Assembly (NCBI GenBank): GCA_016124935.1
Contig: WGMS01000001.1
Location: 1-64,000 of the forward strand
Reading direction: 5' to 3'
DNA from: a bacterium
Lineage (GTDB): Bacteria; Cyanobacteriota; Vampirovibrionia; Obscuribacterales; Obscuribacteraceae
DNA: 64,000 nt
The notes beneath the pieces are model-generated. The model searched no databases, had not been told where the DNA came from, and worked only from the letters and a program-made list of their open reading frames with translations. Below are positions 1-64,000 of the stretch, in pieces (position 1 is the stretch's first letter; every line of letters begins with the position of its first letter). A program made the position numbers and the translations under genes.

Positions 1-134
1 AGCGAGAGTTTTTTCACCACTTAATATCGTATTAGATACCACTCTTAAAATTCGGCGTCATCTCGTCAAATCTATCGGCCGAATCGATTTTCCTTAGCCG
101 GCCCTGACAACCAGCAGATTAAATGGACAGGCTC

Positions 135-944
135 CTAGGGAGAAAGCTCTCTGCCCATGAGCACGAAAGCGACGATCAGCATTATTACCCCGAAGCCTTT
201 TCTAAGCCAGCTATCACGAATCCGAAGCGCCACCGAACTGCCGATGAATGATCCGGCCACCGCCCCACCCATCATTGTAAGCATCAATGGTATGTTCACA
301 TGACCGAGCAAAAAGTGGGTTATGGTCCCGGGCATGGAGACCGTGGCAATCACCACCAGAGAAGTACCGAAAGCGGCTTTGATAGGCATTTTGAAAAAAT
401 AGAGCAGACAGGGGACCAGAATAAATCCACCGCCCACACCAAAAAAACCAGCCAGACAGCCGGCCATCAAACCTACCAGAATTTTAGTGCGTAGCGACCG
501 GTCCGGATTCTCTGCTTCGGCGCCACTCTCGCTCTCACCGTTGGAAGCTTCCCGCTTATCCATTATTTTCTTGCCGATGCCGAAGGTCAGATCTATTCCA
601 GACAAGACTACAAGGAGAGCAAATGAGAGCATCAACATCTTACCGTGCACCACTTTGGTGAGAGCCGCTCCGATAAGCACCCCCACCACCGCCGGTATCA
701 TCATGCCGGTGGAGACTTTTTTGTCTACTAAGCCCTTCCTCGTATAGTTCAGGGCGCCGCTGAGCGATGTCGGAATAATTAAAGCCATAGTGGTGCCAAT
801 GGCCATGTGAGGGCTGACCCCAAGAAACAATCTCAGTAATGGAGTGCAGACGATACCCCCGCCGATTCCAAAGGCGCCGGAAAAAATACCGGTGGCTAGA
901 CCAATGGCGACAGCTTCTAAGATAAAGTTAATAGAGAAGTTCAC
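135..944 (-). CDS. TauE/SafE-family anion/sulfite exporter-like permease
   Basis: A 269-aa polytopic membrane protein. Two glycine-rich segments (FGIGGGIVCTPLL near residue 26 and FFGVGGGFILVPCLL near residue 166) form the internal repeat typical of the TauE/SafE family, whose members move sulfite, sulfonates or related organic anions across the inner membrane. A short charged loop around residues 125-150 separates the halves. Translation appears to start at GTG (942-944), which overlaps the TGA of the upstream gene by 4 bp, so the two genes are probably translationally coupled. The substrate cannot be read from the sequence. Confidence 0.85.
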   Translation of the reverse strand: MNFSINFILEAVAIGLATGIFSGAFGIGGGIVCTPLLRLFLGVSPHMAIGTTMALIIPTSLSGALNYTRKGLVDKKVSTGMMIPAVVGVLIGAALTKVVHGKMLMLSFALLVVLSGIDLTFGIGKKIMDKREASNGESESGAEAENPDRSLRTKILVGLMAGCLAGFFGVGGGFILVPCLLYFFKMPIKAAFGTSLVVIATVSMPGTITHFLLGHVNIPLMLTMMGGAVAGSFIGSSVALRIRDSWLRKGFGVIMLIVAFVLMGRELSP

Positions 945-1498
945 ATGTAGTGAGAGATTACCCGTCCCAGTTCTGGATTATCGACGATCATCTGATCGAA
1001 GACGGGATTCTTGGAGAGAATTTCACTAATCTTCTTATCACGTCGAATCGCCCGGTAAATCCCTTCGGGATCTCGACTGATGACGTAGCGGGCATTAGGA
1101 TTGGCTGCCAGTCTTCTGGCCGCCCCTTTCCACTTTGTAATTCTTCGACATAAATAGGGGTCTGCTTCTGCGATTTCGGTGATGCGAGGGTGCCCCGCAA
1201 GGATCATAGCGGCCCTTCTGTGATTGTTGATCGCTTCGGAAATTTCCGGATTGGCTGCCACCATCTTGTCAAGCCAGTGATATTTGGCAAGTCTCTTTGC
1301 CAGCCGGCCGTCGCTGCGAACCCGTCCTAGAGTATCTACCTTCCAGTTGAGAAAAGAGGGTTCAACAGGCTCAGACTTGACCGCCACCACTTTTTTTACC
1401 GGCTTGAGCTGAATTTGCTCTTCTTCCTCGGCCAAGCCTGGACAAGAAAAGAATTGAAGAATAAGAAGCGGTGCCAGGACGGCAATATTTTTATGCAT
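941..1498 (-). CDS. Exported hypothetical protein with repeated NP-x-h motifs
   Basis: Not a recognised family. The frame is open from an ATG at 1543, but the ATG at 1498 gives a much better signal peptide (MHKNIAVLAPLLILQFFSC, cleavage likely near GLAEEE), so that start is preferred; neither start has a strong Shine-Dalgarno. After a charged Lys/Glu linker, the C-terminal 110 residues repeat a short unit of the form (N/H/D)P-x-x-x-x-x-I: ANPEISEAI, GHPRITEI, ADPYLCRRI, ANPNARYVI, RDPEGIYRAI, KNPVFDQMI, DNPELGRVI. These probably form short helices. It lies directly upstream of the TauE-type transporter and overlaps it, so it may be a periplasmic partner; that is inference. Confidence 0.65.
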   Translation of the reverse strand: MHKNIAVLAPLLILQFFSCPGLAEEEEQIQLKPVKKVVAVKSEPVEPSFLNWKVDTLGRVRSDGRLAKRLAKYHWLDKMVAANPEISEAINNHRRAAMILAGHPRITEIAEADPYLCRRITKWKGAARRLAANPNARYVISRDPEGIYRAIRRDKKISEILSKNPVFDQMIVDNPELGRVISHYM

Positions 1499-1713
1499 CA
1501 CTAAAGCTAATTCCAATCCCCGTTTCAATACCAAATATAACATGGTGCGATTAACCGGCGATGGTGGCGTCAGCCGGAGCGCTCTAGGAAAGACGATAAA
1601 TTAATGACCGGCATATGGATGTTATCTGAATCATATGTCTAAATGGTACGGATGCCGGCATTAAGACTTATAGTAGAATGTGATCAGTTTCCGAGGAGCA
1701 AAGCCAGCCGACG

Positions 1714-3474
1714 ATGTCCCAGCCCGGCAATAAGAGCGACAAAAGCGAGGTCCCGCCCGAAAGTACTAAAGGCGAGCAACCAGAGAAGCGGGCGCCTTTA
1801 TCCCTGAGCGACTTGATGTCGATCAAATCAGCCTCGGACAAGGCTGTTCGAGCCAATCTCAAAGAATTCCACGAGATCATTCAGGACCCCGGGCATGAAG
1901 CTGGTTCTAAAAGCCGTTTCGACGCGCGCAAAACCGCCGATATCAGCCGCCTGCTCAATGACAAAACCATCAAAAGAGAGATGGTGAGCGATCTAAGCAA
2001 AGACTCGAGTAAAGATTCGAGAGACTACCGCTGGACAGATACCAGAAACGTCAATGCCTCTTCCAATATAGGTCTCTTTCATCCAATCGGAATACGGCAG
2101 CACTTCAATCTTCGCGGTGTCGATGCGAGCAAAATCGAAAAGGATAAACAGTCCCCAGAGGCGAGCCGGCTGGTGGAGGATTTCTTAAAAAATACTATGG
2201 TGGATGACTTCGCCTTGAGCCCCCACGCTAAAAAAGATCTGGAAGAGACTACCCAGAGCCTGGCCGAAGCCGGCGGCAAAGAAGAGATTATCGCCGCCAG
2301 CATTCATCTGGCAAGATTATTGAGACATCTGCAATATCTGGAAGAGTCTAAAAAGGCGGTAATGCTAGCCATGGGGGTAGACCCGGATAATAAGCTGGCG
2401 AATCAGTTATTCAAGGAGTTGGAGAGGGTGCACCCGCAAGATATAGCCTTTTCACCGGTCAAAACAGTAAAAGCCCAGCTGAACAAGCGAGATCTGGCTA
2501 GAAGAATCGTAGAGTTGAGCCGTGGACGGGTCACCATCGTGGGGGACCTGCTTATCGACGAACTCCTGGAAGGAAAGCCGGAGCGAATATCGAGAGAAGC
2601 TCCGGTCTTGATTCTGGAACATGTGGAGACCTTGCACATTCCTGGCGGAGCTGCCAATACGGCGCACAACATTACCGCTCTGGGTGCGGTCTGCCATGCC
2701 ATCGGCGTCTCCGGCGATGATGAATACAAAGACAAGCTGGCCAAGATGCTGGAGAATCATGGCATAAGCCACGACCTGGTGGTGGATAGTTCACGGCCGA
2801 CCACCGTAAAGACAAGAATCCTCTCTAAATCTCACTCACTGATGCAACAGTTGCTGCGTCTCGATCGCATCTCCCACAGCCGCATCGCACCCGAGATCGA
2901 AGAGCAACTGGCTGCTAGAATCAAAAAATCCGCCGCGGATTATCATGCCGTCATCCTCTCGGATTACAGAGCCGGTGCCATTACCGATAGTGTCATCAAA
3001 GCCTGCCGCGAAGCGACAGCCGGCACAAAAACCATGCTGGTCGTGGATGCCCAGAATGGCTTTGAGCGCTTCGGTGGCTGTTCTTTGATCACGCCAAACC
3101 AGCCAGATACCGAAGCCGCAATAGGCTTTAAGATAGATTCACCGGAGAGACTCGCCGAAGCAGGCAGAAAGATGCTCGAAATCAGTGGAGCAGAATCGAT
3201 TTTGATTACCCGCGGCAGCGAAGGCATGGCTCTCTTTCAGAAAGGCGAGCCCCATATGGAATTGCCGGTATTTAATAAGAGCGAGGTTTTCGATGTGACC
3301 GGAGCCGGAGATACTGTGGTGGCGACCATGGCTCTTGCCCTTGTGACCGGTGCCAGCCCACTCGAGGCAATGGCTCTCGGCAATCTTGCCGCCGGCATTG
3401 TCGTGAAAAAATCCGGCACGGCGGTTACCAGCCAGAAAGAGATGCTGGATAACCTGGAGAATCTGGAACTTTAG
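1714..3474 (+). CDS. PfkB-family heptose-7-phosphate kinase-like protein (RfaE1/HldE kinase domain) with long N-terminal extension
   Basis: A 586-aa protein. The C-terminal part, from about residue 262, is a ribokinase/PfkB fold closest in pattern to D-glycero-beta-D-manno-heptose-7-phosphate kinase: VGDLLIDELLEG, RISREAPV, PGGAANTAHNI, LSDYRAGA, TPNQPDTEA and the ATP/anion-hole signature DVTGAGDTVVA. That enzyme acts in the ADP-heptose pathway for lipopolysaccharide core. The first 260 residues are charged and low-complexity, then weakly TPR-like (residues about 175-245), and are absent from ordinary RfaE1. No adenylyltransferase (RfaE2) domain follows. A GAGGAG box lies about 15 nt before the ATG. 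The 3' end overlaps the convergent gene by 4 bp. Substrate is inferred from motifs only. Confidence 0.75.
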   Translation: MSQPGNKSDKSEVPPESTKGEQPEKRAPLSLSDLMSIKSASDKAVRANLKEFHEIIQDPGHEAGSKSRFDARKTADISRLLNDKTIKREMVSDLSKDSSKDSRDYRWTDTRNVNASSNIGLFHPIGIRQHFNLRGVDASKIEKDKQSPEASRLVEDFLKNTMVDDFALSPHAKKDLEETTQSLAEAGGKEEIIAASIHLARLLRHLQYLEESKKAVMLAMGVDPDNKLANQLFKELERVHPQDIAFSPVKTVKAQLNKRDLARRIVELSRGRVTIVGDLLIDELLEGKPERISREAPVLILEHVETLHIPGGAANTAHNITALGAVCHAIGVSGDDEYKDKLAKMLENHGISHDLVVDSSRPTTVKTRILSKSHSLMQQLLRLDRISHSRIAPEIEEQLAARIKKSAADYHAVILSDYRAGAITDSVIKACREATAGTKTMLVVDAQNGFERFGGCSLITPNQPDTEAAIGFKIDSPERLAEAGRKMLEISGAESILITRGSEGMALFQKGEPHMELPVFNKSEVFDVTGAGDTVVATMALALVTGASPLEAMALGNLAAGIVVKKSGTAVTSQKEMLDNLENLEL

Positions 3475-3773
3475 GCTTTGTTATAGGCTTCGATCATACC
3501 GGCGTAGACGACGTCGTGACGGCCCGGGGTGGGAAGCGAGTCGATCAACTCTTTTTGCATGGACTCGGGCAGTTTGCCGAGGATCTTGCTGAAGTGCTCG
3601 ACCATATTCATAGCGGTCTGTTTAATGGTCTCTTCGTTTCGGTCGAGCAAGTCGGTGACGCTCATCTTTTCGCCGTCTTCCATCGGACCTTCCACCTGGT
3701 AGATTAATGCGTCGCCCACATGGTTGTTATAGAAATTGTCTGCCGCTTCCGGTCTGTATCCTTCAAAACTCAT
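3471..3773 (-). CDS. Hypothetical protein, 100 aa
   Basis: A small, soluble, acidic protein with no signal peptide or membrane segment. It begins MSFEGYRPEAADNFYNN and has a central helical stretch (TDLLDRNEETIKQTAMNMVEHFSKILGK is split by charged positions, suggesting an amphipathic helix). The ATG at 3773 is preceded by GGAGAT in the mRNA sense, a reasonable ribosome site. It is convergent with the heptose-kinase-like gene and overlaps its stop by 4 bp. I do not recognise the family; function unknown. Confidence 0.6.
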   Translation of the reverse strand: MSFEGYRPEAADNFYNNHVGDALIYQVEGPMEDGEKMSVTDLLDRNEETIKQTAMNMVEHFSKILGKLPESMQKELIDSLPTPGRHDVVYAGMIEAYNKA

Positions 3774-3991
3774 TTCAGTATCTCCTATTTCTGCCGTCGC
3801 CTCGGCGCTGTTTGGTTATGTGTAGTTCTATCGCGATTCGACAAGAATTTGACAAGGGTCCTACGTAGTTCCCGCACCGGTTCTCTTATCTAAGTGGGAA
3901 AATCACGTTCGACCCCGGCCATCACCGGATCTAGAATAAGAATGCGTCATGCCTCAAGGCATTCTATATATAAGTTGGCAGGAAAAAAATC

Positions 3992-4222
3992 ATGGGAACC
4001 ATAGTCTCTAATAATCTCGCCATAGGCGAGCTTCTAAAACTGGTATGCGAATACAGAACCGGGCTCTCCGGGCTTTCGGAGCTGGAGGGAGAGCTATTGA
4101 TCGAGACCTTGAAAGCCAGGGCTCTCAATGAGCTCGATTTTGGCCAGGAGCTCTCTTCCGGACCGGTGAAACTGGTCAAGCGGGTTACCGGCAATGTCTC
4201 TATATTCTTCGGAAAGATATAG
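3992..4222 (+). CDS. Hypothetical protein, 76 aa
   Basis: A short soluble protein with an AGGA box 9 nt before the ATG. Codon use (GAG/CTC/GGC-rich) resembles neighbouring genes, and the product looks protein-like, with a leucine-rich helical middle (LSELEGELLIETLKARAL). An equally long reading frame exists on the opposite strand but lacks a ribosome site. It precedes the DUF4330 gene by 91 bp on the same strand and may be co-transcribed. Family and function are not recognised. Confidence 0.5.
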   Translation: MGTIVSNNLAIGELLKLVCEYRTGLSGLSELEGELLIETLKARALNELDFGQELSSGPVKLVKRVTGNVSIFFGKI

Positions 4223-4313
4223 GCTATAGCGAATCTTCAATCATTTTCAAATTCAAAATCAAATGGTCGCCATTGAGTATGATCAGGCTTTGCAGCAGTA
4301 AAAGGCGATTGCG

Positions 4314-4814
4314 ATGAAATTGAGAAAGTTGAATCCCCTCGATCTGGCCTTCCTGGTCCTGTCCCTGATGGCCTTAGTGGGCTTTGGACTGGCTAAGGCA
4401 GGCTATGCCGGTGTCGACCAGGTCATCGAAGGGACCCATAAAGTAGATATATCGGTCTATCTGATCGGGCTCAAAACCCTGGATACAGAGATTTTCAAAG
4501 TAGGCGAGAAATCCGCCATCACCATCCGAAATCGGCCGGTGCATCCCCCCATGAGTATCGTCAAAGTTGACCACTGGGAGCATAAAGCATCCTTTCTGAA
4601 TAAAGATGGCACCGGCACGGTGGCCTTTCCAGACCCCGCCGTTCCCCATGCCCACGATTTCATAATCACGGTCCAGGATGAAGCCGATGCCACCAAAGAC
4701 GGCTTTGTTATCAGGGGAAACAAAGTAAAAATAGGCAATCTGGTCGAGTTGGAAGGCTTCAAATATCGCGCCCAGGGAGTTGTGGTCGATATCACCAAAT
4801 CGAACGGTAAGTAA
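4314..4814 (+). CDS. DUF4330 domain-containing membrane-anchored protein
   Basis: A 166-aa protein with one N-terminal membrane segment (DLAFLVLSLMALVGFGLA) followed by an exported beta-rich domain. The NPLDLAF start and the order of hydrophobic strands fit DUF4330, which is found mainly in cyanobacteria and their relatives and has no established function. Its TAA stop overlaps the ATG of the IctB/O-antigen-ligase-like gene (TAATG), so the two are very likely coupled. The pairing suggests a role at the cell envelope, but this is inference. Confidence 0.7.
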   Translation: MKLRKLNPLDLAFLVLSLMALVGFGLAKAGYAGVDQVIEGTHKVDISVYLIGLKTLDTEIFKVGEKSAITIRNRPVHPPMSIVKVDHWEHKASFLNKDGTGTVAFPDPAVPHAHDFIITVQDEADATKDGFVIRGNKVKIGNLVELEGFKYRAQGVVVDITKSNGK

Positions 4815-6283
4815 TGAGTTCTCCCATATCTCCTATACATAGGATCGCCAGGGTCTTCTCTTTCTACGAAAAGAATGAATGGTGGTGCGATAGCCTCAGG
4901 CAGTCCCTGCTGATTAAACCGGTGCTGGCTCTCACCGGTGCTATCCGGGCGGCGGCAGAAGCGAAAATCGGCATAAGCAAACTTGGCACTTTGCTGCAGA
5001 ACGCCAGCATGCTGGTCTCTGTTCTTCTTATTTTCTGCCTGGGCCTGCCCCAGTTCGCCAACGACAAGCTCGGTCTTGCCTTCATCTCTCTGGTGGGGCT
5101 CTTACTATGGCTCTCCGGATGGGTAATCGGGGGCAAAGAGCGACGCAAGCCTGATTTTGTAGACTTTCTAATCCTTCTTTATCTAGGTATGAATGTGGTA
5201 GCCACCTTCGCCTCTCACTATTTTGTGCCGAGTATCAAAGGTCTTGCAAAAGTAATCATATATATAGGTAGTTATTTTCTGTTCAGCGCCCTTTGTGCCC
5301 AGTCGAGAAAAAGAAGCAGTGTTCTCGTTGGCGCCGCTGCGCTTATCGGCATGGCTCTCTCTTTGCATGGCCTCTATCAGTTCAAGACCGGAGTTGAACC
5401 TTTAGCCACCTGGGAGGATCCTACTGTGGAGACCCAGGGCACCCGCATCTATTCTACGTTAGGCAATCCCAATCTTCTGGCCGGATTCTTGATTCCATTA
5501 GCGCCTCTCAGCCTCGGTCTGGCATCGACCTATCTGGTCGAGCGTAAATGGCTCTTTTCCGGTCTTTTCTACGGAGGCTTCGCCCTCATAAGCCTGGCTA
5601 CTGTTCTGACCGGTTCCCGGGGTGGCTATATCGCCATCGCCGCAGTGCTCGCAAGCTTTTTTCTACCGGCCCTATTATATGTATGGCGGCATAAACCACG
5701 ATCGAGACCATTCATGGTCGTTGCCCTGGTGGTGGCTCTGGCGCTGGGAGCCTTCGCGGTCACTAACGTGCCTGCCTTCAGCACCAGGCTCGAGTCTATT
5801 TTTGCCGGTCGGGAGCACTCTTCCAACTCTTACCGTTTGAATGTCTGGGAGTCTTCCTTCGAGATGTTCAAAGACAACTGGTGGTTCGGAACCGGCGTGG
5901 GCAACGAGACATTCCGCCTCGCCTATGGCCTCTATATGGTCTCGGGCTATGACGCCCTGGGAACTTATTGTGTCCCCCTGGAAGTGGCAGTGGAATGCGG
6001 TGTTGTCGGTCTTGCTCTTTTCCTACTTATAATCGCTGCTGTCTTGAGCAGGGCCCATATGAATTTCTGGCGGGTGGAGACCGGTCCTTACCGCTGGGTG
6101 ATTCTAGGATGTGCGGCGGCTATCTTTGGTTTGATGACCCATGGCCTTGTCGATACCGTTTTCTATCGCCCCCAGGTCCATTTCATCTTCTGGATGATAG
6201 TGGGAATTCTGACCATGGGATACTGCGGTGACCAGACGGCCAAAGACAGTCAGCCTGGGGCCTCCGAGATAAAACCAGATTAA
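4814..6283 (+). CDS. O-antigen ligase / IctB-like polytopic membrane protein
   Basis: A 489-aa integral membrane protein with roughly 11-12 hydrophobic segments and a large external loop (about residues 330-385) of the Wzy/WaaL type, containing FAGREHSSNSYRLNVW and GTGVGNETFRLAY. The N-terminal layout and the TLGNPNLLAGFLIPL segment resemble cyanobacterial IctB proteins, once described as bicarbonate transporters but belonging to the O-antigen ligase/polymerase superfamily. It is translationally coupled to the upstream DUF4330 gene. Envelope glycan ligation or polymerisation is as likely as any carbon-transport role, since nothing else in the window points to carbon fixation. Confidence 0.75.
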   Translation: MSSPISPIHRIARVFSFYEKNEWWCDSLRQSLLIKPVLALTGAIRAAAEAKIGISKLGTLLQNASMLVSVLLIFCLGLPQFANDKLGLAFISLVGLLLWLSGWVIGGKERRKPDFVDFLILLYLGMNVVATFASHYFVPSIKGLAKVIIYIGSYFLFSALCAQSRKRSSVLVGAAALIGMALSLHGLYQFKTGVEPLATWEDPTVETQGTRIYSTLGNPNLLAGFLIPLAPLSLGLASTYLVERKWLFSGLFYGGFALISLATVLTGSRGGYIAIAAVLASFFLPALLYVWRHKPRSRPFMVVALVVALALGAFAVTNVPAFSTRLESIFAGREHSSNSYRLNVWESSFEMFKDNWWFGTGVGNETFRLAYGLYMVSGYDALGTYCVPLEVAVECGVVGLALFLLIIAAVLSRAHMNFWRVETGPYRWVILGCAAAIFGLMTHGLVDTVFYRPQVHFIFWMIVGILTMGYCGDQTAKDSQPGASEIKPD

Positions 6284-6572
6284 TATTAACCCGGCTTAAT
6301 TAAACAGCGCTAATATTTAATCATCTGATTTACCTTCCCAAAAGCAATCCACAAGATTAAATATAGCCAGAAAGGCTCATATTTCTTGCGCTTTGGGTAT
6401 ATGAGAGAGAGGGCACGAAGAGGTCCAACCGACCTTGACAGCCCAGATAGATTAAACGATAATAATTAATATCTGTTTAATGTGCGAACTTAGTATCATC
6501 TCAATATTCATTTCGGACAAAAGATAGCTTGGTATCGCAAAGGCTGGACACACTGACGGAGGAAACAGCCAC
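6284..6572 (+). other. Intergenic leader of the TadG-like gene
   Basis: A 289-bp AT-rich spacer. It holds the sigma70-type promoter listed separately and a roughly 100-nt leader ending in a strong GGAGGAAA ribosome site before the ATG at 6573. No open frame or obvious riboswitch fold was seen. Confidence 0.5.
6435..6463 (+). promoter_or_regulatory. Sigma70-type promoter
   Basis: TTGACA (6435-6440), a 17-bp spacer, then GATAAT (6458-6463): a perfect -35 and a 5/6 -10 at optimal spacing. It is the best housekeeping promoter seen on the plus strand. Transcription would start near 6470 and read into the 711-aa TadG-like gene. Confidence 0.7.
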
Positions 6573-8708
6573 ATGAAACTAAACCGAAGGAGAGGGGCGA
6601 CGTTAGGATTGGTTGCGGTCTGCGTGTTCGTAGTCATCATCCTAGCCGTTGGCTTCTTTATCCTTGCGAAAATCATAGGAGGCGAGCGCGAAGTGACCAA
6701 TGCCACCGATGCCGGTGTATTGATTGTCGCTAGAAACGCAATGTCTCCTACGATCGTAGGGGTAGACTTCAGCTCGATAGGCGCCAGCGCATCCGATTTC
6801 ATCGGTCTTGACGAGGCAGTCACCGGTCTGGGAAGTACCGGTGGTAGAGCAAGCATGCAGAACATCAATAGAATAATCGCTCAATCACTTCTTGTTGCAT
6901 TGAACGCTCAACATATTGACACTGCAGAAGCTGCAACCCACGCCAAAACCATTGAAAGTACGGCTAAGCAAGTTGCCACTCAGCTTAGAAATAAACTGCA
7001 CAACACCAACACGCTCAACAGCCACTTCACCGATGTTGCTCAATCGAACAACACCAAGATGTGGCAGGGTAACAAAGTAAATCTGGTAGGCAACATAGCT
7101 TCCGCCTTCATGAGACAAGGTTATTCGACCAACGTCTATGTACATGCAGGCACCAGGCTCCCTGTCAGCCCGCCCAGCACATTGACCAACCAGAATACCG
7201 GCGCTGCCACCAGCAGCGATGGTAATTCTCCCTACATGGCCGGTTATGTGAACTGGAACGTTCCCTGCGGTAATGGTCAGTCGATCAGCATCGCCGGCGT
7301 TCCGATATTCCCGAAAACCCAGCCCCACATCGTAGATGTAGGCGAGTTCGACGGAGCCACCACCGACCCCATCGGCGGCAACTATCTGCCTCCGAACGCG
7401 TTCAAAGCTACATCCCAGGCCACTGAAGGTTCTTCCGGCACCACCGGTGGAGCGCTTGCCTGCGCCATAGTCGGCGTCCTCGACAGAGACTTCGCAGCAG
7501 CTATCCCCAGAGGTTACATAAGAATCAACAACGGCGAAGATGCCAACGCTCAGAACGCACCGCTGGCCGACCCGGTAGTTGACGGTACCAACGATATCTT
7601 CAACAACGAACTGTGGCCGCCTTCGGCAGTTAACGTAGCTTCCAACGGAACGAACACCATGTTCTCCACCAACGGTGCTCTGATGAGCAACTGGGAAGCT
7701 TACAACGCAGACACCACCGGTACCGTTCCGCAACCCGGAGTAGGCGGTATCTTTGTTGTCACCAATGACACTCAGGGCTACCGTGCTGCCACCGTCGATG
7801 ACCTGGCAGATAACACCAACCACCCTGACGTGACCAGCACCCCGGGCGTCGGCGCTCCCAGCGATTGCGACACCCACAACGGCTGGGACAAGCCCGAGTG
7901 CTTATTCAGCGCCTCCGGTCTCGTCCCCGGCAGCATGCCCTACGCTGCAGCGAATGCATACAACCGCTACAACGTAACCGCTCCTGCCGGAGCCAGCACC
8001 GATGGCTACACCAACATCGAATACATGAAAGCTGACCTGCTCAGACAACGTGCTAACGGTGCAAGGTGTGCCTCAGTAAATCCGCCCCCGTTGGCTTCCG
8101 GTATGAAGAAGTTCAACGTGAACGGATGCTACAACACACCTACTCACAATGTATCGTTCGGAACTGTGGATACTCCCAAAGCGTATCTCGACCAGATCTC
8201 GGACGGTGGAGCCAATGCTTGTGCCACCAATATCGTTGGCATCATTGCCGATAGGATGACCCAGGTCGACCCCAGCATCACCAGAGCCAAGGTTGAAGCC
8301 GCTCTGAATGATGCCAGCATGCCTCTGGCAATGGGTCAGACCCTTGTACTGTACTCGCCTGGACCTGGCAACGTAACCATGCAGCCCATCCCGGCAGGTA
8401 CCTACTTCAAACCGGCTCCGGCCAACTTGACGGATAATGATGGTCGTACCTCGACCCAGGTTATTCCTTGTGAAAACACCTACAGAATCGACACCACCAT
8501 CATCAACGCCAACAAAGGTCATGGTTCCGGTCCTGTCTGCCCGATAGGCGACGCCAACTACCACGAAGCTCCTTTCGTGCAAGACTCTCCTATCACCGCA
8601 GTAGATCGTGCTGTATGGACACCAGCTTCCGGTTTCAATAACCTGCTTGGTGACCTGAAGTTCGAAAACACAGCTCAGAACGGAGGCACATTCTGTAAGC
8701 CCAACTAA
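6573..8708 (+). CDS. TadE/TadG-like pilus-assembly family surface protein, 711 aa
   Basis: The N-terminus (RRGATLGLVAVCVFVVIIL, then a second charged segment and ATDAGVLIVARNA) matches the TadE/TadG-like N-terminal domain: a short basic cytoplasmic end, one long membrane helix and the aligned NA-A-DA repeat after it. The remaining 640 residues are predicted outside the membrane, rich in Asn, Thr, Ala, Gly and Pro, with scattered cysteines that may form disulfides (CGNGQ, CDTHNGW, CVIP-like pairs). No other tad/flp genes (ATPase, secretin, prepilin peptidase) are in the window, so this is an orphan. Strong promoter, strong GGAGG ribosome site and downstream terminator suggest abundant, monocistronic expression. 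Exact role unknown. Confidence 0.6.
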   Translation: MKLNRRRGATLGLVAVCVFVVIILAVGFFILAKIIGGEREVTNATDAGVLIVARNAMSPTIVGVDFSSIGASASDFIGLDEAVTGLGSTGGRASMQNINRIIAQSLLVALNAQHIDTAEAATHAKTIESTAKQVATQLRNKLHNTNTLNSHFTDVAQSNNTKMWQGNKVNLVGNIASAFMRQGYSTNVYVHAGTRLPVSPPSTLTNQNTGAATSSDGNSPYMAGYVNWNVPCGNGQSISIAGVPIFPKTQPHIVDVGEFDGATTDPIGGNYLPPNAFKATSQATEGSSGTTGGALACAIVGVLDRDFAAAIPRGYIRINNGEDANAQNAPLADPVVDGTNDIFNNELWPPSAVNVASNGTNTMFSTNGALMSNWEAYNADTTGTVPQPGVGGIFVVTNDTQGYRAATVDDLADNTNHPDVTSTPGVGAPSDCDTHNGWDKPECLFSASGLVPGSMPYAAANAYNRYNVTAPAGASTDGYTNIEYMKADLLRQRANGARCASVNPPPLASGMKKFNVNGCYNTPTHNVSFGTVDTPKAYLDQISDGGANACATNIVGIIADRMTQVDPSITRAKVEAALNDASMPLAMGQTLVLYSPGPGNVTMQPIPAGTYFKPAPANLTDNDGRTSTQVIPCENTYRIDTTIINANKGHGSGPVCPIGDANYHEAPFVQDSPITAVDRAVWTPASGFNNLLGDLKFENTAQNGGTFCKPN

Positions 8709-8727
8709 GTTCTGAAGACCAGACAGT

Positions 8728-8793
8728 AAAAAGTCCGCTCAACCGACCAAAATCCTTTCAAACGGGGTATGATGCAGGAAGAGCGGGCTTTTT
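8728..8793 (+). terminator. Rho-independent terminator after the TadG-like gene
   Basis: Left arm AAAAAGTCCGCTC (8728-8740) pairs with right arm GAGCGGGCTTTTT (8781-8793) with one G-U wobble. The loop is about 40 nt, and the right arm ends in a T run. It lies 20 nt after the stop codon. Confidence 0.65.
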
Positions 8794-8827
8794 ATTTGTC
8801 CATTTAAATTCCCTGGAGGATGTTTAT

Positions 8828-9319
8828 ATGAGAAGAACCATAGCTGTTGTCGGTCTGGCTTTTTTAATGACTTCAGCGCCGGCCTGGGCTCAGTATGGTC
8901 AACAGCAGTTTGGCGGGACCCAGCGGTATAACGGTAAAAATCAGAAGAAACAGGATTCGGAGCACCAGGCAAGCAATCTGGACCGACCGGTCAGCCTGCC
9001 GAATCTTCCTGACTATACCGGAAAACAATACTTCGTGACCGGACTCTCCTATCCCAATGCCAAAGACGGTCCCGGATACATTCAAACTTTCAATGTCGAG
9101 AATACCGAAGACCAGGTCAAATCCTGGTGGAAGAGCGCCTTGAGTTCCGGCAACTGGAAGATAACTTTCACAGATCAACACTCCATGAGAGGCAAACTGA
9201 AAGACGGCAGCACCTGCACCATCACCGTCGAGCCACCGGCCAACACAACCAAAGACAAGATGAAAGGTTGCCGGGCCAGCTACACCGTCTACTACCACCA
9301 GGTCAATAGAAGACGTTGA
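8828..9319 (+). CDS. Exported hypothetical protein, 163 aa
   Basis: Has a clean signal peptide (MRRTIAVVGLAFLMTSAPAWA, cleavage before QYGQQQ) and a GGAGG ribosome site. The mature part begins with a Gln/Gly-rich linker, then a compact domain of about 110 residues. The pattern of that domain (YPNAKDGPGYIQTFNVE, VKSWWKSALSSGNWKI, two cysteines) recalls small periplasmic proteins that compare two terms of a difference-type score, but I cannot name the family. It is followed 19 bp later by a lipoprotein gene on the same strand, so the two probably form an operon. Confidence 0.65.
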   Translation: MRRTIAVVGLAFLMTSAPAWAQYGQQQFGGTQRYNGKNQKKQDSEHQASNLDRPVSLPNLPDYTGKQYFVTGLSYPNAKDGPGYIQTFNVENTEDQVKSWWKSALSSGNWKITFTDQHSMRGKLKDGSTCTITVEPPANTTKDKMKGCRASYTVYYHQVNRRR

Positions 9320-9338
9320 AGTCAAAGGATTAGCGAGC

Positions 9339-10259
9339 TTGAGAGACTCGACAAGACCACTGAGATCAGCACTGGTATTGATACCGGTGCTGATTTTGCT
9401 GGGAGCCTGCACAGACCGAGCCCTGGTCAATGCCAATGAACTGCGCCTGGGTAAATCCGCTTCTGACGAGGTGGTGGAGATTCCTCTCCAGCCCATGCTG
9501 GAGCTGGACTATCTCTCTAGAGAATCAATTGTCAATATGCGAAAAAAGCTGGTGGCGGATAAAGACTCACTGCTGGCAAGAGCCTATAACCCCGAAAGCG
9601 TCATCTTCTCTCAGATAGTGTCAGGTAAGCCCTGGTGGGGCATTATCGGATGCACTGTCTATGGTCAGGGGCAGCGTTCTATCGAGGGACCCTCGGAAGA
9701 GTCCCGTTTTCTGCTCAATCCCTACCTTCTGGTAGGAGTCTCGTCCTGGTCCAACGAGATCTGGGACCTGGAGAAAATAGAGCGTAATCCGAAGGTCCTT
9801 ACCCAGGCGGACTTTCCCTATTGCTGGCAGCCTTCGATTCTGCGCTATTATCCGGCAAGATCAGCTCTACAGGTAGCCTATGAAGTATCAGCCTACAACG
9901 AGGGGCTTGCCAGATACAAGAACTATCTCAAGCCGGCAGAAGTAGTGGACCGATTCAATCTGGTCGCCTACAACGCCCGGGACTTCGGCTACAACTTTCT
10001 CTACGTTCCCATTGAAGAGTGCAAGAATATAGAGAATGCAGAAAAGGTCTCGGCCCCGGTGCAGATCGTCCAATATATCCACTGTGGAGGCTCGAGCGGC
10101 TACAACGGCGGCTGCAACAATATGAGTCCGCTTCAAAAAGAGATAAACGAGTTCGCCATAAAGTCCTTACCGGCCTCGATAAAAGTAAAACTCTGGAGAA
10201 GTCATCCCGGAAATATAAACCGTCAACCAGACTGCACTGTTTTTATTGAGTTGCGTTGA
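9339..10259 (+). CDS. Putative lipoprotein, 306 aa, TTG start
   Basis: The only plausible start is TTG at 9339, preceded by AAAGGA. The N-terminus (RSALVLIPVLILLGAC) carries a lipobox, with the lipidated cysteine at about residue 24. The mature part has no recognised domain; it contains several cysteines (GCTVYG, YCWQP, ECKN, CGGSSGYNGGCNN) that may pair outside the cytoplasm. It lies 19 bp after the exported 163-aa protein, and a hairpin with a T9 run follows at 10320-10349. Envelope location is well supported; function unknown. Confidence 0.65.
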   Translation: MRDSTRPLRSALVLIPVLILLGACTDRALVNANELRLGKSASDEVVEIPLQPMLELDYLSRESIVNMRKKLVADKDSLLARAYNPESVIFSQIVSGKPWWGIIGCTVYGQGQRSIEGPSEESRFLLNPYLLVGVSSWSNEIWDLEKIERNPKVLTQADFPYCWQPSILRYYPARSALQVAYEVSAYNEGLARYKNYLKPAEVVDRFNLVAYNARDFGYNFLYVPIEECKNIENAEKVSAPVQIVQYIHCGGSSGYNGGCNNMSPLQKEINEFAIKSLPASIKVKLWRSHPGNINRQPDCTVFIELR

Positions 10260-10588
10260 GCATCGAAGACGGTGGCATCATAAATAGTACAGACGAGTTG
10301 CAAAGATAAGATAATACAAGCATGTCAAGACACGCAGATATTTTTTTTTCGATGCACGCACGTCCGAAACCCCTCCCTGTAAGGCTTTCCACCCCAGGGG
10401 ATTTCAGAAGAATAAATACAGGAAAAACCCTATAGGCAATGAAATCCCTCAGTCGATAATCTGGTTATTACCTGGAGCCGATTGAATTGGATAAGCCCGA
10501 GAAAGATTAACCCCCAGCGCTATCGGAACCAGGTTAGTGACACTGCATCCAGCAGAGTGCATCGGGAAATAGAACTCAATACCGAGTT
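10260..10588. other. Intergenic region between convergent transcription units
   Basis: A 329-bp non-coding spacer where the lipoprotein operon meets the 3' end of the respiratory cluster. It contains a terminator-like hairpin with a T9 run for the plus strand and, overlapping the end of the cyclase gene, a strong inverted repeat serving the minus strand. No convincing open frame or RNA gene was seen in the middle. Confidence 0.5.
10320..10349 (+). terminator. Probable terminator of the lipoprotein operon
   Basis: GCATGT and ACACGC (10320-10335) can pair with one mismatch around a CAAG tetraloop. Nine T residues follow at 10341-10349, 60 nt after the stop codon. The stem is short, so confidence is moderate. 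Confidence 0.45.
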
Positions 10589-10595
10589 CTATTTC
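10566..10595 (-). terminator. Inverted repeat at the end of the respiratory cluster
   Basis: A perfect 12-bp inverted repeat, GAAATAGAACTC and GAGTTCTATTTC, flanks a 6-nt loop. On the minus strand it begins inside the last codons of the cyclase gene and its TAG stop lies in the stem. It probably ends the minus-strand cluster, although the T run is short. Confidence 0.55.
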
Positions 10596-11392
10596 TCCAT
10601 ATTTTCAAGAAATGCTACTACTCGGGCTGGTGCCGCGCTGGCACCAACTAGATTGATCGGGAAGAAAGCAGTCTTGAAGCCTGAACCGGGCAATTTATCA
10701 AGGTCGACCAGCTGCTGGACAACATAAAACTCCTTGTCCCTGTGGGCAAAGTGGGCGTCCCAGATTTTGCTCTTGTCACCGGTGCGCTTGTAGTCCATCA
10801 TCATTACCATAAAGGGTCGGTCCCAGCCCAGAGCGTCGGTACCACCTACCAGGGCTCCCTGTTCGGCCAGCCAGAGGGCGGACTCTCTAACAAGACCAGG
10901 ATAATTGTATTTGAGCGGATCGGTTATTTCATATTTGTCGTGGTCGGTTCTAATCAAAACAGCGTCCCTCTCTTTGATCTTGTATTCGACCCTGTCGAGA
11001 GCCTGTTTCAAATCATCGACAGTGATAGTACTGCCGGTGCCTTTTTTGTGCGAGAGATCCAGCACTACCGTATCCAGATAAAGATCGTCAAGGGGTATTT
11101 GATCAATTGTCCTGGCTTTAGAATCACCGCATTTACTGCCATAGTGAAGCGGCGCATCCACATGAGTGCCAAGGTGACTGGATAGACTGATATTCTCTTC
11201 GGCCCAACCTTCACCATCGGGAAGCTCCTCTTTGCTGCATCCGAAAAAGGACATCATGATCTCGGCTCCGGCTTGATTGTCCACATATTCAATCTCGGGA
11301 GCGATTATTCTGAGCAGCGGCTTGAGCAGCTCAGGAAACTCGGCCGGATCCACCGGTGCAAGCGGTCGGGTCAAATCAATCAATTGCGTCAT
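10589..11392 (-). CDS. Cyclase family protein (kynurenine formamidase-like)
   Basis: The motif HLGTHVDAPLHYG (about residues 60-72) is the metal-binding signature of the cyclase/arylformamidase family (PF04199), whose members hydrolyse formamides or related cyclic substrates using a divalent metal. IDLTRPLAPVDPAEFPE at the start also fits. The ATG at 11392 is chosen because the family begins at IDLT; a TTG at 11413 overlapping the upstream stop (TTGA) is possible and would add seven residues. It is the last gene of the respiratory cluster. No other tryptophan-degradation genes are nearby, so the substrate is open. Confidence 0.75.
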   Translation of the reverse strand: MTQLIDLTRPLAPVDPAEFPELLKPLLRIIAPEIEYVDNQAGAEIMMSFFGCSKEELPDGEGWAEENISLSSHLGTHVDAPLHYGSKCGDSKARTIDQIPLDDLYLDTVVLDLSHKKGTGSTITVDDLKQALDRVEYKIKERDAVLIRTDHDKYEITDPLKYNYPGLVRESALWLAEQGALVGGTDALGWDRPFMVMMMDYKRTGDKSKIWDAHFAHRDKEFYVVQQLVDLDKLPGSGFKTAFFPINLVGASAAPARVVAFLENMEK

Positions 11393-11409
11393 AGTACTCT
11401 GACCTGATC

Positions 11410-12375
11410 TCAATTAAGGCTTATAGAACCACAGGCGGTGACACCACCCACCAACACGGTCACCTTAAAATTATCTTCCCCGGAGGCAAGCATATTGTCT
11501 GGAAGATCCACGGTGATTCGGCTCTTCGTCTGGGAGATAATCCGGGCGCGAAAATCGCCGAAATAGACCTCGCTTTTATCTAATTCACCATCGAGATTCT
11601 CTCCGGTGATAGTCGCCGTCTTGCCATCATCGCCTCGGCTTATGGAGATCAGACGAGGAGTGGCTTTGATCAGAAGCGGCAGGACTGCTGAAGGAACTCC
11701 CCTGGTCACGATTTTAAGCGTGGTTTTGCCGGGTTCGGCATTATCCGGTACCTTAATAGTCAATCTGCTACGAGTGGATTCAATAACATCAGCCTTGACA
11801 TCTCCGATATAAACGTCATTCTCGCCTTCGTCATGGCTGAAACCCTTGCCGACCAGGGTCAACCTGGCACCCTGATGGGTTTCGGTGGGATTGAGAACCG
11901 AGAGTTGCGGGCTGAGAGAGCTGCTCAGGGTCCAGCTCAAAACCGCTCCTCGGGGTCCCTGGGCCTCGATAAATATAGTATTGACCCCGGGTTCTACCAG
12001 GTCGGTGATGTCAATCTCGAGGGTATGCTTCTGCACATAGTTCTCGTCGACGATCAGATCTCCCTGGGGCTCCTCATACTTACCGAACGAGGATGTGTCT
12101 ATGTCACCACATAAAAACACCCGCAACCAGTTGAATCCTGGCTGACCGGAAAAACCGTTATGAAGTGTCAAAGTCATGGGCTTCTTCACGTCGGCCACTG
12201 ACAACTCGAATTTGCCGGTAAAATGCTCGACTCTTTTTCGACCGGCTTGATATGGCCCGCCTTCGGCTACAGTCTGCATCAGTCCTGACGCTATGGCTGC
12301 ATAGGAAAAAGATGAGATCAGAAAAACTGAAATCATAAATAAGACAAGAAAAAAAATGTTTGCGCTCGCGGGCAC
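11410..12375 (-). CDS. Exported protein with two IPT/TIG (Ig-like) domains
   Basis: A hydrophobic N-terminus (FFLVLFMISVFLISSFSYAA) acts as a signal or anchor. A beta-rich domain of about 140 residues follows, then two IPT/TIG domains: residues about 165-240 (LSVLNPTETHQGARLTLVGKG) and about 240-320 (PRLISISRGDDGKTATITGEN), each ending in a V-P-D/L-P-D strand. Such domains usually serve binding or structure outside the membrane. The start is GTG at 12375, only 2 nt after the stop of the 41-aa membrane protein, so it is firmly within the respiratory cluster. It could be a scaffold for the oxidase or bc complex, but that is speculation. Confidence 0.65.
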   Translation of the reverse strand: MPASANIFFLVLFMISVFLISSFSYAAIASGLMQTVAEGGPYQAGRKRVEHFTGKFELSVADVKKPMTLTLHNGFSGQPGFNWLRVFLCGDIDTSSFGKYEEPQGDLIVDENYVQKHTLEIDITDLVEPGVNTIFIEAQGPRGAVLSWTLSSSLSPQLSVLNPTETHQGARLTLVGKGFSHDEGENDVYIGDVKADVIESTRSRLTIKVPDNAEPGKTTLKIVTRGVPSAVLPLLIKATPRLISISRGDDGKTATITGENLDGELDKSEVYFGDFRARIISQTKSRITVDLPDNMLASGEDNFKVTVLVGGVTACGSISLN

Positions 12376-12377
12376 TT

Positions 12378-12503
12378 TTAGAACTCGGCGATCAGACCGA
12401 AGCTGGCGATCATAATTATGCAGACGAAGAAGAATACAAAGAACCAGGCCCAGCGGTTGATTAATTGAATCTCGGTTAATTCTGCTGCTTTCTTGGGAGG
12501 CAT
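12378..12503 (-). CDS. Small single-span membrane protein, 41 aa
   Basis: Read directly from the gap between two larger genes. The product begins MPPKKAAELTEIQLINRW, continues into one membrane helix (about residues 19-38, rich in Phe, Ile and Val), and ends LIAEF. A good ribosome site (AAGGAGAT) lies 4 nt before the ATG. It sits 12 bp after the MvhD-like gene and 2 bp before the IPT/TIG gene, so it is part of the operon. Size and topology resemble small accessory subunits of respiratory complexes (PetG/PetN- or CcoQ-like), but no sequence match is claimed. Confidence 0.7.
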   Translation of the reverse strand: MPPKKAAELTEIQLINRWAWFFVFFFVCIIMIASFGLIAEF

Positions 12504-12515
12504 CGTTATCTCCTT

Positions 12516-13055
12516 CTATTCTTTGTCTTTGTCCGAGGACTCGGCTTTTTCGGTAGCTTCAGCTTTTTCGGTAGCTTTCTCTTCGACTTTTTCAGCCTTC
12601 TTAGTTTTTTCGACCTTTTCTACTTTGGGCGGAGCCTTCTCGGGAACAGCGGCCTTGGCGCCGCTATCTTCCAGGCTGCTTACGAAAGATACGAACTCTT
12701 TTGTCTGGGACAGAAAACGATCGGTCTGTTTTCTCGAAAGCCAGAGAGCCAGAACTCTTCTTCTGTCTGTATTGGCTTTCAGACCGGGAGGACGACCACC
12801 GAGAAGACGCTCTTTGATCATGCGGTTGCCCTCTCGGAAATAGCAGTCGCCAATCTGGCAACCGCATACCACCACCCCCGATGCCCCTGCTTTCAAGGCG
12901 GCCTCGACCATCAAAGGTTGGATCATGCCCGAGCAAGGGAACTTGATCACCTTGACGTTGGGCTGATCTTTGAGGGTGTCGTTCTCGTTCATCACCGAGT
13001 CGACCTCTGCCGCTCTTTCACAGATTAGGGTTATTATCGTCTTTTCTTCAGCCAT
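12516..13055 (-). CDS. MvhD-like hydrogenase/heterodisulfide-reductase iron-sulfur subunit
   Basis: The first 130 residues match the MvhD/FrhD family (F420-non-reducing hydrogenase iron-sulfur subunit). Cysteines lie at C12, C41 (FPCSGM), C64, C66 and C71 (VCGCQIGDCYF), followed by GNRMIKERL and RVLALWLS. In methanogens MvhD holds a [2Fe-2S] cluster and passes electrons between hydrogenase and heterodisulfide reductase. The last 50 residues are a Lys/Glu/Ala-rich tail. No hydrogenase or Hdr gene is present. Instead it directly follows the cytochrome b6-ferredoxin fusion, so it probably docks on those ferredoxin domains at the cytoplasmic face. This is an unusual context. Confidence 0.75.
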   Translation of the reverse strand: MAEEKTIITLICERAAEVDSVMNENDTLKDQPNVKVIKFPCSGMIQPLMVEAALKAGASGVVVCGCQIGDCYFREGNRMIKERLLGGRPPGLKANTDRRRVLALWLSRKQTDRFLSQTKEFVSFVSSLEDSGAKAAVPEKAPPKVEKVEKTKKAEKVEEKATEKAEATEKAESSDKDKE

Positions 13056-13089
13056 CTTGCCTTACCTTGAAACACAGAATCCAAACTAT

Positions 13090-14235
13090 TTAAGAAGCCT
13101 CGACCAGCTCTTTGATCCTCGCTGTCACCTGGGCATCTTCCAGATTGGGCAGATCAATAGCATCGAAAGCACAGGCGCCGACGCAGACTCCACAACCAGA
13201 GCAGCGCTGGGCCTTTACCGTGGCCAGAAGCTTGAAGCGAGAATCAGCCGGCGCAGGCACCATCTCGATGGCCTGGTAAGGACAGTCGAGAGAGCAGAGC
13301 CTGCAGCCGACACACTTGTTGTTGACCACCTCGGCCGCTTCCACCGGCTTGGCACCGTATATGTTGCCGGGGATAACACAAAGGCCGATGAGAAGAAGCA
13401 ACATGATTATCCAGAAAGGATACTCGCCCACTGCAGCAAGAAGCTGATAGGGCCAGAGGAAGATGACATCGACCTCGGACATGGTGGGCTGGGTGGCCAT
13501 ATTGGCCATCTTAGTCTCGGTAAGAGGAAAGAGATAGACCAGAATGAAGACCATACCCAGAAGCGCATAGTTCAGAGCAGGAGGCGGTGTAATTACCGGT
13601 CTGGTCATCCGCACGTAGTGTATCCATAGAGCGAACATGAGCGAGAACGAAAGACCGATATGGATGAACAAGAAGTTCGAAAGAGTCAGGTTGGAGATCG
13701 TTCTACCGTTCAGGAACCAGTGAGAGAGGAACTCTCCACAGAAAGGAATGGCGGCCAAGGCCGAAACGGTCATTCTCGTAAGCAGTAGAGAGCGTTCGTC
13801 CCAAATTAGATAATAACCGGTCTGACCGATGAACATCACCATGAGGAAGAGCACCACCCCGGATATCCACTGCACCCAACGGTACTGGCGGAATCTGTCG
13901 GTGGCCCAAACTCTTATAGCGTGGAGAACGATAAAGATGACCATGGCGTCGCCGGCATAACGATGAGCGGCCCTGATTACGGCACCGAAAGGAATCTGCT
14001 CGGTTATGTAGTCGACTGAAGTATACGCGTTAACAAGATTCTTCGAGTTGTATGCGTTGTCGATAGTCGGGACATAGTAAGCGAACAGAAGTAATCCGGA
14101 CAAGAAGAGTATGTACATGATGAACTGAGGTAGAGCACCATGATAGTAGAAGGGATTGTACTTACTCTTCATCACCTTATTGGTGATGTCCTCCATAACC
14201 AGAAATATGTTGTTTAACCAACTAGTTTTTTCCAT
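13090..14235 (-). CDS. Cytochrome b6-like protein fused to two [4Fe-4S] ferredoxin domains
   Basis: Residues 1-210 form a four-helix cytochrome b N-terminal domain with both heme pairs: H91 and H105 in helix B (AHRYAGDAMVIFIVLHAIRVW has 14-residue spacing) and H192 and H206 in helix D. Two further membrane helices follow (about 222-240 and 273-292). The C-terminus carries two clusters of ferredoxin type: C308, C311, C314, C318 and C345, C348, C351, C355. Quinol oxidation or reduction could thus be wired to a cytoplasmic low-potential carrier. Its neighbours are the MvhD-like protein downstream and small membrane proteins, the Rieske protein and a second cytochrome b upstream. It has no C-terminal subunit-IV-like domain or PEWY motif. 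Confidence 0.88.
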   Translation of the reverse strand: MEKTSWLNNIFLVMEDITNKVMKSKYNPFYYHGALPQFIMYILFLSGLLLFAYYVPTIDNAYNSKNLVNAYTSVDYITEQIPFGAVIRAAHRYAGDAMVIFIVLHAIRVWATDRFRQYRWVQWISGVVLFLMVMFIGQTGYYLIWDERSLLLTRMTVSALAAIPFCGEFLSHWFLNGRTISNLTLSNFLFIHIGLSFSLMFALWIHYVRMTRPVITPPPALNYALLGMVFILVYLFPLTETKMANMATQPTMSEVDVIFLWPYQLLAAVGEYPFWIIMLLLLIGLCVIPGNIYGAKPVEAAEVVNNKCVGCRLCSLDCPYQAIEMVPAPADSRFKLLATVKAQRCSGCGVCVGACAFDAIDLPNLEDAQVTARIKELVEAS

Positions 14236-14292
14236 TTCGGTTCCTCTGTAGACGCGCTTTGCGTTCTCTCGCTCCTGGTGTTTAACTAAACT

Positions 14293-14643
14293 CTATTTCT
14301 TAGCGGGTACGATGGTTTTCTCAGTCTCGTCCTCGCTACCGACAGCCATGATCGCGACCGCGCCACCGAAGAAAGCAAGCGCTATCATCGCAGCGTAGAC
14401 ATAATCACCGAGGGGACCCTCGGCTTTTTTGCCGGTCAAGTAAGTTTCGGTTGGACTCTTGAACAAGCCGTTATAGCCTTCGACCATGGAGGTCGTCAGG
14501 GCCTCGGCTCTCAGGAGCTTGATCGTATGGGGAAAGTCGAACTCACTCGGCATCCCCAGCTCTGCCCAGAGCATGGCGACTGTGAAGAATAGACAGGCGA
14601 CTATACCGACTCCAGCCAGACCTAACTTGATTGGATTACCCAC
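14293..14643 (-). CDS. Small membrane protein of the bc cluster, 116 aa
   Basis: Two membrane helices (about residues 7-28 and 82-102) flank a hydrophilic, probably periplasmic, loop containing HTIKLLRAEAL and YNGLFKSPTETYLTG. The C-terminus is charged. It overlaps the upstream 123-aa gene by 8 bp and precedes the cytochrome b6-ferredoxin gene by 57 bp. I recognise no family. Position and topology suggest an accessory subunit of the cytochrome b complex. Confidence 0.65.
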   Translation of the reverse strand: MGNPIKLGLAGVGIVACLFFTVAMLWAELGMPSEFDFPHTIKLLRAEALTTSMVEGYNGLFKSPTETYLTGKKAEGPLGDYVYAAMIALAFFGGAVAIMAVGSEDETEKTIVPAKK

Positions 14644-14983
14644 GTTTCACCCCTTCTCCTTTACCGACTGCCTCTTCTCCTTCATCCTCCGAGGAAAAAG
14701 CTCGGATCTTCTCGAAGAGGCCGATATGCTTCTTCAAGGTACCTTTCGCTTTTTCCTCCAGGTAGATCCAGTAGGCATGCACTCCCACAAAAAATACCGT
14801 AACCAGTGTTCCAAAAAGGAGTATGCCGAGATGCTCCAGAGTGAAGCTCTCCTGCATAGCCCGCCACCCTTCGAAGAACCATGACAGACCGAGAACGGCA
14901 CCGGCGAAGGTGGCAAGCTTATAGCCGAATTTAACTTTGTATTCGACTCTGGTCAAGCTCTTACACTCCTTTATGCTTTCCAT
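14636..14983 (-). CDS. Small membrane protein of the bc cluster, about 115 aa
   Basis: Two membrane helices (residues about 20-40 and 52-76 from the chosen start) and a Lys/Glu-rich C-terminus. Three in-frame starts exist: GTG 15007, ATG 14998 and ATG 14983. The last is preferred because GGAGAGGATGAG gives a well-placed ribosome site; the longer forms add eight or three residues. It lies between the 604-aa cytochrome b and the 116-aa protein and overlaps the latter. Family not recognised; probably a structural subunit of the same complex. Confidence 0.62.
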   Translation of the reverse strand: MESIKECKSLTRVEYKVKFGYKLATFAGAVLGLSWFFEGWRAMQESFTLEHLGILLFGTLVTVFFVGVHAYWIYLEEKAKGTLKKHIGLFEKIRAFSSEDEGEEAVGKGEGVKRG

Positions 14984-15025
14984 CTCATCCTCTCCCATGG
15001 CTCCCACTATCGACTCGAACCCCTC

Positions 15026-16840
15026 TTACTTAACCGCAGCCGCTGCTTTTTCAGCCGCCTTGGCTTTAGCCTGGGCTTCGACTTCGGCCTGGGCACCCTT
15101 GCACTGCAAGTAGGTCACCGCACAGAGTACCAGGCAGATCACACCGGAAATCATCCACCACCAGTCGACAAATGGAATAGGCAGCGGGTAATTCGCTTCG
15201 ACGCCCTTCGTCAGACGATCGGTGAGGGTGACATAGTCGAAGACCCACTTGTTCGAGAGAACAAAATCCATACAACCGTTGTAAGTAGGGTGGGTATCCG
15301 GAGTAAAGGTCGGAATAAGCTGGAAGATGAAGTCGACAGGACTGGTGGTCTTATCGGAAATCGTCTGCAACTGCGCCACCAGAGCTTCACCACCGTCGAC
15401 CTTAGCCATCCATCTTTCTTTGATGGCAGGAATGAGGTCGATGTTGTAAGGCATCTGCGCGCCTTTGGGAACCAGCTTACGCACCAACTCTTCTGCTTCA
15501 CCTCCTGCAGAACCTAAGAAAGGCTTGCAGAACCAGTAGGTATAAGCATGGAGCAACGGCGAGAGGAAGAGCTCGGTCTTAGCCATGAACCAGTACCAGA
15601 CCGCCCAGATTGTCTGAATCAAAGCGATAAAGCCCATGGTCAGACAGCCGGCGGCGCCTTTTGCCTTCTCCTTGATATCGTTGGAGGTCCAGATGAAATA
15701 GAGCTGCCACACAATACCGGCATTGACTAGCAGGTACATGGATGAGCGCCACCACGGCGGATCGTCGTGGATGTTGGCGATGTTGGCGATGATCAGAATC
15801 GAGAACACGATCCATACCACACCGCCCATGATGGTAGTCATCAGGACCAGAGGTCGCTTCATGATGTTCTTCTCGGAACCTGTAATCCAGGTATCGAAGA
15901 AAGGAATGAGAACCACCGAGATTGGAATCAAGAGGGTAATCTCTGTTGCCACCACAGGCTCCAGATACTTGTACATCTGGTAGAGACCGAGGAAGTACCA
16001 GTCCGAGAGAATCGGCAACGGTGTGACATCCGGATCCGATCTGCGACCCAGAGCCGCAGGAATCACTATAGCTACCACCACCAGCATCAATAGAACGATA
16101 TTGCGCTTGATCCAGTTCAGGGGGATTCTCTTATAGCTATTGTTGTAGAAATATATCTCCACAAGTATAAGCGGTATCAAAGAGAAAGCCAGGTGTAGAG
16201 AGAAGAACCGGGTAATCGTCGCCTGGGTGATGGCACCACCGGCGCCAAGCAGAACTTCCGCCGTGTTCCAACCAAGGTGCAGAGACTTGACCAGAGGCAT
16301 ATAGTAATCGCCCATGAAGGGGAACTGGTCCATATAAGTGGGGAATGTGGCGAAAACCTTGGTCGCCCAGAACGCCCGCTGGTTCCAGATCAGAAGATAG
16401 CCGGAGAGACCAGAATACATAGCCAGCAACAACATTACTAAGCCTATGGCGACGTTGAACTCCTTACCGGGTTTGTAGTCTGCCATGATAAACATGCGGA
16501 AAACCCGCATGGTGGCGGCGATAATCATCGCGTCCGCCCCATACTTGTGGACACCGCGGATGATGTTGCCGAACGGCACCTGGTTCTGTATATAAAGGAT
16601 AGAGTCGAAGGCGGCTGACTTACTCGGCACGTACCAGGCGATAAGGACAAGACCGGTGGCCATGACCACGAACCAGATCAGATAGAAAATCGGTCCAAGC
16701 GAGTAGAACGGATTGGTTTTGGCTTCTTCCTGGTAGTGCTCATCGAATAAATCGATGTTCTTTATCCGAGTGGAGACCCAGTCGCCGAATTTGGCGAGGC
16801 TCCCCCAGAATCCTTCGTTGTTAGCTGCTGTACTAGGCAA
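15026..16840 (-). CDS. Long cytochrome b, apparently single-heme, of the bc complex
   Basis: A 604-aa protein with a cytochrome b N-terminal domain (about 1-240), a subunit-IV-like C-terminal domain (about 260-470), a soluble insert (about 455-560), a last membrane helix and an Ala/Lys tail. H98 in helix B and H216 in helix D are conserved. The partners expected 14-15 residues further on are R112 and Y230/F231, so both ligands of the second (n-side) heme are missing. The Qo motif PEWY reads SDWY (279-282). The gene overlaps the Rieske gene by 8 bp, as in petC-petB type operons. It is clearly the core cytochrome b, but with altered heme content and a changed quinol site. Confidence 0.88.
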   Translation of the reverse strand: MPSTAANNEGFWGSLAKFGDWVSTRIKNIDLFDEHYQEEAKTNPFYSLGPIFYLIWFVVMATGLVLIAWYVPSKSAAFDSILYIQNQVPFGNIIRGVHKYGADAMIIAATMRVFRMFIMADYKPGKEFNVAIGLVMLLLAMYSGLSGYLLIWNQRAFWATKVFATFPTYMDQFPFMGDYYMPLVKSLHLGWNTAEVLLGAGGAITQATITRFFSLHLAFSLIPLILVEIYFYNNSYKRIPLNWIKRNIVLLMLVVVAIVIPAALGRRSDPDVTPLPILSDWYFLGLYQMYKYLEPVVATEITLLIPISVVLIPFFDTWITGSEKNIMKRPLVLMTTIMGGVVWIVFSILIIANIANIHDDPPWWRSSMYLLVNAGIVWQLYFIWTSNDIKEKAKGAAGCLTMGFIALIQTIWAVWYWFMAKTELFLSPLLHAYTYWFCKPFLGSAGGEAEELVRKLVPKGAQMPYNIDLIPAIKERWMAKVDGGEALVAQLQTISDKTTSPVDFIFQLIPTFTPDTHPTYNGCMDFVLSNKWVFDYVTLTDRLTKGVEANYPLPIPFVDWWWMISGVICLVLCAVTYLQCKGAQAEVEAQAKAKAAEKAAAAVK

Positions 16841-17402
16841 TTGAACCGGCCTCCAATGATATTACCTTAACCTGGTTACCTTCTTTTTTGAGCTCGAATT
16901 TACGAGGTGGTCTCGGTGCAGGACCACTGACTACTTTTCCGGCCTGGGCGATGTCGTAAACGCTCAGGTGGCAAGGGCACGCGAAGACCGGCCCCTGGGG
17001 CTTATAGTTGTAGCCCTTGGCGCATTCCTCTGGGTCTTTGACATAGTTGAAGATACAGCCAAGGTGCGGACAGATGCGACTGTATGCCACCAGTTCCCCA
17101 TTGGGCAACTTGACGATGAAACCGGGGATGGTTCTGACTTCTTTCAACTCCGGGTTGTATTCCAGATACTTCTGGTTGAACATGAAAGGAATACAGGTCC
17201 ACGGCTCCGGGAACTCCTCTTCGGAGAAGGTCGGAATAGGAGGCTCGGCAAGGGGTTGGTCGGAAGGGCCGAGCACGTCGAGAGGCCCGAGTGTCGGTCT
17301 CAAATAGCGTAAGAAGGGTGAGGCCAAAAGACCGAATGTGAGAGCCAGCGGCACCGCAGCCACCGTCTTCAAAATTGTTCTTCTTTTTATCCCATCGCTC
17401 AT
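16833..17402 (-). CDS. Rieske [2Fe-2S] iron-sulfur protein
   Basis: Box I is CPHLGC (C111, H113, disulfide C116) and box II is CPCHLS (C142, disulfide C144, H145), the standard ligand set of a bc-type Rieske protein. The N-terminus (KRRTILKTVAAVPLALTFGLL) is a twin-arginine-like signal anchor, fitting export of the folded cluster domain to the periplasmic side. Residues 40-100 are a longer linker and strand region than in minimal Rieske proteins. The protein takes electrons from quinol at the cytochrome b Qo site and passes them to cytochrome c. The stop overlaps the start of the 604-aa cytochrome b by 8 bp. Confidence 0.93.
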   Translation of the reverse strand: MSDGIKRRTILKTVAAVPLALTFGLLASPFLRYLRPTLGPLDVLGPSDQPLAEPPIPTFSEEEFPEPWTCIPFMFNQKYLEYNPELKEVRTIPGFIVKLPNGELVAYSRICPHLGCIFNYVKDPEECAKGYNYKPQGPVFACPCHLSVYDIAQAGKVVSGPAPRPPRKFELKKEGNQVKVISLEAGSIA

Positions 17403-17434
17403 TGTTTTATCACCTGGTTTTAGAGGGGCCGCAG

Positions 17435-18448
17435 CTAGTGAGCAGCGGGTGCTTCCTTAGTCTCGCTTGAAGTAGTTGGGTCGGTTTCAGCCGGAGCGGC
17501 AGGCTTTTCTGCCTCTACAGCCGAGCTATCTTTTGTTTCGGTTTTAGTTTCGGTGGCAGCAGGAGCCGCAGCACCTTTAGGAGGTTGCTCCAGTTCGAAG
17601 TCGGGCATCTCGTGGAAATTGCGCACATACTGCACCAGTTTCCAAATATAGTCGGCATCGAATTTCACGCCGTTCTTCCTGTCTTCTTTCCCGAGGAAAT
17701 TAGGCATTCCTTCCCACTTGATACCGTTGGCGATGTGGTCCCAGATCTGCTCATCTGTACGATCATAAAAACGATTGAACTGGTTGAAGTTTGCCGGAGC
17801 CGGCTGAAGAACGAGACCTTTGTTCAAAGGACCATCGCCGGCACCTTTGGTACCGTGGCAGACAGCACAGTTGGCACCAAAAACTGCCGTGATTGCAGCG
17901 TGCTCTTTCTCGCTCAAGAGAGGAACCGCCAGAGAGCGGCTATAAAAAACAAGGTTCCAGAGCACTCGCCTGTCGAATTTATCGGCAAATCTGGGGTGGG
18001 TAAACTCTCTTACCACCTGAGGATCCATATTCTCGACCTTGCCCTCTTCGGAAAGCACAGGCATCTTGGTGATCACCCCTTTTCCGAAAGCAATGGCTTC
18101 GTACTGCTCGATGGGCTTACGACCGCGCATCATTTCTATATCGGTCAAATCGACATCGCACTTTCCGGGAACACCTTTACCGGCATCACCATGGCAGGAA
18201 GCGCAGTTCGCCTGTTTCCAGTAGACACTACCGTCTCCCACCGAGGGTCTGGAATCCGGCATAAGAACCAGATCAGCACTATGGGTGGCATCACGTGCCG
18301 CCAGGCTGTCTTTCCGAACGTCGACGTTCATCTCTCCGGTACAAGCGGTCATGGCTACCAGTACCGGAACCGTCAAAAGGGCCAGGGCTAATTTGTCGAT
18401 GCGCTTGGTAAAGCTAGTAAGGTTTTTCATGTGATTTGCAGGACTCAT
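17435..18448 (-). CDS. Diheme cytochrome c lipoprotein
   Basis: Two CXXCH heme sites (C82-H86, NCASCHGD; C194-H198, NCAVCHGT), each within a class I cytochrome c domain. The N-terminus looks like a lipoprotein signal, with VAMTAC ending at C36, so it is probably anchored to the periplasmic face of the membrane. A Pro/Ala/Thr/Glu-rich tail covers the last 60 residues. ATG at 18430 (residue 7) is an equally possible start and gives a shorter signal. Directly upstream of the Rieske gene, it probably plays the cytochrome c1/c role, carrying electrons to the cbb3 oxidase. Confidence 0.88.
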   Translation of the reverse strand: MSPANHMKNLTSFTKRIDKLALALLTVPVLVAMTACTGEMNVDVRKDSLAARDATHSADLVLMPDSRPSVGDGSVYWKQANCASCHGDAGKGVPGKCDVDLTDIEMMRGRKPIEQYEAIAFGKGVITKMPVLSEEGKVENMDPQVVREFTHPRFADKFDRRVLWNLVFYSRSLAVPLLSEKEHAAITAVFGANCAVCHGTKGAGDGPLNKGLVLQPAPANFNQFNRFYDRTDEQIWDHIANGIKWEGMPNFLGKEDRKNGVKFDADYIWKLVQYVRNFHEMPDFELEQPPKGAAAPAATETKTETKDSSAVEAEKPAAPAETDPTTSSETKEAPAAH

Positions 18449-18468
18449 TTATTTTATTCAAGAACTTT

Positions 18469-18621
18469 TTAGTAGTTGAAGAACGGTATCCACGAAACAG
18501 CCGCGTAGATGAAGATCAGGATGAAGCAGATGACCAGAAATGGCGGGGGCGGACCTTCGCCGATTCTGTATTCGGACACTTCTTCATAATGCTCTTCTTC
18601 TTGTTTGATATCTTCCGCCAT
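18469..18621 (-). CDS. Small single-span membrane protein, 50 aa
   Basis: Read from the gap between ccoS and the cytochrome c gene. It starts MAEDIKQEEEHYEEVSEYRI, then GEGPPPP and a membrane helix (about residues 28-48) ending WIPFFNY. GAGAGA lies just before the ATG. The acidic N-terminus and single helix resemble small oxidase subunits such as CcoQ/FixQ in size and topology, but sequence similarity is not evident. Its place between oxidase and cytochrome c genes supports a role in the same complex. Confidence 0.68.
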   Translation of the reverse strand: MAEDIKQEEEHYEEVSEYRIGEGPPPPFLVICFILIFIYAAVSWIPFFNY

Positions 18622-18653
18622 GATCTCTCTCCGCTAAATATTCTGTCTATGCA

Positions 18654-18896
18654 TCAACCGTTTTGTTTGGCTTCTCTGACCTTCTCGACAGCTTGCCTGG
18701 CTTTGCCTGCCAGATTGCCGTTCTCGGAATCATCGAGCATGTCGAACTTCGTCGATTCGATATCCTCGAACTCACCGTTGCCGATAGCCCACCACATTGC
18801 CCAGACAGCCATGATAAAGAAGATCACGCATACGCCGAAGGCTATGTAGAGACCGGTATCTAAAGGCGACTGGTTGAGAATACAGTTAGGACACAT
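18654..18896 (-). CDS. ccoS: cbb3-type oxidase assembly protein CcoS-like
   Basis: An 80-aa protein with one membrane helix (about residues 15-38) followed by WAIGNGEFEDIESTKFDMLDD, which matches the CcoS pattern (WA-x-x-x-GQF-DDL...LDD). CcoS is needed to insert cofactors into the catalytic subunit of cbb3 oxidases. The N-terminus MCPNCILNQ adds a CxxC that usual CcoS lacks, and the C-terminus is extended by a charged helix. A strong AAAGGAGGT ribosome site precedes the ATG. It lies 15 bp after ccoO. The CcoG/H/I assembly proteins are not in the window. Confidence 0.72.
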   Translation of the reverse strand: MCPNCILNQSPLDTGLYIAFGVCVIFFIMAVWAMWWAIGNGEFEDIESTKFDMLDDSENGNLAGKARQAVEKVREAKQNG

Positions 18897-18911
18897 AGAC
18901 TTCTACCTCCT

Positions 18912-19862
18912 TTACTCGTGGCCGCCATGATGCGGCTCGTAGAGCTGATTGGTCAGCTTGGGCAGCTTGATATGATCGACTTTGTTGACTTCGTCTACCG
19001 AATCGATCAGCACTTCCTGATCTTGCGGAAGGGTTTTGAGATATGCCACCAGATACCAGATCTCTTCCTGGGTCAGGTTGAGACCGAAACGGGGCATTCT
19101 CGTTCCGGGTACACCTTCGGCGACCCGGTAGTACCACATCTGATCGGTATACTGCTTGAAGAACGGCCTGGTGAAATTGGCAGGTTTCTTCAGAAGAGTG
19201 AGTGAGTTCGGACCGTTGCCCTCGCCATTCAGACCATGACAGGCGGTACAGTTCTGGGTGAAGATACCTCTGCCGGCATTGGCCGCGGCATCGGAGCTGG
19301 TGTCGACGTGGTTGTTCTTAGCCAGGTTCTGACCGGTCCAGGTGGATGGCAAGTACTCAGCCGGCGCTTCCACCCACTTATCTACTTTTCTGTTATTCCC
19401 GAGGGTCTGGATGTAAGCGACCAGGTCGTTCATGTCGCGCTCGGAAAGATAACTGAAGCTGGGCATGATGGAACCGGGCTTGAGGGCGCGGGGTTGAATC
19501 AAGTGAGCCTTCTGCCATTCCGAAGGCATTCTGCCGCCTTCGTTGGTCAGGTCGGGACCGGTTCTGGCAGTACCGAGCTGGTGAGGAGTTTCATAACGGA
19601 AGTCACCGGCTTTGACCAGCGGTCCGTAGCCACGGTCTTGCAGACGGGTGAACTGGGTATGACAGTAGAGACAGCCTTCCCTGACATAGATTCTTCTTCC
19701 GCGAATCGGATCCGCCACAGATTTCTCGGCCGTGTAATCGTTATGACTCGGGGTTGCTTCAGGTCTGAAAATGACCATAGGCATCAGAACGGTCGAAAAA
19801 ATGATTATGAAAAAGGTCGAGATGATACCAATGGCACCGAGTCGGTAGCCGTTACCGTTCAT
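18912..19862 (-). CDS. ccoO: cbb3 oxidase subunit II (CcoO/FixO) fused to an extra cytochrome c domain
   Basis: Residues 1-160 are CcoO: an N-terminal membrane anchor (IGIISTFFIIIFSTVLMPM), RGRRIYVREGCLYCHTQ with heme site C64-H68, then GPDL and the MPSF methionine region. Residues about 195-285 form a second cytochrome c domain (NCTACHGLNGEGNGP, C205-H209, with methionine in TRMPRFG), similar to one domain of CcoP. The tail is His-rich. No separate ccoP exists nearby, so this fusion plus the 337-aa diheme protein may replace it. The ATG overlaps the ccoN stop (TAATG). Confidence 0.88.
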   Translation of the reverse strand: MNGNGYRLGAIGIISTFFIIIFSTVLMPMVIFRPEATPSHNDYTAEKSVADPIRGRRIYVREGCLYCHTQFTRLQDRGYGPLVKAGDFRYETPHQLGTARTGPDLTNEGGRMPSEWQKAHLIQPRALKPGSIMPSFSYLSERDMNDLVAYIQTLGNNRKVDKWVEAPAEYLPSTWTGQNLAKNNHVDTSSDAAANAGRGIFTQNCTACHGLNGEGNGPNSLTLLKKPANFTRPFFKQYTDQMWYYRVAEGVPGTRMPRFGLNLTQEEIWYLVAYLKTLPQDQEVLIDSVDEVNKVDHIKLPKLTNQLYEPHHGGHE

Positions 19863-21256
19863 TAAACCTTAACCTCCCTAGTTTTGGCCTTGACGTTCGC
19901 TTTACGCGCTGTATAGATGGTCCGGAATACGTTGTAAGCGAAGAGACATTGACCGGTGACGATCAGCAATCCGCCAATTGAACGGGTAAACCAGTATGGA
20001 GCGAGAGTATTGCTCCACTGATCAACCGGATAACCCATGGCCCATCCGGCCGACTGAACCAGTCCGGCGACGGTGAGAGCGAAGTAGAAGATGATGAAAC
20101 CAATCAGCTTGAACCAGTAGTGCAAGCGGATCAAACCTTCACTGTGCCATTTCTCGAAACCGACCAATCTGGGCAACGCATAATAGATTGATGCGGTGAC
20201 AATGAAGGAGAAGGTGCCGAGCAGGGCGGCATGGGCATGACCCACGACCCACTGGGTAAAGTGCAGGTACCAGTTCACCCATCTGGTGGCCTGGAAAGGA
20301 CCTTGCAAACAGGTAAGAAGGTAGAAGAAACAAGAAGTGACCGCGAAGCGCAGCGCCATGTCATTGACCGGCATGTGCCAGCGCCCTTTCATTGTCATGA
20401 AGAAATTGGTGAGAACGGTAAGAACCGGGACCAGAAGAAATATAGAAGAGATGATCGCTATCGCTTTCAACCACTCCGGCACCGGCGACTGGGTGATGTG
20501 GTGAGTTCCGGTCGGAGCATAGAAAAGAGCGATACCCCAGAAGCCCAGCATCGAAAGACCATGGCTGTAGAGCGGTGCCTTGGTCAGTCTCGGCAGGAGG
20601 TAATACATCAAGCCCACACCCACGGTGGTGAACCACATACCTAATATGTTGTGTCCGTAGAACCAACCGATGATGGCATCGTTCAATCCGGGAAGCGAAA
20701 CGAAAGTCCGCTGACCGATGATCCATACAAGGGGGAACCAGAAAAGTGAGCCCAGGAAATACCAGAGGCTCACATAGAGTTTTTGAACTTTCCTGTTAAC
20801 GATAGTCATCCAGACGTTATAGGTAAGAAGACAGAGAGCCACCACCACCAGAACGTCGAGCAGAGCGCCCAGCTCGGCATATTCACGACCTTCGGTATTG
20901 CCGTTGAGTAGCGTACAGAACGCTGCCACCATAACGCCGTTCCAGGCCCACATTGTGAAGTTGCCCAGCTTCTCGGAATGAAGCTTGTTTTTACAAAGAG
21001 TGGGAATCATGTGGAACATGGCACCCACATAAGCCATAGACAGCCAACCCACCGCGACGGCGTTCACGTGCCACATTCTCAAGTGTGGCATGGAAAGCTG
21101 CGGTACGTTGTGAACGAGGTCCGGATTCACGAACTCCATGGAAGCAAAAAGTCCTGCTCCCATCCCCCACAAAGACCACCACAGTGCGGATAGAAGGAAG
21201 TTACGACTGGCGCTACCTTCCTTGTCGCTCAAAAGTTTGTCAAGAATGCCGCTCAC
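19862..21256 (-). CDS. ccoN: cbb3-type cytochrome c oxidase catalytic subunit CcoN
   Basis: A 464-aa heme-copper oxidase subunit with about 12 helices. Metal ligands are all visible: H63 and H342 for the low-spin heme (MWHVNAVAVGW; GHAHAALLG), H340 for heme b3, and H202, H252 and H253 for CuB (YGHNILG; TGTHHIT). Y246, six residues before the HH pair, corresponds to the redox-active tyrosine that cbb3 enzymes have and nitric oxide reductases lack, so oxygen reduction is the likely activity. It reduces O2 to water while pumping protons, at high O2 affinity. It is the first gene of the 14-gene minus-strand cluster. Confidence 0.93.
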   Translation of the reverse strand: MSGILDKLLSDKEGSASRNFLLSALWWSLWGMGAGLFASMEFVNPDLVHNVPQLSMPHLRMWHVNAVAVGWLSMAYVGAMFHMIPTLCKNKLHSEKLGNFTMWAWNGVMVAAFCTLLNGNTEGREYAELGALLDVLVVVALCLLTYNVWMTIVNRKVQKLYVSLWYFLGSLFWFPLVWIIGQRTFVSLPGLNDAIIGWFYGHNILGMWFTTVGVGLMYYLLPRLTKAPLYSHGLSMLGFWGIALFYAPTGTHHITQSPVPEWLKAIAIISSIFLLVPVLTVLTNFFMTMKGRWHMPVNDMALRFAVTSCFFYLLTCLQGPFQATRWVNWYLHFTQWVVGHAHAALLGTFSFIVTASIYYALPRLVGFEKWHSEGLIRLHYWFKLIGFIIFYFALTVAGLVQSAGWAMGYPVDQWSNTLAPYWFTRSIGGLLIVTGQCLFAYNVFRTIYTARKANVKAKTREVKV

Positions 21257-21605
21257 GAATTACTAATCTCCAAGTTGGCTTCCAACGTATGGACTTAAAC
21301 CAGGCTAGATTCTAGATTACTGACATCGTCCGAAGCCGTGCACAGTAATGTTTTTTCACTGAAAATTATCACAGCGTTCCTCCACAAAAGGTCCCCGGGG
21401 GCTCAGGAACCCTACCTGTTGACAGAAAGCGATTGCTGCGAAGGTTCCATTAATAGTCTGTAAGAATTCACAATTTAACCAGGATGATAAAAGTCCGCCC
21501 AAGACCGATCGGTAAGCGATCGAAAAGAGATCAATATACCATTGACTCCCCTACCTGAACCTCTTGAATATGCGATCGCGGTCCGAAAAACCCTGTGTCT
21601 CATTT
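21257..21605 (-). promoter_or_regulatory. Upstream region of the respiratory cluster
   Basis: A 349-bp non-coding region between ccoN and pth, both on the minus strand, and the presumed control region for the respiratory cluster. A 10-bp perfect palindrome, ACCGATCGGT, lies at 21504-21513, and one GCGATCGC octamer (the cyanobacterial HIP1 sequence) at 21572-21579. On the minus strand GATAAT (21364-21369) is a possible -10 box but has no good -35. No FNR box (TTGAT-N4-ATCAA) was found. Confidence 0.4.
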
Positions 21606-22220
21606 TCAAGACCGGGGCTCTTCCTCCTGTGGTCGCAGATCCATACCGTTATATCTGTTGGCCGCTCGCCCATGTCCGTTGCGGAGGATAAACTTGACCG
21701 CCTGGGCGCTCATCGCCAGGACGTCAAGATAGAGCTGCCGGTCTTCTTCGGACACCGGCGCCAGCACGAACTTATGCCGAATCGCTCCACCGGGATCGGG
21801 ACCGACCCCTATTTTTATTCGGATAAAAGCTTTGTCGCCTTTTAAATTCTCGATAATCGATTCAACGCCATGTTGACCGCCTGCACCGGCTCCATTTTGA
21901 ATACGAATCTTTCCAAGAGGCAGAGACACATCGTCATGCAACACAATCAAATCGACCACTTCTATTTTGAACCAGTCAAGAGCAGCTTTGACCGCGGTTC
22001 CGGATAGATTCATGTAAGTCATCGGCTTGAGCAGAATCACTTCCTGCTTGGCAATCTCCACTTTGGCGTAGTCGTAAGTAGTGCCCCTTAAAACATGACT
22101 CTTACTGCGAAACCCTGCACTGAATTCGGTGCCGAGAAGATCGATTACGCGAAAACCGGCATTATGCCTGGTGTTTTCATATTCAGTTCCTGGATTGCCA
22201 AGGCCGACTACAAGTTTCAT
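21606..22220 (-). CDS. pth: Peptidyl-tRNA hydrolase
   Basis: A 204-aa protein with the full bacterial Pth pattern: VVGLGNPGTEYENTRHNAGF with the catalytic His and Asn, KPMTYMNLSG, LHDDVSLPLG with the catalytic Asp, and GAGGQHGVESI. The enzyme releases peptides from prematurely dropped peptidyl-tRNA in the cytoplasm. Length is usual for the family. It is divergent from gcvPA, with 188 bp between them. Confidence 0.95.
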   Translation of the reverse strand: MKLVVGLGNPGTEYENTRHNAGFRVIDLLGTEFSAGFRSKSHVLRGTTYDYAKVEIAKQEVILLKPMTYMNLSGTAVKAALDWFKIEVVDLIVLHDDVSLPLGKIRIQNGAGAGGQHGVESIIENLKGDKAFIRIKIGVGPDPGGAIRHKFVLAPVSEEDRQLYLDVLAMSAQAVKFILRNGHGRAANRYNGMDLRPQEEEPRS

Positions 22221-22408
22221 ATTTTTAATCTAAAGTGAAAGGTCGGAGAACCTGTCTCAATATTAATGATGTCTTCTCTTAATGTCATGTCCAATCTATT
22301 AATACAGCGGCTAAACTATGAGATTGCCACGATTACGTGGAAATTCATCCACTGTAACAAAGCCGGTTTCAGCTCATTTGCTTCAAAGAAGAGGACTCTC
22401 AGACGAAA

Positions 22409-23830
22409 ATGAACGAAGACACAGCAAACATCCCGTACCTGCCTCATACATCGCAAGACCGAGAGGCGATGCTAGAGAAGATAGGTGTCCGCTCCTTCGA
22501 AGAGCTAATAGCCCATATACCGGCAAATTTAAGAGCGGAAGCGATCAAAATCAAAAACGGATTGAGCGAGCTCGAACTGATTCACCATGTCGACGGACTC
22601 GCCTCTAAAAACAGACCTGCTTCCAAACAAGCCTGCTTTCTGGGAGGCGGTCAATATAAGCGCTACGTGCCTTCGGTAGTACCGCAAATAGTATCAAGGT
22701 CAGAATTCGCCACCGCTTACACGCCCTATCAGCCCGAAGTTTCCCAGGGTAGCTTGCAAGCCATTTATGAATTCCAGACAGCGATCTGCATGATCACAGG
22801 CATGGATGTGGCTAACGCCTCTATGTATGACGGTCCCACCGCCTGTGCCGAAGCAGGTCTGATGGCCTGCCGTGTCACAGGCAGATCCAAGCTGGTAGCG
22901 CTGCACTCGGTGAACCCCGAGCACAGAATGGTGACCAGCGGCTACGCCAAAGCTCTGAAACTGGAGTACGAGACCATAGACTGCCCGGAAGGCGCGGTCG
23001 ATCCCTCCCTGCTCAAGATTGACAATGAGACAGCAGGATTGATTGTGCAGTACCCGAACTTCTTCGGATGCTACGAGGATATGAATGCTCTTTCGAAAAT
23101 CGCAACCGAAAGTGGTGCGCTTTTGATTGTCGTGAGCGATCCTATAAGCCTCGGTCTTCTCGAGGCCCCCGGAGTACTGGGTGCTGATATAGTCGTGGGC
23201 GATGCCCAGTCTTGCGGTAACTTCCTTAATTTTGGCGGACCTTCTGCCGGATACATGGCTTGCAAACAAGAGTACATGCGGCAGTTGCCTGGAAGACTGG
23301 CCGGTGTCACCCAGGATAAAGAAGGCAAGCGCGCCTTCACCCTCACCCTGCAAACCAGGGAACAACACATAAGGAGAGCCAAGGCGACTTCCAACATATG
23401 TACAAACCAGGCGCTCAATGCGCTCTCCATGCTGGTCTACTCGACCATGCTGGGTAAATCCGGATTCGAGAAGCTAGCCAGAATCTCCCTGCAAAGAGCG
23501 CACTATCTGGCGGAGAAGCTTACCGCTATCGATGGAGTGAGCTTGAAATTTGAGAAGAAAGGCTTCTTCAACGAGTTCGTGCTCGAATTCGACAAGCCGC
23601 TCGAGCAAGTCACCGAAAAGCTCAAAGAACGCGATATCCTTGCCGGTGTTCCTATTTCCCGCATGTATGGAGAGTTGAAGAACTGCTTACTTGTGGCGGT
23701 GACTGAAATGAACCCGCCCCAGGAGCTCGATCTTTATGCCGAGAACTTGAAAGAGATCATGGCTGAACTCTCCAATCACGGAAAGATAGCGGAAAAAGCA
23801 GATAAGAAACTGGCTTCTGCCAGCTCCTGA
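22409..23830 (+). CDS. gcvPA: Glycine dehydrogenase (aminomethyl-transferring) subunit 1
   Basis: A 473-aa protein matching the N-terminal half of glycine decarboxylase: YLPHTSQDREAMLEKIGV, FLGGGQYKRYVPSVV, FATAYTPYQPEVSQGSLQAIYEFQ, ASMYDGPTACAEA. The P-protein decarboxylates glycine and passes the aminomethyl group to lipoyl-GcvH; in the split form GcvPA pairs with GcvPB, which holds the PLP lysine. GcvPB, GcvH and GcvT are not in this window. AGAGG lies 14 nt before the ATG. The stretch upstream has no clear glycine riboswitch. lepB follows 33 bp later. Confidence 0.93.
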   Translation: MNEDTANIPYLPHTSQDREAMLEKIGVRSFEELIAHIPANLRAEAIKIKNGLSELELIHHVDGLASKNRPASKQACFLGGGQYKRYVPSVVPQIVSRSEFATAYTPYQPEVSQGSLQAIYEFQTAICMITGMDVANASMYDGPTACAEAGLMACRVTGRSKLVALHSVNPEHRMVTSGYAKALKLEYETIDCPEGAVDPSLLKIDNETAGLIVQYPNFFGCYEDMNALSKIATESGALLIVVSDPISLGLLEAPGVLGADIVVGDAQSCGNFLNFGGPSAGYMACKQEYMRQLPGRLAGVTQDKEGKRAFTLTLQTREQHIRRAKATSNICTNQALNALSMLVYSTMLGKSGFEKLARISLQRAHYLAEKLTAIDGVSLKFEKKGFFNEFVLEFDKPLEQVTEKLKERDILAGVPISRMYGELKNCLLVAVTEMNPPQELDLYAENLKEIMAELSNHGKIAEKADKKLASASS

Positions 23831-23863
23831 CCCCCTTATCCAATGCAGGTATAATCGGAAGAA

Positions 23864-24628
23864 GTGGAAAAGCAGAAAAGATTGATGGAACCAGCCAAAA
23901 TCAGCCCCAAACCAGAGACTAAGACCGAACCGGGCGGCAAGCTCGGCACTGTTAAAGGCTTCGTCAAAGAGATTATCGAGCTGGTGGTCGTCACCCTGGT
24001 TCTATTGATCGCTATCCGCGGCCTCATAGGCGAAGCAAGATACATTCCCTCGGCATCTATGGAACCCACCCTGCAAATCAATGATCGTCTGATTGTCGAG
24101 AAAATATCCGGACATCTCGGTCAGCCTATAAAACGGGGCGATATTCTAGTCTTTTATCCCCCCCCCGAAGAGATGGGGGGCAGAGATCTTCGCAACGATC
24201 CACTCACCCTGCTCGGCCGCTGGACCGGTCTGCCCTTTTTACCCAACGACCCTGCCTTTATCAAGCGAGTCATCGGTCTACCCGGCGACCATATTCGCAT
24301 CCAGGCAGGAGTCGGGGTCTTCATCAACGGTCAGCTCCTGGACGAATCCTCTTATATAAAAGAGATTCCGGATTACGACCTCAATATTCTGGGCGACATC
24401 GGCGGCAGAAACATCACCAACGAGTTCATCCATCCCTACGCCGCCCGTGGCAATGACCCAATAATCGTCCCGCCCGGGCATCTTTTCATGATGGGAGACA
24501 ACCGCAATAACAGCGAAGACAGCCACGTATGGGGCTTCTTAGATCAAAAGCGGGTCATCGGTAGAGCCTGGGTCCTGATCTGGCGCCGCCTCAACGCTCC
24601 TATATATCCGCCCATCTTGAGCGAATAA
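23864..24628 (+). CDS. lepB: Signal peptidase I
   Basis: One N-terminal membrane helix (about residues 38-56), then the S26 domains. PSASMEPT carries the catalytic Ser (S65), FIKRVIGLPGD the catalytic Lys (K134), and GDNRNNSEDSHVWG is the conserved box E. The enzyme removes signal peptides outside the membrane. The GTG at 23864 is the longest start; the ATG at 23885 is also possible. A C8 run is followed by a G6 run near 24160-24182, which may be prone to sequencing error, but the frame is intact across it. It follows gcvPA closely. Confidence 0.93.
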   Translation: MEKQKRLMEPAKISPKPETKTEPGGKLGTVKGFVKEIIELVVVTLVLLIAIRGLIGEARYIPSASMEPTLQINDRLIVEKISGHLGQPIKRGDILVFYPPPEEMGGRDLRNDPLTLLGRWTGLPFLPNDPAFIKRVIGLPGDHIRIQAGVGVFINGQLLDESSYIKEIPDYDLNILGDIGGRNITNEFIHPYAARGNDPIIVPPGHLFMMGDNRNNSEDSHVWGFLDQKRVIGRAWVLIWRRLNAPIYPPILSE

Positions 24629-24675
24629 ATTTGGGTATATTATTTGAGGTCCGGTTAATTTCCTAAGAGGTCAAA

Positions 24676-26250
24676 ATGGCTAAGCCCTCCAGTTCTCAGA
24701 CAAGAGGTTCTCAGAAAGCGTCGGATACTTCGGAAACGCCGAAGACCAAGTCCAATTCCGGATCCGAATCCGAATCCGAATCCAAGCAGAGAGGGGAAGA
24801 TTCCCTGACTAGAACTAGATACTTGAAAGGGGAGAAGAAGCCGACAAAAGCCGGGGAAAAGCCTAAAGCCAAACCCAAAGAGAAGTCTCTTAAAAAGATT
24901 GAAGAGGAGCTCAATCAAAGGGAAGTCGCTCTGATTGAAAGAGAGATCAAGACGATTCGGCTTCAAGAAGAGCTGGATAGATTGCGTCCTCTCTCCGGTC
25001 TCTACCGGGTGGTCAAATCCATGGCCACCGAAAGGAAGCTCGACCCACTGCTCGAGACCATAACCAGAGAGACTCAATCGATGCTTAAGGCTGACCGCTG
25101 CAGCGTTTTTGTCGTCGAGCAGGATGGAGAAGGCGAGGTGGAGCTCTGGACGAAAGTAGCCCAGGGTCTAGACGGCTCCAAAACAATCCGTATCCCCATG
25201 GACGGCACCAGCATCGTCGCTTACTGTGCTCGGTCCGGAGTGATTATCAATATTCCCGACGCCTACGAAGACGAGCGCTTCGACAGAGCAGTCGACAAAC
25301 AGACAGGCTATAGAACCAGAAGCGTTCTATGCGTGCCGATGATGAACCGTTCAGGTCGGGTCATAGGTGTGTTTCAGGTCCTCAATAAGGATGGTGGTCC
25401 TTTCACATCTGAAGATGAAGACTGGCTCCAGGCCCTGGCGGCAGTCGCCGCGGGCCTGATAGAACAGGCCCAGGCCTATCAAGAAATAGAACAATTCGTA
25501 GACAAAACCCTCGAAGTTCTCGCCCAGACCATTGATAAACGGGATCCATTGACCGCCGGTCATTCGATAAGGGTGACAAAGTACAGCTTGCTTATTGGCG
25601 GCTCTATGAATGTCCACTCGAAGGACATCGACGTGCTCCGCTATTCGGCAATGATGCACGATTACGGAAAAATCGGCGTTCCGGAAGCAATCCTCTGGAA
25701 GAACGGCAGACTGACCCCGGAAGAGTATGCCTGTGTGCAGACCCATGCCCGAATAACTTTCGATCTGCTCAGCAACCTGCCCTTCACCCGACGCCTCCAG
25801 GCAGTACCTTATGTGGCCAGTTGTCACCATGAGAAACTCGACGGCACAGGCTACTACCGCGGTCTGAAAGGCGAAGAGATCCCTTTCTTGTCCAAGATAA
25901 TCGCTGTCGCCGATGTATTCGATGCTCTCACTTCGGTAAGGCACTATCGCAACCGCATGCCGATAGATAAGGTCTACGAGATTCTTTGCTCAGGCAAAGG
26001 CAATCACTTCGAACCTGATTGTGTCGACTCATTTCTCGATCTGCCCTGTCACAACGTCCTTACGGTGATGGAGACCGAACGGGATCACTCCGGTTCCGAC
26101 GAGATCAATCTTTTCAGAGACGTCCGCTGGAAACGCCTGGTGGAGCTGGTCTCCGGGGCAAAGCCTAAAAGGGGCGAAGAAGATCTGAAAGCTATCTTCG
26201 AACGCATTTATAACCACGGTCTGCCCAAGGATTATAAGTCTCTAGACTAA
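24676..26250 (+). CDS. GAF domain and HD-GYP domain protein (putative c-di-GMP phosphodiesterase)
   Basis: The first 90 residues are a Ser/Lys/Glu-rich linker with a SESESES repeat, followed by a short coiled coil (about 72-100). A GAF sensor domain spans about 115-265 (MLKADRCSVFVVE, RSVLCVPMMNRSGRVIGVFQVLNK). An HD-GYP domain spans about 275-470, with the metal motif MMHDYGKIGVP and HHEKLDGTGYYRGLKGEEIP; the GYP signature reads GYY. HD-GYP enzymes hydrolyse cyclic di-GMP. A PilZ protein at about 50.1 kb is a candidate reader of the same messenger. No receiver or membrane domain is present, so a small ligand of the GAF domain may control it. Confidence 0.88.
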   Translation: MAKPSSSQTRGSQKASDTSETPKTKSNSGSESESESKQRGEDSLTRTRYLKGEKKPTKAGEKPKAKPKEKSLKKIEEELNQREVALIEREIKTIRLQEELDRLRPLSGLYRVVKSMATERKLDPLLETITRETQSMLKADRCSVFVVEQDGEGEVELWTKVAQGLDGSKTIRIPMDGTSIVAYCARSGVIINIPDAYEDERFDRAVDKQTGYRTRSVLCVPMMNRSGRVIGVFQVLNKDGGPFTSEDEDWLQALAAVAAGLIEQAQAYQEIEQFVDKTLEVLAQTIDKRDPLTAGHSIRVTKYSLLIGGSMNVHSKDIDVLRYSAMMHDYGKIGVPEAILWKNGRLTPEEYACVQTHARITFDLLSNLPFTRRLQAVPYVASCHHEKLDGTGYYRGLKGEEIPFLSKIIAVADVFDALTSVRHYRNRMPIDKVYEILCSGKGNHFEPDCVDSFLDLPCHNVLTVMETERDHSGSDEINLFRDVRWKRLVELVSGAKPKRGEEDLKAIFERIYNHGLPKDYKSLD

Positions 26251-26350
26251 AGCCCCCCCCCTTGACAGCCTGGTTTACGGCGAGGTATCCGGTGGTATGA
26301 ACCAGATACAGTGGCTATATCCTTTTTATTGATTTTGAGATTTTAAAACC

Positions 26351-27991
26351 ATGCACAGACTCGGCTATCTCATCGTCCTGGGCTTTTGCCTGCTCATTTT
26401 CTCCACGGTCTTAAACTCGGGGACGGCACAATCCCAGGATATAGATAGACCCACGGCGGTGACGGTGAAAGGTCAGCGTCTTTTCATCTATTACTCCTCG
26501 CTGGACGGCCTCACCCCAGAGGAGAGGGCGAGAAGAACCGTAAACAAAATAGAGGCGATCACTACAGATCGTGATTTCGAGCCTGGTCTGGTGAGAATAG
26601 AGGACACTCCGAGCGGTACCAGGTTGATGTACGGCAACGAGGTACTGGCCACAGTCACCATCGACGATGCCAAGGCCCATAAGAGCTCCACCAGAGCTCT
26701 TGCCCGGGGCTTCGCCAACAAATTGAGATCCGCCTTCAGCGAAAAGAAAGAGGAGCTCACCGCCGCCATGGCGGCTTACGCCGTATCCGCTTCGATAGTG
26801 GCGACGATAGTGCTTCTGATCTCTGCCGCGCTTATATTCCAGGGAGGAGCAATCTGTGATAAGAAGCTCCAGGACTGGAAAGGCTCCAGAATCAAGTCCA
26901 TCAAAATCCAGAAAGCGACTCTACTAAGCGCGGACATGATGGCGAACATGATATCTTCGGTGGTGCATCTGATTCAGATCGCTCTGATGATAGCCACTCT
27001 CTATACCTATCTACTCTTTGTGCTGGAAGCCTTTCCCAGCACCCGCGCCCTCGGCAAAGAGTTGAGAACCGCCAGTCTCGTACCTCTTCAACAGGCCTTC
27101 GACGCTTTCTTAGATTACTTGCCCAATCTCTTCGCTATTCTTGTGATCGCCTTGATGACCTATGGCGCCATCGGTCTGGCGAGATTCTTCTTCGATGCGA
27201 TGGATGCAGGCACCATCAAAGTATCAGGCTTCGAGCAAGAATGGGCCAAGCCGACTTATAAGCTCACTCGTCTTTTGATCATTCTCTTCTTCCTGGTGAT
27301 GGCACTGCCCTACGCGCCCGGATGGGAATCGGAGTCTTTCAAGCAAGTGGGATTGCTTTTCGGTCTCCTGTTTTCGCTCGGTTCGACCAGTGTGGTCGGT
27401 CACATCATGGCAGGCACGGTCCTGACCTATTCAAAAGCCTTCAAGGTCGGAGACCGCATCAATATTGGTGGTTGCACCGGCGATATCATCGAAAAGTCGA
27501 TGTTCGTGACCAGAATCCGGACACCGAAGAACGAAGTGATCTCGATTCCCAACGGCGAAATCCTCAACTCTCATATCACCAACTACAGCAAGATGGCTTC
27601 TGCCGACGGGCTGATTCTGCATACCCAGATAACAATAGGCTACGACGTACCGCGCAAAACCGTGAGTGAACTCATGGTAAAAGCCGCCCGGGATACCGAA
27701 CATATCCTGGAATCGCCTGCGCCCTTTGTGCTTCATACCGAGCTGACCGATTTCTCCATCACCTACGAACTGAACGCCTTCACCCATGAAGCGGCATTGA
27801 TGCCACGCATCTATTCCGAACTCCACGAAAAGATTCTGGATCAATTCAATGAAGCCGGACTGGAGATTATGTCTCCTCACTTCTTCAGCCTGCGTGATGG
27901 TAATGCTCTCCAGATACCGTCCGAAAACTGGCCGGAAAAATACCAGGCTCCTGGATTCAATTTATCGCTTGATAAGCCATCCTCCAAATAA
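26351..27991 (+). CDS. MscS-family mechanosensitive ion channel
   Basis: A 546-aa protein with a signal peptide (LIVLGFCLLIFSTVLNSGTAQS), a periplasmic domain of about 120 residues, and then about five membrane helices. The pore and beta domain follow: GLLFSLGSTSVVGHIMAG, KVGDRINIGGCTGDIIEKSMFVTRIRTPKNEVISIPNGEILN and the typical ITIGYDVP strand, ending with the alpha/beta vestibule. Such channels open under membrane tension to release solutes. A TTGACA box lies at 26262 behind a C8 run, but no good -10 follows it. Confidence 0.88.
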   Translation: MHRLGYLIVLGFCLLIFSTVLNSGTAQSQDIDRPTAVTVKGQRLFIYYSSLDGLTPEERARRTVNKIEAITTDRDFEPGLVRIEDTPSGTRLMYGNEVLATVTIDDAKAHKSSTRALARGFANKLRSAFSEKKEELTAAMAAYAVSASIVATIVLLISAALIFQGGAICDKKLQDWKGSRIKSIKIQKATLLSADMMANMISSVVHLIQIALMIATLYTYLLFVLEAFPSTRALGKELRTASLVPLQQAFDAFLDYLPNLFAILVIALMTYGAIGLARFFFDAMDAGTIKVSGFEQEWAKPTYKLTRLLIILFFLVMALPYAPGWESESFKQVGLLFGLLFSLGSTSVVGHIMAGTVLTYSKAFKVGDRINIGGCTGDIIEKSMFVTRIRTPKNEVISIPNGEILNSHITNYSKMASADGLILHTQITIGYDVPRKTVSELMVKAARDTEHILESPAPFVLHTELTDFSITYELNAFTHEAALMPRIYSELHEKILDQFNEAGLEIMSPHFFSLRDGNALQIPSENWPEKYQAPGFNLSLDKPSSK

Positions 27992-28213
27992 TTAGTTCTG
28001 TTTCCGTAATTCTTACAGGTCCAGATAAGCAATCTCTTATAGAAGCTTATTGCTTCTCTGGCTCTCCCCTTGCGTATTTCCAGGGAACCATTTCTTCTCG
28101 GGCCTGGTCTCGGTAGTCTAACCGGGAGCAGATTGAGACTCAGATAAACTGGCTATAAACCTGTCAAGAGTCGAAGCAGATAAAATAACCTGTTCATGAA
28201 AGGAAGAGTATTG

Positions 28214-29179
28214 ATGAAAGCGCCTCCAAAACCTGGCTTTTTTATAGGCTCGCTTCTGACGATGACGGTTTTGCTTGTCGGTCAGAGCGCTTCTGCAGAC
28301 GATCTGTTATCGGCAGCCTCTCCGACCGATTTGAAAGATTCCGGCATTCAAATTGACAAACTGGATCCCGCTCCCGCACCGGCTAATTCGAAAGACTATG
28401 CCGAAGAAGAAGAGGAAGAAGCTACAGAAGAAGAAGAAGAGAGAGAAGCGGAGAAGAGCAGAACAAACAACGAGCCGATAACCGTCTATGAAGACGAAGA
28501 AGAAGACGAGTTGGCGGTCAGAAAAGGAAAGGCGAAAATCTATCTGACCATCTCGGTGCCCCGCAACAAAAAATCCGTGGTCAAAGTCGAAGCCTATCCT
28601 TATCCGCCGAAGCCGCCCAAAAGCACCGGCTACGGAGTCCTGCCCACTGAGCCTAAAGAGGTGAAAGACCTTCTAGTAAACCACGGTTATCTTGGCAGGG
28701 TCGCCATGGATGACGCTTATCCCGCCGGAGGATGGAGATTTCAATATGCGCTTGCCCGGGCCGTTAGGAAAAGCGGCAAATCCGTTCCCCATTCCATCCT
28801 CACCCACTATCGCTGGGCCGATGGCATGATCGCCTACCTGACTCCGGAACTGGAAGCGGTGAACAAAGTAGAAGAAGCCAGACAGGAGCGCTTCAAGAAA
28901 TATCAAGAACAGTACAGCAACAACTACGCTCTGCACAGGAACACCGCAGTCAGAACCAGCGTGGAGAAGGTGAGATTCTTTCCTCTTCCGAACGACCGTC
29001 ACAAAAAAGGAATGAATTTCGGCGGCGTTCTAAAAGACGGCAAATGGTGGATCCTGGCTTCCCACAAAGCTCCGGGTCTAACCTATTTCTGGATTGAAGA
29101 GGTCGATTTGAAGAACGACGATCGTAAGATCCTGGAATTCAACGAGAGCAACGCCATCTGCATTAATGGCGGCTGGTAG
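28214..29179 (+). CDS. Exported hypothetical protein with acidic low-complexity region
   Basis: The frame is open from ATG 28196, but ATG 28214 has the better ribosome site (GGAAGAG 8 nt before it) and is chosen. A signal peptide (FFIGSLLTMTVLLVGQSASA) leads to a Glu-rich stretch (about residues 55-100) and then a globular part of about 200 residues containing YPYPPKPPKSTGYGVLP, DDAYPAGGWRFQYALAR and FGGVLKDGKWWILASHKA. No family recognised. The 3' end overlaps the convergent RNase J-like gene by 17 bp. Confidence 0.62.
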   Translation: MKAPPKPGFFIGSLLTMTVLLVGQSASADDLLSAASPTDLKDSGIQIDKLDPAPAPANSKDYAEEEEEEATEEEEEREAEKSRTNNEPITVYEDEEEDELAVRKGKAKIYLTISVPRNKKSVVKVEAYPYPPKPPKSTGYGVLPTEPKEVKDLLVNHGYLGRVAMDDAYPAGGWRFQYALARAVRKSGKSVPHSILTHYRWADGMIAYLTPELEAVNKVEEARQERFKKYQEQYSNNYALHRNTAVRTSVEKVRFFPLPNDRHKKGMNFGGVLKDGKWWILASHKAPGLTYFWIEEVDLKNDDRKILEFNESNAICINGGW

Positions 29180-30890
29180 TCACTTCATAAGCGACCACTT
29201 GGATGGTCGGCTTGGACTGGAGATTATGGCGGATTATTCTAACCGTCGCCTCTCTGACCGCGTTTTTAATCTCACCTAGGCTGGCATCTCTTTTCTCGAC
29301 TCTGAAGTGTTCAACTAAAGCCTTGACCGCCTCTTCCATTTCTTGCTTGCAGTCAGCCCACTCTCGAGAAAGCAAAAATCCGGAAGCACCACAGGTGATG
29401 CCAGGCTCTCCCACCATGGAGCGATCTTCTCCCAGCAGAAAAGAGACCGTCACCACCCCTTCGTGACTGAGGGACTTTCGCTCTTTCACCGAAAAAGTGG
29501 TGACCTTTTCTCCCTGGAGACGATTGAAGAGTACCGCCGATGCTTCTACACTGCCGGTCACCCTGGCGATACCATGATTGATCTCGAGTATATCGCCGTT
29601 ATTAATCGGGAAGACGCTATCTGACTGCATGCCCCATTCAATGGCCAGGGCGGCATGGTGCATAATGTGACGGCCCTCGCCCATGGCAGGCAAGAAATAG
29701 CGGGGGCGGGTGAGAGAAAGCATCAACTTCAACTCTTCGCGGCTGGCGTGCTTGCTCACATGCAGACCCCGCTTGTAGCCGTGAAAGATCTCGACCCCTT
29801 TGCCGAGGAGTTGGTCTAAGATTCCGGCCATGAAACGTAGTTTGCCGGGCATTATAGGACCGCTATAGACAACACTGTCGCCGGCTTTCAGTTCCACCTC
29901 TTCTCGCTTGGAGAAAGCCAGATCATTGAGCACATTGAGAGGATCGTCCTCGATGCCGCTCAAAATAATCATCACCTCTTCGTCTTTGAGACTGTCAAGC
30001 TTCTCGAGGCTGGACTCTATCTCTCTGTCATATTTGAGATTGCCGGTCACCACCGCCGAAAGAGCTGTTTTGAGAAGCGAATCACCGAGCAGTACCACTT
30101 TTCTGCCCGTGCGGGATGCGATATCGAAGAAGAGCTGGAGCCGATGAGTATTGGTGCCGGGGAAGACCACAAAAACCCGCCCGGAAGCTTTCGCGATCGG
30201 ACTCTCCAGATTACGCTCCAGAGAGGATTCCGAAGCGGTATAGCCTTCATACTCGACCCCTGCCGAGTCGCTTATCAAAAGAGTGACCCCTTTTTCACCG
30301 GCTCTGGCAAATCGGTGAATGTCTAATTGATGTCCGTCCACCGGGGTCTGGTCCAGCTTGAAGCTCGATGTATAGATAATGGTGCCGTTCGGACTTTCTA
30401 TCTTAAGACCGCTGGCATCGGCGATGGCATTGTTGACCGGCAGCCACTCCACCTTGAACGGGCCTATCTGGTAGTCTTTGCCGAACTCGATAGGATCAAG
30501 ACAGGCGGTCAGATCCACAGCCTCGCTGTCCCCGGTGCCGACCACCGACTGGGTGAGGAGCTGGCTGACGAATCTGGGCGCCAGAATTCTGGGTATATCG
30601 AGGTGCCGGAGCAGGTATGGGACGGCACCGGAATGCTCTTCGTGACCGTTGGTAAGAAGCAAAGCCGCAATCTTTTCTTGATTGGCTTCAAGAAAGTTGG
30701 TGTTTGGCAGAAGCAGATCCACCCCGGGCAGATAGCGTGAAGGATAAGCAGCGCCTGCATCGACCAGGATAATCACCCCGGAATGGGAGACCACCCAGAG
30801 AAGCTGGCCCAGTTCGCCCTGCCCGCCAAGAGGTATTATCGCCAGGCTATCATGTTGTATAGTTTGAGATCCGTTGACGATTGAAGACAT
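29163..30890 (-). CDS. RNase J-family metallo-beta-lactamase protein with degenerate active site
   Basis: Length (575 aa) and domain order match RNase J: beta-lactamase, beta-CASP and C-terminal domains, with IPLGGQGELG, FKLDQTPVDG, LISDSAG and HVSKHASREELKLMLSL recognisable. The metal ligands are not: HxHxDH reads NGHEEH (81-86, first His to Asn, Asp to Glu), the NHSIPD histidine is Asn154, the GDF aspartate is Ser176, and PVHGE reads PAMGE. It is therefore probably unable to bind the usual two zinc ions and may be a structural or regulatory partner of an active RNase J elsewhere, as proposed for the weak RNase J2 paralog in Bacillus. The frame is intact, so it is not a pseudogene. Confidence 0.85.
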   Translation of the reverse strand: MSSIVNGSQTIQHDSLAIIPLGGQGELGQLLWVVSHSGVIILVDAGAAYPSRYLPGVDLLLPNTNFLEANQEKIAALLLTNGHEEHSGAVPYLLRHLDIPRILAPRFVSQLLTQSVVGTGDSEAVDLTACLDPIEFGKDYQIGPFKVEWLPVNNAIADASGLKIESPNGTIIYTSSFKLDQTPVDGHQLDIHRFARAGEKGVTLLISDSAGVEYEGYTASESSLERNLESPIAKASGRVFVVFPGTNTHRLQLFFDIASRTGRKVVLLGDSLLKTALSAVVTGNLKYDREIESSLEKLDSLKDEEVMIILSGIEDDPLNVLNDLAFSKREEVELKAGDSVVYSGPIMPGKLRFMAGILDQLLGKGVEIFHGYKRGLHVSKHASREELKLMLSLTRPRYFLPAMGEGRHIMHHAALAIEWGMQSDSVFPINNGDILEINHGIARVTGSVEASAVLFNRLQGEKVTTFSVKERKSLSHEGVVTVSFLLGEDRSMVGEPGITCGASGFLLSREWADCKQEMEEAVKALVEHFRVEKRDASLGEIKNAVREATVRIIRHNLQSKPTIQVVAYEVTTSRH

Positions 30891-31029
30891 CTTCCAGGTC
30901 CTTTATCCAGGATGTAGACAGTTCAGAAGGTGTGGGTTTCTAAGGACCATCCCGGCCGAGGGCTATAGAATTGAACAGGAGCTACCTGAAATTTTAGTTG
31001 CATGACAAGCTTACCCCAGAGGATATGAG

Positions 31030-32586
31030 ATGAGTATTACAAAAGATTCGAAGCTCGAATTACTATACGACAGTGATCAGTCTACATCTTCAGCCGATGC
31101 CATTCACGACATGCAAGCAGGCAGCGAGTCCGGCCGCTCTCCAGAGACTATCAGCTATGGTCAACTTTATAAGCTTGCCGACGAACTTGAAGAGTGTTTT
31201 CGAAAACGATCTATAGAAAGACACAAGAAAGTTCTGATCCTGGGAAGAAACTCTTCCCTTGTGACAGCGTCGATTCTGGCTCTCTGGCGTCTTCAAGCTA
31301 CGGTCATACCGGTGGATTTCCGAATGACCGTCAACGAGATGGCCAACATAGCCGAACGGGTGGACGCCAATCTGGTAATCGTCGACTCGGCCCTGGTGGA
31401 TCTCGATGAACTCAGCGAAAAGATGGGTTCGCGAGCTAATACAATAATTGCACTGGCTGACCTGGCCGATCTCGGCAGGGTAGATACGCCAACTGCCTCG
31501 AAAGAAAGCCAGAGTCGAAAAGACGATTTTCAAGCTCTCGTCATTCTTACCTCCGGCACCACTGGTGTGCCGAAAGGGGCGGTACATTCATATAACGGCT
31601 TAATGAAGAATCTATCGGAACTGGGAGATCTGGTCAATCTCTCCGACAACAAGGTGGTATTGCTGCCCCTGCCGGTCAGCCATATTTTCGGACTGGAAGT
31701 ATTGCTGATCGCGTTGAAAACAAGAGCCGCAGTAGTATTTTGCGATCTAGATCCCGCTTCCTTCGTAAAAGCGATCAATACCCATCGCCCCCATATCATC
31801 GCCGGTGTCCCCACCATATATGGTGCTCTACTGATGCAAGGCAAAGATGTGGTTCATTTAGACCGAGCCGAGGTGCTTCTTTCCGGTGGTGCACCATTGC
31901 CCCTGCCCATGGCCAGGCAATTCGAAGCTGAGTTCGGAAAGCGCCTCAATAACGGCTATGGCTCCACCGAATCAAAAATCATCTGTTTGAACCTCGATGG
32001 TCCTCTCGAATCGGTGGGCAAGCCCATTCCATCCGTAAAGATAAATATTGTCGACGATGGCGGACACTGCCTGCCCGAGGGTGAGACCGGCGAGATATTT
32101 ATAGAAAGCGAACTCTTGATGGACGAGTATCTCAATCAAGCGGAGAAGACCGCAGAAGTTCTTACCGAAAACGGTTATAGAACCGGCGACATAGGACATC
32201 TTGCCGACTCCTATCTCTTTATATCGGGGCGCGCCAAAGAGATGATTATCGTGGCGGGCAACAAAGTCTTTCCGATAGAAGTCGAACAGGTACTGTCCCG
32301 CCATCCGCTGGTGAAAGAGGTAGCGGTCACCGGTCAGGACCACCAGAGACTGGGACAGATTGTGAAAGCGACCATAGTGGTGGCTGATGCAGATCTGGGC
32401 GAAGCCCTCACCGCAGAAGACGAAGCCACTGCCAGAGCGGCCCGGGAAGAGATTTTGAAGAGCCTGAAAGATTTTTCGAAAGAGAATCTCAAAAGGGAGC
32501 TGCGACCGATGGTCTGGGATCTAAGAGCGCTCTCGAACCCCTTGCCCAAGACAAGAAGCGGCAAAGTGGACAAAAAAATGCTCTAA
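31030..32586 (+). CDS. AMP-dependent acyl-CoA synthetase/ligase
   Basis: A 518-aa ANL-superfamily enzyme: P-loop-like LTSGTTGVPKGAV, SHIFGLEVLL, LSGGAPLP, NNGYGSTESKI, YRTGDIG, and the hinge/A10 part GRAKEMIIVAGNKVFPIEVEQVL with the C-terminal lysine in PKTRSGKVDKK. It activates a carboxylic acid to an acyl-adenylate and transfers it to CoA (or a carrier). The acid cannot be told from sequence. GAGG precedes the ATG. The gene is divergent from the RNase J-like gene (139 bp) and nearly abuts the convergent exchanger gene. Co-location with methylmalonyl-CoA mutase hints at fatty or branched acid use, weakly. Confidence 0.85.
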   Translation: MSITKDSKLELLYDSDQSTSSADAIHDMQAGSESGRSPETISYGQLYKLADELEECFRKRSIERHKKVLILGRNSSLVTASILALWRLQATVIPVDFRMTVNEMANIAERVDANLVIVDSALVDLDELSEKMGSRANTIIALADLADLGRVDTPTASKESQSRKDDFQALVILTSGTTGVPKGAVHSYNGLMKNLSELGDLVNLSDNKVVLLPLPVSHIFGLEVLLIALKTRAAVVFCDLDPASFVKAINTHRPHIIAGVPTIYGALLMQGKDVVHLDRAEVLLSGGAPLPLPMARQFEAEFGKRLNNGYGSTESKIICLNLDGPLESVGKPIPSVKINIVDDGGHCLPEGETGEIFIESELLMDEYLNQAEKTAEVLTENGYRTGDIGHLADSYLFISGRAKEMIIVAGNKVFPIEVEQVLSRHPLVKEVAVTGQDHQRLGQIVKATIVVADADLGEALTAEDEATARAAREEILKSLKDFSKENLKRELRPMVWDLRALSNPLPKTRSGKVDKKML

Positions 32587-32595
32587 AAGCGATTT

Positions 32596-33606
32596 CTATT
32601 TACCGATCATCATGTAAAGAATGATGGTTCCGACCACATATATAAAAGCAATACCCAGAGCATCCCAGGCTATGAATGTAGCCTTCTTCTCGGCGCGGTA
32701 ACTGAGACCGATTATTGCTATCGAAGTCATAATGAGCCCGCACAGCGCGCCGACCAGATGGGTTGGCGATATCACCTCGAGCAGAGGACCTTTTAGATAG
32801 AGCGCGTCATCGAGAGAGAGAATGGCCAGATTGAATAGATTGCTGCCCAGTAGATTTCCTACCGCCATATCGAAAGCCCCGATTTTAGCAGCGCTTATAC
32901 AAACAACGATTTCGGGAAGCGAGGTCGAGATTGCTATCAAGACGCTGCCCACAAAAGTATTGCCCAGACCGGTTATGGAAGACATGCGATCGCCGATATC
33001 CGGCAAGAATACACCGGCTGCCACCACCACCAGTGAATTGAGAATGAACATAGTCACAGCCTTTTTCAAAGAGACATCACGATACTGCGCCTCAATGGTT
33101 TCCATGAACTCATTCACCCTTTTCTTCTCGTGTTGATAAATCAATTTCATCGCGAGGATATAGAGAAGAATAAAAAGCGGGCTGAGAGGCTCTATCCATC
33201 CGATGGTGGGCAAACGCTGCTCGGCGACAATATCGAGACAGGCCAGGCCCAGCATGAGCTGGCCGAAACCGGCGGATAGCACATGTCCCTCATGTACCTG
33301 ATGAGAGACCGGCTTGGGACCGGACATAACATCCAATATGGCGATGATCACGATATTGCACATACAGCTTCCGAGAATCGCACCGACGGCTATATCAGGA
33401 AGATCATGGAGAACAACGGAACTGGTCCCGGTTATCAACTCGGGAAGCGATGTGACGGTGGCGAGCAGCACCAGACCGATCCAGGTTCGGCCCATACCGG
33501 TCTTCTCCGCTATGGCGTCCCCGTATTTGGACAACTGGGTGCCGGCAAGAAATATCGCCAGGGCACAGGCGAAAAAAGCGGAGAAAACAAATACTGGACT
33601 GTCCAA
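32596..33606 (-). CDS. Calcium/sodium antiporter (CaCA family, YrbG-like)
   Basis: A 336-aa membrane protein with two alpha repeats: TSLPELITGTSSVVLHDLPD with GAILGSCMCNI in the first half, and STSLPEIVVCISAAK with GNLLGSNLFNLAIL in the second. These glutamates and asparagines line the ion site of Na+/Ca2+ exchangers. It has about ten membrane helices with a charged central loop (KLIYQHEKKRVNEF). It follows the mutase gene by 22 bp on the same strand, so the pair may be co-transcribed, although no functional link is obvious. Confidence 0.87.
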   Translation of the reverse strand: MDSPVFVFSAFFACALAIFLAGTQLSKYGDAIAEKTGMGRTWIGLVLLATVTSLPELITGTSSVVLHDLPDIAVGAILGSCMCNIVIIAILDVMSGPKPVSHQVHEGHVLSAGFGQLMLGLACLDIVAEQRLPTIGWIEPLSPLFILLYILAMKLIYQHEKKRVNEFMETIEAQYRDVSLKKAVTMFILNSLVVVAAGVFLPDIGDRMSSITGLGNTFVGSVLIAISTSLPEIVVCISAAKIGAFDMAVGNLLGSNLFNLAILSLDDALYLKGPLLEVISPTHLVGALCGLIMTSIAIIGLSYRAEKKATFIAWDALGIAFIYVVGTIILYMMIGK

Positions 33607-33628
33607 TTGTCTGGTTCAGAGATTAGAG

Positions 33629-35290
33629 TTAGAGAACCGCGGTCTCGCGATAGGCGCCCCATACATCCCGCATGGCGTCGCAGATTTCGCCCAGGGTACA
33701 GTAGGCCTCCACACAATCTATTAGAGGTTGGAAAGAATCCCTGTTGTTGCTCAGAGCTTCTTTAAGAGCCGAAAGAGTATTGGCGACCTTCTCGTTGTCT
33801 CGGCGTTCTTTGAGACTCTTGATTCGCGCTTCCTGCCTTTCTTGATACTCACGGCCGATTTTGAGAATCTCGATATCATCACCAGGAGCCTTCTCTTTGA
33901 AAGAGTTGAGCCCTATGAAATGTCTATCTTGAGTACCCAACTGCTGATTGAACTTGTAAGAAGCGTTGGCTATCTCTTCCATAAAGAAATGCTTCTCGAT
34001 ACCGGATATGACACCACCTATCTCTTTGATTCGATCGAAATAGACATTGGCCTGTCTCTCCATCTCGTCGGTGAGCCACTCGATGTAATAGGAGCCGGCG
34101 AGGGGATCGGCCACATTGGCTACACCGGTTTCGTGGGCGATTATCTGCTGGGTTCTCAATGCTATGTGAGCAGCTTTCTGAGTAGGCAGGCCGAGCACTT
34201 CGTCCATGGAATTGGTGTGAAGCGATTGAGTCCCGCCCAGGACGCCGGCAAGCGCCTCGATGGCGGTGCGCACGATGTTGTTTTCAGGTTGGGGAGCGGT
34301 TAGACTGCATCCTGCCGTCTGGGTGTGAAAACGCAGCTTCCAGGAACGTTCGTTCTTGGCGCCGTATTCGTCTCTGATTCGCTTCGCCCAGATTCTGCGA
34401 GCAGCGCGGAATTTTGCAATCTCTTCGAAGAAATCTATATGAGAGTTGAAGAAGAAAGAGAGTCTCGGCACGAATTCATCGATATCGAGACCGGCTTCGA
34501 TACCGGCATCGACATAGGCGAAGCCGTCGGCAAGTGTAAAAGCCAGCTCCTGAACGGCGGTGGCGCCAGCTTCTCGAATATGATAGCCGCTGATGGAGAT
34601 AGTGTTCCATTTGGGCACTTCCCGGGTGCAGAAGACCATCATGTCCTGAATCAGTTTGAGTGCCGGTCTGGGCGGAATTAGATAAGTCTTCTGGGCAATG
34701 TATTCTTTGAAAATATCGTTTTGCAGAGTGCCGTTCAGATGCTTCCAGTCGAAGCCCTGCTTACGGGCATTGACCAGAAACATGACAAAGATGATGGAAG
34801 CTGGTCCGTTGATGGTCATCGAGGTGGAAACCTTGTCAAGCGGCAGGTCTCTATAAAGAATCTCCATATCCTCCAGGGAGTCTATGGCCACTCCGCAAAC
34901 CCCAACTTCGCCGTCGGCTTTAGGATGGTCCGAATCATAGCCCATGAGAGTAGGCAGGTCGAAGGCGGTGGAGAGTCCGGTCTGACCCTGAGAACGCAGA
35001 TATTTGAAACGCTCGTTTGTCTCCTCCGGACCGCCGAAACCGGCGAATTGCCTCATTGTCCAGAGTTTGCCCCGGTACATATCTTTGTGGATTCCTCTGG
35101 TGTATGGGAATTCACCGGGGTCGGCGAGCTTGTCTTCATAATTCCAGTCTTTCAAGTCTTCCGGCGTATAGACCGGTTTGAGAGGAATTCCAGAGATGGT
35201 CTCGAACTCCCTGGCGCTCTTAGACCGGGTGTCGTCACCTTTATTCTTATCATTGTCTTTGGATTTCGGCTTGGACAGTTCTTTGACCAT
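33629..35290 (-). CDS. Methylmalonyl-CoA mutase, catalytic (large) subunit without B12 domain
   Basis: A 553-aa TIM-barrel mutase: YTRGIHKDMYRGKLWTMRQF, TGLSTAFDLPTLMGYDSDH, STSMTINGPA, NTISISGYHIREAGATAVQE, RFHTQTAGCSLTAPQP, GGTQSLHTNSMDE. The enzyme interconverts succinyl-CoA and methylmalonyl-CoA using adenosylcobalamin. The C-terminal B12-binding domain is absent, as in two-subunit forms, and must be encoded elsewhere. The N-terminal 30 residues are Lys/Asp-rich. GGGAG lies 6 nt before the ATG. Related acyl-CoA mutases (ethylmalonyl, isobutyryl) look similar, so the exact substrate is likely but not certain. Confidence 0.9.
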   Translation of the reverse strand: MVKELSKPKSKDNDKNKGDDTRSKSAREFETISGIPLKPVYTPEDLKDWNYEDKLADPGEFPYTRGIHKDMYRGKLWTMRQFAGFGGPEETNERFKYLRSQGQTGLSTAFDLPTLMGYDSDHPKADGEVGVCGVAIDSLEDMEILYRDLPLDKVSTSMTINGPASIIFVMFLVNARKQGFDWKHLNGTLQNDIFKEYIAQKTYLIPPRPALKLIQDMMVFCTREVPKWNTISISGYHIREAGATAVQELAFTLADGFAYVDAGIEAGLDIDEFVPRLSFFFNSHIDFFEEIAKFRAARRIWAKRIRDEYGAKNERSWKLRFHTQTAGCSLTAPQPENNIVRTAIEALAGVLGGTQSLHTNSMDEVLGLPTQKAAHIALRTQQIIAHETGVANVADPLAGSYYIEWLTDEMERQANVYFDRIKEIGGVISGIEKHFFMEEIANASYKFNQQLGTQDRHFIGLNSFKEKAPGDDIEILKIGREYQERQEARIKSLKERRDNEKVANTLSALKEALSNNRDSFQPLIDCVEAYCTLGEICDAMRDVWGAYRETAVL

Positions 35291-35460
35291 GATCTGCTCC
35301 CGATTTATTCAGTTAACTTGAAGACTTGCGGCTATCCGCATGTAGTCGGCTATCATTCTCCCTTATAGAAGGAGCGGAGAAGCGATTTTTCTCTAATTCT
35401 TTCATATTCCTATCTTATCTCTTAAAGTTTTGTGCAGGGCACAGCCGGGAGTTCATCGCC

Positions 35461-37206
35461 ATGACAACCACCTATAAGACCGAAGAATCCGAGAAAATGC
35501 TGAAAGACATCCTCGCCAGCAAGAAGCCGATGCCGGTGAAAGCGCCCCGGGGAACCGAGCTTCACACTAAAGGCTGGCTTCAGGAAGCAGCTTTGAGAAT
35601 GCTGCTCAACAATCTCGACCCTGAAGTGGCGGAGCGCCCCCAGGACCTGGTGGTCTACGGCGGCTCGGGAAAAGCTGCCAGGGATTGGGATTCTTTCAAA
35701 GCGATTGTCAAAGCTCTGACGAAACTGGAGAACGATGAAACCTTATTAGTGCAGTCGGGCAAACCGGTAGGTATTTTCAAAAGCCATGAAAATGCCCCCA
35801 GGGTTTTAATCGCCAACTCTAATCTGGTCGGCAAATGGGCTACCTGGGAGCATTTTCGTGAATTAGAAAAGAAAGGTCTGATCATGTTCGGTCAGATGAC
35901 CGCCGGCTCCTGGATCTATATCGGCACCCAGGGAATTCTGCAAGGGACCTATGAAACCTTCGCCGCCCTGGCAAGAAAACATTACGACGGTTCTTTAAAA
36001 GGCAGAATTGTTGTGACCGCAGGACTTGGTGGCATGGGCGGTGCTCAACCGCTCGCCATCACCATGAACGAAGGGGTAGCACTCTGTATCGAAGTGGACC
36101 CTCACAGAATAGAACGTCGCCTCGAGACCAGATATCTCGATGTCAAAGCCGACAGTGTCGACCATGCCATCGAACTGGCTGCAAAAGCAAAAGCGGAAGG
36201 CAAGCCTTTATCCATTGGTGTCCTCGGCAACGCTGCCCATATTTTGCCGGAGCTGCTGGAAAAAGGCTTCCTGCCCGACGCGCTCACCGACCAGACCTCG
36301 GCCCATGATCCGCTCAACGGCTATGTACCGCTCACTGAAAAAGGCGAACCGATGCAGCTTTCTGCCGCGGATAGATTGAGAGAATCGGATCCGAAGAGTT
36401 ATCTCGAACTTTCCTGCAAAGCGATAGCTATTCATGTTAAGGCCATGCTCGCCTTCCAGAAAAAGGGGGTAATTACTTTCGACTACGGCAACAACATCCG
36501 GCAGGTCGCCCTCGACCACGGCGTGGAAGACGCCTTTGCATTTCCTGGCTTTGTGCCTGCCTATATCCGTCCTCTTTTCTGCGAAGGCAAAGGGCCCTTC
36601 CGCTGGGCGGCGCTCTCGGGGGATCCTGAAGACATTGCCGTGATAGACAGGGCGATACTGGAGAACTTTCCCGAAGACGAGGCGCTCTGCCGCTGGATCA
36701 AGATGGCGGGCGAAAAAGTAGCTTTCCAGGGTCTGCCCTGTCGAATCTGCTGGCTGGGCTATGGAGACCGGGCGAAAATGGGTCTGATCATGAACGACCT
36801 GGTGGCCCGGGGCAAGGTAAAAGCGCCTATAGTGATCGGACGTGACCATCTCGATGCCGGCTCGGTCGCTTCTCCGAACCGAGAGACCGAGAGCATGAAA
36901 GACGGCTCTGATGCCGTGGCCGACTGGGTCTATCTGAACGCCCTGATCAACGCAGTGGGTGGAGCCTCCTGGGTATCGCTGCACCATGGTGGCGGGGTCG
37001 GCATAGGCTATGCCCTCCATGCCGGCCAGGTGATAGTGGCTGACGGGTCTCGAGAGGCTGCCGAAAGACTTAAAAGGGTGCTGACCACCGATCCTGGTAT
37101 GGGTGTGATCCGTCATGTGGACGCTGGCTATGAGGAAGCGATTGAATTCGCCCGTAAGACCGACATCCGGATTCCGATGTGGGAAGTAAATGAGCAAGGC
37201 GAATAA
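35461..37206 (+). CDS. hutU: Urocanate hydratase
   Basis: Matches urocanase along its length: [73 protein letters not shown]-like [20 protein letters not shown], and [17 protein letters not shown]. It converts urocanate to imidazolone propionate in histidine breakdown, using tightly bound NAD+. The open frame extends upstream to 35326, but the family start is MTTTYKTEE at 35461, with GGGAG before it; the result (581 aa) is near the usual 550-570. No other hut genes are in the window. A thioredoxin-like gene starts 28 bp downstream. Confidence 0.93.
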
Positions 37207-37234
37207 ATAGGCCGGATCTTGGTATATAGAATGT

Positions 37235-38407
37235 ATGTCAAGATCCGCAATCTCTCCAATAAGCGCAATGCTGGTCATTCTCCTGGGGCTTTCGTCCGGG
37301 CCGAGCTTTGCCGCCGACGCGCTCTTGAAGGGAGACTCCCAGAGAGTAAGGGTCAATAAGCTTCTGGGCAATATCCACTGGCACCAGTCCCTTGCCCAGG
37401 CCCAGACCGATGCCCGCAGCCGCAACAAGATGATCTTCTGGGTCAACATCCTGGGAAGGCTGGATAGAGACACGTGAAGTGCCGGCAATAGCTTACGGGC
37501 CGTGAGCCTGTCCCAAGACCCTGCCTATTCCGCCCTCAAAAACTATTTCGTCTGCGGTTTCAAAGACATCACCAACGAAAGCTATTCTGGTATGTCCGGA
37601 CGTCATACGACCTTCGGTAATGCGGTGAACACCACCAACGGAGCCGGTCCCCGCAACCTGCAGCTCTTCATGCTCTCTTCCGACGGAACAGTATTGCATT
37701 GTCTGCCCGGCTACTGGAATTCGCGGGATCTTGTCTATGAGATGATTTTCGCCGCCCAGTTAGATGAGGTCTACAAAGACCGCAGCCTAGGCGCCAGGGA
37801 AAAAGCCGAAAAGTTTCGGACCATGCAACTGGCCCATGCCGCCCAGCATCCGAAGCAGATGAGCAATCGCAGCCGTATGCAGGGTTTCGACCAGCAGTAC
37901 GAAGCGAAGAACCGCCTTACTGAAACCGATACGATAAGGGACGTCAACGCCGTCAAAGCGGCTTTGAAAACCGACTCTCATATTCCGGGCTATGCCTTCA
38001 AGACCACCGACGTGCTTCTGCACGAAAGGATGGCGTCGCGACCGTTTGTTCATTACAGCCGCTTCGATGTGGCGAAGTTCTCCGACTATGGCAAGCCTAT
38101 ATACGATAAGAACGAAGATCAAAGAGACGTCAGGACCGGTGAGACCATCGTCCACAATGGACATAAAGACCTTATCGGCAATCCGATTGCCCTTGCCAAG
38201 CAGAAATACGGCAAAAAGTGGCGCAATTACGTGGACGACCCGTCATCGGCAAAAGGCTGGGGCGAAAGCAATAGAGGAGCCGGTCAGGGAGCCTGGACCG
38301 ATAGCGGCCAACAATCCCGGGCGAGAAGCTGGGGAGACTACCAGAGTCAGGGTAGCCTCTGGGGCCAGGAGAACGACTCTCATAATAAGCAGAAAAAAGG
38401 CAAGTAG
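37235..38407 (+). CDS. Thioredoxin-fold exported protein with in-frame TGA: candidate selenoprotein
   Basis: Two open stretches (37235-37474 and 37478-38407) lie in the same frame, separated only by TGA at 37475-37477. Read through, they give a 390-residue protein: signal peptide (AMLVILLGLSSGPSFA), then KMIFWVNILGRLDRDT, residue 81 = TGA, SAGNSLRAVSLS, FVCGFKDI, and a cis-Pro-like GPRNLQLFMLSSDGT. The TGA thus falls where a thioredoxin fold has its active-site Cys, at the start of the first long helix. A hairpin fitting a bacterial SECIS follows at 37491-37507. The downstream piece has no ribosome site of its own (GTG 37502 lies within the hairpin). Gly/Trp/Ser-rich C-terminus. Alternatives: a nonsense mutation or sequencing error. 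Confidence 0.7.
37491..37507 (+). promoter_or_regulatory. Candidate bacterial SECIS hairpin
   Basis: GCTTACG (37491-37497), loop GGC (37498-37500), CGTGAGC (37501-37507): seven pairs with one G-U, and a three-base loop with G in its first two positions. The loop begins 20 nt after the in-frame TGA, within the 16-37 nt range known for bacterial SECIS elements, which SelB binds to decode UGA as selenocysteine. Confidence 0.55.
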
Positions 38408-38730
38408 ACAGGCTCGGTAATTTTTGGCGGTGCCACTATAAGCGACACCATCAATTTAAATATCTTCAGGATATCCTCACTCTCTGCTATCACCCTTCGT
38501 AAAGATCTCGATCAAACCCATCCGGCGCTGCTCAACCACGGATAGTGTGGCTGGCAGGGCATTTGAAGGCTTTCAATCACAACCCGGGAGCCCCGTCGGT
38601 TTTCGTCGGTTTTCTATGATTAGAATACTTTTCCCCTTTGCTTAACTTATGTCTTACCCCTCTGAGCTATGATCATGATGTCTCCGCAGAAGAGCGAGCG
38701 ATTTAGTAAGGCATAATCCAGACAAGAACC
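38408..38730 (+). other. Intergenic region upstream of lysC
   Basis: A 323-bp non-coding spacer. It contains a tandem 10-bp repeat GTCGGTTTTC twice (38595-38614), followed by TATGATTAGAAT, where TAGAAT may be a -10 box. No lysine riboswitch, terminator with a T run, or open frame was recognised. Confidence 0.35.
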
Positions 38731-39966
38731 ATGAGTCGTTTAGTACAGAAATTTGGCGGCACCTCGATAGCCGATGTGGCCCGCATAAAGAAGGCGGCAG
38801 AGATAGCAGTCGAAGCTGCCCACAATGGTAATGAGGTGGTGACGGTGGTTTCGGCCATGGGTGATACCACTGATCATCTGATCGAACTTGCCGAACAGGT
38901 CAACAGCACTCCCAGCCCCAGGGAAATGGACATGCTGCTCGCCACCGGCGAACAGGTTTCGATAGCCCTGATGTCTATGGCTATTCAGAATCTCGGTTAT
39001 CAATCCCGCTCTTTTACCGGTGCCCAGGCCGGTATCATCACCGAGCCCAATCACGGTCTGGCCAAAATTCAGAAAGTCCAACCCGATGCGGTAGACGCCA
39101 GCCTGGCCCGGGGAGAGATTGCAGTTATAGCCGGCTTCCAGGGAATTACTCCAAACAACGAATTGACCACCCTCGGTCGCGGCGGCTCCGATACCACCGC
39201 AGTAGCGCTTGCAGCAGCGCTCGGCGCCGATCGCTGCGATATCTATACCGATGTAAAAGGAATTTACACCGCCGATCCAAGGCTCCTCTCGGAAGCCCAG
39301 AGGCTTCCAGCTATCAGCTATGAAGAGATGGTCGAGCTCTCTTCCACCGGTGCCCAGGTGCTCGCTGCCACATCGGTGGAGCTGGCCATGGACTCGAACG
39401 TTCCTGTCAGGGTACGCTCCACATTCGAGCCCGGTGATGACGGCACTCTCATAACCAATCGACTGGTATCACCCGATTACACTGTCTGTAGCATATCCTG
39501 CGATATGACCCAGGCAGCAATCACGATCAAATCCGAGAACGCCAGACTGGATGGTATCTCCAATCTCTTCACCAGGCTTCAGGAGCTCGGTATTCATACC
39601 GATATGCTGATGCTGCTCGCCCATGAAGATGAACCAGCTCAAGAGGTAGCTTTCACCGTAGAGCAGAGAGCGCTCGGTCGGGTCCAATCGATAATAGAAT
39701 CGAACGGCACGGCCCTGGGCAATCCGCGCTCTTCGGTAGACACGGATGTGGCCAGAATATCGGTGGTGGGCAGAAGACTGACCAGCCGTCCCGAAATAAT
39801 CGCCAGCGTTTTCGAAGCTCTTCAGGTAGGGGGCATTCCGGTAAACATGGTAGCCACCGGCGATATCAGGGTCAGCGTGGTGCTGCCTGCCAAGTATGCC
39901 CGCAAAGCGGTGCGTTTGATTCACAGCAAATTCGGTTTGCATGAAGGATGTTTTATTGCCCACTAG
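38731..39966 (+). CDS. lysC: Aspartate kinase
   Basis: A 411-aa protein with VQKFGGTSIADVARI at the start, VVSAMGDTTDHLI, LATGEQVSIALM, and GRGGSDTTAVALAAAL with YTDVKGIYTADPR. Two C-terminal ACT domains (about 265-340 and 345-411, including VARISVVGRRL) provide feedback control by lysine and/or threonine. It phosphorylates aspartate, the first step to lysine, methionine and threonine. The family start codon is used. Alone in its transcription unit as far as visible. Confidence 0.95.
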   Translation: MSRLVQKFGGTSIADVARIKKAAEIAVEAAHNGNEVVTVVSAMGDTTDHLIELAEQVNSTPSPREMDMLLATGEQVSIALMSMAIQNLGYQSRSFTGAQAGIITEPNHGLAKIQKVQPDAVDASLARGEIAVIAGFQGITPNNELTTLGRGGSDTTAVALAAALGADRCDIYTDVKGIYTADPRLLSEAQRLPAISYEEMVELSSTGAQVLAATSVELAMDSNVPVRVRSTFEPGDDGTLITNRLVSPDYTVCSISCDMTQAAITIKSENARLDGISNLFTRLQELGIHTDMLMLLAHEDEPAQEVAFTVEQRALGRVQSIIESNGTALGNPRSSVDTDVARISVVGRRLTSRPEIIASVFEALQVGGIPVNMVATGDIRVSVVLPAKYARKAVRLIHSKFGLHEGCFIAH

Positions 39967-40066
39967 TGGCCCTTTGGATATAAGAAAAGCAAATTGAGGT
40001 TTTCAACAGGATATTCTGTAAACTGGAATCTCGTTAAGGGCTCAGCCAATAAAGAGGACTCTAGAT

Positions 40067-40399
40067 ATGCCTCCTTTCGAAAATCTTTTCGACAAAGCGA
40101 AGAATTTCGCCAAACAAACCTCGGACCAGACCAGCAAAGCGGCTAAAGTTGCTAAGTTGAAGCTCAATGCAGTCAGTCTCACTTCCGAGAAGAAAAAGCA
40201 TCTGGAGACCATCGGTCAGAGAGTCTGTTCGCTTCTCAATCAAGGAGGCGCCATCGACAGCGGCATCTTGAAAGAGACCGTTGCCGATGAATTGAATCAG
40301 ATCAATCGCCTAGAAGAGAGAATTAAAGAGCTGGAGAGCGAGATTGCGGATCTGCAAGCCGGTCCGGATTCGGTAGATGTGAAAGACGTTACCGAGTAA
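40067..40399 (+). CDS. Hypothetical coiled-coil protein, 110 aa
   Basis: A small, charged, helical protein starting MPPFENLFDKAKNFAKQTSD. Residues 1-45 form an amphipathic Lys/Ala helix; residues 70-95 (ELNQINRLEERIKELESEI) form a clear heptad coiled coil. No signal peptide, cysteine motif beyond one Cys, or known domain. It is followed 5 bp later by the TPR protein gene, with which it is probably translationally coupled. Function unknown. Confidence 0.62.
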   Translation: MPPFENLFDKAKNFAKQTSDQTSKAAKVAKLKLNAVSLTSEKKKHLETIGQRVCSLLNQGGAIDSGILKETVADELNQINRLEERIKELESEIADLQAGPDSVDVKDVTE

Positions 40400-40404
40400 T
40401 CTCC

Positions 40405-40989
40405 ATGAGAGCTAAGTTCGCTGCTATCTGTCTGCTCTCTTGTTGCATCACTGGCGGTGCGGCTCCTGCATTAGCCGATGCGATTTCACCTAATATAGAC
40501 AACAGCGAAAAGGTTTACTCCAGCGAAAAACCGAACTCGGCTTTCTTCGGATCCGGCATCGCCGGTAGACTTTCCGAAGCCTCTCAATTACGTTTTCAGG
40601 GCGAGAACTATTCGAGCGAAGGTCAACATGAAAGGGCTATTCAATGCCTCAAAAAGGCTGTGGAGCTGGATCCTGGCGACCCGACCGGTCACTTTCTATT
40701 GGCCCAGGCTCTGACCAAAAAATTGAAAACCCAGGATAATCCCGACCAGAAGCTGCTTCTCGAGACCTACAATGAATGGTCACTGATAGATAAACACGAC
40801 GCCGATCATACCCACCAGTTCGAAGCCCGTAAAAATATTCGTTTTCTCAAGCTATTGAACAAAGCGATGTACGAGAAAGAGCATCCGGAAGAGGCTGGCA
40901 AAAAACGACGGTCGCTATTTGCCAGCACCAGATCGGTCTTGAAAAAATTAAAGCCGAAAAAAGATGACGAATTCGATTTTACCCTTTGA
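40405..40989 (+). CDS. Exported TPR protein, 194 aa
   Basis: Has a signal peptide (FAAICLLSCCITGGAAPALA) and one to two tetratricopeptide repeats around residues 55-105 (YSSEGQHERAIQCLKKAVELDPGD is in TPR register), then a basic C-terminus ending KKDDEFDFTL. TPR units mediate protein contacts, probably outside the cytoplasmic membrane here. It starts 5 bp after the coiled-coil gene with no strong ribosome site of its own. The 3' end overlaps the convergent lipoyl-transferase gene by 11 bp. Confidence 0.68.
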   Translation: MRAKFAAICLLSCCITGGAAPALADAISPNIDNSEKVYSSEKPNSAFFGSGIAGRLSEASQLRFQGENYSSEGQHERAIQCLKKAVELDPGDPTGHFLLAQALTKKLKTQDNPDQKLLLETYNEWSLIDKHDADHTHQFEARKNIRFLKLLNKAMYEKEHPEEAGKKRRSLFASTRSVLKKLKPKKDDEFDFTL

Positions 40990-41782
40990 CAGAAGCAGAG
41001 CGAATCAGGTAGACAGAGGCTTTGGATTCAGCCAGTTCTATTTCGTCTTTATATAGATCACTCTCAAGAAAAGCGAAGGCAAAGCTCTTTTCAAATCCTC
41101 TTGAAAAGACGGCTACCAGTTCGTCCACCGTCAGTGGTGCAACCAGCTTGTCGAAGAGATTACAGTGCCTTGGGCGACAGGCTTCAGTTTCTGTAATAGT
41201 CTCACCTTGCAACAAAGAGGGCATCAGTTCCTGGGGCTGATTCAACAAGATGGAGCCGTGCTGCAAAATCCAGTCACCGCGCCGTAGCTGGGCTGAACCT
41301 GCCAGCTTGAAACCATCTAGTTTGAGATCCGCTGTTGTAATGGCAAGGAAACAATCGGCTTTGTCTCTATAGCTACGGTCGGACGATTCTCCCAGACAGG
41401 CTTCCAGACCCAGTCCCGCCAGTCCGGCAATAAGTCCCTGACAGATTCTTTGATAGGCGCTGGCAATACTGCCACCTAGCAGACTGCTATGACCGACAAA
41501 AGAATATGTCAATTCACCGCTATGCAATACGGCGCGTCCGCCGGTCGGTCTTCTGACCAGATCGAATCCCTGTTCGACAATACGGTCTCTATCGGAATAA
41601 GGCAGTTTCTGACCATAGCCGATAGAGACAGCCCCGGGTCGCCATCCGTAGAAACGCAGAGTGACTCTATCGGATTCTTCGGAGCAAATAGCCCTGTCTA
41701 AAATAGCCTCATCGATGGCCATGTTCATGGAACCTTCGAAGACCCGGTAAGGGAGCAGACGAGCCCGGACAGGAGCGTTCAT
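40979..41782 (-). CDS. Octanoyltransferase LipM-like (lipoate-protein ligase family)
   Basis: A 267-aa BPL/LplA/LipB-fold protein: RFYGWRPGAVSIGYGQ, LVRRPTGGRAVLHSGELTYSF, and KLAGSAQLRRGDWILQHGSILL. Before the lysine motif, DKADCFLAITTADLKLDGFK carries a cysteine at the position of the catalytic Cys in LipM, which transfers octanoyl groups from acyl carrier protein to GcvH. A plain LplA ligase would lack that Cys. The glycine-cleavage gene gcvPA at 22.4 kb would need such an activity. The start overlaps the stop of the nucleoside phosphorylase gene (ATGA). Confidence 0.78.
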   Translation of the reverse strand: MNAPVRARLLPYRVFEGSMNMAIDEAILDRAICSEESDRVTLRFYGWRPGAVSIGYGQKLPYSDRDRIVEQGFDLVRRPTGGRAVLHSGELTYSFVGHSSLLGGSIASAYQRICQGLIAGLAGLGLEACLGESSDRSYRDKADCFLAITTADLKLDGFKLAGSAQLRRGDWILQHGSILLNQPQELMPSLLQGETITETEACRPRHCNLFDKLVAPLTVDELVAVFSRGFEKSFAFAFLESDLYKDEIELAESKASVYLIRSASVKG

Positions 41783-43089
41783 GATATGCAGGCTTTCACC
41801 AGGGGCGGGTTGGTCACTTCAGCGGTCGAGAATCTATAAGCCGAGTAGAGAAGCGCTTTTATCTCTTCGAACTGTTCGCGACTATGGGCTCTCAACTTTA
41901 GAAGAGGCTGACCGGGTGCCAATCCGGCTCCGACCTTAGCTACAAGAACCACTCCCACAGCCAGATCAATCGGATCACCTTTTCTTGCCCGACCGGCTCC
42001 CAGCCGCTTCAAGGCTTCGGCCACGGTTCTGCCGTCCAGGTGCTCGACCCAGGCAGGCTCCTTCCCTTCATATAGCAGCTCGAAGCACTCTTGAGCCTGG
42101 GGCATCAAAGAGTAATCCTCGATGATAGCAGGATTTCCACCCTGGGACTCGATCAGAGCGCTGAAGGCGGCCAGGGCTTTGCCCGAGGCCAGGGAATCTA
42201 TTAGAAGGCGCCGCGCTTCTTCTCTGTCCTCACAACGCTCGGCCGCCACCAGCGCTTCCGCTCCCAGAGAAAGACAGAGCTCTTCCAGATCGGAAGGTCC
42301 GTTCCCTTTGAGGGTTTCCACCGCCTCTTCCACCTCGACGGAATGACCGACGGCATTGCCGAGGGGTTGCTCCATATCGGTGACCACGGCCACCACAGGC
42401 TTGCCGAGCCGTTTTCCGACCTCGACCATCAAACGAGCAAGCTCTACCGCCTGGGCTTCGGTCTCCATAAAAGCGCCCCGGCCGCACTTCACATCGAGAA
42501 TAATAAAAGTGCTGCCGGCGGCAAGTTTCTTGGACATCACCGAAGCGGCAATCAGAGGGATGGATGCGACGGTGCCGGTGACATCCCTGAGGGCATAAAT
42601 TTTGCCATCAGCCGGTGCCAGCTGGGCGGTCTGCCCGGCAACGGCCATGCCTTTCTCTTTGACCTGGGCGACAAAAGCTTCTTTTGACAGTGAGCAATTA
42701 AAACCGGGAATAGCCTCCAGCTTGTCTATGGTGCCACCGGTGTGACCCAGCCCCCTGCCGGAGAGCTTAGCCATGGGAATGCCCAGGGATGCCATCAGAG
42801 GCACAAAGACCAGGGTGGTCTTGTCGCCTACACCGCCGGTGGAATGTTTGTCTCCCACATATTTGCCCACAGAAGACAGGTCGAGGACCTCTCCGGAGCG
42901 ACACATGGCATCGGTGAGCCAGGCGGTCTCGTCCACCGACAGACCCTGCCAGCATACCGCCATGAGCCAGGCGCTGAGCTGATAGTCGGGGATACTATCA
43001 TCCATGATACCGGACACCAGATGCTCGATATCTTCTCTTTGATGCTCCTGACCGGCTCGCTTGGCCAGGATTAGGTCGACCATGGACAC
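41779..43089 (-). CDS. Pyrimidine-nucleoside (thymidine) phosphorylase
   Basis: A 436-aa protein: VGDKHSTGGVGDKTTLVFVPL (phosphate and pyrimidine site), KLSGRGLGHTGGTIDKLEAIPGF, YALRDVTGTVASIPLIAAS, SKKLAAGSTFIILDVKCGRGAF. It splits thymidine or uridine with phosphate to base and (deoxy)ribose-1-phosphate. The start at GTG 43089 gives MSMVDLILAKR, aligning with the Bacillus Pdp start MRMVDIIIKK, and AGAGG lies 6 nt before it; ATG 43083 is the alternative. It is coupled to the lipM-like gene. deoA versus pdp specificity cannot be decided. Confidence 0.9.
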   Translation of the reverse strand: MSMVDLILAKRAGQEHQREDIEHLVSGIMDDSIPDYQLSAWLMAVCWQGLSVDETAWLTDAMCRSGEVLDLSSVGKYVGDKHSTGGVGDKTTLVFVPLMASLGIPMAKLSGRGLGHTGGTIDKLEAIPGFNCSLSKEAFVAQVKEKGMAVAGQTAQLAPADGKIYALRDVTGTVASIPLIAASVMSKKLAAGSTFIILDVKCGRGAFMETEAQAVELARLMVEVGKRLGKPVVAVVTDMEQPLGNAVGHSVEVEEAVETLKGNGPSDLEELCLSLGAEALVAAERCEDREEARRLLIDSLASGKALAAFSALIESQGGNPAIIEDYSLMPQAQECFELLYEGKEPAWVEHLDGRTVAEALKRLGAGRARKGDPIDLAVGVVLVAKVGAGLAPGQPLLKLRAHSREQFEEIKALLYSAYRFSTAEVTNPPLVKACIS

Positions 43090-43235
43090 GGGGCACCTCT
43101 AATCATGAAACTAAACATGGTTCTGAAGCTGATCAGGATATCAGGAATGTGACACAGTTTACACTTGACATCGCGATACTCTGGCAAGGAGCCCTCAAAG
43201 TTATATACTTATGAGTCTTTCCGCCGGATCATTAT

Positions 43236-44057
43236 ATGAAAAGCGACAGTAAAACCGAAGAGAAAAAAAGTCTACCCCGAATCGGACAGATAGATTTCAG
43301 CAACTGTCTGCCCATTAATTTACCGATTAAAAATGGCGCGGTGGTGCTCGAAGGAGAGTTTGTCTCGAGGGTACCGAGCGGGCTCAATGCCCTTATCGAA
43401 GCCGGCGACCTCGATGTCAGCGCCGTCAGTCTCTACTGTTATTTAAACTGTCCGAGCCTCAAATTAGTTCCCGGAATATCGGTATCGAGCCTTGGTCCGG
43501 TGGGTTCCGTGCTCTTCTTCTACCAGGGAGACCTCAAAGAACTCGATAACGCACCGGTACTGGTGCCTAACGCATCGGCTACCTCTATTAATCTATTGAG
43601 GGTGATTCTCGATCAAGAGGCTTCGGTAAAAGCAGACTTCCAGACCGTGCTCACCCCCGATTTGCCCGGCAGCAGCGCTTCCGGGGCATTGATAATCGGC
43701 GACGAAGCGCTCAAAGTGGATAAGAGTTGGTCGGCCTCTTATAACCGCATTGATCTGGGCAAGTGGTGGTTCGACCGCTTCAAGTTGCCGATGGTTTTTG
43801 GTGTCTGGGCAGCCAGGTCGGAATTTGTCGAGCAGGAGCCGGTACGCTATAAAGAGATAGAAGAAGCCCTGAATCGATCCAGAGATCTGGGTCTGAGCAG
43901 TCATCTCGAAGAGGTGGTCGATGCAGCGGCGGGCCATATGCTTCTGGACAGAGAGAGAGTGAGAAGATATTTCATCGAAGAGTTGGATTACAATCTTGGC
44001 GATGAGCACAGGAAGAGTATTGAACTCTTCGCAAAACTCTGCGGCAGTCTCAGCTGA
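43236..44057 (+). CDS. mqnA: Menaquinone biosynthesis protein MqnA-like (chorismate dehydratase)
   Basis: A 273-aa periplasmic-binding-protein fold without signal peptide: RIGQIDFSNCLPIN at the start, VSRVPSGLNALIEAGDLDVSAVSLYCY, LVPGISVSSLGPVGSVLFF, TSINLLRVIL and LPMVFGVWAARSEF. This is the MqnA/MqnD pattern of the futalosine route to menaquinone; MqnA dehydrates chorismate to 3-enolpyruvyl benzoate. Menaquinol would then be the natural electron donor for the respiratory cluster at 10.6-21.3 kb. No other mqn gene is nearby. The TPR gene begins 17 bp after its stop. Confidence 0.8.
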   Translation: MKSDSKTEEKKSLPRIGQIDFSNCLPINLPIKNGAVVLEGEFVSRVPSGLNALIEAGDLDVSAVSLYCYLNCPSLKLVPGISVSSLGPVGSVLFFYQGDLKELDNAPVLVPNASATSINLLRVILDQEASVKADFQTVLTPDLPGSSASGALIIGDEALKVDKSWSASYNRIDLGKWWFDRFKLPMVFGVWAARSEFVEQEPVRYKEIEEALNRSRDLGLSSHLEEVVDAAAGHMLLDRERVRRYFIEELDYNLGDEHRKSIELFAKLCGSLS

Positions 44058-44073
44058 AATCTGGAGCAAGTTC

Positions 44074-46176
44074 TTGAAAAACGCTTTGCAAAATTCGGCA
44101 ATTTTATTGATTTCAAGCTTCGTCATTCTTTTAGCGACGGCGCCGGGCTACGGCAAAGAGAAAGCACCAGCGACAGCCGAGGCGCTGGTCAAAGTGATTG
44201 CCGAAGCCGATAGCTATTTTGCCGAAGGTAATTACGCCAAAGCGAAGAGCGCTTATTCTCGCGTGGTCAAGCTGGCTCCGGATAAACCGACAGGATATCT
44301 GGGTCTTGGTCGATTGTATTTTCTCGAAGGTGACAACGAAAAAGCACTTGCCGAATTGACAAGGGCAACGAAACTGGCGCCGGATTCTGCCGATGTGCAT
44401 TTCGAGCTGGGCTCTACCTATTTATCCCTCGGTCTAGTGGATGACGCCATTAGAGAGCTGAGCACCGCCGATAGCATCAGCCCCGGGCGGATGGAGATAA
44501 AATATCGTCTGGAGCAAGCCAGGAGCTGGAAAGCCACCACTGAAAGAATGGCGGCATCAATAGATCAGTTTGGTGATTTCGACATCGATAGAGCCAGCGA
44601 CCTGAGTGTCGTATTCAGGCTCTCCACCAGCGGTCGTGTTCAAGAAGCGATTAAACAAGCCCAGAAGGCTCTAGTCAATAATCCCGACAGTCCCAGTCTC
44701 CACTATCAACTGGGGATCCTGCACAAAGCAAGAAATGAGCTCGATCGTGCCATCGAAGAGTTTCAAAACGCGCTGGAGTTGAATCCGGACCATCTGCTTT
44801 CTCTAGAACAGTTGACCAGTATCTACATTGGTCTGGAGTTCTACCAGAATGCGGAGCCCTACGTAAGACACTGGATAAAGATTGACCCGGATAACCCTGT
44901 CGCGCACTACAACCTGGCCTGGTGTTATATACCGTCCAACGAATTCAAGGATGCGGTCGAACCCCTGAAAGCTTCTGTCAGACTGGATCCGCGCAATACA
45001 AGAACGCTAAACGAATACGGAAACGTGCTGAGAGAATTGGGTGACGACGCCCTGGCGGAGAATATTTTTCGTCGGGCCTTATCACTGGACCCGGTAGCAG
45101 CCAATCCAAGACTCAATCTTGCCATGATCTATTTAGCCGACGCGAAACCAGAAAAAGCGGAAGAGGCAATTACTCCATTGATGAAGAGCCACCAGGCAGA
45201 GTGGAATGTGCTTGCGGTATCGTCTCTGGTTCATGCAAGAATCGGCAAATTCGAAGAGGCGGCGCGTGAATCTGAATACGCCCTCAAAACGCAGCCGGAT
45301 AATCCCCTGGCTTTCATCCCCCTGGTGGCGCGTTCGGAAGTGCTGGCCAATTCGGGCAAAGGGGAGGAAGCCATAGACATTCTCGAAGAAGCCCAGACCA
45401 GGGATCCTGATAATGTCTTTGTTTTGCAAGAACTTTCCGAAACCTATGCGTCCCTGGGCAAGCTGGACGAAGCCGTTGCCCTTGCCAGAGAAGCGAAGAA
45501 ACGCAATCCTGATAGAAGAGCAACCGACGAGCTTCTTATGTATAGCCTGGCCAGACAGGGTAAGTTGAATGAGGCGGTTGCCGTACTCGACCAGATCAAG
45601 GACCTGTCCAGGAAAGAGAGGGACCGCCTGCAAGGACAGATCTTCGAAAAGTCCGGCAATCTTTCCCGAGCCCTTACTTATTATCGGAGCTTGTTGAAAA
45701 AGAATCCTTTTTACGAAGAGATTCACTTTCGTCTCGGCGAGATCTATCTGGACCGGGGTAATTCGAAAGAGGCTATTAAGCACTTCTTCGCCGTAGTAGA
45801 TCAAAACGGCGGCAATTTCGAAGCCCGTTATAAGTTGGCGCGTTCGCTTCTAGCCAGGAAGAATTACAAACAGGCTCTGATTGAAGCGAGGCTGCTCTTG
45901 AAATTGAGCAATGGTTCCCAGAAGCGGGCCCAGGGCATAATTACCATGGCTCTTTATCGAGAGAAAAAATATAAAGAGTCTCTTGAAGCCTTTCAGGAAG
46001 CCGATGCCGTTAGCGCTCTCGATAAAGAGTCCACCATTGCCTATGTGGAAGTCTTGAAACGACTTGATCATCTGGATAAAGCTGCCGCGGTGCTCTCCCG
46101 CTTGAATGCCGTAGACGACCTCGATGATAAATTCAAGAACCAGATAAAAAATCTGGCCAAGAATCTACCGGATTGA
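44074..46176 (+). CDS. Exported TPR-repeat protein, 700 aa
   Basis: The frame is open from 43996, but a TTG at 44074 with GGAG 8 nt before it gives a proper signal peptide (MKNALQNSAILLISSFVILLATAPGYG) and avoids overlap with mqnA. The mature protein is a long array of tetratricopeptide repeats, about 14-16 units in near-continuous 34-residue register, e.g. AKSAYSRVVKLAPDKPTGYLG and AIEEFQNALELNPDHLLSL. Large TPR proteins of this kind act as scaffolds in the periplasm or outer membrane. No enzymatic domain is visible. Probably co-transcribed with mqnA. Confidence 0.8.
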   Translation: MKNALQNSAILLISSFVILLATAPGYGKEKAPATAEALVKVIAEADSYFAEGNYAKAKSAYSRVVKLAPDKPTGYLGLGRLYFLEGDNEKALAELTRATKLAPDSADVHFELGSTYLSLGLVDDAIRELSTADSISPGRMEIKYRLEQARSWKATTERMAASIDQFGDFDIDRASDLSVVFRLSTSGRVQEAIKQAQKALVNNPDSPSLHYQLGILHKARNELDRAIEEFQNALELNPDHLLSLEQLTSIYIGLEFYQNAEPYVRHWIKIDPDNPVAHYNLAWCYIPSNEFKDAVEPLKASVRLDPRNTRTLNEYGNVLRELGDDALAENIFRRALSLDPVAANPRLNLAMIYLADAKPEKAEEAITPLMKSHQAEWNVLAVSSLVHARIGKFEEAARESEYALKTQPDNPLAFIPLVARSEVLANSGKGEEAIDILEEAQTRDPDNVFVLQELSETYASLGKLDEAVALAREAKKRNPDRRATDELLMYSLARQGKLNEAVAVLDQIKDLSRKERDRLQGQIFEKSGNLSRALTYYRSLLKKNPFYEEIHFRLGEIYLDRGNSKEAIKHFFAVVDQNGGNFEARYKLARSLLARKNYKQALIEARLLLKLSNGSQKRAQGIITMALYREKKYKESLEAFQEADAVSALDKESTIAYVEVLKRLDHLDKAAAVLSRLNAVDDLDDKFKNQIKNLAKNLPD

Positions 46177-46266
46177 CCGGAAAAACCCGGGACTTGCTAA
46201 ATTCCGGGAATGTATTAAATTAGCAATAGCATCCCCGGGGCGGATATTTTTATAAATTCGAGCTAA

Positions 46267-47487
46267 ATGAATACAGGCTATATCACCGACGACAATGACC
46301 GCGCATTTCCCTATGTATTGAACCGACGCTGGGAAGTGGTGGATAAACTCGGTCAGGGCGGGATGGGAACCGTCTTCATGGCAAGGGACCTCAATCTGCC
46401 CAATCTCAACGATCAGAAAAGAGCCTGTGTTGTTAAACAGCTGCGAGATGATTTCTTCAGGGAGGAAGACCGGGAGAAAGCGCTGCTGTTCTTCTTCCGA
46501 GAAGCCCAGGTGCTGGCTGCCCTAAACCATCCCAATATCGTCCGCATTCTCGATTTTTTCACAGAAGAAGGAAAGTCCTTTCTGGTCATGGAGTATGTCC
46601 AGGGTCAGAATCTTCATGAGATGGTAATGAAGCGTCAGGAGCCATTCTCGGAGGAGATGGTGGTGGAGTGGGCGGTGCAAATCTGCGACGTGCTTCATTA
46701 TCTACACACCCATGACCCTCCGGTAATCTACCGTGATCTGAAACCCAGCAACATAATGATCGATGTGCACGACCACGTGAAACTGGTGGATTTCGGAATC
46801 GCAAGACCCTTCGAAGAGTCAGAAGACAATACCCATGTGGTATCCCAGGGCTATTCGCCTCCTGAGCAGTACTGGGGTGCGGCAGATCCGCGCTCCGATG
46901 TTTATGCCCTGGGATGCACCATGTATTTCCTTCTTACCGGAGAAGACCCGGCCGCTCTCAATGTCGCTTCACCGAAGGCAGTCAATCCGCAGATTTCGGA
47001 CCATATCGATGAAGTGATTCAAAGAAGTACCCAGCAGGATGTCTGGGGGCGTTTCCAGTCCGCTCTCGAGATGAAGGAGCTGCTTACATACAACGTCAAT
47101 GCGGGCAAGAGAGAACAGCAGTCGAAACCCGTCCTGGCCATTGTTGCAGGCGTTTTCGTCACCGCCATCTTCCTGGGTGGATTGATGCTCTCGGCAAAAC
47201 TGCACGATCAATCAGAGATGCAACCGGCGCCAGTCGATCAGTATCGCGATCTTGAAGCGAACAAAAATCTGGAAGAGGAGAAGAACAAGTTCCTCGAAGA
47301 CAAACGCCGTTTCGAAAACGAGAAGAAAGAGCTCATGACCAGCTTCTTGAATCTGGGCGGCAAGAAAGAGGAAACGCCCCAACTGACTCCGTCTTCGTCA
47401 GCAGCCAAGAAACTGCCCTCCATGGCGTTTCCAATCTACGAACAGAGCGACGAAGCCGCGATAACCGATCCCGATGGACTGAATTAG
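46267..47487 (+). CDS. Membrane-anchored serine/threonine protein kinase
   Basis: A eukaryotic-like kinase domain covers residues about 20-275: glycine loop GQGGMGTVF (29-37), ATP lysine K57 (ACVVKQL), catalytic loop VIYRDLKPSNIM, DFGIARPF and APE-like SPPEQYWGAADPRSDVYALG. The HRD motif reads YRD, common in bacterial kinases. One membrane helix follows (about 293-315), then a coiled coil of charged heptads (about 335-365) and a short tail, probably outside the cytoplasm. Start ATG has only a weak ribosome site. The following glycosyltransferase frame begins right at its stop. Confidence 0.9.
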   Translation: MNTGYITDDNDRAFPYVLNRRWEVVDKLGQGGMGTVFMARDLNLPNLNDQKRACVVKQLRDDFFREEDREKALLFFFREAQVLAALNHPNIVRILDFFTEEGKSFLVMEYVQGQNLHEMVMKRQEPFSEEMVVEWAVQICDVLHYLHTHDPPVIYRDLKPSNIMIDVHDHVKLVDFGIARPFEESEDNTHVVSQGYSPPEQYWGAADPRSDVYALGCTMYFLLTGEDPAALNVASPKAVNPQISDHIDEVIQRSTQQDVWGRFQSALEMKELLTYNVNAGKREQQSKPVLAIVAGVFVTAIFLGGLMLSAKLHDQSEMQPAPVDQYRDLEANKNLEEEKNKFLEDKRRFENEKKELMTSFLNLGGKKEETPQLTPSSSAAKKLPSMAFPIYEQSDEAAITDPDGLN

Positions 47488-47647
47488 AGCGAACCAGAAG
47501 CAAGAAAAAGAACAAGAACAGGAACAGGAAATCAAAAGCGACGCAGAGAACAAATACTTAGCCACCGCTATACTTGGGCTGACAGTCCTCCTTTTTTCAG
47601 CGGTCGGATTCCTTAAATCCGGTCTTAAGGCGGATTTATCAGGTCTT

Positions 47648-49297
47648 ATGATGGACGGTTTTATTGACGAGGCATTTTCAAGATACTACATATTTCTGGC
47701 ACTTGTGCTGGTGGCAGGATTCTGTGCCTTGCGCTTCGATCGTGTTTTACTGGAACAAAGTCGGTCTGTGGTGGCATCGACCGCCCTGGTAATATCGCTC
47801 AGCCTTTGCTGGATCGCTCTTACCCGGGTGCTGCAGTTTCCTATCTGCGGTGACGATTCTTATATCGATTTCCGCTACATTCGAAATTGGGTGAATGGTA
47901 TCAGCTTCGACTATAATCCGGGCGAGAGAGTTATTGGCTTCACATCCCATGTTCACTTGATCTTGCTGTATCTTTTCTCATCGATATTTCGATCCTCGGA
48001 TGTGGCTCTGTTATCACAAATGATTAACGCTGTGTTCCAGTTGGTAAACGCCGTTATTATCTATTTCTTCGCCATTGACCTGTTTTCCAGGCGCAGTGCG
48101 GCTCTGGCGGCGCTATTTGTATATGCTCTAGACCCCTACGGCATTCAACAGACGATATTCGGAAAAGAGACCCATATTCTGGTGACTTTTTTGGTGCTGT
48201 CCATCTGGGCGATGCATCACAAAAAACAGACCGCGGTTGCCTGGCTTACTTCAATCATGCCCTTCATCCGTCCGGAGGCGGTTATCTGGTGGATGGTCGC
48301 TCTTGTCTGGAGCTTCAGACAAGACAGAAAAAAACTACTCAGTGCTTATCTGTTTCCCGGTCTATGCGTGGTTGCCATATTGTCGGCACTCTACTTTGCG
48401 TTCGGGACGGTGATCCCACATGGGATGGTCGGAAAGTTCAAGATGTTCTATCCGATGCCGCCAGCATTCATGTTGCTCAATACGGTCTGGATGATAGGGA
48501 CCGGAATATTTCTGCCGCGTTTTTATCTGGATGTGCCGGGAATAGTCTATTTTCTTGCAGCAACCATCACCGGGCTGGTCACCATCGGACTATCTTTCAA
48601 AGTCTTCAAACTAGCGGCACTTCGCTATTATATGGCAGCGGTGCTTGTATTTATGGTGATCTTCGGTATCAAAAACCCGGCGCCTTTCGGATGGTATCAC
48701 TGCTGGTATTCTCTTATCCCGGTATTCTTCGCCGCACTGGTGTTTCCATGGTGCCTTGAAACGATCACCGATTCTAAGCGATCGGTATTAAAACGCATAG
48801 TGGCGCTGCTCTCGATTTCGGCATTACTTCTGGTGCAGTTGCTTCAGCAGTTCACCAGGCCGGTAGCCGATCTTACGGCCTTCACTTTCGCCTGGAACAA
48901 TGAGTTCAAGCGACTGGCACAGTTCGGAGAAGCTCTTGAAGTAATGAAAAAATATCCAGGCTGGGAAGAAGCAACCATAGGAGCGCCGGAGATTGGCTAC
49001 CTGGGCTACAAACACCCCGGTAAGATTCTCGATTTTTGCGGTTTGCTATCACCGGAAGTAGTGAAATTCGGACGTCTTCCTGATAGCCATCAAGGAAAAG
49101 GAGAAGTGCTCGAGGTCAATCCGGCTATAGTAGAGGCGCTGAAACCGGAATATATAATAACCCTCGAGGCCTTTGGCAGGGAGCTTTTGAAAGATCCCTA
49201 CTTCAATCGAAACTATGAGAGAATTGCCACCTTCGAAAACACCTGGGCCGATTCGAAAGGACTTTTCCTATACAGGCAGAAGAGAATCAAGAGATGA
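47648..49297 (+). CDS. GT-C fold membrane glycosyltransferase (AftB-like)
   Basis: A polytopic protein with about 11 membrane helices. The first periplasmic loop reads GDDSYIDFRYIRNWVNG then YNPGERVIGFTS, the acidic GDD plus RY pattern of GT-C enzymes that use polyprenyl-phosphate sugars, closest in style to arabinofuranosyltransferase AftB and related proteins. The C-terminal part is a small periplasmic domain (IGAPEIGYLGYK, LDFCGLL). ATG 47648 is the first normal start, but the same frame is open back to 47483 and encodes a Gln/Glu-rich stretch and another membrane helix, so the true start may lie upstream. It overlaps the convergent uppP by 11 bp. Confidence 0.75.
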   Translation: MMDGFIDEAFSRYYIFLALVLVAGFCALRFDRVLLEQSRSVVASTALVISLSLCWIALTRVLQFPICGDDSYIDFRYIRNWVNGISFDYNPGERVIGFTSHVHLILLYLFSSIFRSSDVALLSQMINAVFQLVNAVIIYFFAIDLFSRRSAALAALFVYALDPYGIQQTIFGKETHILVTFLVLSIWAMHHKKQTAVAWLTSIMPFIRPEAVIWWMVALVWSFRQDRKKLLSAYLFPGLCVVAILSALYFAFGTVIPHGMVGKFKMFYPMPPAFMLLNTVWMIGTGIFLPRFYLDVPGIVYFLAATITGLVTIGLSFKVFKLAALRYYMAAVLVFMVIFGIKNPAPFGWYHCWYSLIPVFFAALVFPWCLETITDSKRSVLKRIVALLSISALLLVQLLQQFTRPVADLTAFTFAWNNEFKRLAQFGEALEVMKKYPGWEEATIGAPEIGYLGYKHPGKILDFCGLLSPEVVKFGRLPDSHQGKGEVLEVNPAIVEALKPEYIITLEAFGRELLKDPYFNRNYERIATFENTWADSKGLFLYRQKRIKR

Positions 49298-50132
49298 GAC
49301 CGGTCTTAAGAGCATAGAGGATAAATGCTCCGAACAGGACTCGATAGACCACGAACCACCAGGTGGAGTGCTTCTCCAGAAACTTTATCATCCAGGCGAT
49401 GGCAAGATAGCTGACCACTGTCGAGGCGATCAAACCACAGATCAAACCGGGTATGCCGATATCGGCGATTCCTATTTCAAAGAGCTCTTTCAACTCGAGC
49501 AAGCCGCTTAGAACCACAGCCGGAATGCCTAACAGGAAGCTGAAGCGGGCGGCATCGGCTCGGTTCAGTCCCAGTAACATCGCGACGGTCAATGTGGAGC
49601 CGCTGCGGGAGCACCCTGGTATCAGGGCCAGTGCCTGACCGAGACCCACTATAAAGCCGTCTTTGATTCCCATCTGTTTCAGATTCTTCTTCTGATTGCC
49701 GACCACTTCGGCGACCACCAGGAGCAGACCCATCACTATCGAGACAGTGGCAATCAGCTCTAAACTGCGGAGAGGACTGTCTTTCTGTTCAAGTAAGCTT
49801 TTGATTGCCAGACCGATTATGCAAATCGGAGCGGTACCGATGATGATACCGGTAAAGAGCTTAAAGTCGCTTGACTGGTAGTCTTTCTCTTTGATTGCAC
49901 TGACGAACCCCAAAGATATGCTGGTGATTTGCCGGGCGAAATAGGCAAGCAATGCGGCCACGGAGCCGAGTTGCAAAACCGCAGAGTAGGCAGCGCCCGG
50001 ATCGCCCCAACCGATAAAAGTAGGCACCACCCTGAGGTGAGCACTACTTGAAATAGGGAGGAACTCCGTCAGACCCTGAACAACTCCTAAAACGGTTGCT
50101 TCGACTATGGAGATAGATTCTGTTGCCACCAA
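49287..50132 (-). CDS. uppP: Undecaprenyl-diphosphatase
   Basis: A 281-aa membrane protein of the BacA/UppP family: GVVQGLTEFLPISSSAHL with the conserved Glu and SSSAH, and IPGCSRSGSTLTVAMLLGLNR with the catalytic Ser/Arg region. It dephosphorylates undecaprenyl diphosphate so the lipid can carry new cell-wall or envelope sugars. This fits the murC/murB/ddl/murF genes later in the window and the adjacent GT-C enzyme. The start is TTG 50132 or GTG 50129; AAAGG precedes both. Confidence 0.93.
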   Translation of the reverse strand: MVATESISIVEATVLGVVQGLTEFLPISSSAHLRVVPTFIGWGDPGAAYSAVLQLGSVAALLAYFARQITSISLGFVSAIKEKDYQSSDFKLFTGIIIGTAPICIIGLAIKSLLEQKDSPLRSLELIATVSIVMGLLLVVAEVVGNQKKNLKQMGIKDGFIVGLGQALALIPGCSRSGSTLTVAMLLGLNRADAARFSFLLGIPAVVLSGLLELKELFEIGIADIGIPGLICGLIASTVVSYLAIAWMIKFLEKHSTWWFVVYRVLFGAFILYALKTGLIS

Positions 50133-50147
50133 TTATTGCCTTTCTAA

Positions 50148-51005
50148 TCAGGAATCGCCGCTATCCTTTTGGGACGCTACTTTCTCACCACCGCCCTCAA
50201 CGACATCTTCACCAATGGAATCATCCTGCTGTGCTTCGACAACTTCCAGGTCATCACCGCCGGCGGTTTCTTCTGAGGCTTCAACGTCCCTCTCATCTCT
50301 CTTCACCTGTCTGACCCAGGCAGAAAGTCCATCCTTGGCGCCGGTCTTACCGGCGACCTCTTCCAGCTTGGAGTCACGGGGTTTGCCTCCGAGTTTCACC
50401 AGAAGTCTATCGAGGGTGTCGGAAGACTCTTTGGACAATGCGATGAACTCGAGGGCGAGAGTCGTCTTTTTGGCAAGCCAGTTCTCTTCTATCCTTATGA
50501 CCCGCGCTTTTAGTTTGACATCGCCCATATCAGTATGCAGCACGCAGCCTATCTCTTTGCCGACCTCAACCAGAGAGGCATCGAGACGGGATGTCTCTAT
50601 GGCGGAACCGGATTTGCAGAGGTCTCTGGTCCTGAACTCCTGTCTCTCTTTGCCTTCTATATCCAGAGAGATGGTCACCGGCACATCGACGTTGACTCGG
50701 TGGGAATTGCGTCTTTGAGAGAGAGGCTCCAGCTTAGGCAGGGAGCAAATCAAGACAGTGCGACCTTTGACAATCTCTTTTCCGGTAACCGAGGAATACC
50801 AGAAACCGTTAAAGGTAAGCCTGGGAGAATCGTTGACAAACCAGACCTTGGTGCCCCGGGGAAGAATTTTATTTGAGTCACGGCTGGTTTTGATCTGGAC
50901 CAGCAGATTGTTGCCGTCCCGGTCTACTATGGTGGCGCGTCCATAGCCGTATTCACCGGGACTGCTCTCTACTTTTACTTTTAGGACCTGACCTGCTTGA
51001 AACAT
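50148..51005 (-). CDS. PilZ-domain protein
   Basis: Begins MFQAGQVLKVKVESSPGEYG at ATG 51005, chosen for its GGGAG ribosome site; the frame is open to 51074. The N-terminal YcgR-like beta domain (about 1-95) is followed by PilZ (about 98-205), with SQRRNSHRVNV giving RxxxR and DLCKSGSAIET in place of D/N-x-S-x-x-G (the Ser is Cys). Cyclic di-GMP binding is plausible but the second motif is imperfect. The C-terminal 85 residues are acidic and disordered. Lies between uppP and rsmI on the same strand. Confidence 0.8.
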   Translation of the reverse strand: MFQAGQVLKVKVESSPGEYGYGRATIVDRDGNNLLVQIKTSRDSNKILPRGTKVWFVNDSPRLTFNGFWYSSVTGKEIVKGRTVLICSLPKLEPLSQRRNSHRVNVDVPVTISLDIEGKERQEFRTRDLCKSGSAIETSRLDASLVEVGKEIGCVLHTDMGDVKLKARVIRIEENWLAKKTTLALEFIALSKESSDTLDRLLVKLGGKPRDSKLEEVAGKTGAKDGLSAWVRQVKRDERDVEASEETAGGDDLEVVEAQQDDSIGEDVVEGGGEKVASQKDSGDS

Positions 51006-51082
51006 GGGGGCTGCTCCCGGCGCCTTGCCTGAAGAAAACACAATTATATATGCCCCGGTCGAAGTTGTGAGCAATTCATGCC

Positions 51083-51937
51083 TCAGTCCTTCATTTTCTG
51101 GATGACCTCGACAGCACGGCTGTAGGCTTCGGACTTTCTGACCTTGAAGGTATCGGCTACGAGCCTGGCGATTTCTTTGACTGAATGACCTTTATGATGT
51201 GCGTCGAGAATAAAGGTGCTGACTGTATCATCCGAGATATCGACCTTGACCTCGTCTTCTCTAGACTTGCCAGCCAGAACCAGGGTGAACTCGCCTTTGA
51301 GATTCTCCTCGTTCAGATCCAGCTTGATTTCAGACAGGGTGCCCCGAAAATAGCGTTCGAATTTTTTGGTCAGTTCTTTAGCCAGACAGGCTTTGCGATC
51401 ACCCAGTATCTCAATCATGGTATCGAGACGTTTCAAAAGATTGTGCGGCGAGAGATAGAAAACCAGGGTGCGCTTCTCTGCCGCCAATTCCTGCAGATGT
51501 CTTCTCAGTGGCCCCTCTTTATCCGGCAGGAAACCCTCGAAGGAGAATCGATCACAGGGCAGCCCGGAGCCCACAAGGGCCTGAATAAGCGCTGTCGGTC
51601 CTGGAATCGCACAGATCTCGAAGCCCAGGGAAATAGCTTCTGAAACCAGGCTCTGCCCAGGATCGGAGAGCAGGGGGGTGCCGGCGTCGGACATTAAGGC
51701 TACATCCATGCTTTTCTCGAATGCTTCATGGAGTTCTTTGAATCGGGACTTCTCATTAAACTTGTGACAGCTTATTAGCTTATGCGGTGATACTCCGACA
51801 TGGTGAAGCAGTTTTCTACTTACCCGGGTATCTTCAGCGAATATAAGCTCGATATCTTTTATCACCTCTCTTGTACGGTCAGAGAGGTCGGAAAGATTAC
51901 CTATAGGAGTGGAGATTATGAACAGCTTTGTTGACAA
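51083..51937 (-). CDS. rsmI: 16S rRNA (cytidine-2'-O)-methyltransferase RsmI
   Basis: A tetrapyrrole-methylase fold: LFIISTPIGNLSDLSDR, IFAEDTRVSRKLLHH, ALMSDAGTPLLSDPG, CAIPGPTALIQALVGSG, FLPDKEGPLRRHLQEL. This is the RsmI signature; the enzyme methylates C1402 of 16S rRNA with S-adenosylmethionine. The C-terminal 50 residues form the usual small helical domain. The start is TTG 51937 with AAGGTG upstream. The downstream PilZ gene begins 77 bp after its stop. Confidence 0.93.
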   Translation of the reverse strand: MSTKLFIISTPIGNLSDLSDRTREVIKDIELIFAEDTRVSRKLLHHVGVSPHKLISCHKFNEKSRFKELHEAFEKSMDVALMSDAGTPLLSDPGQSLVSEAISLGFEICAIPGPTALIQALVGSGLPCDRFSFEGFLPDKEGPLRRHLQELAAEKRTLVFYLSPHNLLKRLDTMIEILGDRKACLAKELTKKFERYFRGTLSEIKLDLNEENLKGEFTLVLAGKSREDEVKVDISDDTVSTFILDAHHKGHSVKEIARLVADTFKVRKSEAYSRAVEVIQKMKD

Positions 51938-52102
51938 CCGGCGACACCTTGTTCAATCTGTAGAAAACCTCAAAAGCCTCTCATGATCGGCTGTTTATCT
52001 GATCAAAATACACTAGGAGGCCACCGGATATAACTGACAAGGGAAAGTTTTCTACAGGTTTTTGACAGTTGTAGAGAATTTAATCAGTCTTCTTAAACCC
52101 CG

Positions 52103-52136
52103 GCACTGGAATAATAACCAATTCCTTCTCCAGTGC
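52103..52136. repeat. 8-bp inverted repeat upstream of the methyltransferase gene
   Basis: GCACTGGA (52103-52110) and TCCAGTGC (52129-52136) are perfect reverse complements 18 nt apart, in the 299-bp AT-rich spacer between rsmI and the methyltransferase. It could be an operator or a hairpin in the leader. Nothing else recognisable lies in this spacer. Confidence 0.35.
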
Positions 52137-52236
52137 ACTATTCTTAGCACAGGACGTTTGTATTTCGTATCCATATACAATAGACACAGGTGCTTTCCAG
52201 ATTTCAGAAACAAAGTCAGAGAAGTAATTTCAGCTG

Positions 52237-54513
52237 ATGCCGCGAACAAATTCCAAACAAGGGCAGCCAACCCGATTGTTTAAAAATCTGAGAATTCTGG
52301 TGGCGCGCTCAATAGTGCGTAACATAGAGAATACGGAATTACTGCCAAAGCATATAGATGAGTTCGACCATAACAGAGAGTTATTCGATGAATATTCGAT
52401 GAGATACTTCCTGCTCTGGATGTTCACCAGATACGGTTCAAAAGAATACTCAAAAGATATCGAAAAAGAGATCCGAAAGACGATCACATTCTCTAAAGAT
52501 TCTCTGATGACAACGAACTGGTATCCATTTCAGACAAACCTTAAACTGATAGATGAAACAGCGATTATCACTTCCGTGTTTGATCTACTGGATAGTCACT
52601 TTAGGTCACAGTCGGCCGGTGCGCAGGATCTCGCCAAACCGCATTCCATCGGGCTTTTGTACGAGCATCTACACAGCTTTCAGATAGCCCCGCCTTCCGG
52701 GTCGGGCGCGCTCGACTATAAAGATATACGATTGGAGAACAGTTCGAAATATCACAGACGCAGCAAGGGGCAATATTACACGCCACCAGATATAGTTAGA
52801 TACTGCATTCATAAAGCGCTAAAGCAAAGCTCGACTGATTTAATAAAGCCTGGATCCGGTGACGCTTCCATATATAGTGCAGATACAAAATCGAAGTATC
52901 GTCAATATCGAATACTAGATCCGGCTTGCGGCACAGGAAACTTTCTTGTCGGATTCATTGACTATGCTCTGGATAGCGAAGCGGGCCAAGAATGGATATA
53001 CGACTTAGTTTGCACCTCGCTTTTCGGCATGGATCTCGATGGAAGAGCGGTGGCACTGGCAAGATCCAGTCTGCTTCTCCGTATCTATGCGGTGATGAAA
53101 CAAAAGAGTTCGTCATGGCAGCGAAATGAATTGAGTCGCGTAATCCAGGCACTCTCAGAAAATATCATTGTCATAGATTCGATACTGGCAGTATTGCCAG
53201 AAGAGAGAACCTCTCTGCTATTCGATGGTCGAATCTCCGGCGGTTTTGATCTGGTTATCACTAACCCTCCATACCTCAGTTTTGGGGCGAGGAATCAGCC
53301 CATAATCGAGAAGGTCAGTACCTCACTATTGAAAAAATATTTTGCCGATAGTGCCGAGTATAAGATCAGGCTAAACGCGATTTTTCATGATGTGTGCTTC
53401 CGAATGGCTAAGCAACTTGGCGGAAAAATAACCCTGCTCGTGCCGGATGGTTTCCTCACCGGAAGGCGTTATTCGCGACTTCGAAAGGCTATTCTAAGCA
53501 AAACAAGGATAATCAGTCTCTCGGAGTTACCCGATACTTCAATTCCGGGTGCAACAGTGGGGCGATGGTGCGTACCTGTTCTGGAGAGAAGAGCAGACGA
53601 ATCCGAGGAGGACTACCAGATAGAGCTAGAAAGTTTTTGCCAGAGCAACGATTATACGCCGAACAAGGCAGTCTTCTCGCTGCCTCTATCACATCTTGTG
53701 TCTTCCGAACACCAGCGATTTCATATGGTTTTCACCAGCGAAGACGACGCCATTGCTCAGCATATGTTGCAGTTTGCTCCATTGAGAACTTACCTGAGGG
53801 GACACACCGGTATCAGATCCCGCATCGGTCAAAGGAATGTGGTGGCACAAAAAAGAGAAGGGGAGAACTGGCGACCTGGGCTGATTTCAGGATCATCAGT
53901 GAAGCCCTTCTCAATAGAATGGACAGGACATTTTATTGAAATCTCTCCGGAGAAACTGTTCGCAGGCGGTTTTGACGAGACGGTGATTGAGAATGAAAAA
54001 ATTCTGGTGAGACAAACCGGAGATCGCCTGGTGGCAGCCCTTGATCGTGATGGCTACTACCACTTGAACAACATTCATAGTTTTTCCGACAAGAAACTAA
54101 AAAAAGAACACCAGCCAAAGAGAATCGCACTGAAAGATCTAAGCCTTCTTGAGTTTTTCACTGCATTGTTGAACTCCGACCTTTTTCTGTACTTGTACAG
54201 ATTAAGAACGAGGGAAGCCGGTCGAGCCCTGGCCCAAATTGATATCGAAACTCTAGAGGCGATGCCAGTACCAGATTTAGAGAGTGAGACCCCTAATAAA
54301 TTGGCTCAGAGAATAGTGCATCTCTGCCAACCTGATGAACGCAAACAGAATAAAACTGCACATGAAATGAATCGACTTATATATGAAGCCTATAAATTGA
54401 GTGAGGCAAATATAAACCACATTGAATCTGTTCTTGGAACCTCGGTCAATAGCGAACACAGCGCTCATCTCAAAGATTTTTCAATGCTAAAACCAGTACG
54501 GAAACCAGGGTAG
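52237..54513 (+). CDS. N6-adenine DNA methyltransferase, Eco57I/TaqI type, without visible nuclease
   Basis: Motif X/lead-in KGQYYTPPDIVRYCIHKAL, motif I ILDPACGTGNFLVGF, motif IV DLVITNPPYLSF (NPPY) and ITLLVPDGFLTGRRYSRLR mark a gamma-class adenine methyltransferase (about residues 170-430). The C-terminal 280 residues look like a TaqI-type target-recognition domain (ENEKILVRQTGDRLVAALD, LKDLSLLEFFTALLNSDLF). The N-terminal 170 residues are helical with no PD-(D/E)xK motif, and no restriction gene is adjacent. It is more AT-rich than its neighbours, with ATA/AGA codons, suggesting transfer. An orphan methylase or half of a defence system. Confidence 0.85.
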   Translation: MPRTNSKQGQPTRLFKNLRILVARSIVRNIENTELLPKHIDEFDHNRELFDEYSMRYFLLWMFTRYGSKEYSKDIEKEIRKTITFSKDSLMTTNWYPFQTNLKLIDETAIITSVFDLLDSHFRSQSAGAQDLAKPHSIGLLYEHLHSFQIAPPSGSGALDYKDIRLENSSKYHRRSKGQYYTPPDIVRYCIHKALKQSSTDLIKPGSGDASIYSADTKSKYRQYRILDPACGTGNFLVGFIDYALDSEAGQEWIYDLVCTSLFGMDLDGRAVALARSSLLLRIYAVMKQKSSSWQRNELSRVIQALSENIIVIDSILAVLPEERTSLLFDGRISGGFDLVITNPPYLSFGARNQPIIEKVSTSLLKKYFADSAEYKIRLNAIFHDVCFRMAKQLGGKITLLVPDGFLTGRRYSRLRKAILSKTRIISLSELPDTSIPGATVGRWCVPVLERRADESEEDYQIELESFCQSNDYTPNKAVFSLPLSHLVSSEHQRFHMVFTSEDDAIAQHMLQFAPLRTYLRGHTGIRSRIGQRNVVAQKREGENWRPGLISGSSVKPFSIEWTGHFIEISPEKLFAGGFDETVIENEKILVRQTGDRLVAALDRDGYYHLNNIHSFSDKKLKKEHQPKRIALKDLSLLEFFTALLNSDLFLYLYRLRTREAGRALAQIDIETLEAMPVPDLESETPNKLAQRIVHLCQPDERKQNKTAHEMNRLIYEAYKLSEANINHIESVLGTSVNSEHSAHLKDFSMLKPVRKPG

Positions 54514-54595
54514 ATTCTATGTAAGAGTGGTAAAGCGCTGCTGAAATTGAATAGAATGAACTCACCGGCTCTTTTCGTGTACATTGCGGCGAGTT

Positions 54596-56077
54596 ATGAA
54601 TGATAAGAAACACAATTTTTCAATTTTTTTGGTCTACCTAACATCTGTAGCTCTACCGATATCGGTTCAGCTCTCTGATTCTCACGGTGCCCTTGCGATA
54701 AACAAAATCAAGCCTATTGAAGCGGCCAAACAGGCCAGTCAAAAGGTCAAAAACACGCTGAAAAAACCTGAGAAAAAAACAGAGATAAGAGAAAAATGGG
54801 CTTTGATTGTTGCCCTGGACAACTTTCATGACAAGAAGATCGAACCGATAAAGTTTGCACAAAACAATGCTCTTCTTATGTCCGCGCTATTAGCCAACCC
54901 CGAGATGGGTAAGTTCGGTCCAAAACATGTGCTGACAGTCACGAATGTGAAGGCGATCGAGAAAAACATATCAAAATGTCTGTCCGAACCCTGGTTATTG
55001 AAGCATGCTCTGCCCAATGACTTAGTAATTCTGTATTTCTGCACTCGGTACATTCCGACCGAAGACGGAAAGGATATACAGCTCTGCATGTATGAAGCAG
55101 AATCAGCAAATCCCTCTATTGGCACGATTAAATTAAAGGAAACCCTGAAAGAGATTCGAAGAAGAACACAGTCTCCTTACATCGTGAGCATTCTGGATAT
55201 TTCTCCAATCGGCGGACCTGATGAGGATGGAGTAGTAGAGAATGCGCAGAACGGTGAATCTCTAAATCTTAAAGCGACGAATGCTGACCTTTATCAAAAG
55301 ATAGCCGAAGAGACAAGTACCACAATCCTTGCCGGCAATCAGTTCGGTCACCCTTCCTACCACTCTTCCGTGGACAATTCCTCCTTTCTAGTAGCGAATC
55401 TGATAGAGGGTCTTAAAGCTGGCGGTGGACAGATGGACTTTGAGACTATCGTCGACTACGTCAAAAAAAACGTCCAGGAGCAGGCCATGTCAAGAAAGGG
55501 CAAGGTCCAAGAACCTGTATTTGCGATAGCTTCGAATAATCAGGAAATAACCAAGGTGATTCCGGCTATGGAGGTAAAGAGTTCCAGGCAGGAGTCTATT
55601 CGAGTTGGACATTCGTTATCGGATTATCCTGACCTTGCGGCGCGAGAAGCGGAGCGCCAGCGTCTGGCCGCCGAAAAGCTGGTAGCCGAAAAACTTTCCA
55701 AACCGCGAGAGCAGAACATTCCCATTGAAACGGCCAATTGGGAAAGTGACGGTGGAGTGGACGAAGATGCTGCCGTAGGGGAAGTTGAATTTGGTCCTTA
55801 CATGAAGAGGATGAAGAAGGCAATACAGGACAAATGGGCGCCGCCGAAAGGTTTCAAGGCACGATCGGTAGTAGCGGTTTTCTCGATAATGCGTAATGGT
55901 CAGATAGTCAATCCGGAGATAGTGGACGGCAGTGGAGTCGATTCGGTAGACCAATCGGCTATGAACGCCCTGAAAACAGCGAAACTGGACCCCCTGCCCA
56001 AAGGCTCTCCACCCTACGTTCAAATTCGCTATCAGTTTGACTGGAAAGTCAGCCAGGACAGCAAATCCGGCAACTAG
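54596..56077 (+). CDS. Exported pseudo-caspase domain fused to TonB C-terminal domain
   Basis: Has a signal peptide (FLVYLTSVALPISVQLSDSHG), a Lys-rich helix, then a caspase-like (C14) fold at about 65-310: WALIVALDNF, NDLVILYFCTRY, YIVSILDISPIGG, TTILAGNQFG, SSFLVANLIEGL. The SGHG histidine position reads CTRY (Arg151) and the DACHSG cysteine position reads Ser203, so it looks proteolytically dead. A charged linker leads to a TonB C-terminal domain (about 400-490: YMKRMKKAIQDKW, AVFSIMRNGQIVNPEIVDGSG). ATG 54596 is preferred over TTG 54584. Possibly an envelope scaffold or energy-coupling protein. Confidence 0.75.
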   Translation: MNDKKHNFSIFLVYLTSVALPISVQLSDSHGALAINKIKPIEAAKQASQKVKNTLKKPEKKTEIREKWALIVALDNFHDKKIEPIKFAQNNALLMSALLANPEMGKFGPKHVLTVTNVKAIEKNISKCLSEPWLLKHALPNDLVILYFCTRYIPTEDGKDIQLCMYEAESANPSIGTIKLKETLKEIRRRTQSPYIVSILDISPIGGPDEDGVVENAQNGESLNLKATNADLYQKIAEETSTTILAGNQFGHPSYHSSVDNSSFLVANLIEGLKAGGGQMDFETIVDYVKKNVQEQAMSRKGKVQEPVFAIASNNQEITKVIPAMEVKSSRQESIRVGHSLSDYPDLAAREAERQRLAAEKLVAEKLSKPREQNIPIETANWESDGGVDEDAAVGEVEFGPYMKRMKKAIQDKWAPPKGFKARSVVAVFSIMRNGQIVNPEIVDGSGVDSVDQSAMNALKTAKLDPLPKGSPPYVQIRYQFDWKVSQDSKSGN

Positions 56078-56203
56078 GTAGCATCTAGTAGTCATATATA
56101 AGATCCTTAAATAAGTGCTGATTAAGACTGGACTACGTAGAATCCGCATTGACGATCCCCTGGGGGAAGAGTAGTTTAGTATCAGAAACGGGAAAAGTGC
56201 AGT

Positions 56204-56220
56204 GCTGGAAGTTTTCCAGC
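56204..56220 (+). terminator. Short hairpin after the pseudo-caspase gene
   Basis: GCTGGAA, loop GTT, TTCCAGC (56204-56220), followed by only a short TTT. It lies 127 nt past the stop codon. It may terminate or stabilise the upstream transcript; the weak T run keeps confidence low. Confidence 0.35.
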
Positions 56221-56340
56221 TTTCCGGCAGGTACGACCCGCAAATCGAAACAGACGACAGGATATTAACTTTATCTAACAATATCTTCTGTTTCATTCTC
56301 AAAGCCAGAAGCTAAAACTAAGGGAGTAATCAAAAGGACG

Positions 56341-56841
56341 ATGCCTAACGGATTTGAAAACGGTGCCAGCGCTCCAAAAGGAGACGGTAATGTTGGCGAT
56401 ACAATTGGGAACCGCGATTCAGGCGAAAGTCGCCTGGACAGCTCTCAGATTTTCGGGTTTAAAGAATTAGGGCAGAAGGGTTCAGATACCGCTGCCAATG
56501 ACACCGCAGACTCTACAGAAACTACAGAAGCCGGACAAGAAGGCGACAAAGTCAAGATTACGGACAAGGCAGCTGACCAGGTCGATAGCTTCGACAATTC
56601 CGATCATGCCGCGGGAGTTAGCGACCATTTGAACAACGCATCGCTGCTTATGGACAAAATTAAAGGTACTGACCAGGAAGACAACGCAAACAAGGTTCGA
56701 CAAGAGATGGGCGAGCTTATGGGTGAAAGCGCCGCTAAAATTACCGGAGACAAGAGTTTCGGTAAGTCACTAGGTGAAGCAGTCGGAAATGGCCACTACG
56801 ATGTCATAAAGCAGGCAGTCGGAGCCGCAACTAAGAAATAG
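56341..56841 (+). CDS. Hypothetical acidic protein, 166 aa
   Basis: No signal peptide or membrane helix. The first 95 residues are low-complexity, rich in Gly, Asp, Thr and Glu; the rest is helical (DHLNNASLLMDKIKGTDQE, ESAAKITGDKSFGKSLGEAVG). AAAAGGA and GGGAG lie upstream of the ATG. A 12-bp perfect hairpin follows at 56888. It might be a secreted or disordered protein, but I recognise no family. Confidence 0.58.
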   Translation: MPNGFENGASAPKGDGNVGDTIGNRDSGESRLDSSQIFGFKELGQKGSDTAANDTADSTETTEAGQEGDKVKITDKAADQVDSFDNSDHAAGVSDHLNNASLLMDKIKGTDQEDNANKVRQEMGELMGESAAKITGDKSFGKSLGEAVGNGHYDVIKQAVGAATKK

Positions 56842-56887
56842 CATCTGGAAAGCTGCAAAGGCTCATGCAAATAGATCGTTTTAGCTT

Positions 56888-56919
56888 GACGCCGTCGGGT
56901 ATCGTCCCCCGACGGCGTC
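56888..56919 (+). terminator. 12-bp perfect hairpin, probable terminator
   Basis: GACGCCGTCGGG (56888-56899) and CCCGACGGCGTC (56908-56919) pair perfectly around an 8-nt loop, 46 nt after the stop of the 166-aa gene. The T run (ATTTTC) is a few bases further on, so Rho-independent termination is likely but not ideal. Confidence 0.6.
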
Positions 56920-56999
56920 CCACAATTTTCAGATCCTTATCTAAAACAAGAGCTAGCAAATCGTTTTGTCTCGGTCTATACAGCATGGATATAGGCATT

Positions 57000-57026
57000 A
57001 AAAAAAATCTCCATTCTTAAATGGAG
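57000..57026 (-). terminator. Intrinsic terminator on the minus strand
   Basis: Seven-pair stem (CTCCATT with AATGGAG), four-base loop, then eight consecutive T on the minus strand. No protein gene on that strand ends here, which points to the small RNA. Confidence 0.7.
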
Positions 57027-57087
57027 CTAAACTGTAAACGATGTTTTCCGGGCTTCAGGGAAGCTGGCGCCCGAAAACGTCACGGTG

Positions 57088-57096
57088 TGCTAGAAT
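57088..57096 (+). promoter_or_regulatory. Extended -10 box for rpsT
   Basis: TGCTAGAAT (57088-57096) fits the extended -10 form TGnTATAAT with one mismatch in the hexamer. No good -35 is present. Transcription would start near 57103, about 50 nt before the GTG of rpsT. Confidence 0.45.
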
Positions 57097-57103
57097 TCTC
57101 AGA

Positions 57104-57131
57104 CTTATATGTAATCCTTTATCATTGCCAA
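57104..57131 (-). promoter_or_regulatory. Sigma70-type promoter of the candidate small RNA
   Basis: Minus-strand TTGGCA (57131-57126), a 16-bp spacer and TATAAG (57109-57104), each hexamer 5/6 to consensus. It points away from rpsT, toward the hairpin and terminator. It abuts the putative rpsT -10, so the two promoters could compete. Confidence 0.55.
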
Positions 57132-57153
57132 CACGAAGGGCGGGAAAGACGTC

Positions 57154-57426
57154 GTGCCTAATATCAAATCTGCCAAGAAAAGAGTGAAAGTTGCGGAAAG
57201 AAACCGCGTTCGCAATCGGGTCTGGAAATCCAGAGTCAGGACCGAGCAATCAAAAATCGAAGAAGCATTGAAAGCTGGCGAGCTGAACACCTGCGATGAG
57301 CAAGTCAAAACCTACTACGAAGTTATTGATAAAGCTATCAATAAAGGCGTGCTTCACAAAAATGCCGGTGCAAGAAAAAAAGCTCGCCTGGTTAAAAGAA
57401 TAAACAAGCAAAAGGCTGAAAGCTAA
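57154..57426 (+). CDS. rpsT: 30S ribosomal protein S20
   Basis: A 90-aa, very basic protein: MPNIKSAKKRVKVAERNRVRN at the start and KGVLHKNAGARKKARLVKRINK at the end are the S20 pattern. It binds 16S rRNA early in small-subunit assembly. The start is GTG 57154 with GGGAAAG before it; a non-ATG start on rpsT is common in other bacteria, where it takes part in autoregulation. Terminator-like hairpins follow. Confidence 0.95.
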   Translation: MPNIKSAKKRVKVAERNRVRNRVWKSRVRTEQSKIEEALKAGELNTCDEQVKTYYEVIDKAINKGVLHKNAGARKKARLVKRINKQKAES

Positions 57427-57474
57427 ACACTTCTTTCATTGAGTGTTTGCTCGCGAGCGGCTATATTTGTTTTG

Positions 57475-57502
57475 AAACGAGTTGGCTTGGAGACTCGTTT
57501 TC
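57475..57502 (+). terminator. Terminator-like hairpin after rpsT
   Basis: AAACGAGT (57475-57482), a 10-nt loop, then ACTCGTTT (57493-57500) continuing as TTTTC. A weaker hairpin, AAACACT/AGTGTTT, overlaps the rpsT stop (57425-57448). Between them lies the palindrome GCTCGCGAGC (57449-57458). Confidence 0.5.
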
Positions 57503-57544
57503 AAGTAGCCGTTCAACCACTAGTAGTGGGTCCGAGGAAACAAA

Positions 57545-59017
57545 TTGGAAGTCAACCTATCTGAAGCCACCGGAAATTTGCAGAATAATATAGTTACTAA
57601 CAGCCAATCGATAAGCGCAAACGGCATAAAAGGTCCTGTCCACTTTATCGGTATTGGTGGAATCGGTATGTCCGCCCTGGCAAGAATTCTGCTGGCAAAG
57701 GGCATAGAAGTATCCGGCTCCGACCGAGCAAACTCAGAACTGCTTGAAGAGCTCAGGTCGAAAGGAGCAAAAATCTTCATCGGTCACCAGGGCAGGAACA
57801 TAAAGGGTTCTGGTTCGGTTGTGGTCTCTACAGCTATAACCGATGACAACCCGGAGATGGTGGAAGCTCTTTCAGCAAAGATTCCGGTTATTCACAGATC
57901 TCAGATGCTGGCACTGTTGACCCAGGAGCATAAACTGCTCGGAGTCTCTGGAACACACGGGAAAACGACCACAACTGGAATGTTGGCCCAGATACTTGTG
58001 GATGGCGGTCTCGACCCCACAGTGGTGGTTGGTGGCGTATTCACCAAAATAGGCTCCAATTCCAGATATGGGAAAGGAGACTACTTCGTCGCAGAGATAG
58101 ACGAGAGTGATGGCACACATATCAGTGTCACCCCATCCATTGGGGTCATCACTAATATCGAGACTGATCACCTGGAGAATTATCCTGGCGGTCTGGAAGA
58201 GATCCTGCAGTCAATGGTCACTTTCTGTACTCAGACAAAGGATCTATTGGTCGTATGCCTGGATGATCCAGGTTGCCAGCGACTCCTGGAGATATTACCG
58301 AAGGACAAAGTTCCGAAGATTTTGACCTACAGCACAAAGAAGGAGACGATCAATTCTGATTATTCCTTCGAGTCGACCAATTCCTTTGGATTTCGGGTCC
58401 ACCAGGGAGATGTGATGCTGGGAGAGACCAAACTTAGTGTTCCAGGAACGCACAATAAAAGCAACGCATTAGCCTGCTGTGTAGTAGGGCTATATCTTGG
58501 GATTCCGTTTGAAACTATAAGTGCTTCATTGAATGCGTTTTGCGGAGTAAACCGCCGCTTTCAAATTCTCGGGACCGAAACCGGAATTACCGTTATAGAC
58601 GACTACGCGCATCATCCAACCGAGGTTGTAGCAACGCTTCAAGCGGCAAGAGAATATCTCTCGGAAAGCGATTTGGCAAAGCGGCTGGTTATTCTTTTCC
58701 AGCCACATCAACCGGGTCGCCTCAAGAATCACTGGACAGAATTTCTGAACGCCTTCGCTAACGCGGATCTGGTCTTCATCTCTGAAATCTATATCGCGAG
58801 GGGCAAACCTATTCAAGGCGTCACTTCGGAAAGCTTCGTGAAAGAGATGAGTCATGCAGACGCACACTACATTCCGGGCAAAACCGATGAACTGGCGAAA
58901 AGAGTTTTGCCGCATCTAAAAAAGAATGACATTTTGATGACAGTGGGTGCCGGTGACATTACCACCGTAGGTCCGCAGATTCTAGAATTGCTGAGGAGAG
59001 ATGGAAGAAGCTCTTAA
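57545..59017 (+). CDS. murC: UDP-N-acetylmuramate--L-alanine ligase
   Basis: A 490-aa Mur ligase: HFIGIGGIGMSALARILLAKG (nucleotide-sugar domain), GVSGTHGKTTTTGMLAQIL (ATP P-loop), EIDESDGTH, ITNIETDHLENY, FCGVNRRFQILG, VIDDYAHHPTEV and FQPHQPGRL. It adds L-Ala to UDP-MurNAc in the cytoplasm. The start is TTG 57545 with GAGGAAA upstream, giving a 30-residue extension before the Rossmann motif. It overlaps murB by 17 bp; murC-murB order is common. Confidence 0.95.
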   Translation: MEVNLSEATGNLQNNIVTNSQSISANGIKGPVHFIGIGGIGMSALARILLAKGIEVSGSDRANSELLEELRSKGAKIFIGHQGRNIKGSGSVVVSTAITDDNPEMVEALSAKIPVIHRSQMLALLTQEHKLLGVSGTHGKTTTTGMLAQILVDGGLDPTVVVGGVFTKIGSNSRYGKGDYFVAEIDESDGTHISVTPSIGVITNIETDHLENYPGGLEEILQSMVTFCTQTKDLLVVCLDDPGCQRLLEILPKDKVPKILTYSTKKETINSDYSFESTNSFGFRVHQGDVMLGETKLSVPGTHNKSNALACCVVGLYLGIPFETISASLNAFCGVNRRFQILGTETGITVIDDYAHHPTEVVATLQAAREYLSESDLAKRLVILFQPHQPGRLKNHWTEFLNAFANADLVFISEIYIARGKPIQGVTSESFVKEMSHADAHYIPGKTDELAKRVLPHLKKNDILMTVGAGDITTVGPQILELLRRDGRSS

Positions 59018-59927
59018 GGCACCACTTTCCAAGTTCTCTACCATAAAAATAGGTGGCGAAGCAGACAGGCTTTGCCAACCTCAGAACGTCGATGAGTTAG
59101 TGAACTTAGTCGATCATTTGCAGGAAACAGGAGAACCCTGGTCAATTGTAGGGGGTGGATCTAATCTACTAATCTCATCCCGTGGAGTTAGAGGCACCGT
59201 CATCAGAACGGCATTTCTCAAAGACATCAAATCGATATCGGCTGAGACCCTCGAAGCTGCATCTGGAACAAGGCTTCCGCACCTTGCGAAATACGCTGCG
59301 CAAATGGGTCTGGCCGGTCTGGAATTCGCAGTAGGAATTCCCGGTACCGTCGGCGGAGCGGTAATCATGAATGCCGGCGCACATGGCAGCTGTATCGCCA
59401 ACGTACTGGAAAGTGCATTGGTTTATGACAGCCAGGCCGGTGATATAAAAACAATTCCAGCTCCTGAATTGGGTTTTGTATACCGAAATTGCAACCTGGA
59501 TCCATCTCGTCATGTAGTTGTTTCTGCAAAATTCAAACTCACTCCTGGTAGTAGCGAGGAGATTTCGGCAAAGACCCAGGCCAATGAAGACTACAGGTGG
59601 CGGACTCAGCCTATAGGCTGGCCAAATCTGGGATCTACATTTAAAAATCCTTTGCCAGACAAGTCTGCTGGATTTCTTCTGGATCAATCAGGAGCAAAAG
59701 AACTAAAAATTGGGAATGCCGCAGTATCTTCATTGCACGCCAATTTTGTGATAAACCTGGGCGGCGCTACTTCTGAAGAAGTGACAGCTCTTCTGGGGGA
59801 AATGAAGAATTCTGTTTTCAATACCTTTGAAATTGAAATGACACCAGAATGGAAAACCATGGGTGATTTCTCTGACATAGAATTGGCGGCCTGGAAAAAA
59901 TCAACCAATCAAAATCAAGCGATTTGA
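59001..59927 (+). CDS. murB: UDP-N-acetylenolpyruvoylglucosamine reductase
   Basis: A 308-aa FAD enzyme of type II-like length: FSTIKIGGEADRL, WSIVGGGSNLLISSRGVRGTVI (FAD site), GLAGLEFAVGIPGTVGGAVIMNAGAHG, FVYRNCNL, and the C-terminal domain with GSTFKNP and AGFLLDQSGAKELKIGNAAVSSLHANF. It reduces enolpyruvyl-UDP-GlcNAc to UDP-MurNAc. Coupled to murC by overlap. A 48-bp palindrome lies 27 bp after the stop. Confidence 0.95.
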   Translation: MEEALKAPLSKFSTIKIGGEADRLCQPQNVDELVNLVDHLQETGEPWSIVGGGSNLLISSRGVRGTVIRTAFLKDIKSISAETLEAASGTRLPHLAKYAAQMGLAGLEFAVGIPGTVGGAVIMNAGAHGSCIANVLESALVYDSQAGDIKTIPAPELGFVYRNCNLDPSRHVVVSAKFKLTPGSSEEISAKTQANEDYRWRTQPIGWPNLGSTFKNPLPDKSAGFLLDQSGAKELKIGNAAVSSLHANFVINLGGATSEEVTALLGEMKNSVFNTFEIEMTPEWKTMGDFSDIELAAWKKSTNQNQAI

Positions 59928-59953
59928 CTGATTTTACGATTTCAGTGCCATTC

Positions 59954-60001
59954 CAGTAGAGGAAAAGTTAAACCGATATCGGTTCAACTTTTCCTCTACT
60001 G
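59954..60001. repeat. 48-bp near-perfect palindrome
   Basis: CAGTAGAGGAAAAGTT (59954-59969), A, AACCGATATCGGTT (itself a palindrome), C, AACTTTTCCTCTACTG (59986-60001): 23 of 24 positions are symmetric. It lies between murB and the transposase-derived gene. It may be a murB terminator, although no T run follows it, a binding site for the adjacent DNA-binding protein, or the remains of a mobile-element end. Confidence 0.7.
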
Positions 60002-60084
60002 ACACTTACCAGTTTCGAGAAAATAATCGAACTTTCTGAAGTCCGCCGTCGTTATTCTCATTAATGTATGTTGAGGATAGATCG

Positions 60085-61137
60085 ATGGAGAGAAAAGAAA
60101 AAATAAATCGAATCTGGAGTGAGTTCTCTGAATTATTTCCAGATTCCAATTCTCTATTAAAGACTCTTTGTTGCGGGTCAAAAAAGAATTTCGAATGCTC
60201 TCAGTGTCGGAGTACCAGAGTGGAGATCTCAAAAGAAGGAGGGCGCTGTCTGAAGTGCCTAGATTGCAGATCAAAAACCTGGATTACATCCTCCACCTTC
60301 TTCAAGGGTATCAAAAAACCATTGCCTTACCTGGCTTTGATCTACTTCCTGGAATCTGGCATCGCCTTGAACTCAGTTGAATTGTCCATTTTGTCTGGTG
60401 TCACTCAATCGAGTGCATGGGAGATTATCAAAAAATTTTCTCTTGTTGCGAATGCCTGCCTATCTGATGAAGGTGAGCGCATTCCCATTCAACGCATATA
60501 CAGAGCCATTTACAAAAGAAGCAGGAAAACTCCCCGTGATTGTAGTCCGGCCCAGGAGGTAAACCAAGAGGCCGAAGCGGCAGCAAGTAGCACAGCCATT
60601 TCGATTTCGATGCTCGAATCCTCTAGTGAGCCGCAACTAGATCAGTATTCACTTAAGAGCGAGCTTGCAGAACATGACAGAGCCATATTTGAAGCAATCG
60701 GCCAGTCTCCAATCCATGCCGACGATCTGTGTTCCAAATTAAAATTGGGACCGGCAAAGATTCTGCCGTCCCTGACCATACTGGAACTGGATGGACTGAT
60801 CGAATCAGTGGCAGGGAATCGCTATATACGCAAACTGACAAATCCTATCTCGGAGCCGCCCAGCAGCAAATCGATCTCTCAATACGCATGCACGATGATC
60901 GAGGCGCTTATCGAATTCGCCTGTTCTACGTATAAAGGAATCAGCAAAAAGTATTCCCAGTTATATGTCGCTCTTATGTGGATGACTGAAGAAGGCGAAA
61001 GGCGAGGATGGAAAGCGATTCTTGAACGGTGCCGCAAGTTTACTCACTTCAACAAGAAAAGCATCGCGAGATTTGTCACCGGATCTAATCTGGTGCTACC
61101 TCTACCACGAAAACACGATGCTGAGCTTACTGCTTAA
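60085..61137 (+). CDS. Transposase-derived zinc ribbon/HTH protein with DprA-type winged helix
   Basis: The ATG at 60085 has GAGG 8 nt before it; the frame is open from 60064. Residues about 30-65 form a zinc ribbon (FECSQCRSTRV, CLKCLDCRSKTW) followed by a HTH-like segment (LNSVELSILSGVTQSSAWEII), as in IS1595-type transposase N-termini. No DDE catalytic domain follows. Instead there is a Ser/Ala linker, then a winged helix like the DprA C-terminus (FEAIGQSPIHADDLCSKLKL, LTILELDGLIESVAGNRYIR), then YKGISKKYSQLYVAL, which recalls a transposase tail. It looks like a domesticated DNA-binding protein. Its end overlaps ddl by 11 bp, convergently. Confidence 0.65.
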   Translation: MERKEKINRIWSEFSELFPDSNSLLKTLCCGSKKNFECSQCRSTRVEISKEGGRCLKCLDCRSKTWITSSTFFKGIKKPLPYLALIYFLESGIALNSVELSILSGVTQSSAWEIIKKFSLVANACLSDEGERIPIQRIYRAIYKRSRKTPRDCSPAQEVNQEAEAAASSTAISISMLESSSEPQLDQYSLKSELAEHDRAIFEAIGQSPIHADDLCSKLKLGPAKILPSLTILELDGLIESVAGNRYIRKLTNPISEPPSSKSISQYACTMIEALIEFACSTYKGISKKYSQLYVALMWMTEEGERRGWKAILERCRKFTHFNKKSIARFVTGSNLVLPLPRKHDAELTA

Positions 61138-62365
61138 ACAAAGCCTTGAATCCGATCTTTCTCTCCAGCGCCCTCTTCGTGCGACACCGCAACTCGGCCC
61201 TTCCAATAATGTGGCTGATCATGTCGGTATATAGCACCACCGGATCAGACTTAGCCCAGAGATAGTACGCCATAGAACCAGGCAAAGTGTTGATCTCGTT
61301 GAAATAGAGTTGATCGCCTTTCAAATCGAGCATCAAGTCTATCCGAGCCGTACCAGAGCAGCCAAGCAACTTGAATATCTTCAACCCAAATTCCCTGGCA
61401 AGCTCTTTATACTTAGGATCGAGATCGGCGGGATCTATTATTCGAGTCAAACCAGCCATTCCCTGAGAAAGAGAGCCTGATTTCTTCCCGCCTCCACGAA
61501 TGTACTTATCCTCGTAAGTTAGCTCTCCGCCTTCTTCCGCCACCGGGATCTCCACCACCGATGCCCGGGGAGCCGGACCATCTCCTTCCATTACAGAGAT
61601 GTTGATCTCCATTTTCTCATCCAGGCACGGCTCCACAATCAGGGCTGAATCGTATTTGAAAGCCTCGATTATGGCAGCATCCAACTCCCCATCATTGCGA
61701 GCCTTACCCAATCCAATCGATGACCCCAGACTAGCCGGCTTCAAAAACAAAGGAAAAGACTCCAGGCCCGGAGTGGAGAGAATACGCTCCTTCACGGCTT
61801 TCAGGCCGCCCCCGCTAGCAGGGTCCATCTCCTCTTTGTCTATCAGCACCGCCGGCAATACCGGAATGTCATGACTCTTCAAAAACATCTTACAGTGATA
61901 TTTATTCATTCCCATCGAAGCCGAGAGCACATTGCAGCCTACGTAGGCAACATCAGCCATTTCAAAGAGACCCTGTACGCAGCCATCTTCCCCATAAGAC
62001 CCATGGAATGCAGGTATATAAACATCGACCGGGATCAAATCCGGCTCCCTGGCGCCAAAGATCTCCGGCATCAATCCCTTCTTCTTTTCAGAAAGGACCG
62101 ACAATCCGCCCTTTCCGGGGATGGGCATCAATACGACCTCTTTCAATGACGAGAGACAACCTGGCAGACCTTTGTAGAAATCACGCCGCAAAAGCTCGTT
62201 TCCGGTATACCAGCGCCCATCGGTAGTTATATAAACCGGCACCGGTTCTAGAGAGACCGTATCCATTGCCTCGATCAGCTGCAATCCGGTAATGATCGAG
62301 ATTTCATGCTCCACCGACCTGCCACCGAAAAGCACCGCTATTCGCTTTCTTTCACTATTCGTCAT
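61127..62365 (-). CDS. ddl: D-alanine--D-alanine ligase family protein
   Basis: A 412-aa ATP-grasp ligase: VLFGGRSVEHEISIITG, PAFHGSYGEDGCVQGLFEMADVAYVG, FPLFLKPASLGSSIGLGKA, GCSGTARIDLMLD, YFNEINTLPGSMAYYLW. It joins two D-Ala for the peptidoglycan stem. At 412 residues it is longer than E. coli DdlB (about 306), with an insertion around residues 40-100 and an EKMEINISVMEG strand in place of the usual REIECAV. A variant second substrate is therefore possible. The gene starts 2 bp after murF, making a tight murF-ddl pair. Confidence 0.88.
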   Translation of the reverse strand: MTNSERKRIAVLFGGRSVEHEISIITGLQLIEAMDTVSLEPVPVYITTDGRWYTGNELLRRDFYKGLPGCLSSLKEVVLMPIPGKGGLSVLSEKKKGLMPEIFGAREPDLIPVDVYIPAFHGSYGEDGCVQGLFEMADVAYVGCNVLSASMGMNKYHCKMFLKSHDIPVLPAVLIDKEEMDPASGGGLKAVKERILSTPGLESFPLFLKPASLGSSIGLGKARNDGELDAAIIEAFKYDSALIVEPCLDEKMEINISVMEGDGPAPRASVVEIPVAEEGGELTYEDKYIRGGGKKSGSLSQGMAGLTRIIDPADLDPKYKELAREFGLKIFKLLGCSGTARIDLMLDLKGDQLYFNEINTLPGSMAYYLWAKSDPVVLYTDMISHIIGRAELRCRTKRALERKIGFKALFKQ

Positions 62366-62367
62366 AA

Positions 62368-64000
62368 TCAGAACTTGACCACCCCTTCATAGAGATCCGG
62401 CAGATCATTCTCGATCAGCACCACATCACCGGACCGACAATACTCTGTAGCGAGGAAATAGAGCGCCTCTTTCATCTCGCTAAAGCGCCGATATCCATCC
62501 TCGGCCAGACCACCTTCCTTCAACCCTTCCAGGAGAGCTTCGCTGTTAGTATCGCCTATGACGAGTACGAAATCACATACCGAAGCGGCGTTTCTAGCAC
62601 ACTCTTTATTCTCTTTGAATTGCATCTCTCCCAATTCGATCATGCCAGGAGTGACCAGGATCTTTCTTCCCCCGGGGATCTGAGCGAGAACCTCCAGCGC
62701 AGCACCGAATCCTACCGGGTTTGAATTATAAGCGTCATTCAATCGAATGATGTTGCCATCTTGCGGTGGGGTCCCGTTTGTATGAGCAAGGATTCCTATA
62801 TGACCTCTCTGCAACTCCAGCCGATTGGGCTCCGGCTTGGCGTTACGAATTACTGCCAACGCCACCTCCGGCGGAACCCCGACCGCACAAGCCATGGTGA
62901 ATGCACCCAGAACATTCTCCAGCATCGGTCGACCTAACAATCTGGTGAAGCCTTCGTGCACTTCTCCTCTGAAAGAGACTTTGAAGCTGGTTCCCTCTTC
63001 ACCATAATTGATATCGAACATACGAGCATCGAGTTCAGAGCTATCCGAATCCAGTCCGTAAAGAAGGGTCGTCTTCTTAGGAAACTCCCGGGCCATCTTT
63101 CTGGTATAGGCATTGTCGCCATTTACCACCAGAACGCCGTCTTCCGGAATGGCCTGAGCCAACTCCGATTTCGCCCGATAAATTGTCTCCTGACTGCCGA
63201 ATCTCTCCAAGTGAGCCAATCCCACCGTGGTCACTATTCCACAACGCGGAGGGGTCAAAGAACACATCCGCTTGATCGAACCTTCATAATAAGCACCCAT
63301 TTCGATAACGGCGAATTTATGCTCCGGCTTCATCTCCTCGCGAATCTTGCGGGTCACCCCCATATAGGTGTTGACACTACCTGGAGTGGAGAAAGTAGGA
63401 TAGACGGCACCGATAATATCTTTCAACAAGATCTTGGTACTTGTCTTTCCATAACTGCCGGTGATACCGATAACGGTCGGATCGATCTCTTTCAGCACAG
63501 CTCTTGCCTGGTTGGCGAAATTCTCCTGCAGAGACTTCTCATAAGGATCAAGAGCGGCATTACTGGCGAGCAGCCACAAAGGTGTCGACTGTAGCAACAG
63601 AATCTGAATAACAAGGATGGCGACAAGAAAATTCGTTTCCACACCGCCCGCTCCATAATAGGCCAGCACTGTAAGGACAGCATAAGCGACAATATAAAAC
63701 ATCGTTGCCAGCCGATGGATGCGCTTCACCCGATCGGTCATTTTCAAGGTTAACTTACCGGCTTTCAAAGGATCTTCTTCGGCAAAGACCAGAAAGAGTA
63801 ATATCCCTTCGATGATGATTACCAACAGAAGCATAAGCCAGTCTTTGAAGAAGAAAGCCGCCAGAAGCGGTATCAAGACCAGCGGACTGGCAACCTTGTC
63901 CCAGGCTCTATTTTCCAGATACCAGTTCAAGAACCTGCCGTTCTCATATTCCTCTTGCTGAAAGTACTGGAGATAGCGCAGGTTGCGCTTCCGAAAAACC
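62368..64000 (-). CDS. murF: MurF-like ligase with N-terminal membrane region (5' end beyond window)
   Basis: The frame stays open to the window edge, and the residues before the first possible start (TTG 63930) read as protein (RYLQYFQQEEYENGRF), so the gene is cut by the window. About four membrane helices come first. The Mur ligase core follows: VIGITGSYGKTSTKILLKDII (P-loop), FAVIEMGAYYEGSI, TTVGLAHLERFG, VVNGDNAYTRKMA, RPMLENVLGAFTMAC, NRLELQRG and LNDAYNSNPVGFGAAL. MurF adds D-Ala-D-Ala to the UDP-MurNAc-tripeptide; the usual soluble N-terminal substrate domain seems replaced by membrane helices. Confidence 0.85.
   Translation of the reverse strand, partial: VFRKRNLRYLQYFQQEEYENGRFLNWYLENRAWDKVASPLVLIPLLAAFFFKDWLMLLLVIIIEGILLFLVFAEEDPLKAGKLTLKMTDRVKRIHRLATMFYIVAYAVLTVLAYYGAGGVETNFLVAILVIQILLLQSTPLWLLASNAALDPYEKSLQENFANQARAVLKEIDPTVIGITGSYGKTSTKILLKDIIGAVYPTFSTPGSVNTYMGVTRKIREEMKPEHKFAVIEMGAYYEGSIKRMCSLTPPRCGIVTTVGLAHLERFGSQETIYRAKSELAQAIPEDGVLVVNGDNAYTRKMAREFPKKTTLLYGLDSDSSELDARMFDINYGEEGTSFKVSFRGEVHEGFTRLLGRPMLENVLGAFTMACAVGVPPEVALAVIRNAKPEPNRLELQRGHIGILAHTNGTPPQDGNIIRLNDAYNSNPVGFGAALEVLAQIPGGRKILVTPGMIELGEMQFKENKECARNAASVCDFVLVIGDTNSEALLEGLKEGGLAEDGYRRFSEMKEALYFLATEYCRSGDVVLIENDLPDLYEGVVKF

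Follow-up and report, generated by a model that had tools for sequence, protein, structure and literature searches.

The window, by which we mean the whole stretch of 64,000 nucleotides that was analysed, carries on its forward strand a reading frame that begins 28 bases past a urocanase gene and runs from an ATG at 37235 to a TAG at 38407, with a sole in-frame TGA at 37475–37477. The features of the locus are as follows.

37235..38407, + strand: predicted selenoprotein gene of 390 residues with selenocysteine (Sec) at position 81 (ORF reading, homologues and AlphaFold2)
37235..37312, + strand: signal-peptide-like N-terminus, residues 1–26 (judged by eye)
37475..37477, + strand: TGA most likely read as selenocysteine (U81), motif DT-U-SAGN (TGA/Cys in homologues)
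37491..37507, + strand: hairpin with loop GGC from the sequence-only reading, a minor alternative fold
37495..37511, + strand: predicted bacterial SECIS hairpin ACGGGC-[CGUGA]-GCCUGU, stem from +18 and loop from +24
38731..39966, + strand: neighbouring gene for an aspartate kinase-like protein, an amino-acid kinase carrying ACT domains (profile match)

The sequence-only reading had described an otherwise intact gene broken by one TGA, with a signal peptide before it and a GPRNLQLF segment after it. The frame is indeed open save for the TGA, which falls on residue 81, and both segments are present, the N-terminus being signal-peptide-like. The GAGP segment (136–139) precedes a strand, and the cis-Pro-like role given to it in the sequence-only reading is tentative. 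To the eye, most N-termini of the family likewise resemble signal peptides, their start codons being taken from a simple script. An amino-acid kinase/ACT gene lies downstream in two other loci (L023 and L028) as well; we do not propose a functional link between this neighbour and the selenoprotein gene.

The gene was found in 28 of 60 related genomes, the window's own counted, and often in multiple copies; the window genome has three copies of the branch with the T-U-SAGN motif (branch 1), on contigs C1, C4 and C15. Among the 63 distinct sequences spanning the site (window included), the codon for residue 81 was TGA in 62 and a Cys codon in one, and TAA or TAG occurred in none. For this count contained sequences were removed, near-identical sequences from related MAGs were kept separate, and L070 lay outside the reach of the underlying tblastn search. 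TGA also occupied the U81 column in all six loci from a named genome collection, titled Candidatus Obscuribacter, Candidatus Obscuribacterales, Cyanobacteria/Cyanobacteriota MAGs and, in two cases, just bacterium. Minor variants of the motif occur, SAAN and SAGH among them, and it does not contain the CxxC, UxxC or CxxU pattern of thioredoxins. The expectation that homologues would have Cys or TGA at residue 81 was borne out, since Cys was also read in 19 of the 19 loci examined outside the class; a conserved in-frame TGA is thus paired with Cys in homologues, the pattern by which selenoprotein genes are recognized.

The sole Cys form seen in branch 1, L063 (G009:C80:32300-35100), has TGT at the site. 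In the tree it is nested among Sec forms and pairs with L084 (support 99/93), so that Sec was probably lost there. Its SECIS-loop codons have also changed, GTC TCT replacing the otherwise frozen GTG TCG.

That an ordinary gene was split, by nonsense mutation or by sequencing error, would explain why a frame lacking Pfam matches above the cut-off contains a stop. Against this stands the recurrence of TGA, never TAA or TAG, at one codon in many assemblies, and a sequencing error at the window TGA is implausible because the search of 60 genomes met the same TGA in 26 others. Purifying selection also continues past the TGA. Both regions were computable in 6 of 11 pairs, with dN/dS after the TGA of 0.01–0.07; in five of these six the value was lower than before the TGA, and one pair (L049/L051) had almost no changes. 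For the family as a whole, the pseudogene explanation is refuted by the TGA recurrence and the dN/dS after the TGA, and we consider a split gene vanishingly improbable. The TGA at 37475–37477 is real and most likely encodes selenocysteine.

The same values bear on a regulated truncation, in which an 80-residue protein would be the main product and read-through would be occasional or selenium-dependent. UGA decoding is inefficient, which speaks for such a scheme. However, the truncated product would stop before the predicted helix 82–91 and most of the fold, and the lower dN/dS after the TGA argues for a full-length product; we regard the truncation as highly unlikely.

The machinery named in the sequence-only reading was detected in full. 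The window genome (4.40 Mb in 43 contigs, 89% complete) encodes selA (518 bits), selB (270.9 bits including a neighbour in frame, cut-off 242), selD (372 bits) and a tRNA-Sec with anticodon TCA (74.1 bits), that is, the whole set of SelA, SelB, SelD and tRNA-Sec expected where bacteria make selenoproteins. No formate dehydrogenase alpha matched above the cut-off in this genome. Over the 60 genomes, the gene and selA occurred together in 26, the gene only in 2, selA only in 4 and neither in 28 (Fisher p = 2e-10); within the same family of 36 genomes the corresponding numbers were 23, 2, 4 and 7 (p = 0.001). These statistics ignore kinship, and related genomes are not independent. The two genomes with the gene and no detected selA are each about 65% complete. 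Four genomes (G007, G017, G021 and G031) contain selA and gave no match to the selenoprotein gene; they should carry other selenoproteins. In G015 (G015:C267:18289-19189) the selA match is split in two and the match to the selenoprotein gene is a fragment, which may reflect either an assembly error or decay.

Read-through of any kind would also explain conservation after the stop, and the TGA could be decoded as an amino acid other than Sec, either by near-cognate read-through or through a changed code. However, of 28 long ORFs chosen from the window, 6 end in TGA, so a wholesale code change is absent; the Sec machinery is present; the homologous residue is Cys; and a SECIS-like hairpin is conserved whose codons vary in the Cys homologues, as described below. 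Decoding as another amino acid is therefore extremely improbable in our estimate, and Sec remains the preferred reading of codon 81.

The sequence-only reading had pointed to a 7-bp hairpin with loop GGC, starting 14 nt after the TGA and with its loop 20 nt after it, and had likened it to bacterial SECIS elements. That hairpin can form, with its stem from +14 and its loop from +21, so that 20 nt separate TGA and loop, but it is a minor fold: its pair probability in the window was 0.11–0.12, against 0.85–0.87 for the neighbouring 6-bp hairpin with loop CGUGA at 37495–37511, which is the one conserved across the family. The further argument that such a hairpin would hardly follow a TGA by chance is modest when based on geometry, as 57 of 3000 synonymous recodings reached the window's hairpin score (the best-scored hairpin there being the GGC-loop one), and it is conservation among homologues that carries the case well past chance. 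Across the family the recoding test is weak alone, with 5% or fewer of the recodings reaching the score in 26 of 62 members.

Constraint on the RNA is visible in codon choice. Codons +6 to +12 of the 62 branch-1 TGA genes had a synonymous entropy ratio (observed to expected) of 0.33, and 34 conserved positions elsewhere one of 0.89 (Mann-Whitney p = 7e-5, kinship ignored). Genes with the majority residue used GCC at +8 in 59 of 59 cases and GTG at +9 in 60 of 60, and the frozen codons fold as GAGAGC-[CGUGUC]-GCUCUC. Low synonymous entropy was also seen at codons +1 to +5 and +14. Glu at codon +14, outside the hairpin, is GAA in 41 of 42 branch-1 genes; the window has Asp at this codon (37517–37519). 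In the 19 Cys genes from outside the class, the ratios at codons +6 to +12 ranged from 0.66 to 1.39, and low ratios fell elsewhere (for example at −7, −1 and +3).

The hairpin was compared in alignment A3, which comprises 60 branch-1 and 8 branch-2 rows and leaves out L125, L126 and L120. The loop starts with CGTG in 66 of 68 rows and with CGGG in 2, and when the best of three registers is taken, 67 of 68 rows form five or six of the six pairs and L123 (sister branch) only four. All six pairs form in the main register in 53 sequences and five of them in ten; the window forms its six after a shift of one, and after a shift of two there are two sequences with six pairs and one with five. This last set (L047, L077 and L079) forms a clade with support 100/99. 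The three nearest tree relatives of the window (L034, L028 and L035; clade support 97/94) have an AGC serine codon in common with it and adopt a bulged-U fold; for the main register they were given a score of five pairs. In the main register 94.9% of cells were paired, against 91.8% in shuffles (0/500 as high), 8 cells were changed on both sides against a shuffle mean of 0.9 (0/500), and the covariation score was 0.164 against 0.129 (0/500); the other two of the five measures, both-side-changed pairs (2) and pair types, lay within the shuffles (43/500 and 327/500).

The eukaryotic SECIS model RF00031 (SECIS_1) gave no match anywhere, the controls likewise, and its silence is therefore uninformative. 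As far as the bacterial model is given in the part of the 2026 inventory consulted (PMC13188914), it has a loop of 3–9 nt, a stem of 4–16 bp, a G in loop positions 1–2 and a spacing of 16–37 nt, and the window hairpin agrees with this geometry (5-nt loop CGUGA, 6 bp, loop from +24). The energy threshold in the same portion of that source is −7.5 kcal/mol or lower; the bare 17-nt hairpin has −7.2 kcal/mol and the 60-nt fold −14.5. A hairpin of 5/6 bp downstream of Sec TGAs has been described in other bacteria, according to an excerpt of PMC4607533.

More distant relatives form a sister branch (branch 2) with the motif FC-U-TNARLAR, in which the TGA directly follows a Cys codon. Cys-TGA was found in 10 of the 11 branch-2 loci loaded; the remaining one, L128, has one TGA, whose position was not placed. 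Alignment A1 consists of 53 rows (49 of branch 1 and 4 of branch 2) from 66 generated references; L060, in which the site is not covered, was left out, as were L054 (two TAA) and L090 (one TAG) from A1. A profile comparison of A1 with A2 gave a probability of 99.9–100 and is partly circular because the same four branch-2 genes are in both alignments. The window protein alone reached five branch-2 genes with E of 4.2e-4 or better, four of which were found again by tblastn (38.5–45.1 bits).

The window genome has a fourth copy (L120; G000:C3:63500-66200, minus strand), which reads APC-U-PGGRLMRTVSLS, with its TGA lying within L120:1212-1283, and is a candidate for the fourth selenoprotein of this genome. 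It matches Thioredoxin_7 weakly (E = 3e-4, below the curated cut-off). Used as a query, it gave single-TGA matches in G006 (two), G002 and G009 and two weak matches in G010; the TGAs of these matches were not placed by the motif pattern. A search of the window genome with a covariance model built on the TGA region listed, at E < 0.01, only the three branch-1 copies and not the one on contig C3.

A sample of 386 genomes of the phylum gave matches in 25, namely the window's own and 24 outside its class, and none of the 24 out-of-class matches had an inner stop. All 19 out-of-class loci examined (L101–L119) read SCANSRFFR, with Cys in the Sec column of branch 2, and these Cys homologues (SCANSRFFRVALY) have open frames of 391–475 residues. 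Three of them were scanned against Pfam and NCBIfam, with no match above the cut-off. The genomes are presumably those of photosynthetic cyanobacteria.

The AlphaFold2 model (53 sequences; pLDDT 85, pTM 0.79) has a thioredoxin-like domain, followed by a helical region and, from about residue 341, a low-confidence tail. In the model residue 81 lies between a strand (66–72) and a helix (82–91), which agrees with the sequence-only reading in placing the TGA where a strand gives way to the first turn of a helix, the site of the reactive Cys in thioredoxins. In a Foldseek search of the PDB, thioredoxin-like structures ranked first, with a best E of 1.5e-3 and none at E 0.001; the ten best matches had probabilities of 0.97–1.00 and are thioredoxin-like proteins. 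Weak fold matches included DsbH-like proteins, the C-terminal domain of DsbD and AGR proteins. A phmmer search of the PDB with the window protein found no match, and profile searches gave weak matches only. In Pfam and NCBIfam no model exceeded its cut-off for the family proteins scanned. Cys107 is conserved in 43 and Cys156 in 46 of the 49 branch-1 rows, and His124, His201, His205 and His263 are each present in all 49.

Taken as a whole, the case supports the selenoprotein interpretation: homologue conservation, the machinery, the constraint on the RNA and the fold are supported by computation, and from these we infer that Sec is inserted and SelB bound, and also the export, the redox chemistry and the substrate. 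We consider it very probable that the gene encodes an exported selenoprotein of thioredoxin-like fold, with UGA81 read by SelB with the help of the CGUG-loop hairpin, and that the product is most likely a periplasmic oxidoreductase or peroxidase-like reductase. SelA, SelD and tRNA-Sec would yield Sec-tRNA, which SelB would deliver to UGA codon 81 by means of the hairpin 18 nt downstream, whose loop starts with CGUG. In the thioredoxin-like product the selenolate would head the first active-site helix, and the protein would most likely act as a periplasmic thiol/selenol oxidoreductase or a peroxidase-like reductase; the predicted fold and the position of the Sec residue point to this exported function. 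Since T-U-SAGN has no vicinal Cys, resolution of the oxidised selenium in branch 1 would fall to Cys107, to Cys156 or to a thiol from outside the protein. The vicinal Cys of FC-U-TNAR could serve in this role in the sister branch.

A selenoprotein without redox function, in which Sec binds a metal or organometal, could use the four invariant histidines as ligands, and a CxxU or UxxC motif is absent. The thioredoxin-like fold with Sec at the redox position argues against this, and the Cys replacement elsewhere is compatible with both chemistries; we find metal binding unlikely and prefer the redox function.

A wider, tentative proposal, for which we see somewhat less than an even chance, is that these proteins form a large superfamily of thioredoxin-fold selenoproteins, exported and duplicated many times over, with at least three branches (T-U-SAGN, FC-U-TNAR and PC-U-PGG). 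Most of the Sec used by Obscuribacterales, on this view the part of the cyanobacterial phylum that decodes Sec, would go into this superfamily, which would be kin to the active-site domain of selenoprotein N, and would have a SECIS that slides in register and keeps its CGUG loop.

The family, which belongs to non-photosynthetic relatives of cyanobacteria, looks new, being absent from the family libraries and the inventory searched, and Sec insertion itself is known biology. By our reading of Table 1 of PMC13188914, none of the 119 families or subfamilies that this inventory counts has the T-U-SAGN or FC-U-TNAR motif, and its text is free of the strings "cyanobacter" and "melainabacter"; it also cites a groundwater-MAG survey with unvalidated selenoprotein candidates. 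In the passages at hand, a 2022 review (PMC9312934) states that Sec use is apparently lacking in Cyanobacteria, and another paper (PMC5029168) brings in Cyanobacteria only for an orphan selD in Prochlorococcus. An extract of a 2022 proteome survey (PMC9529120) gives a single annotated Sec in the Melainabacterium protein PWT95605.1, with no family named; this protein may belong to the same family as the window protein or to another. No other report on selenoproteins of Melainabacteria or Obscuribacter was found by title among the matches listed for the open-access literature. Annotation pipelines probably truncate these genes. A lineage of the cyanobacterial phylum has the full Sec pathway together with a selenoprotein family in several copies, other lineages of the phylum have the Cys forms, and Sec/Cys exchange is now open to study inside one phylum. 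The SECIS with three registers and a near-constant loop offers a natural experiment on SelB recognition.

Among known systems, selenoprotein N (SELENON) has a Cys-Sec pair, SCUG, in a thioredoxin-like motif, according to an excerpt of PMC12839072. The Cys-Sec pair FC-U of the sister branch recalls this motif. The PDB searches with the family (phmmer and profile) brought up no SELENON chain. The sequence flanking the SELENON Sec site may also resemble that of the sister branch. The SECIS of fdhF is likewise a hairpin just past the UGA, with G-U in its apical loop and a bulged U, and a bulged-U fold occurs in some family members; its sequence differs from that of the family hairpin. The proteins of the Thioredoxin_7/DsbH type (DUF255) and the VPGUxxT proteins have the thioredoxin-like fold in common with the family. 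VPGUxxT type 1 matched L068 with E = 4e-4, below the curated cut-off; for the models NF041382 and NF041383 the window protein was not listed, and L068 scored 19.9 bits against a cut-off of 350. In contrast to these proteins, the family has Sec in T-U-SAGN or FC-U-TNAR instead of VPGU or CxxC, and an extra helical region follows its thioredoxin-like part.
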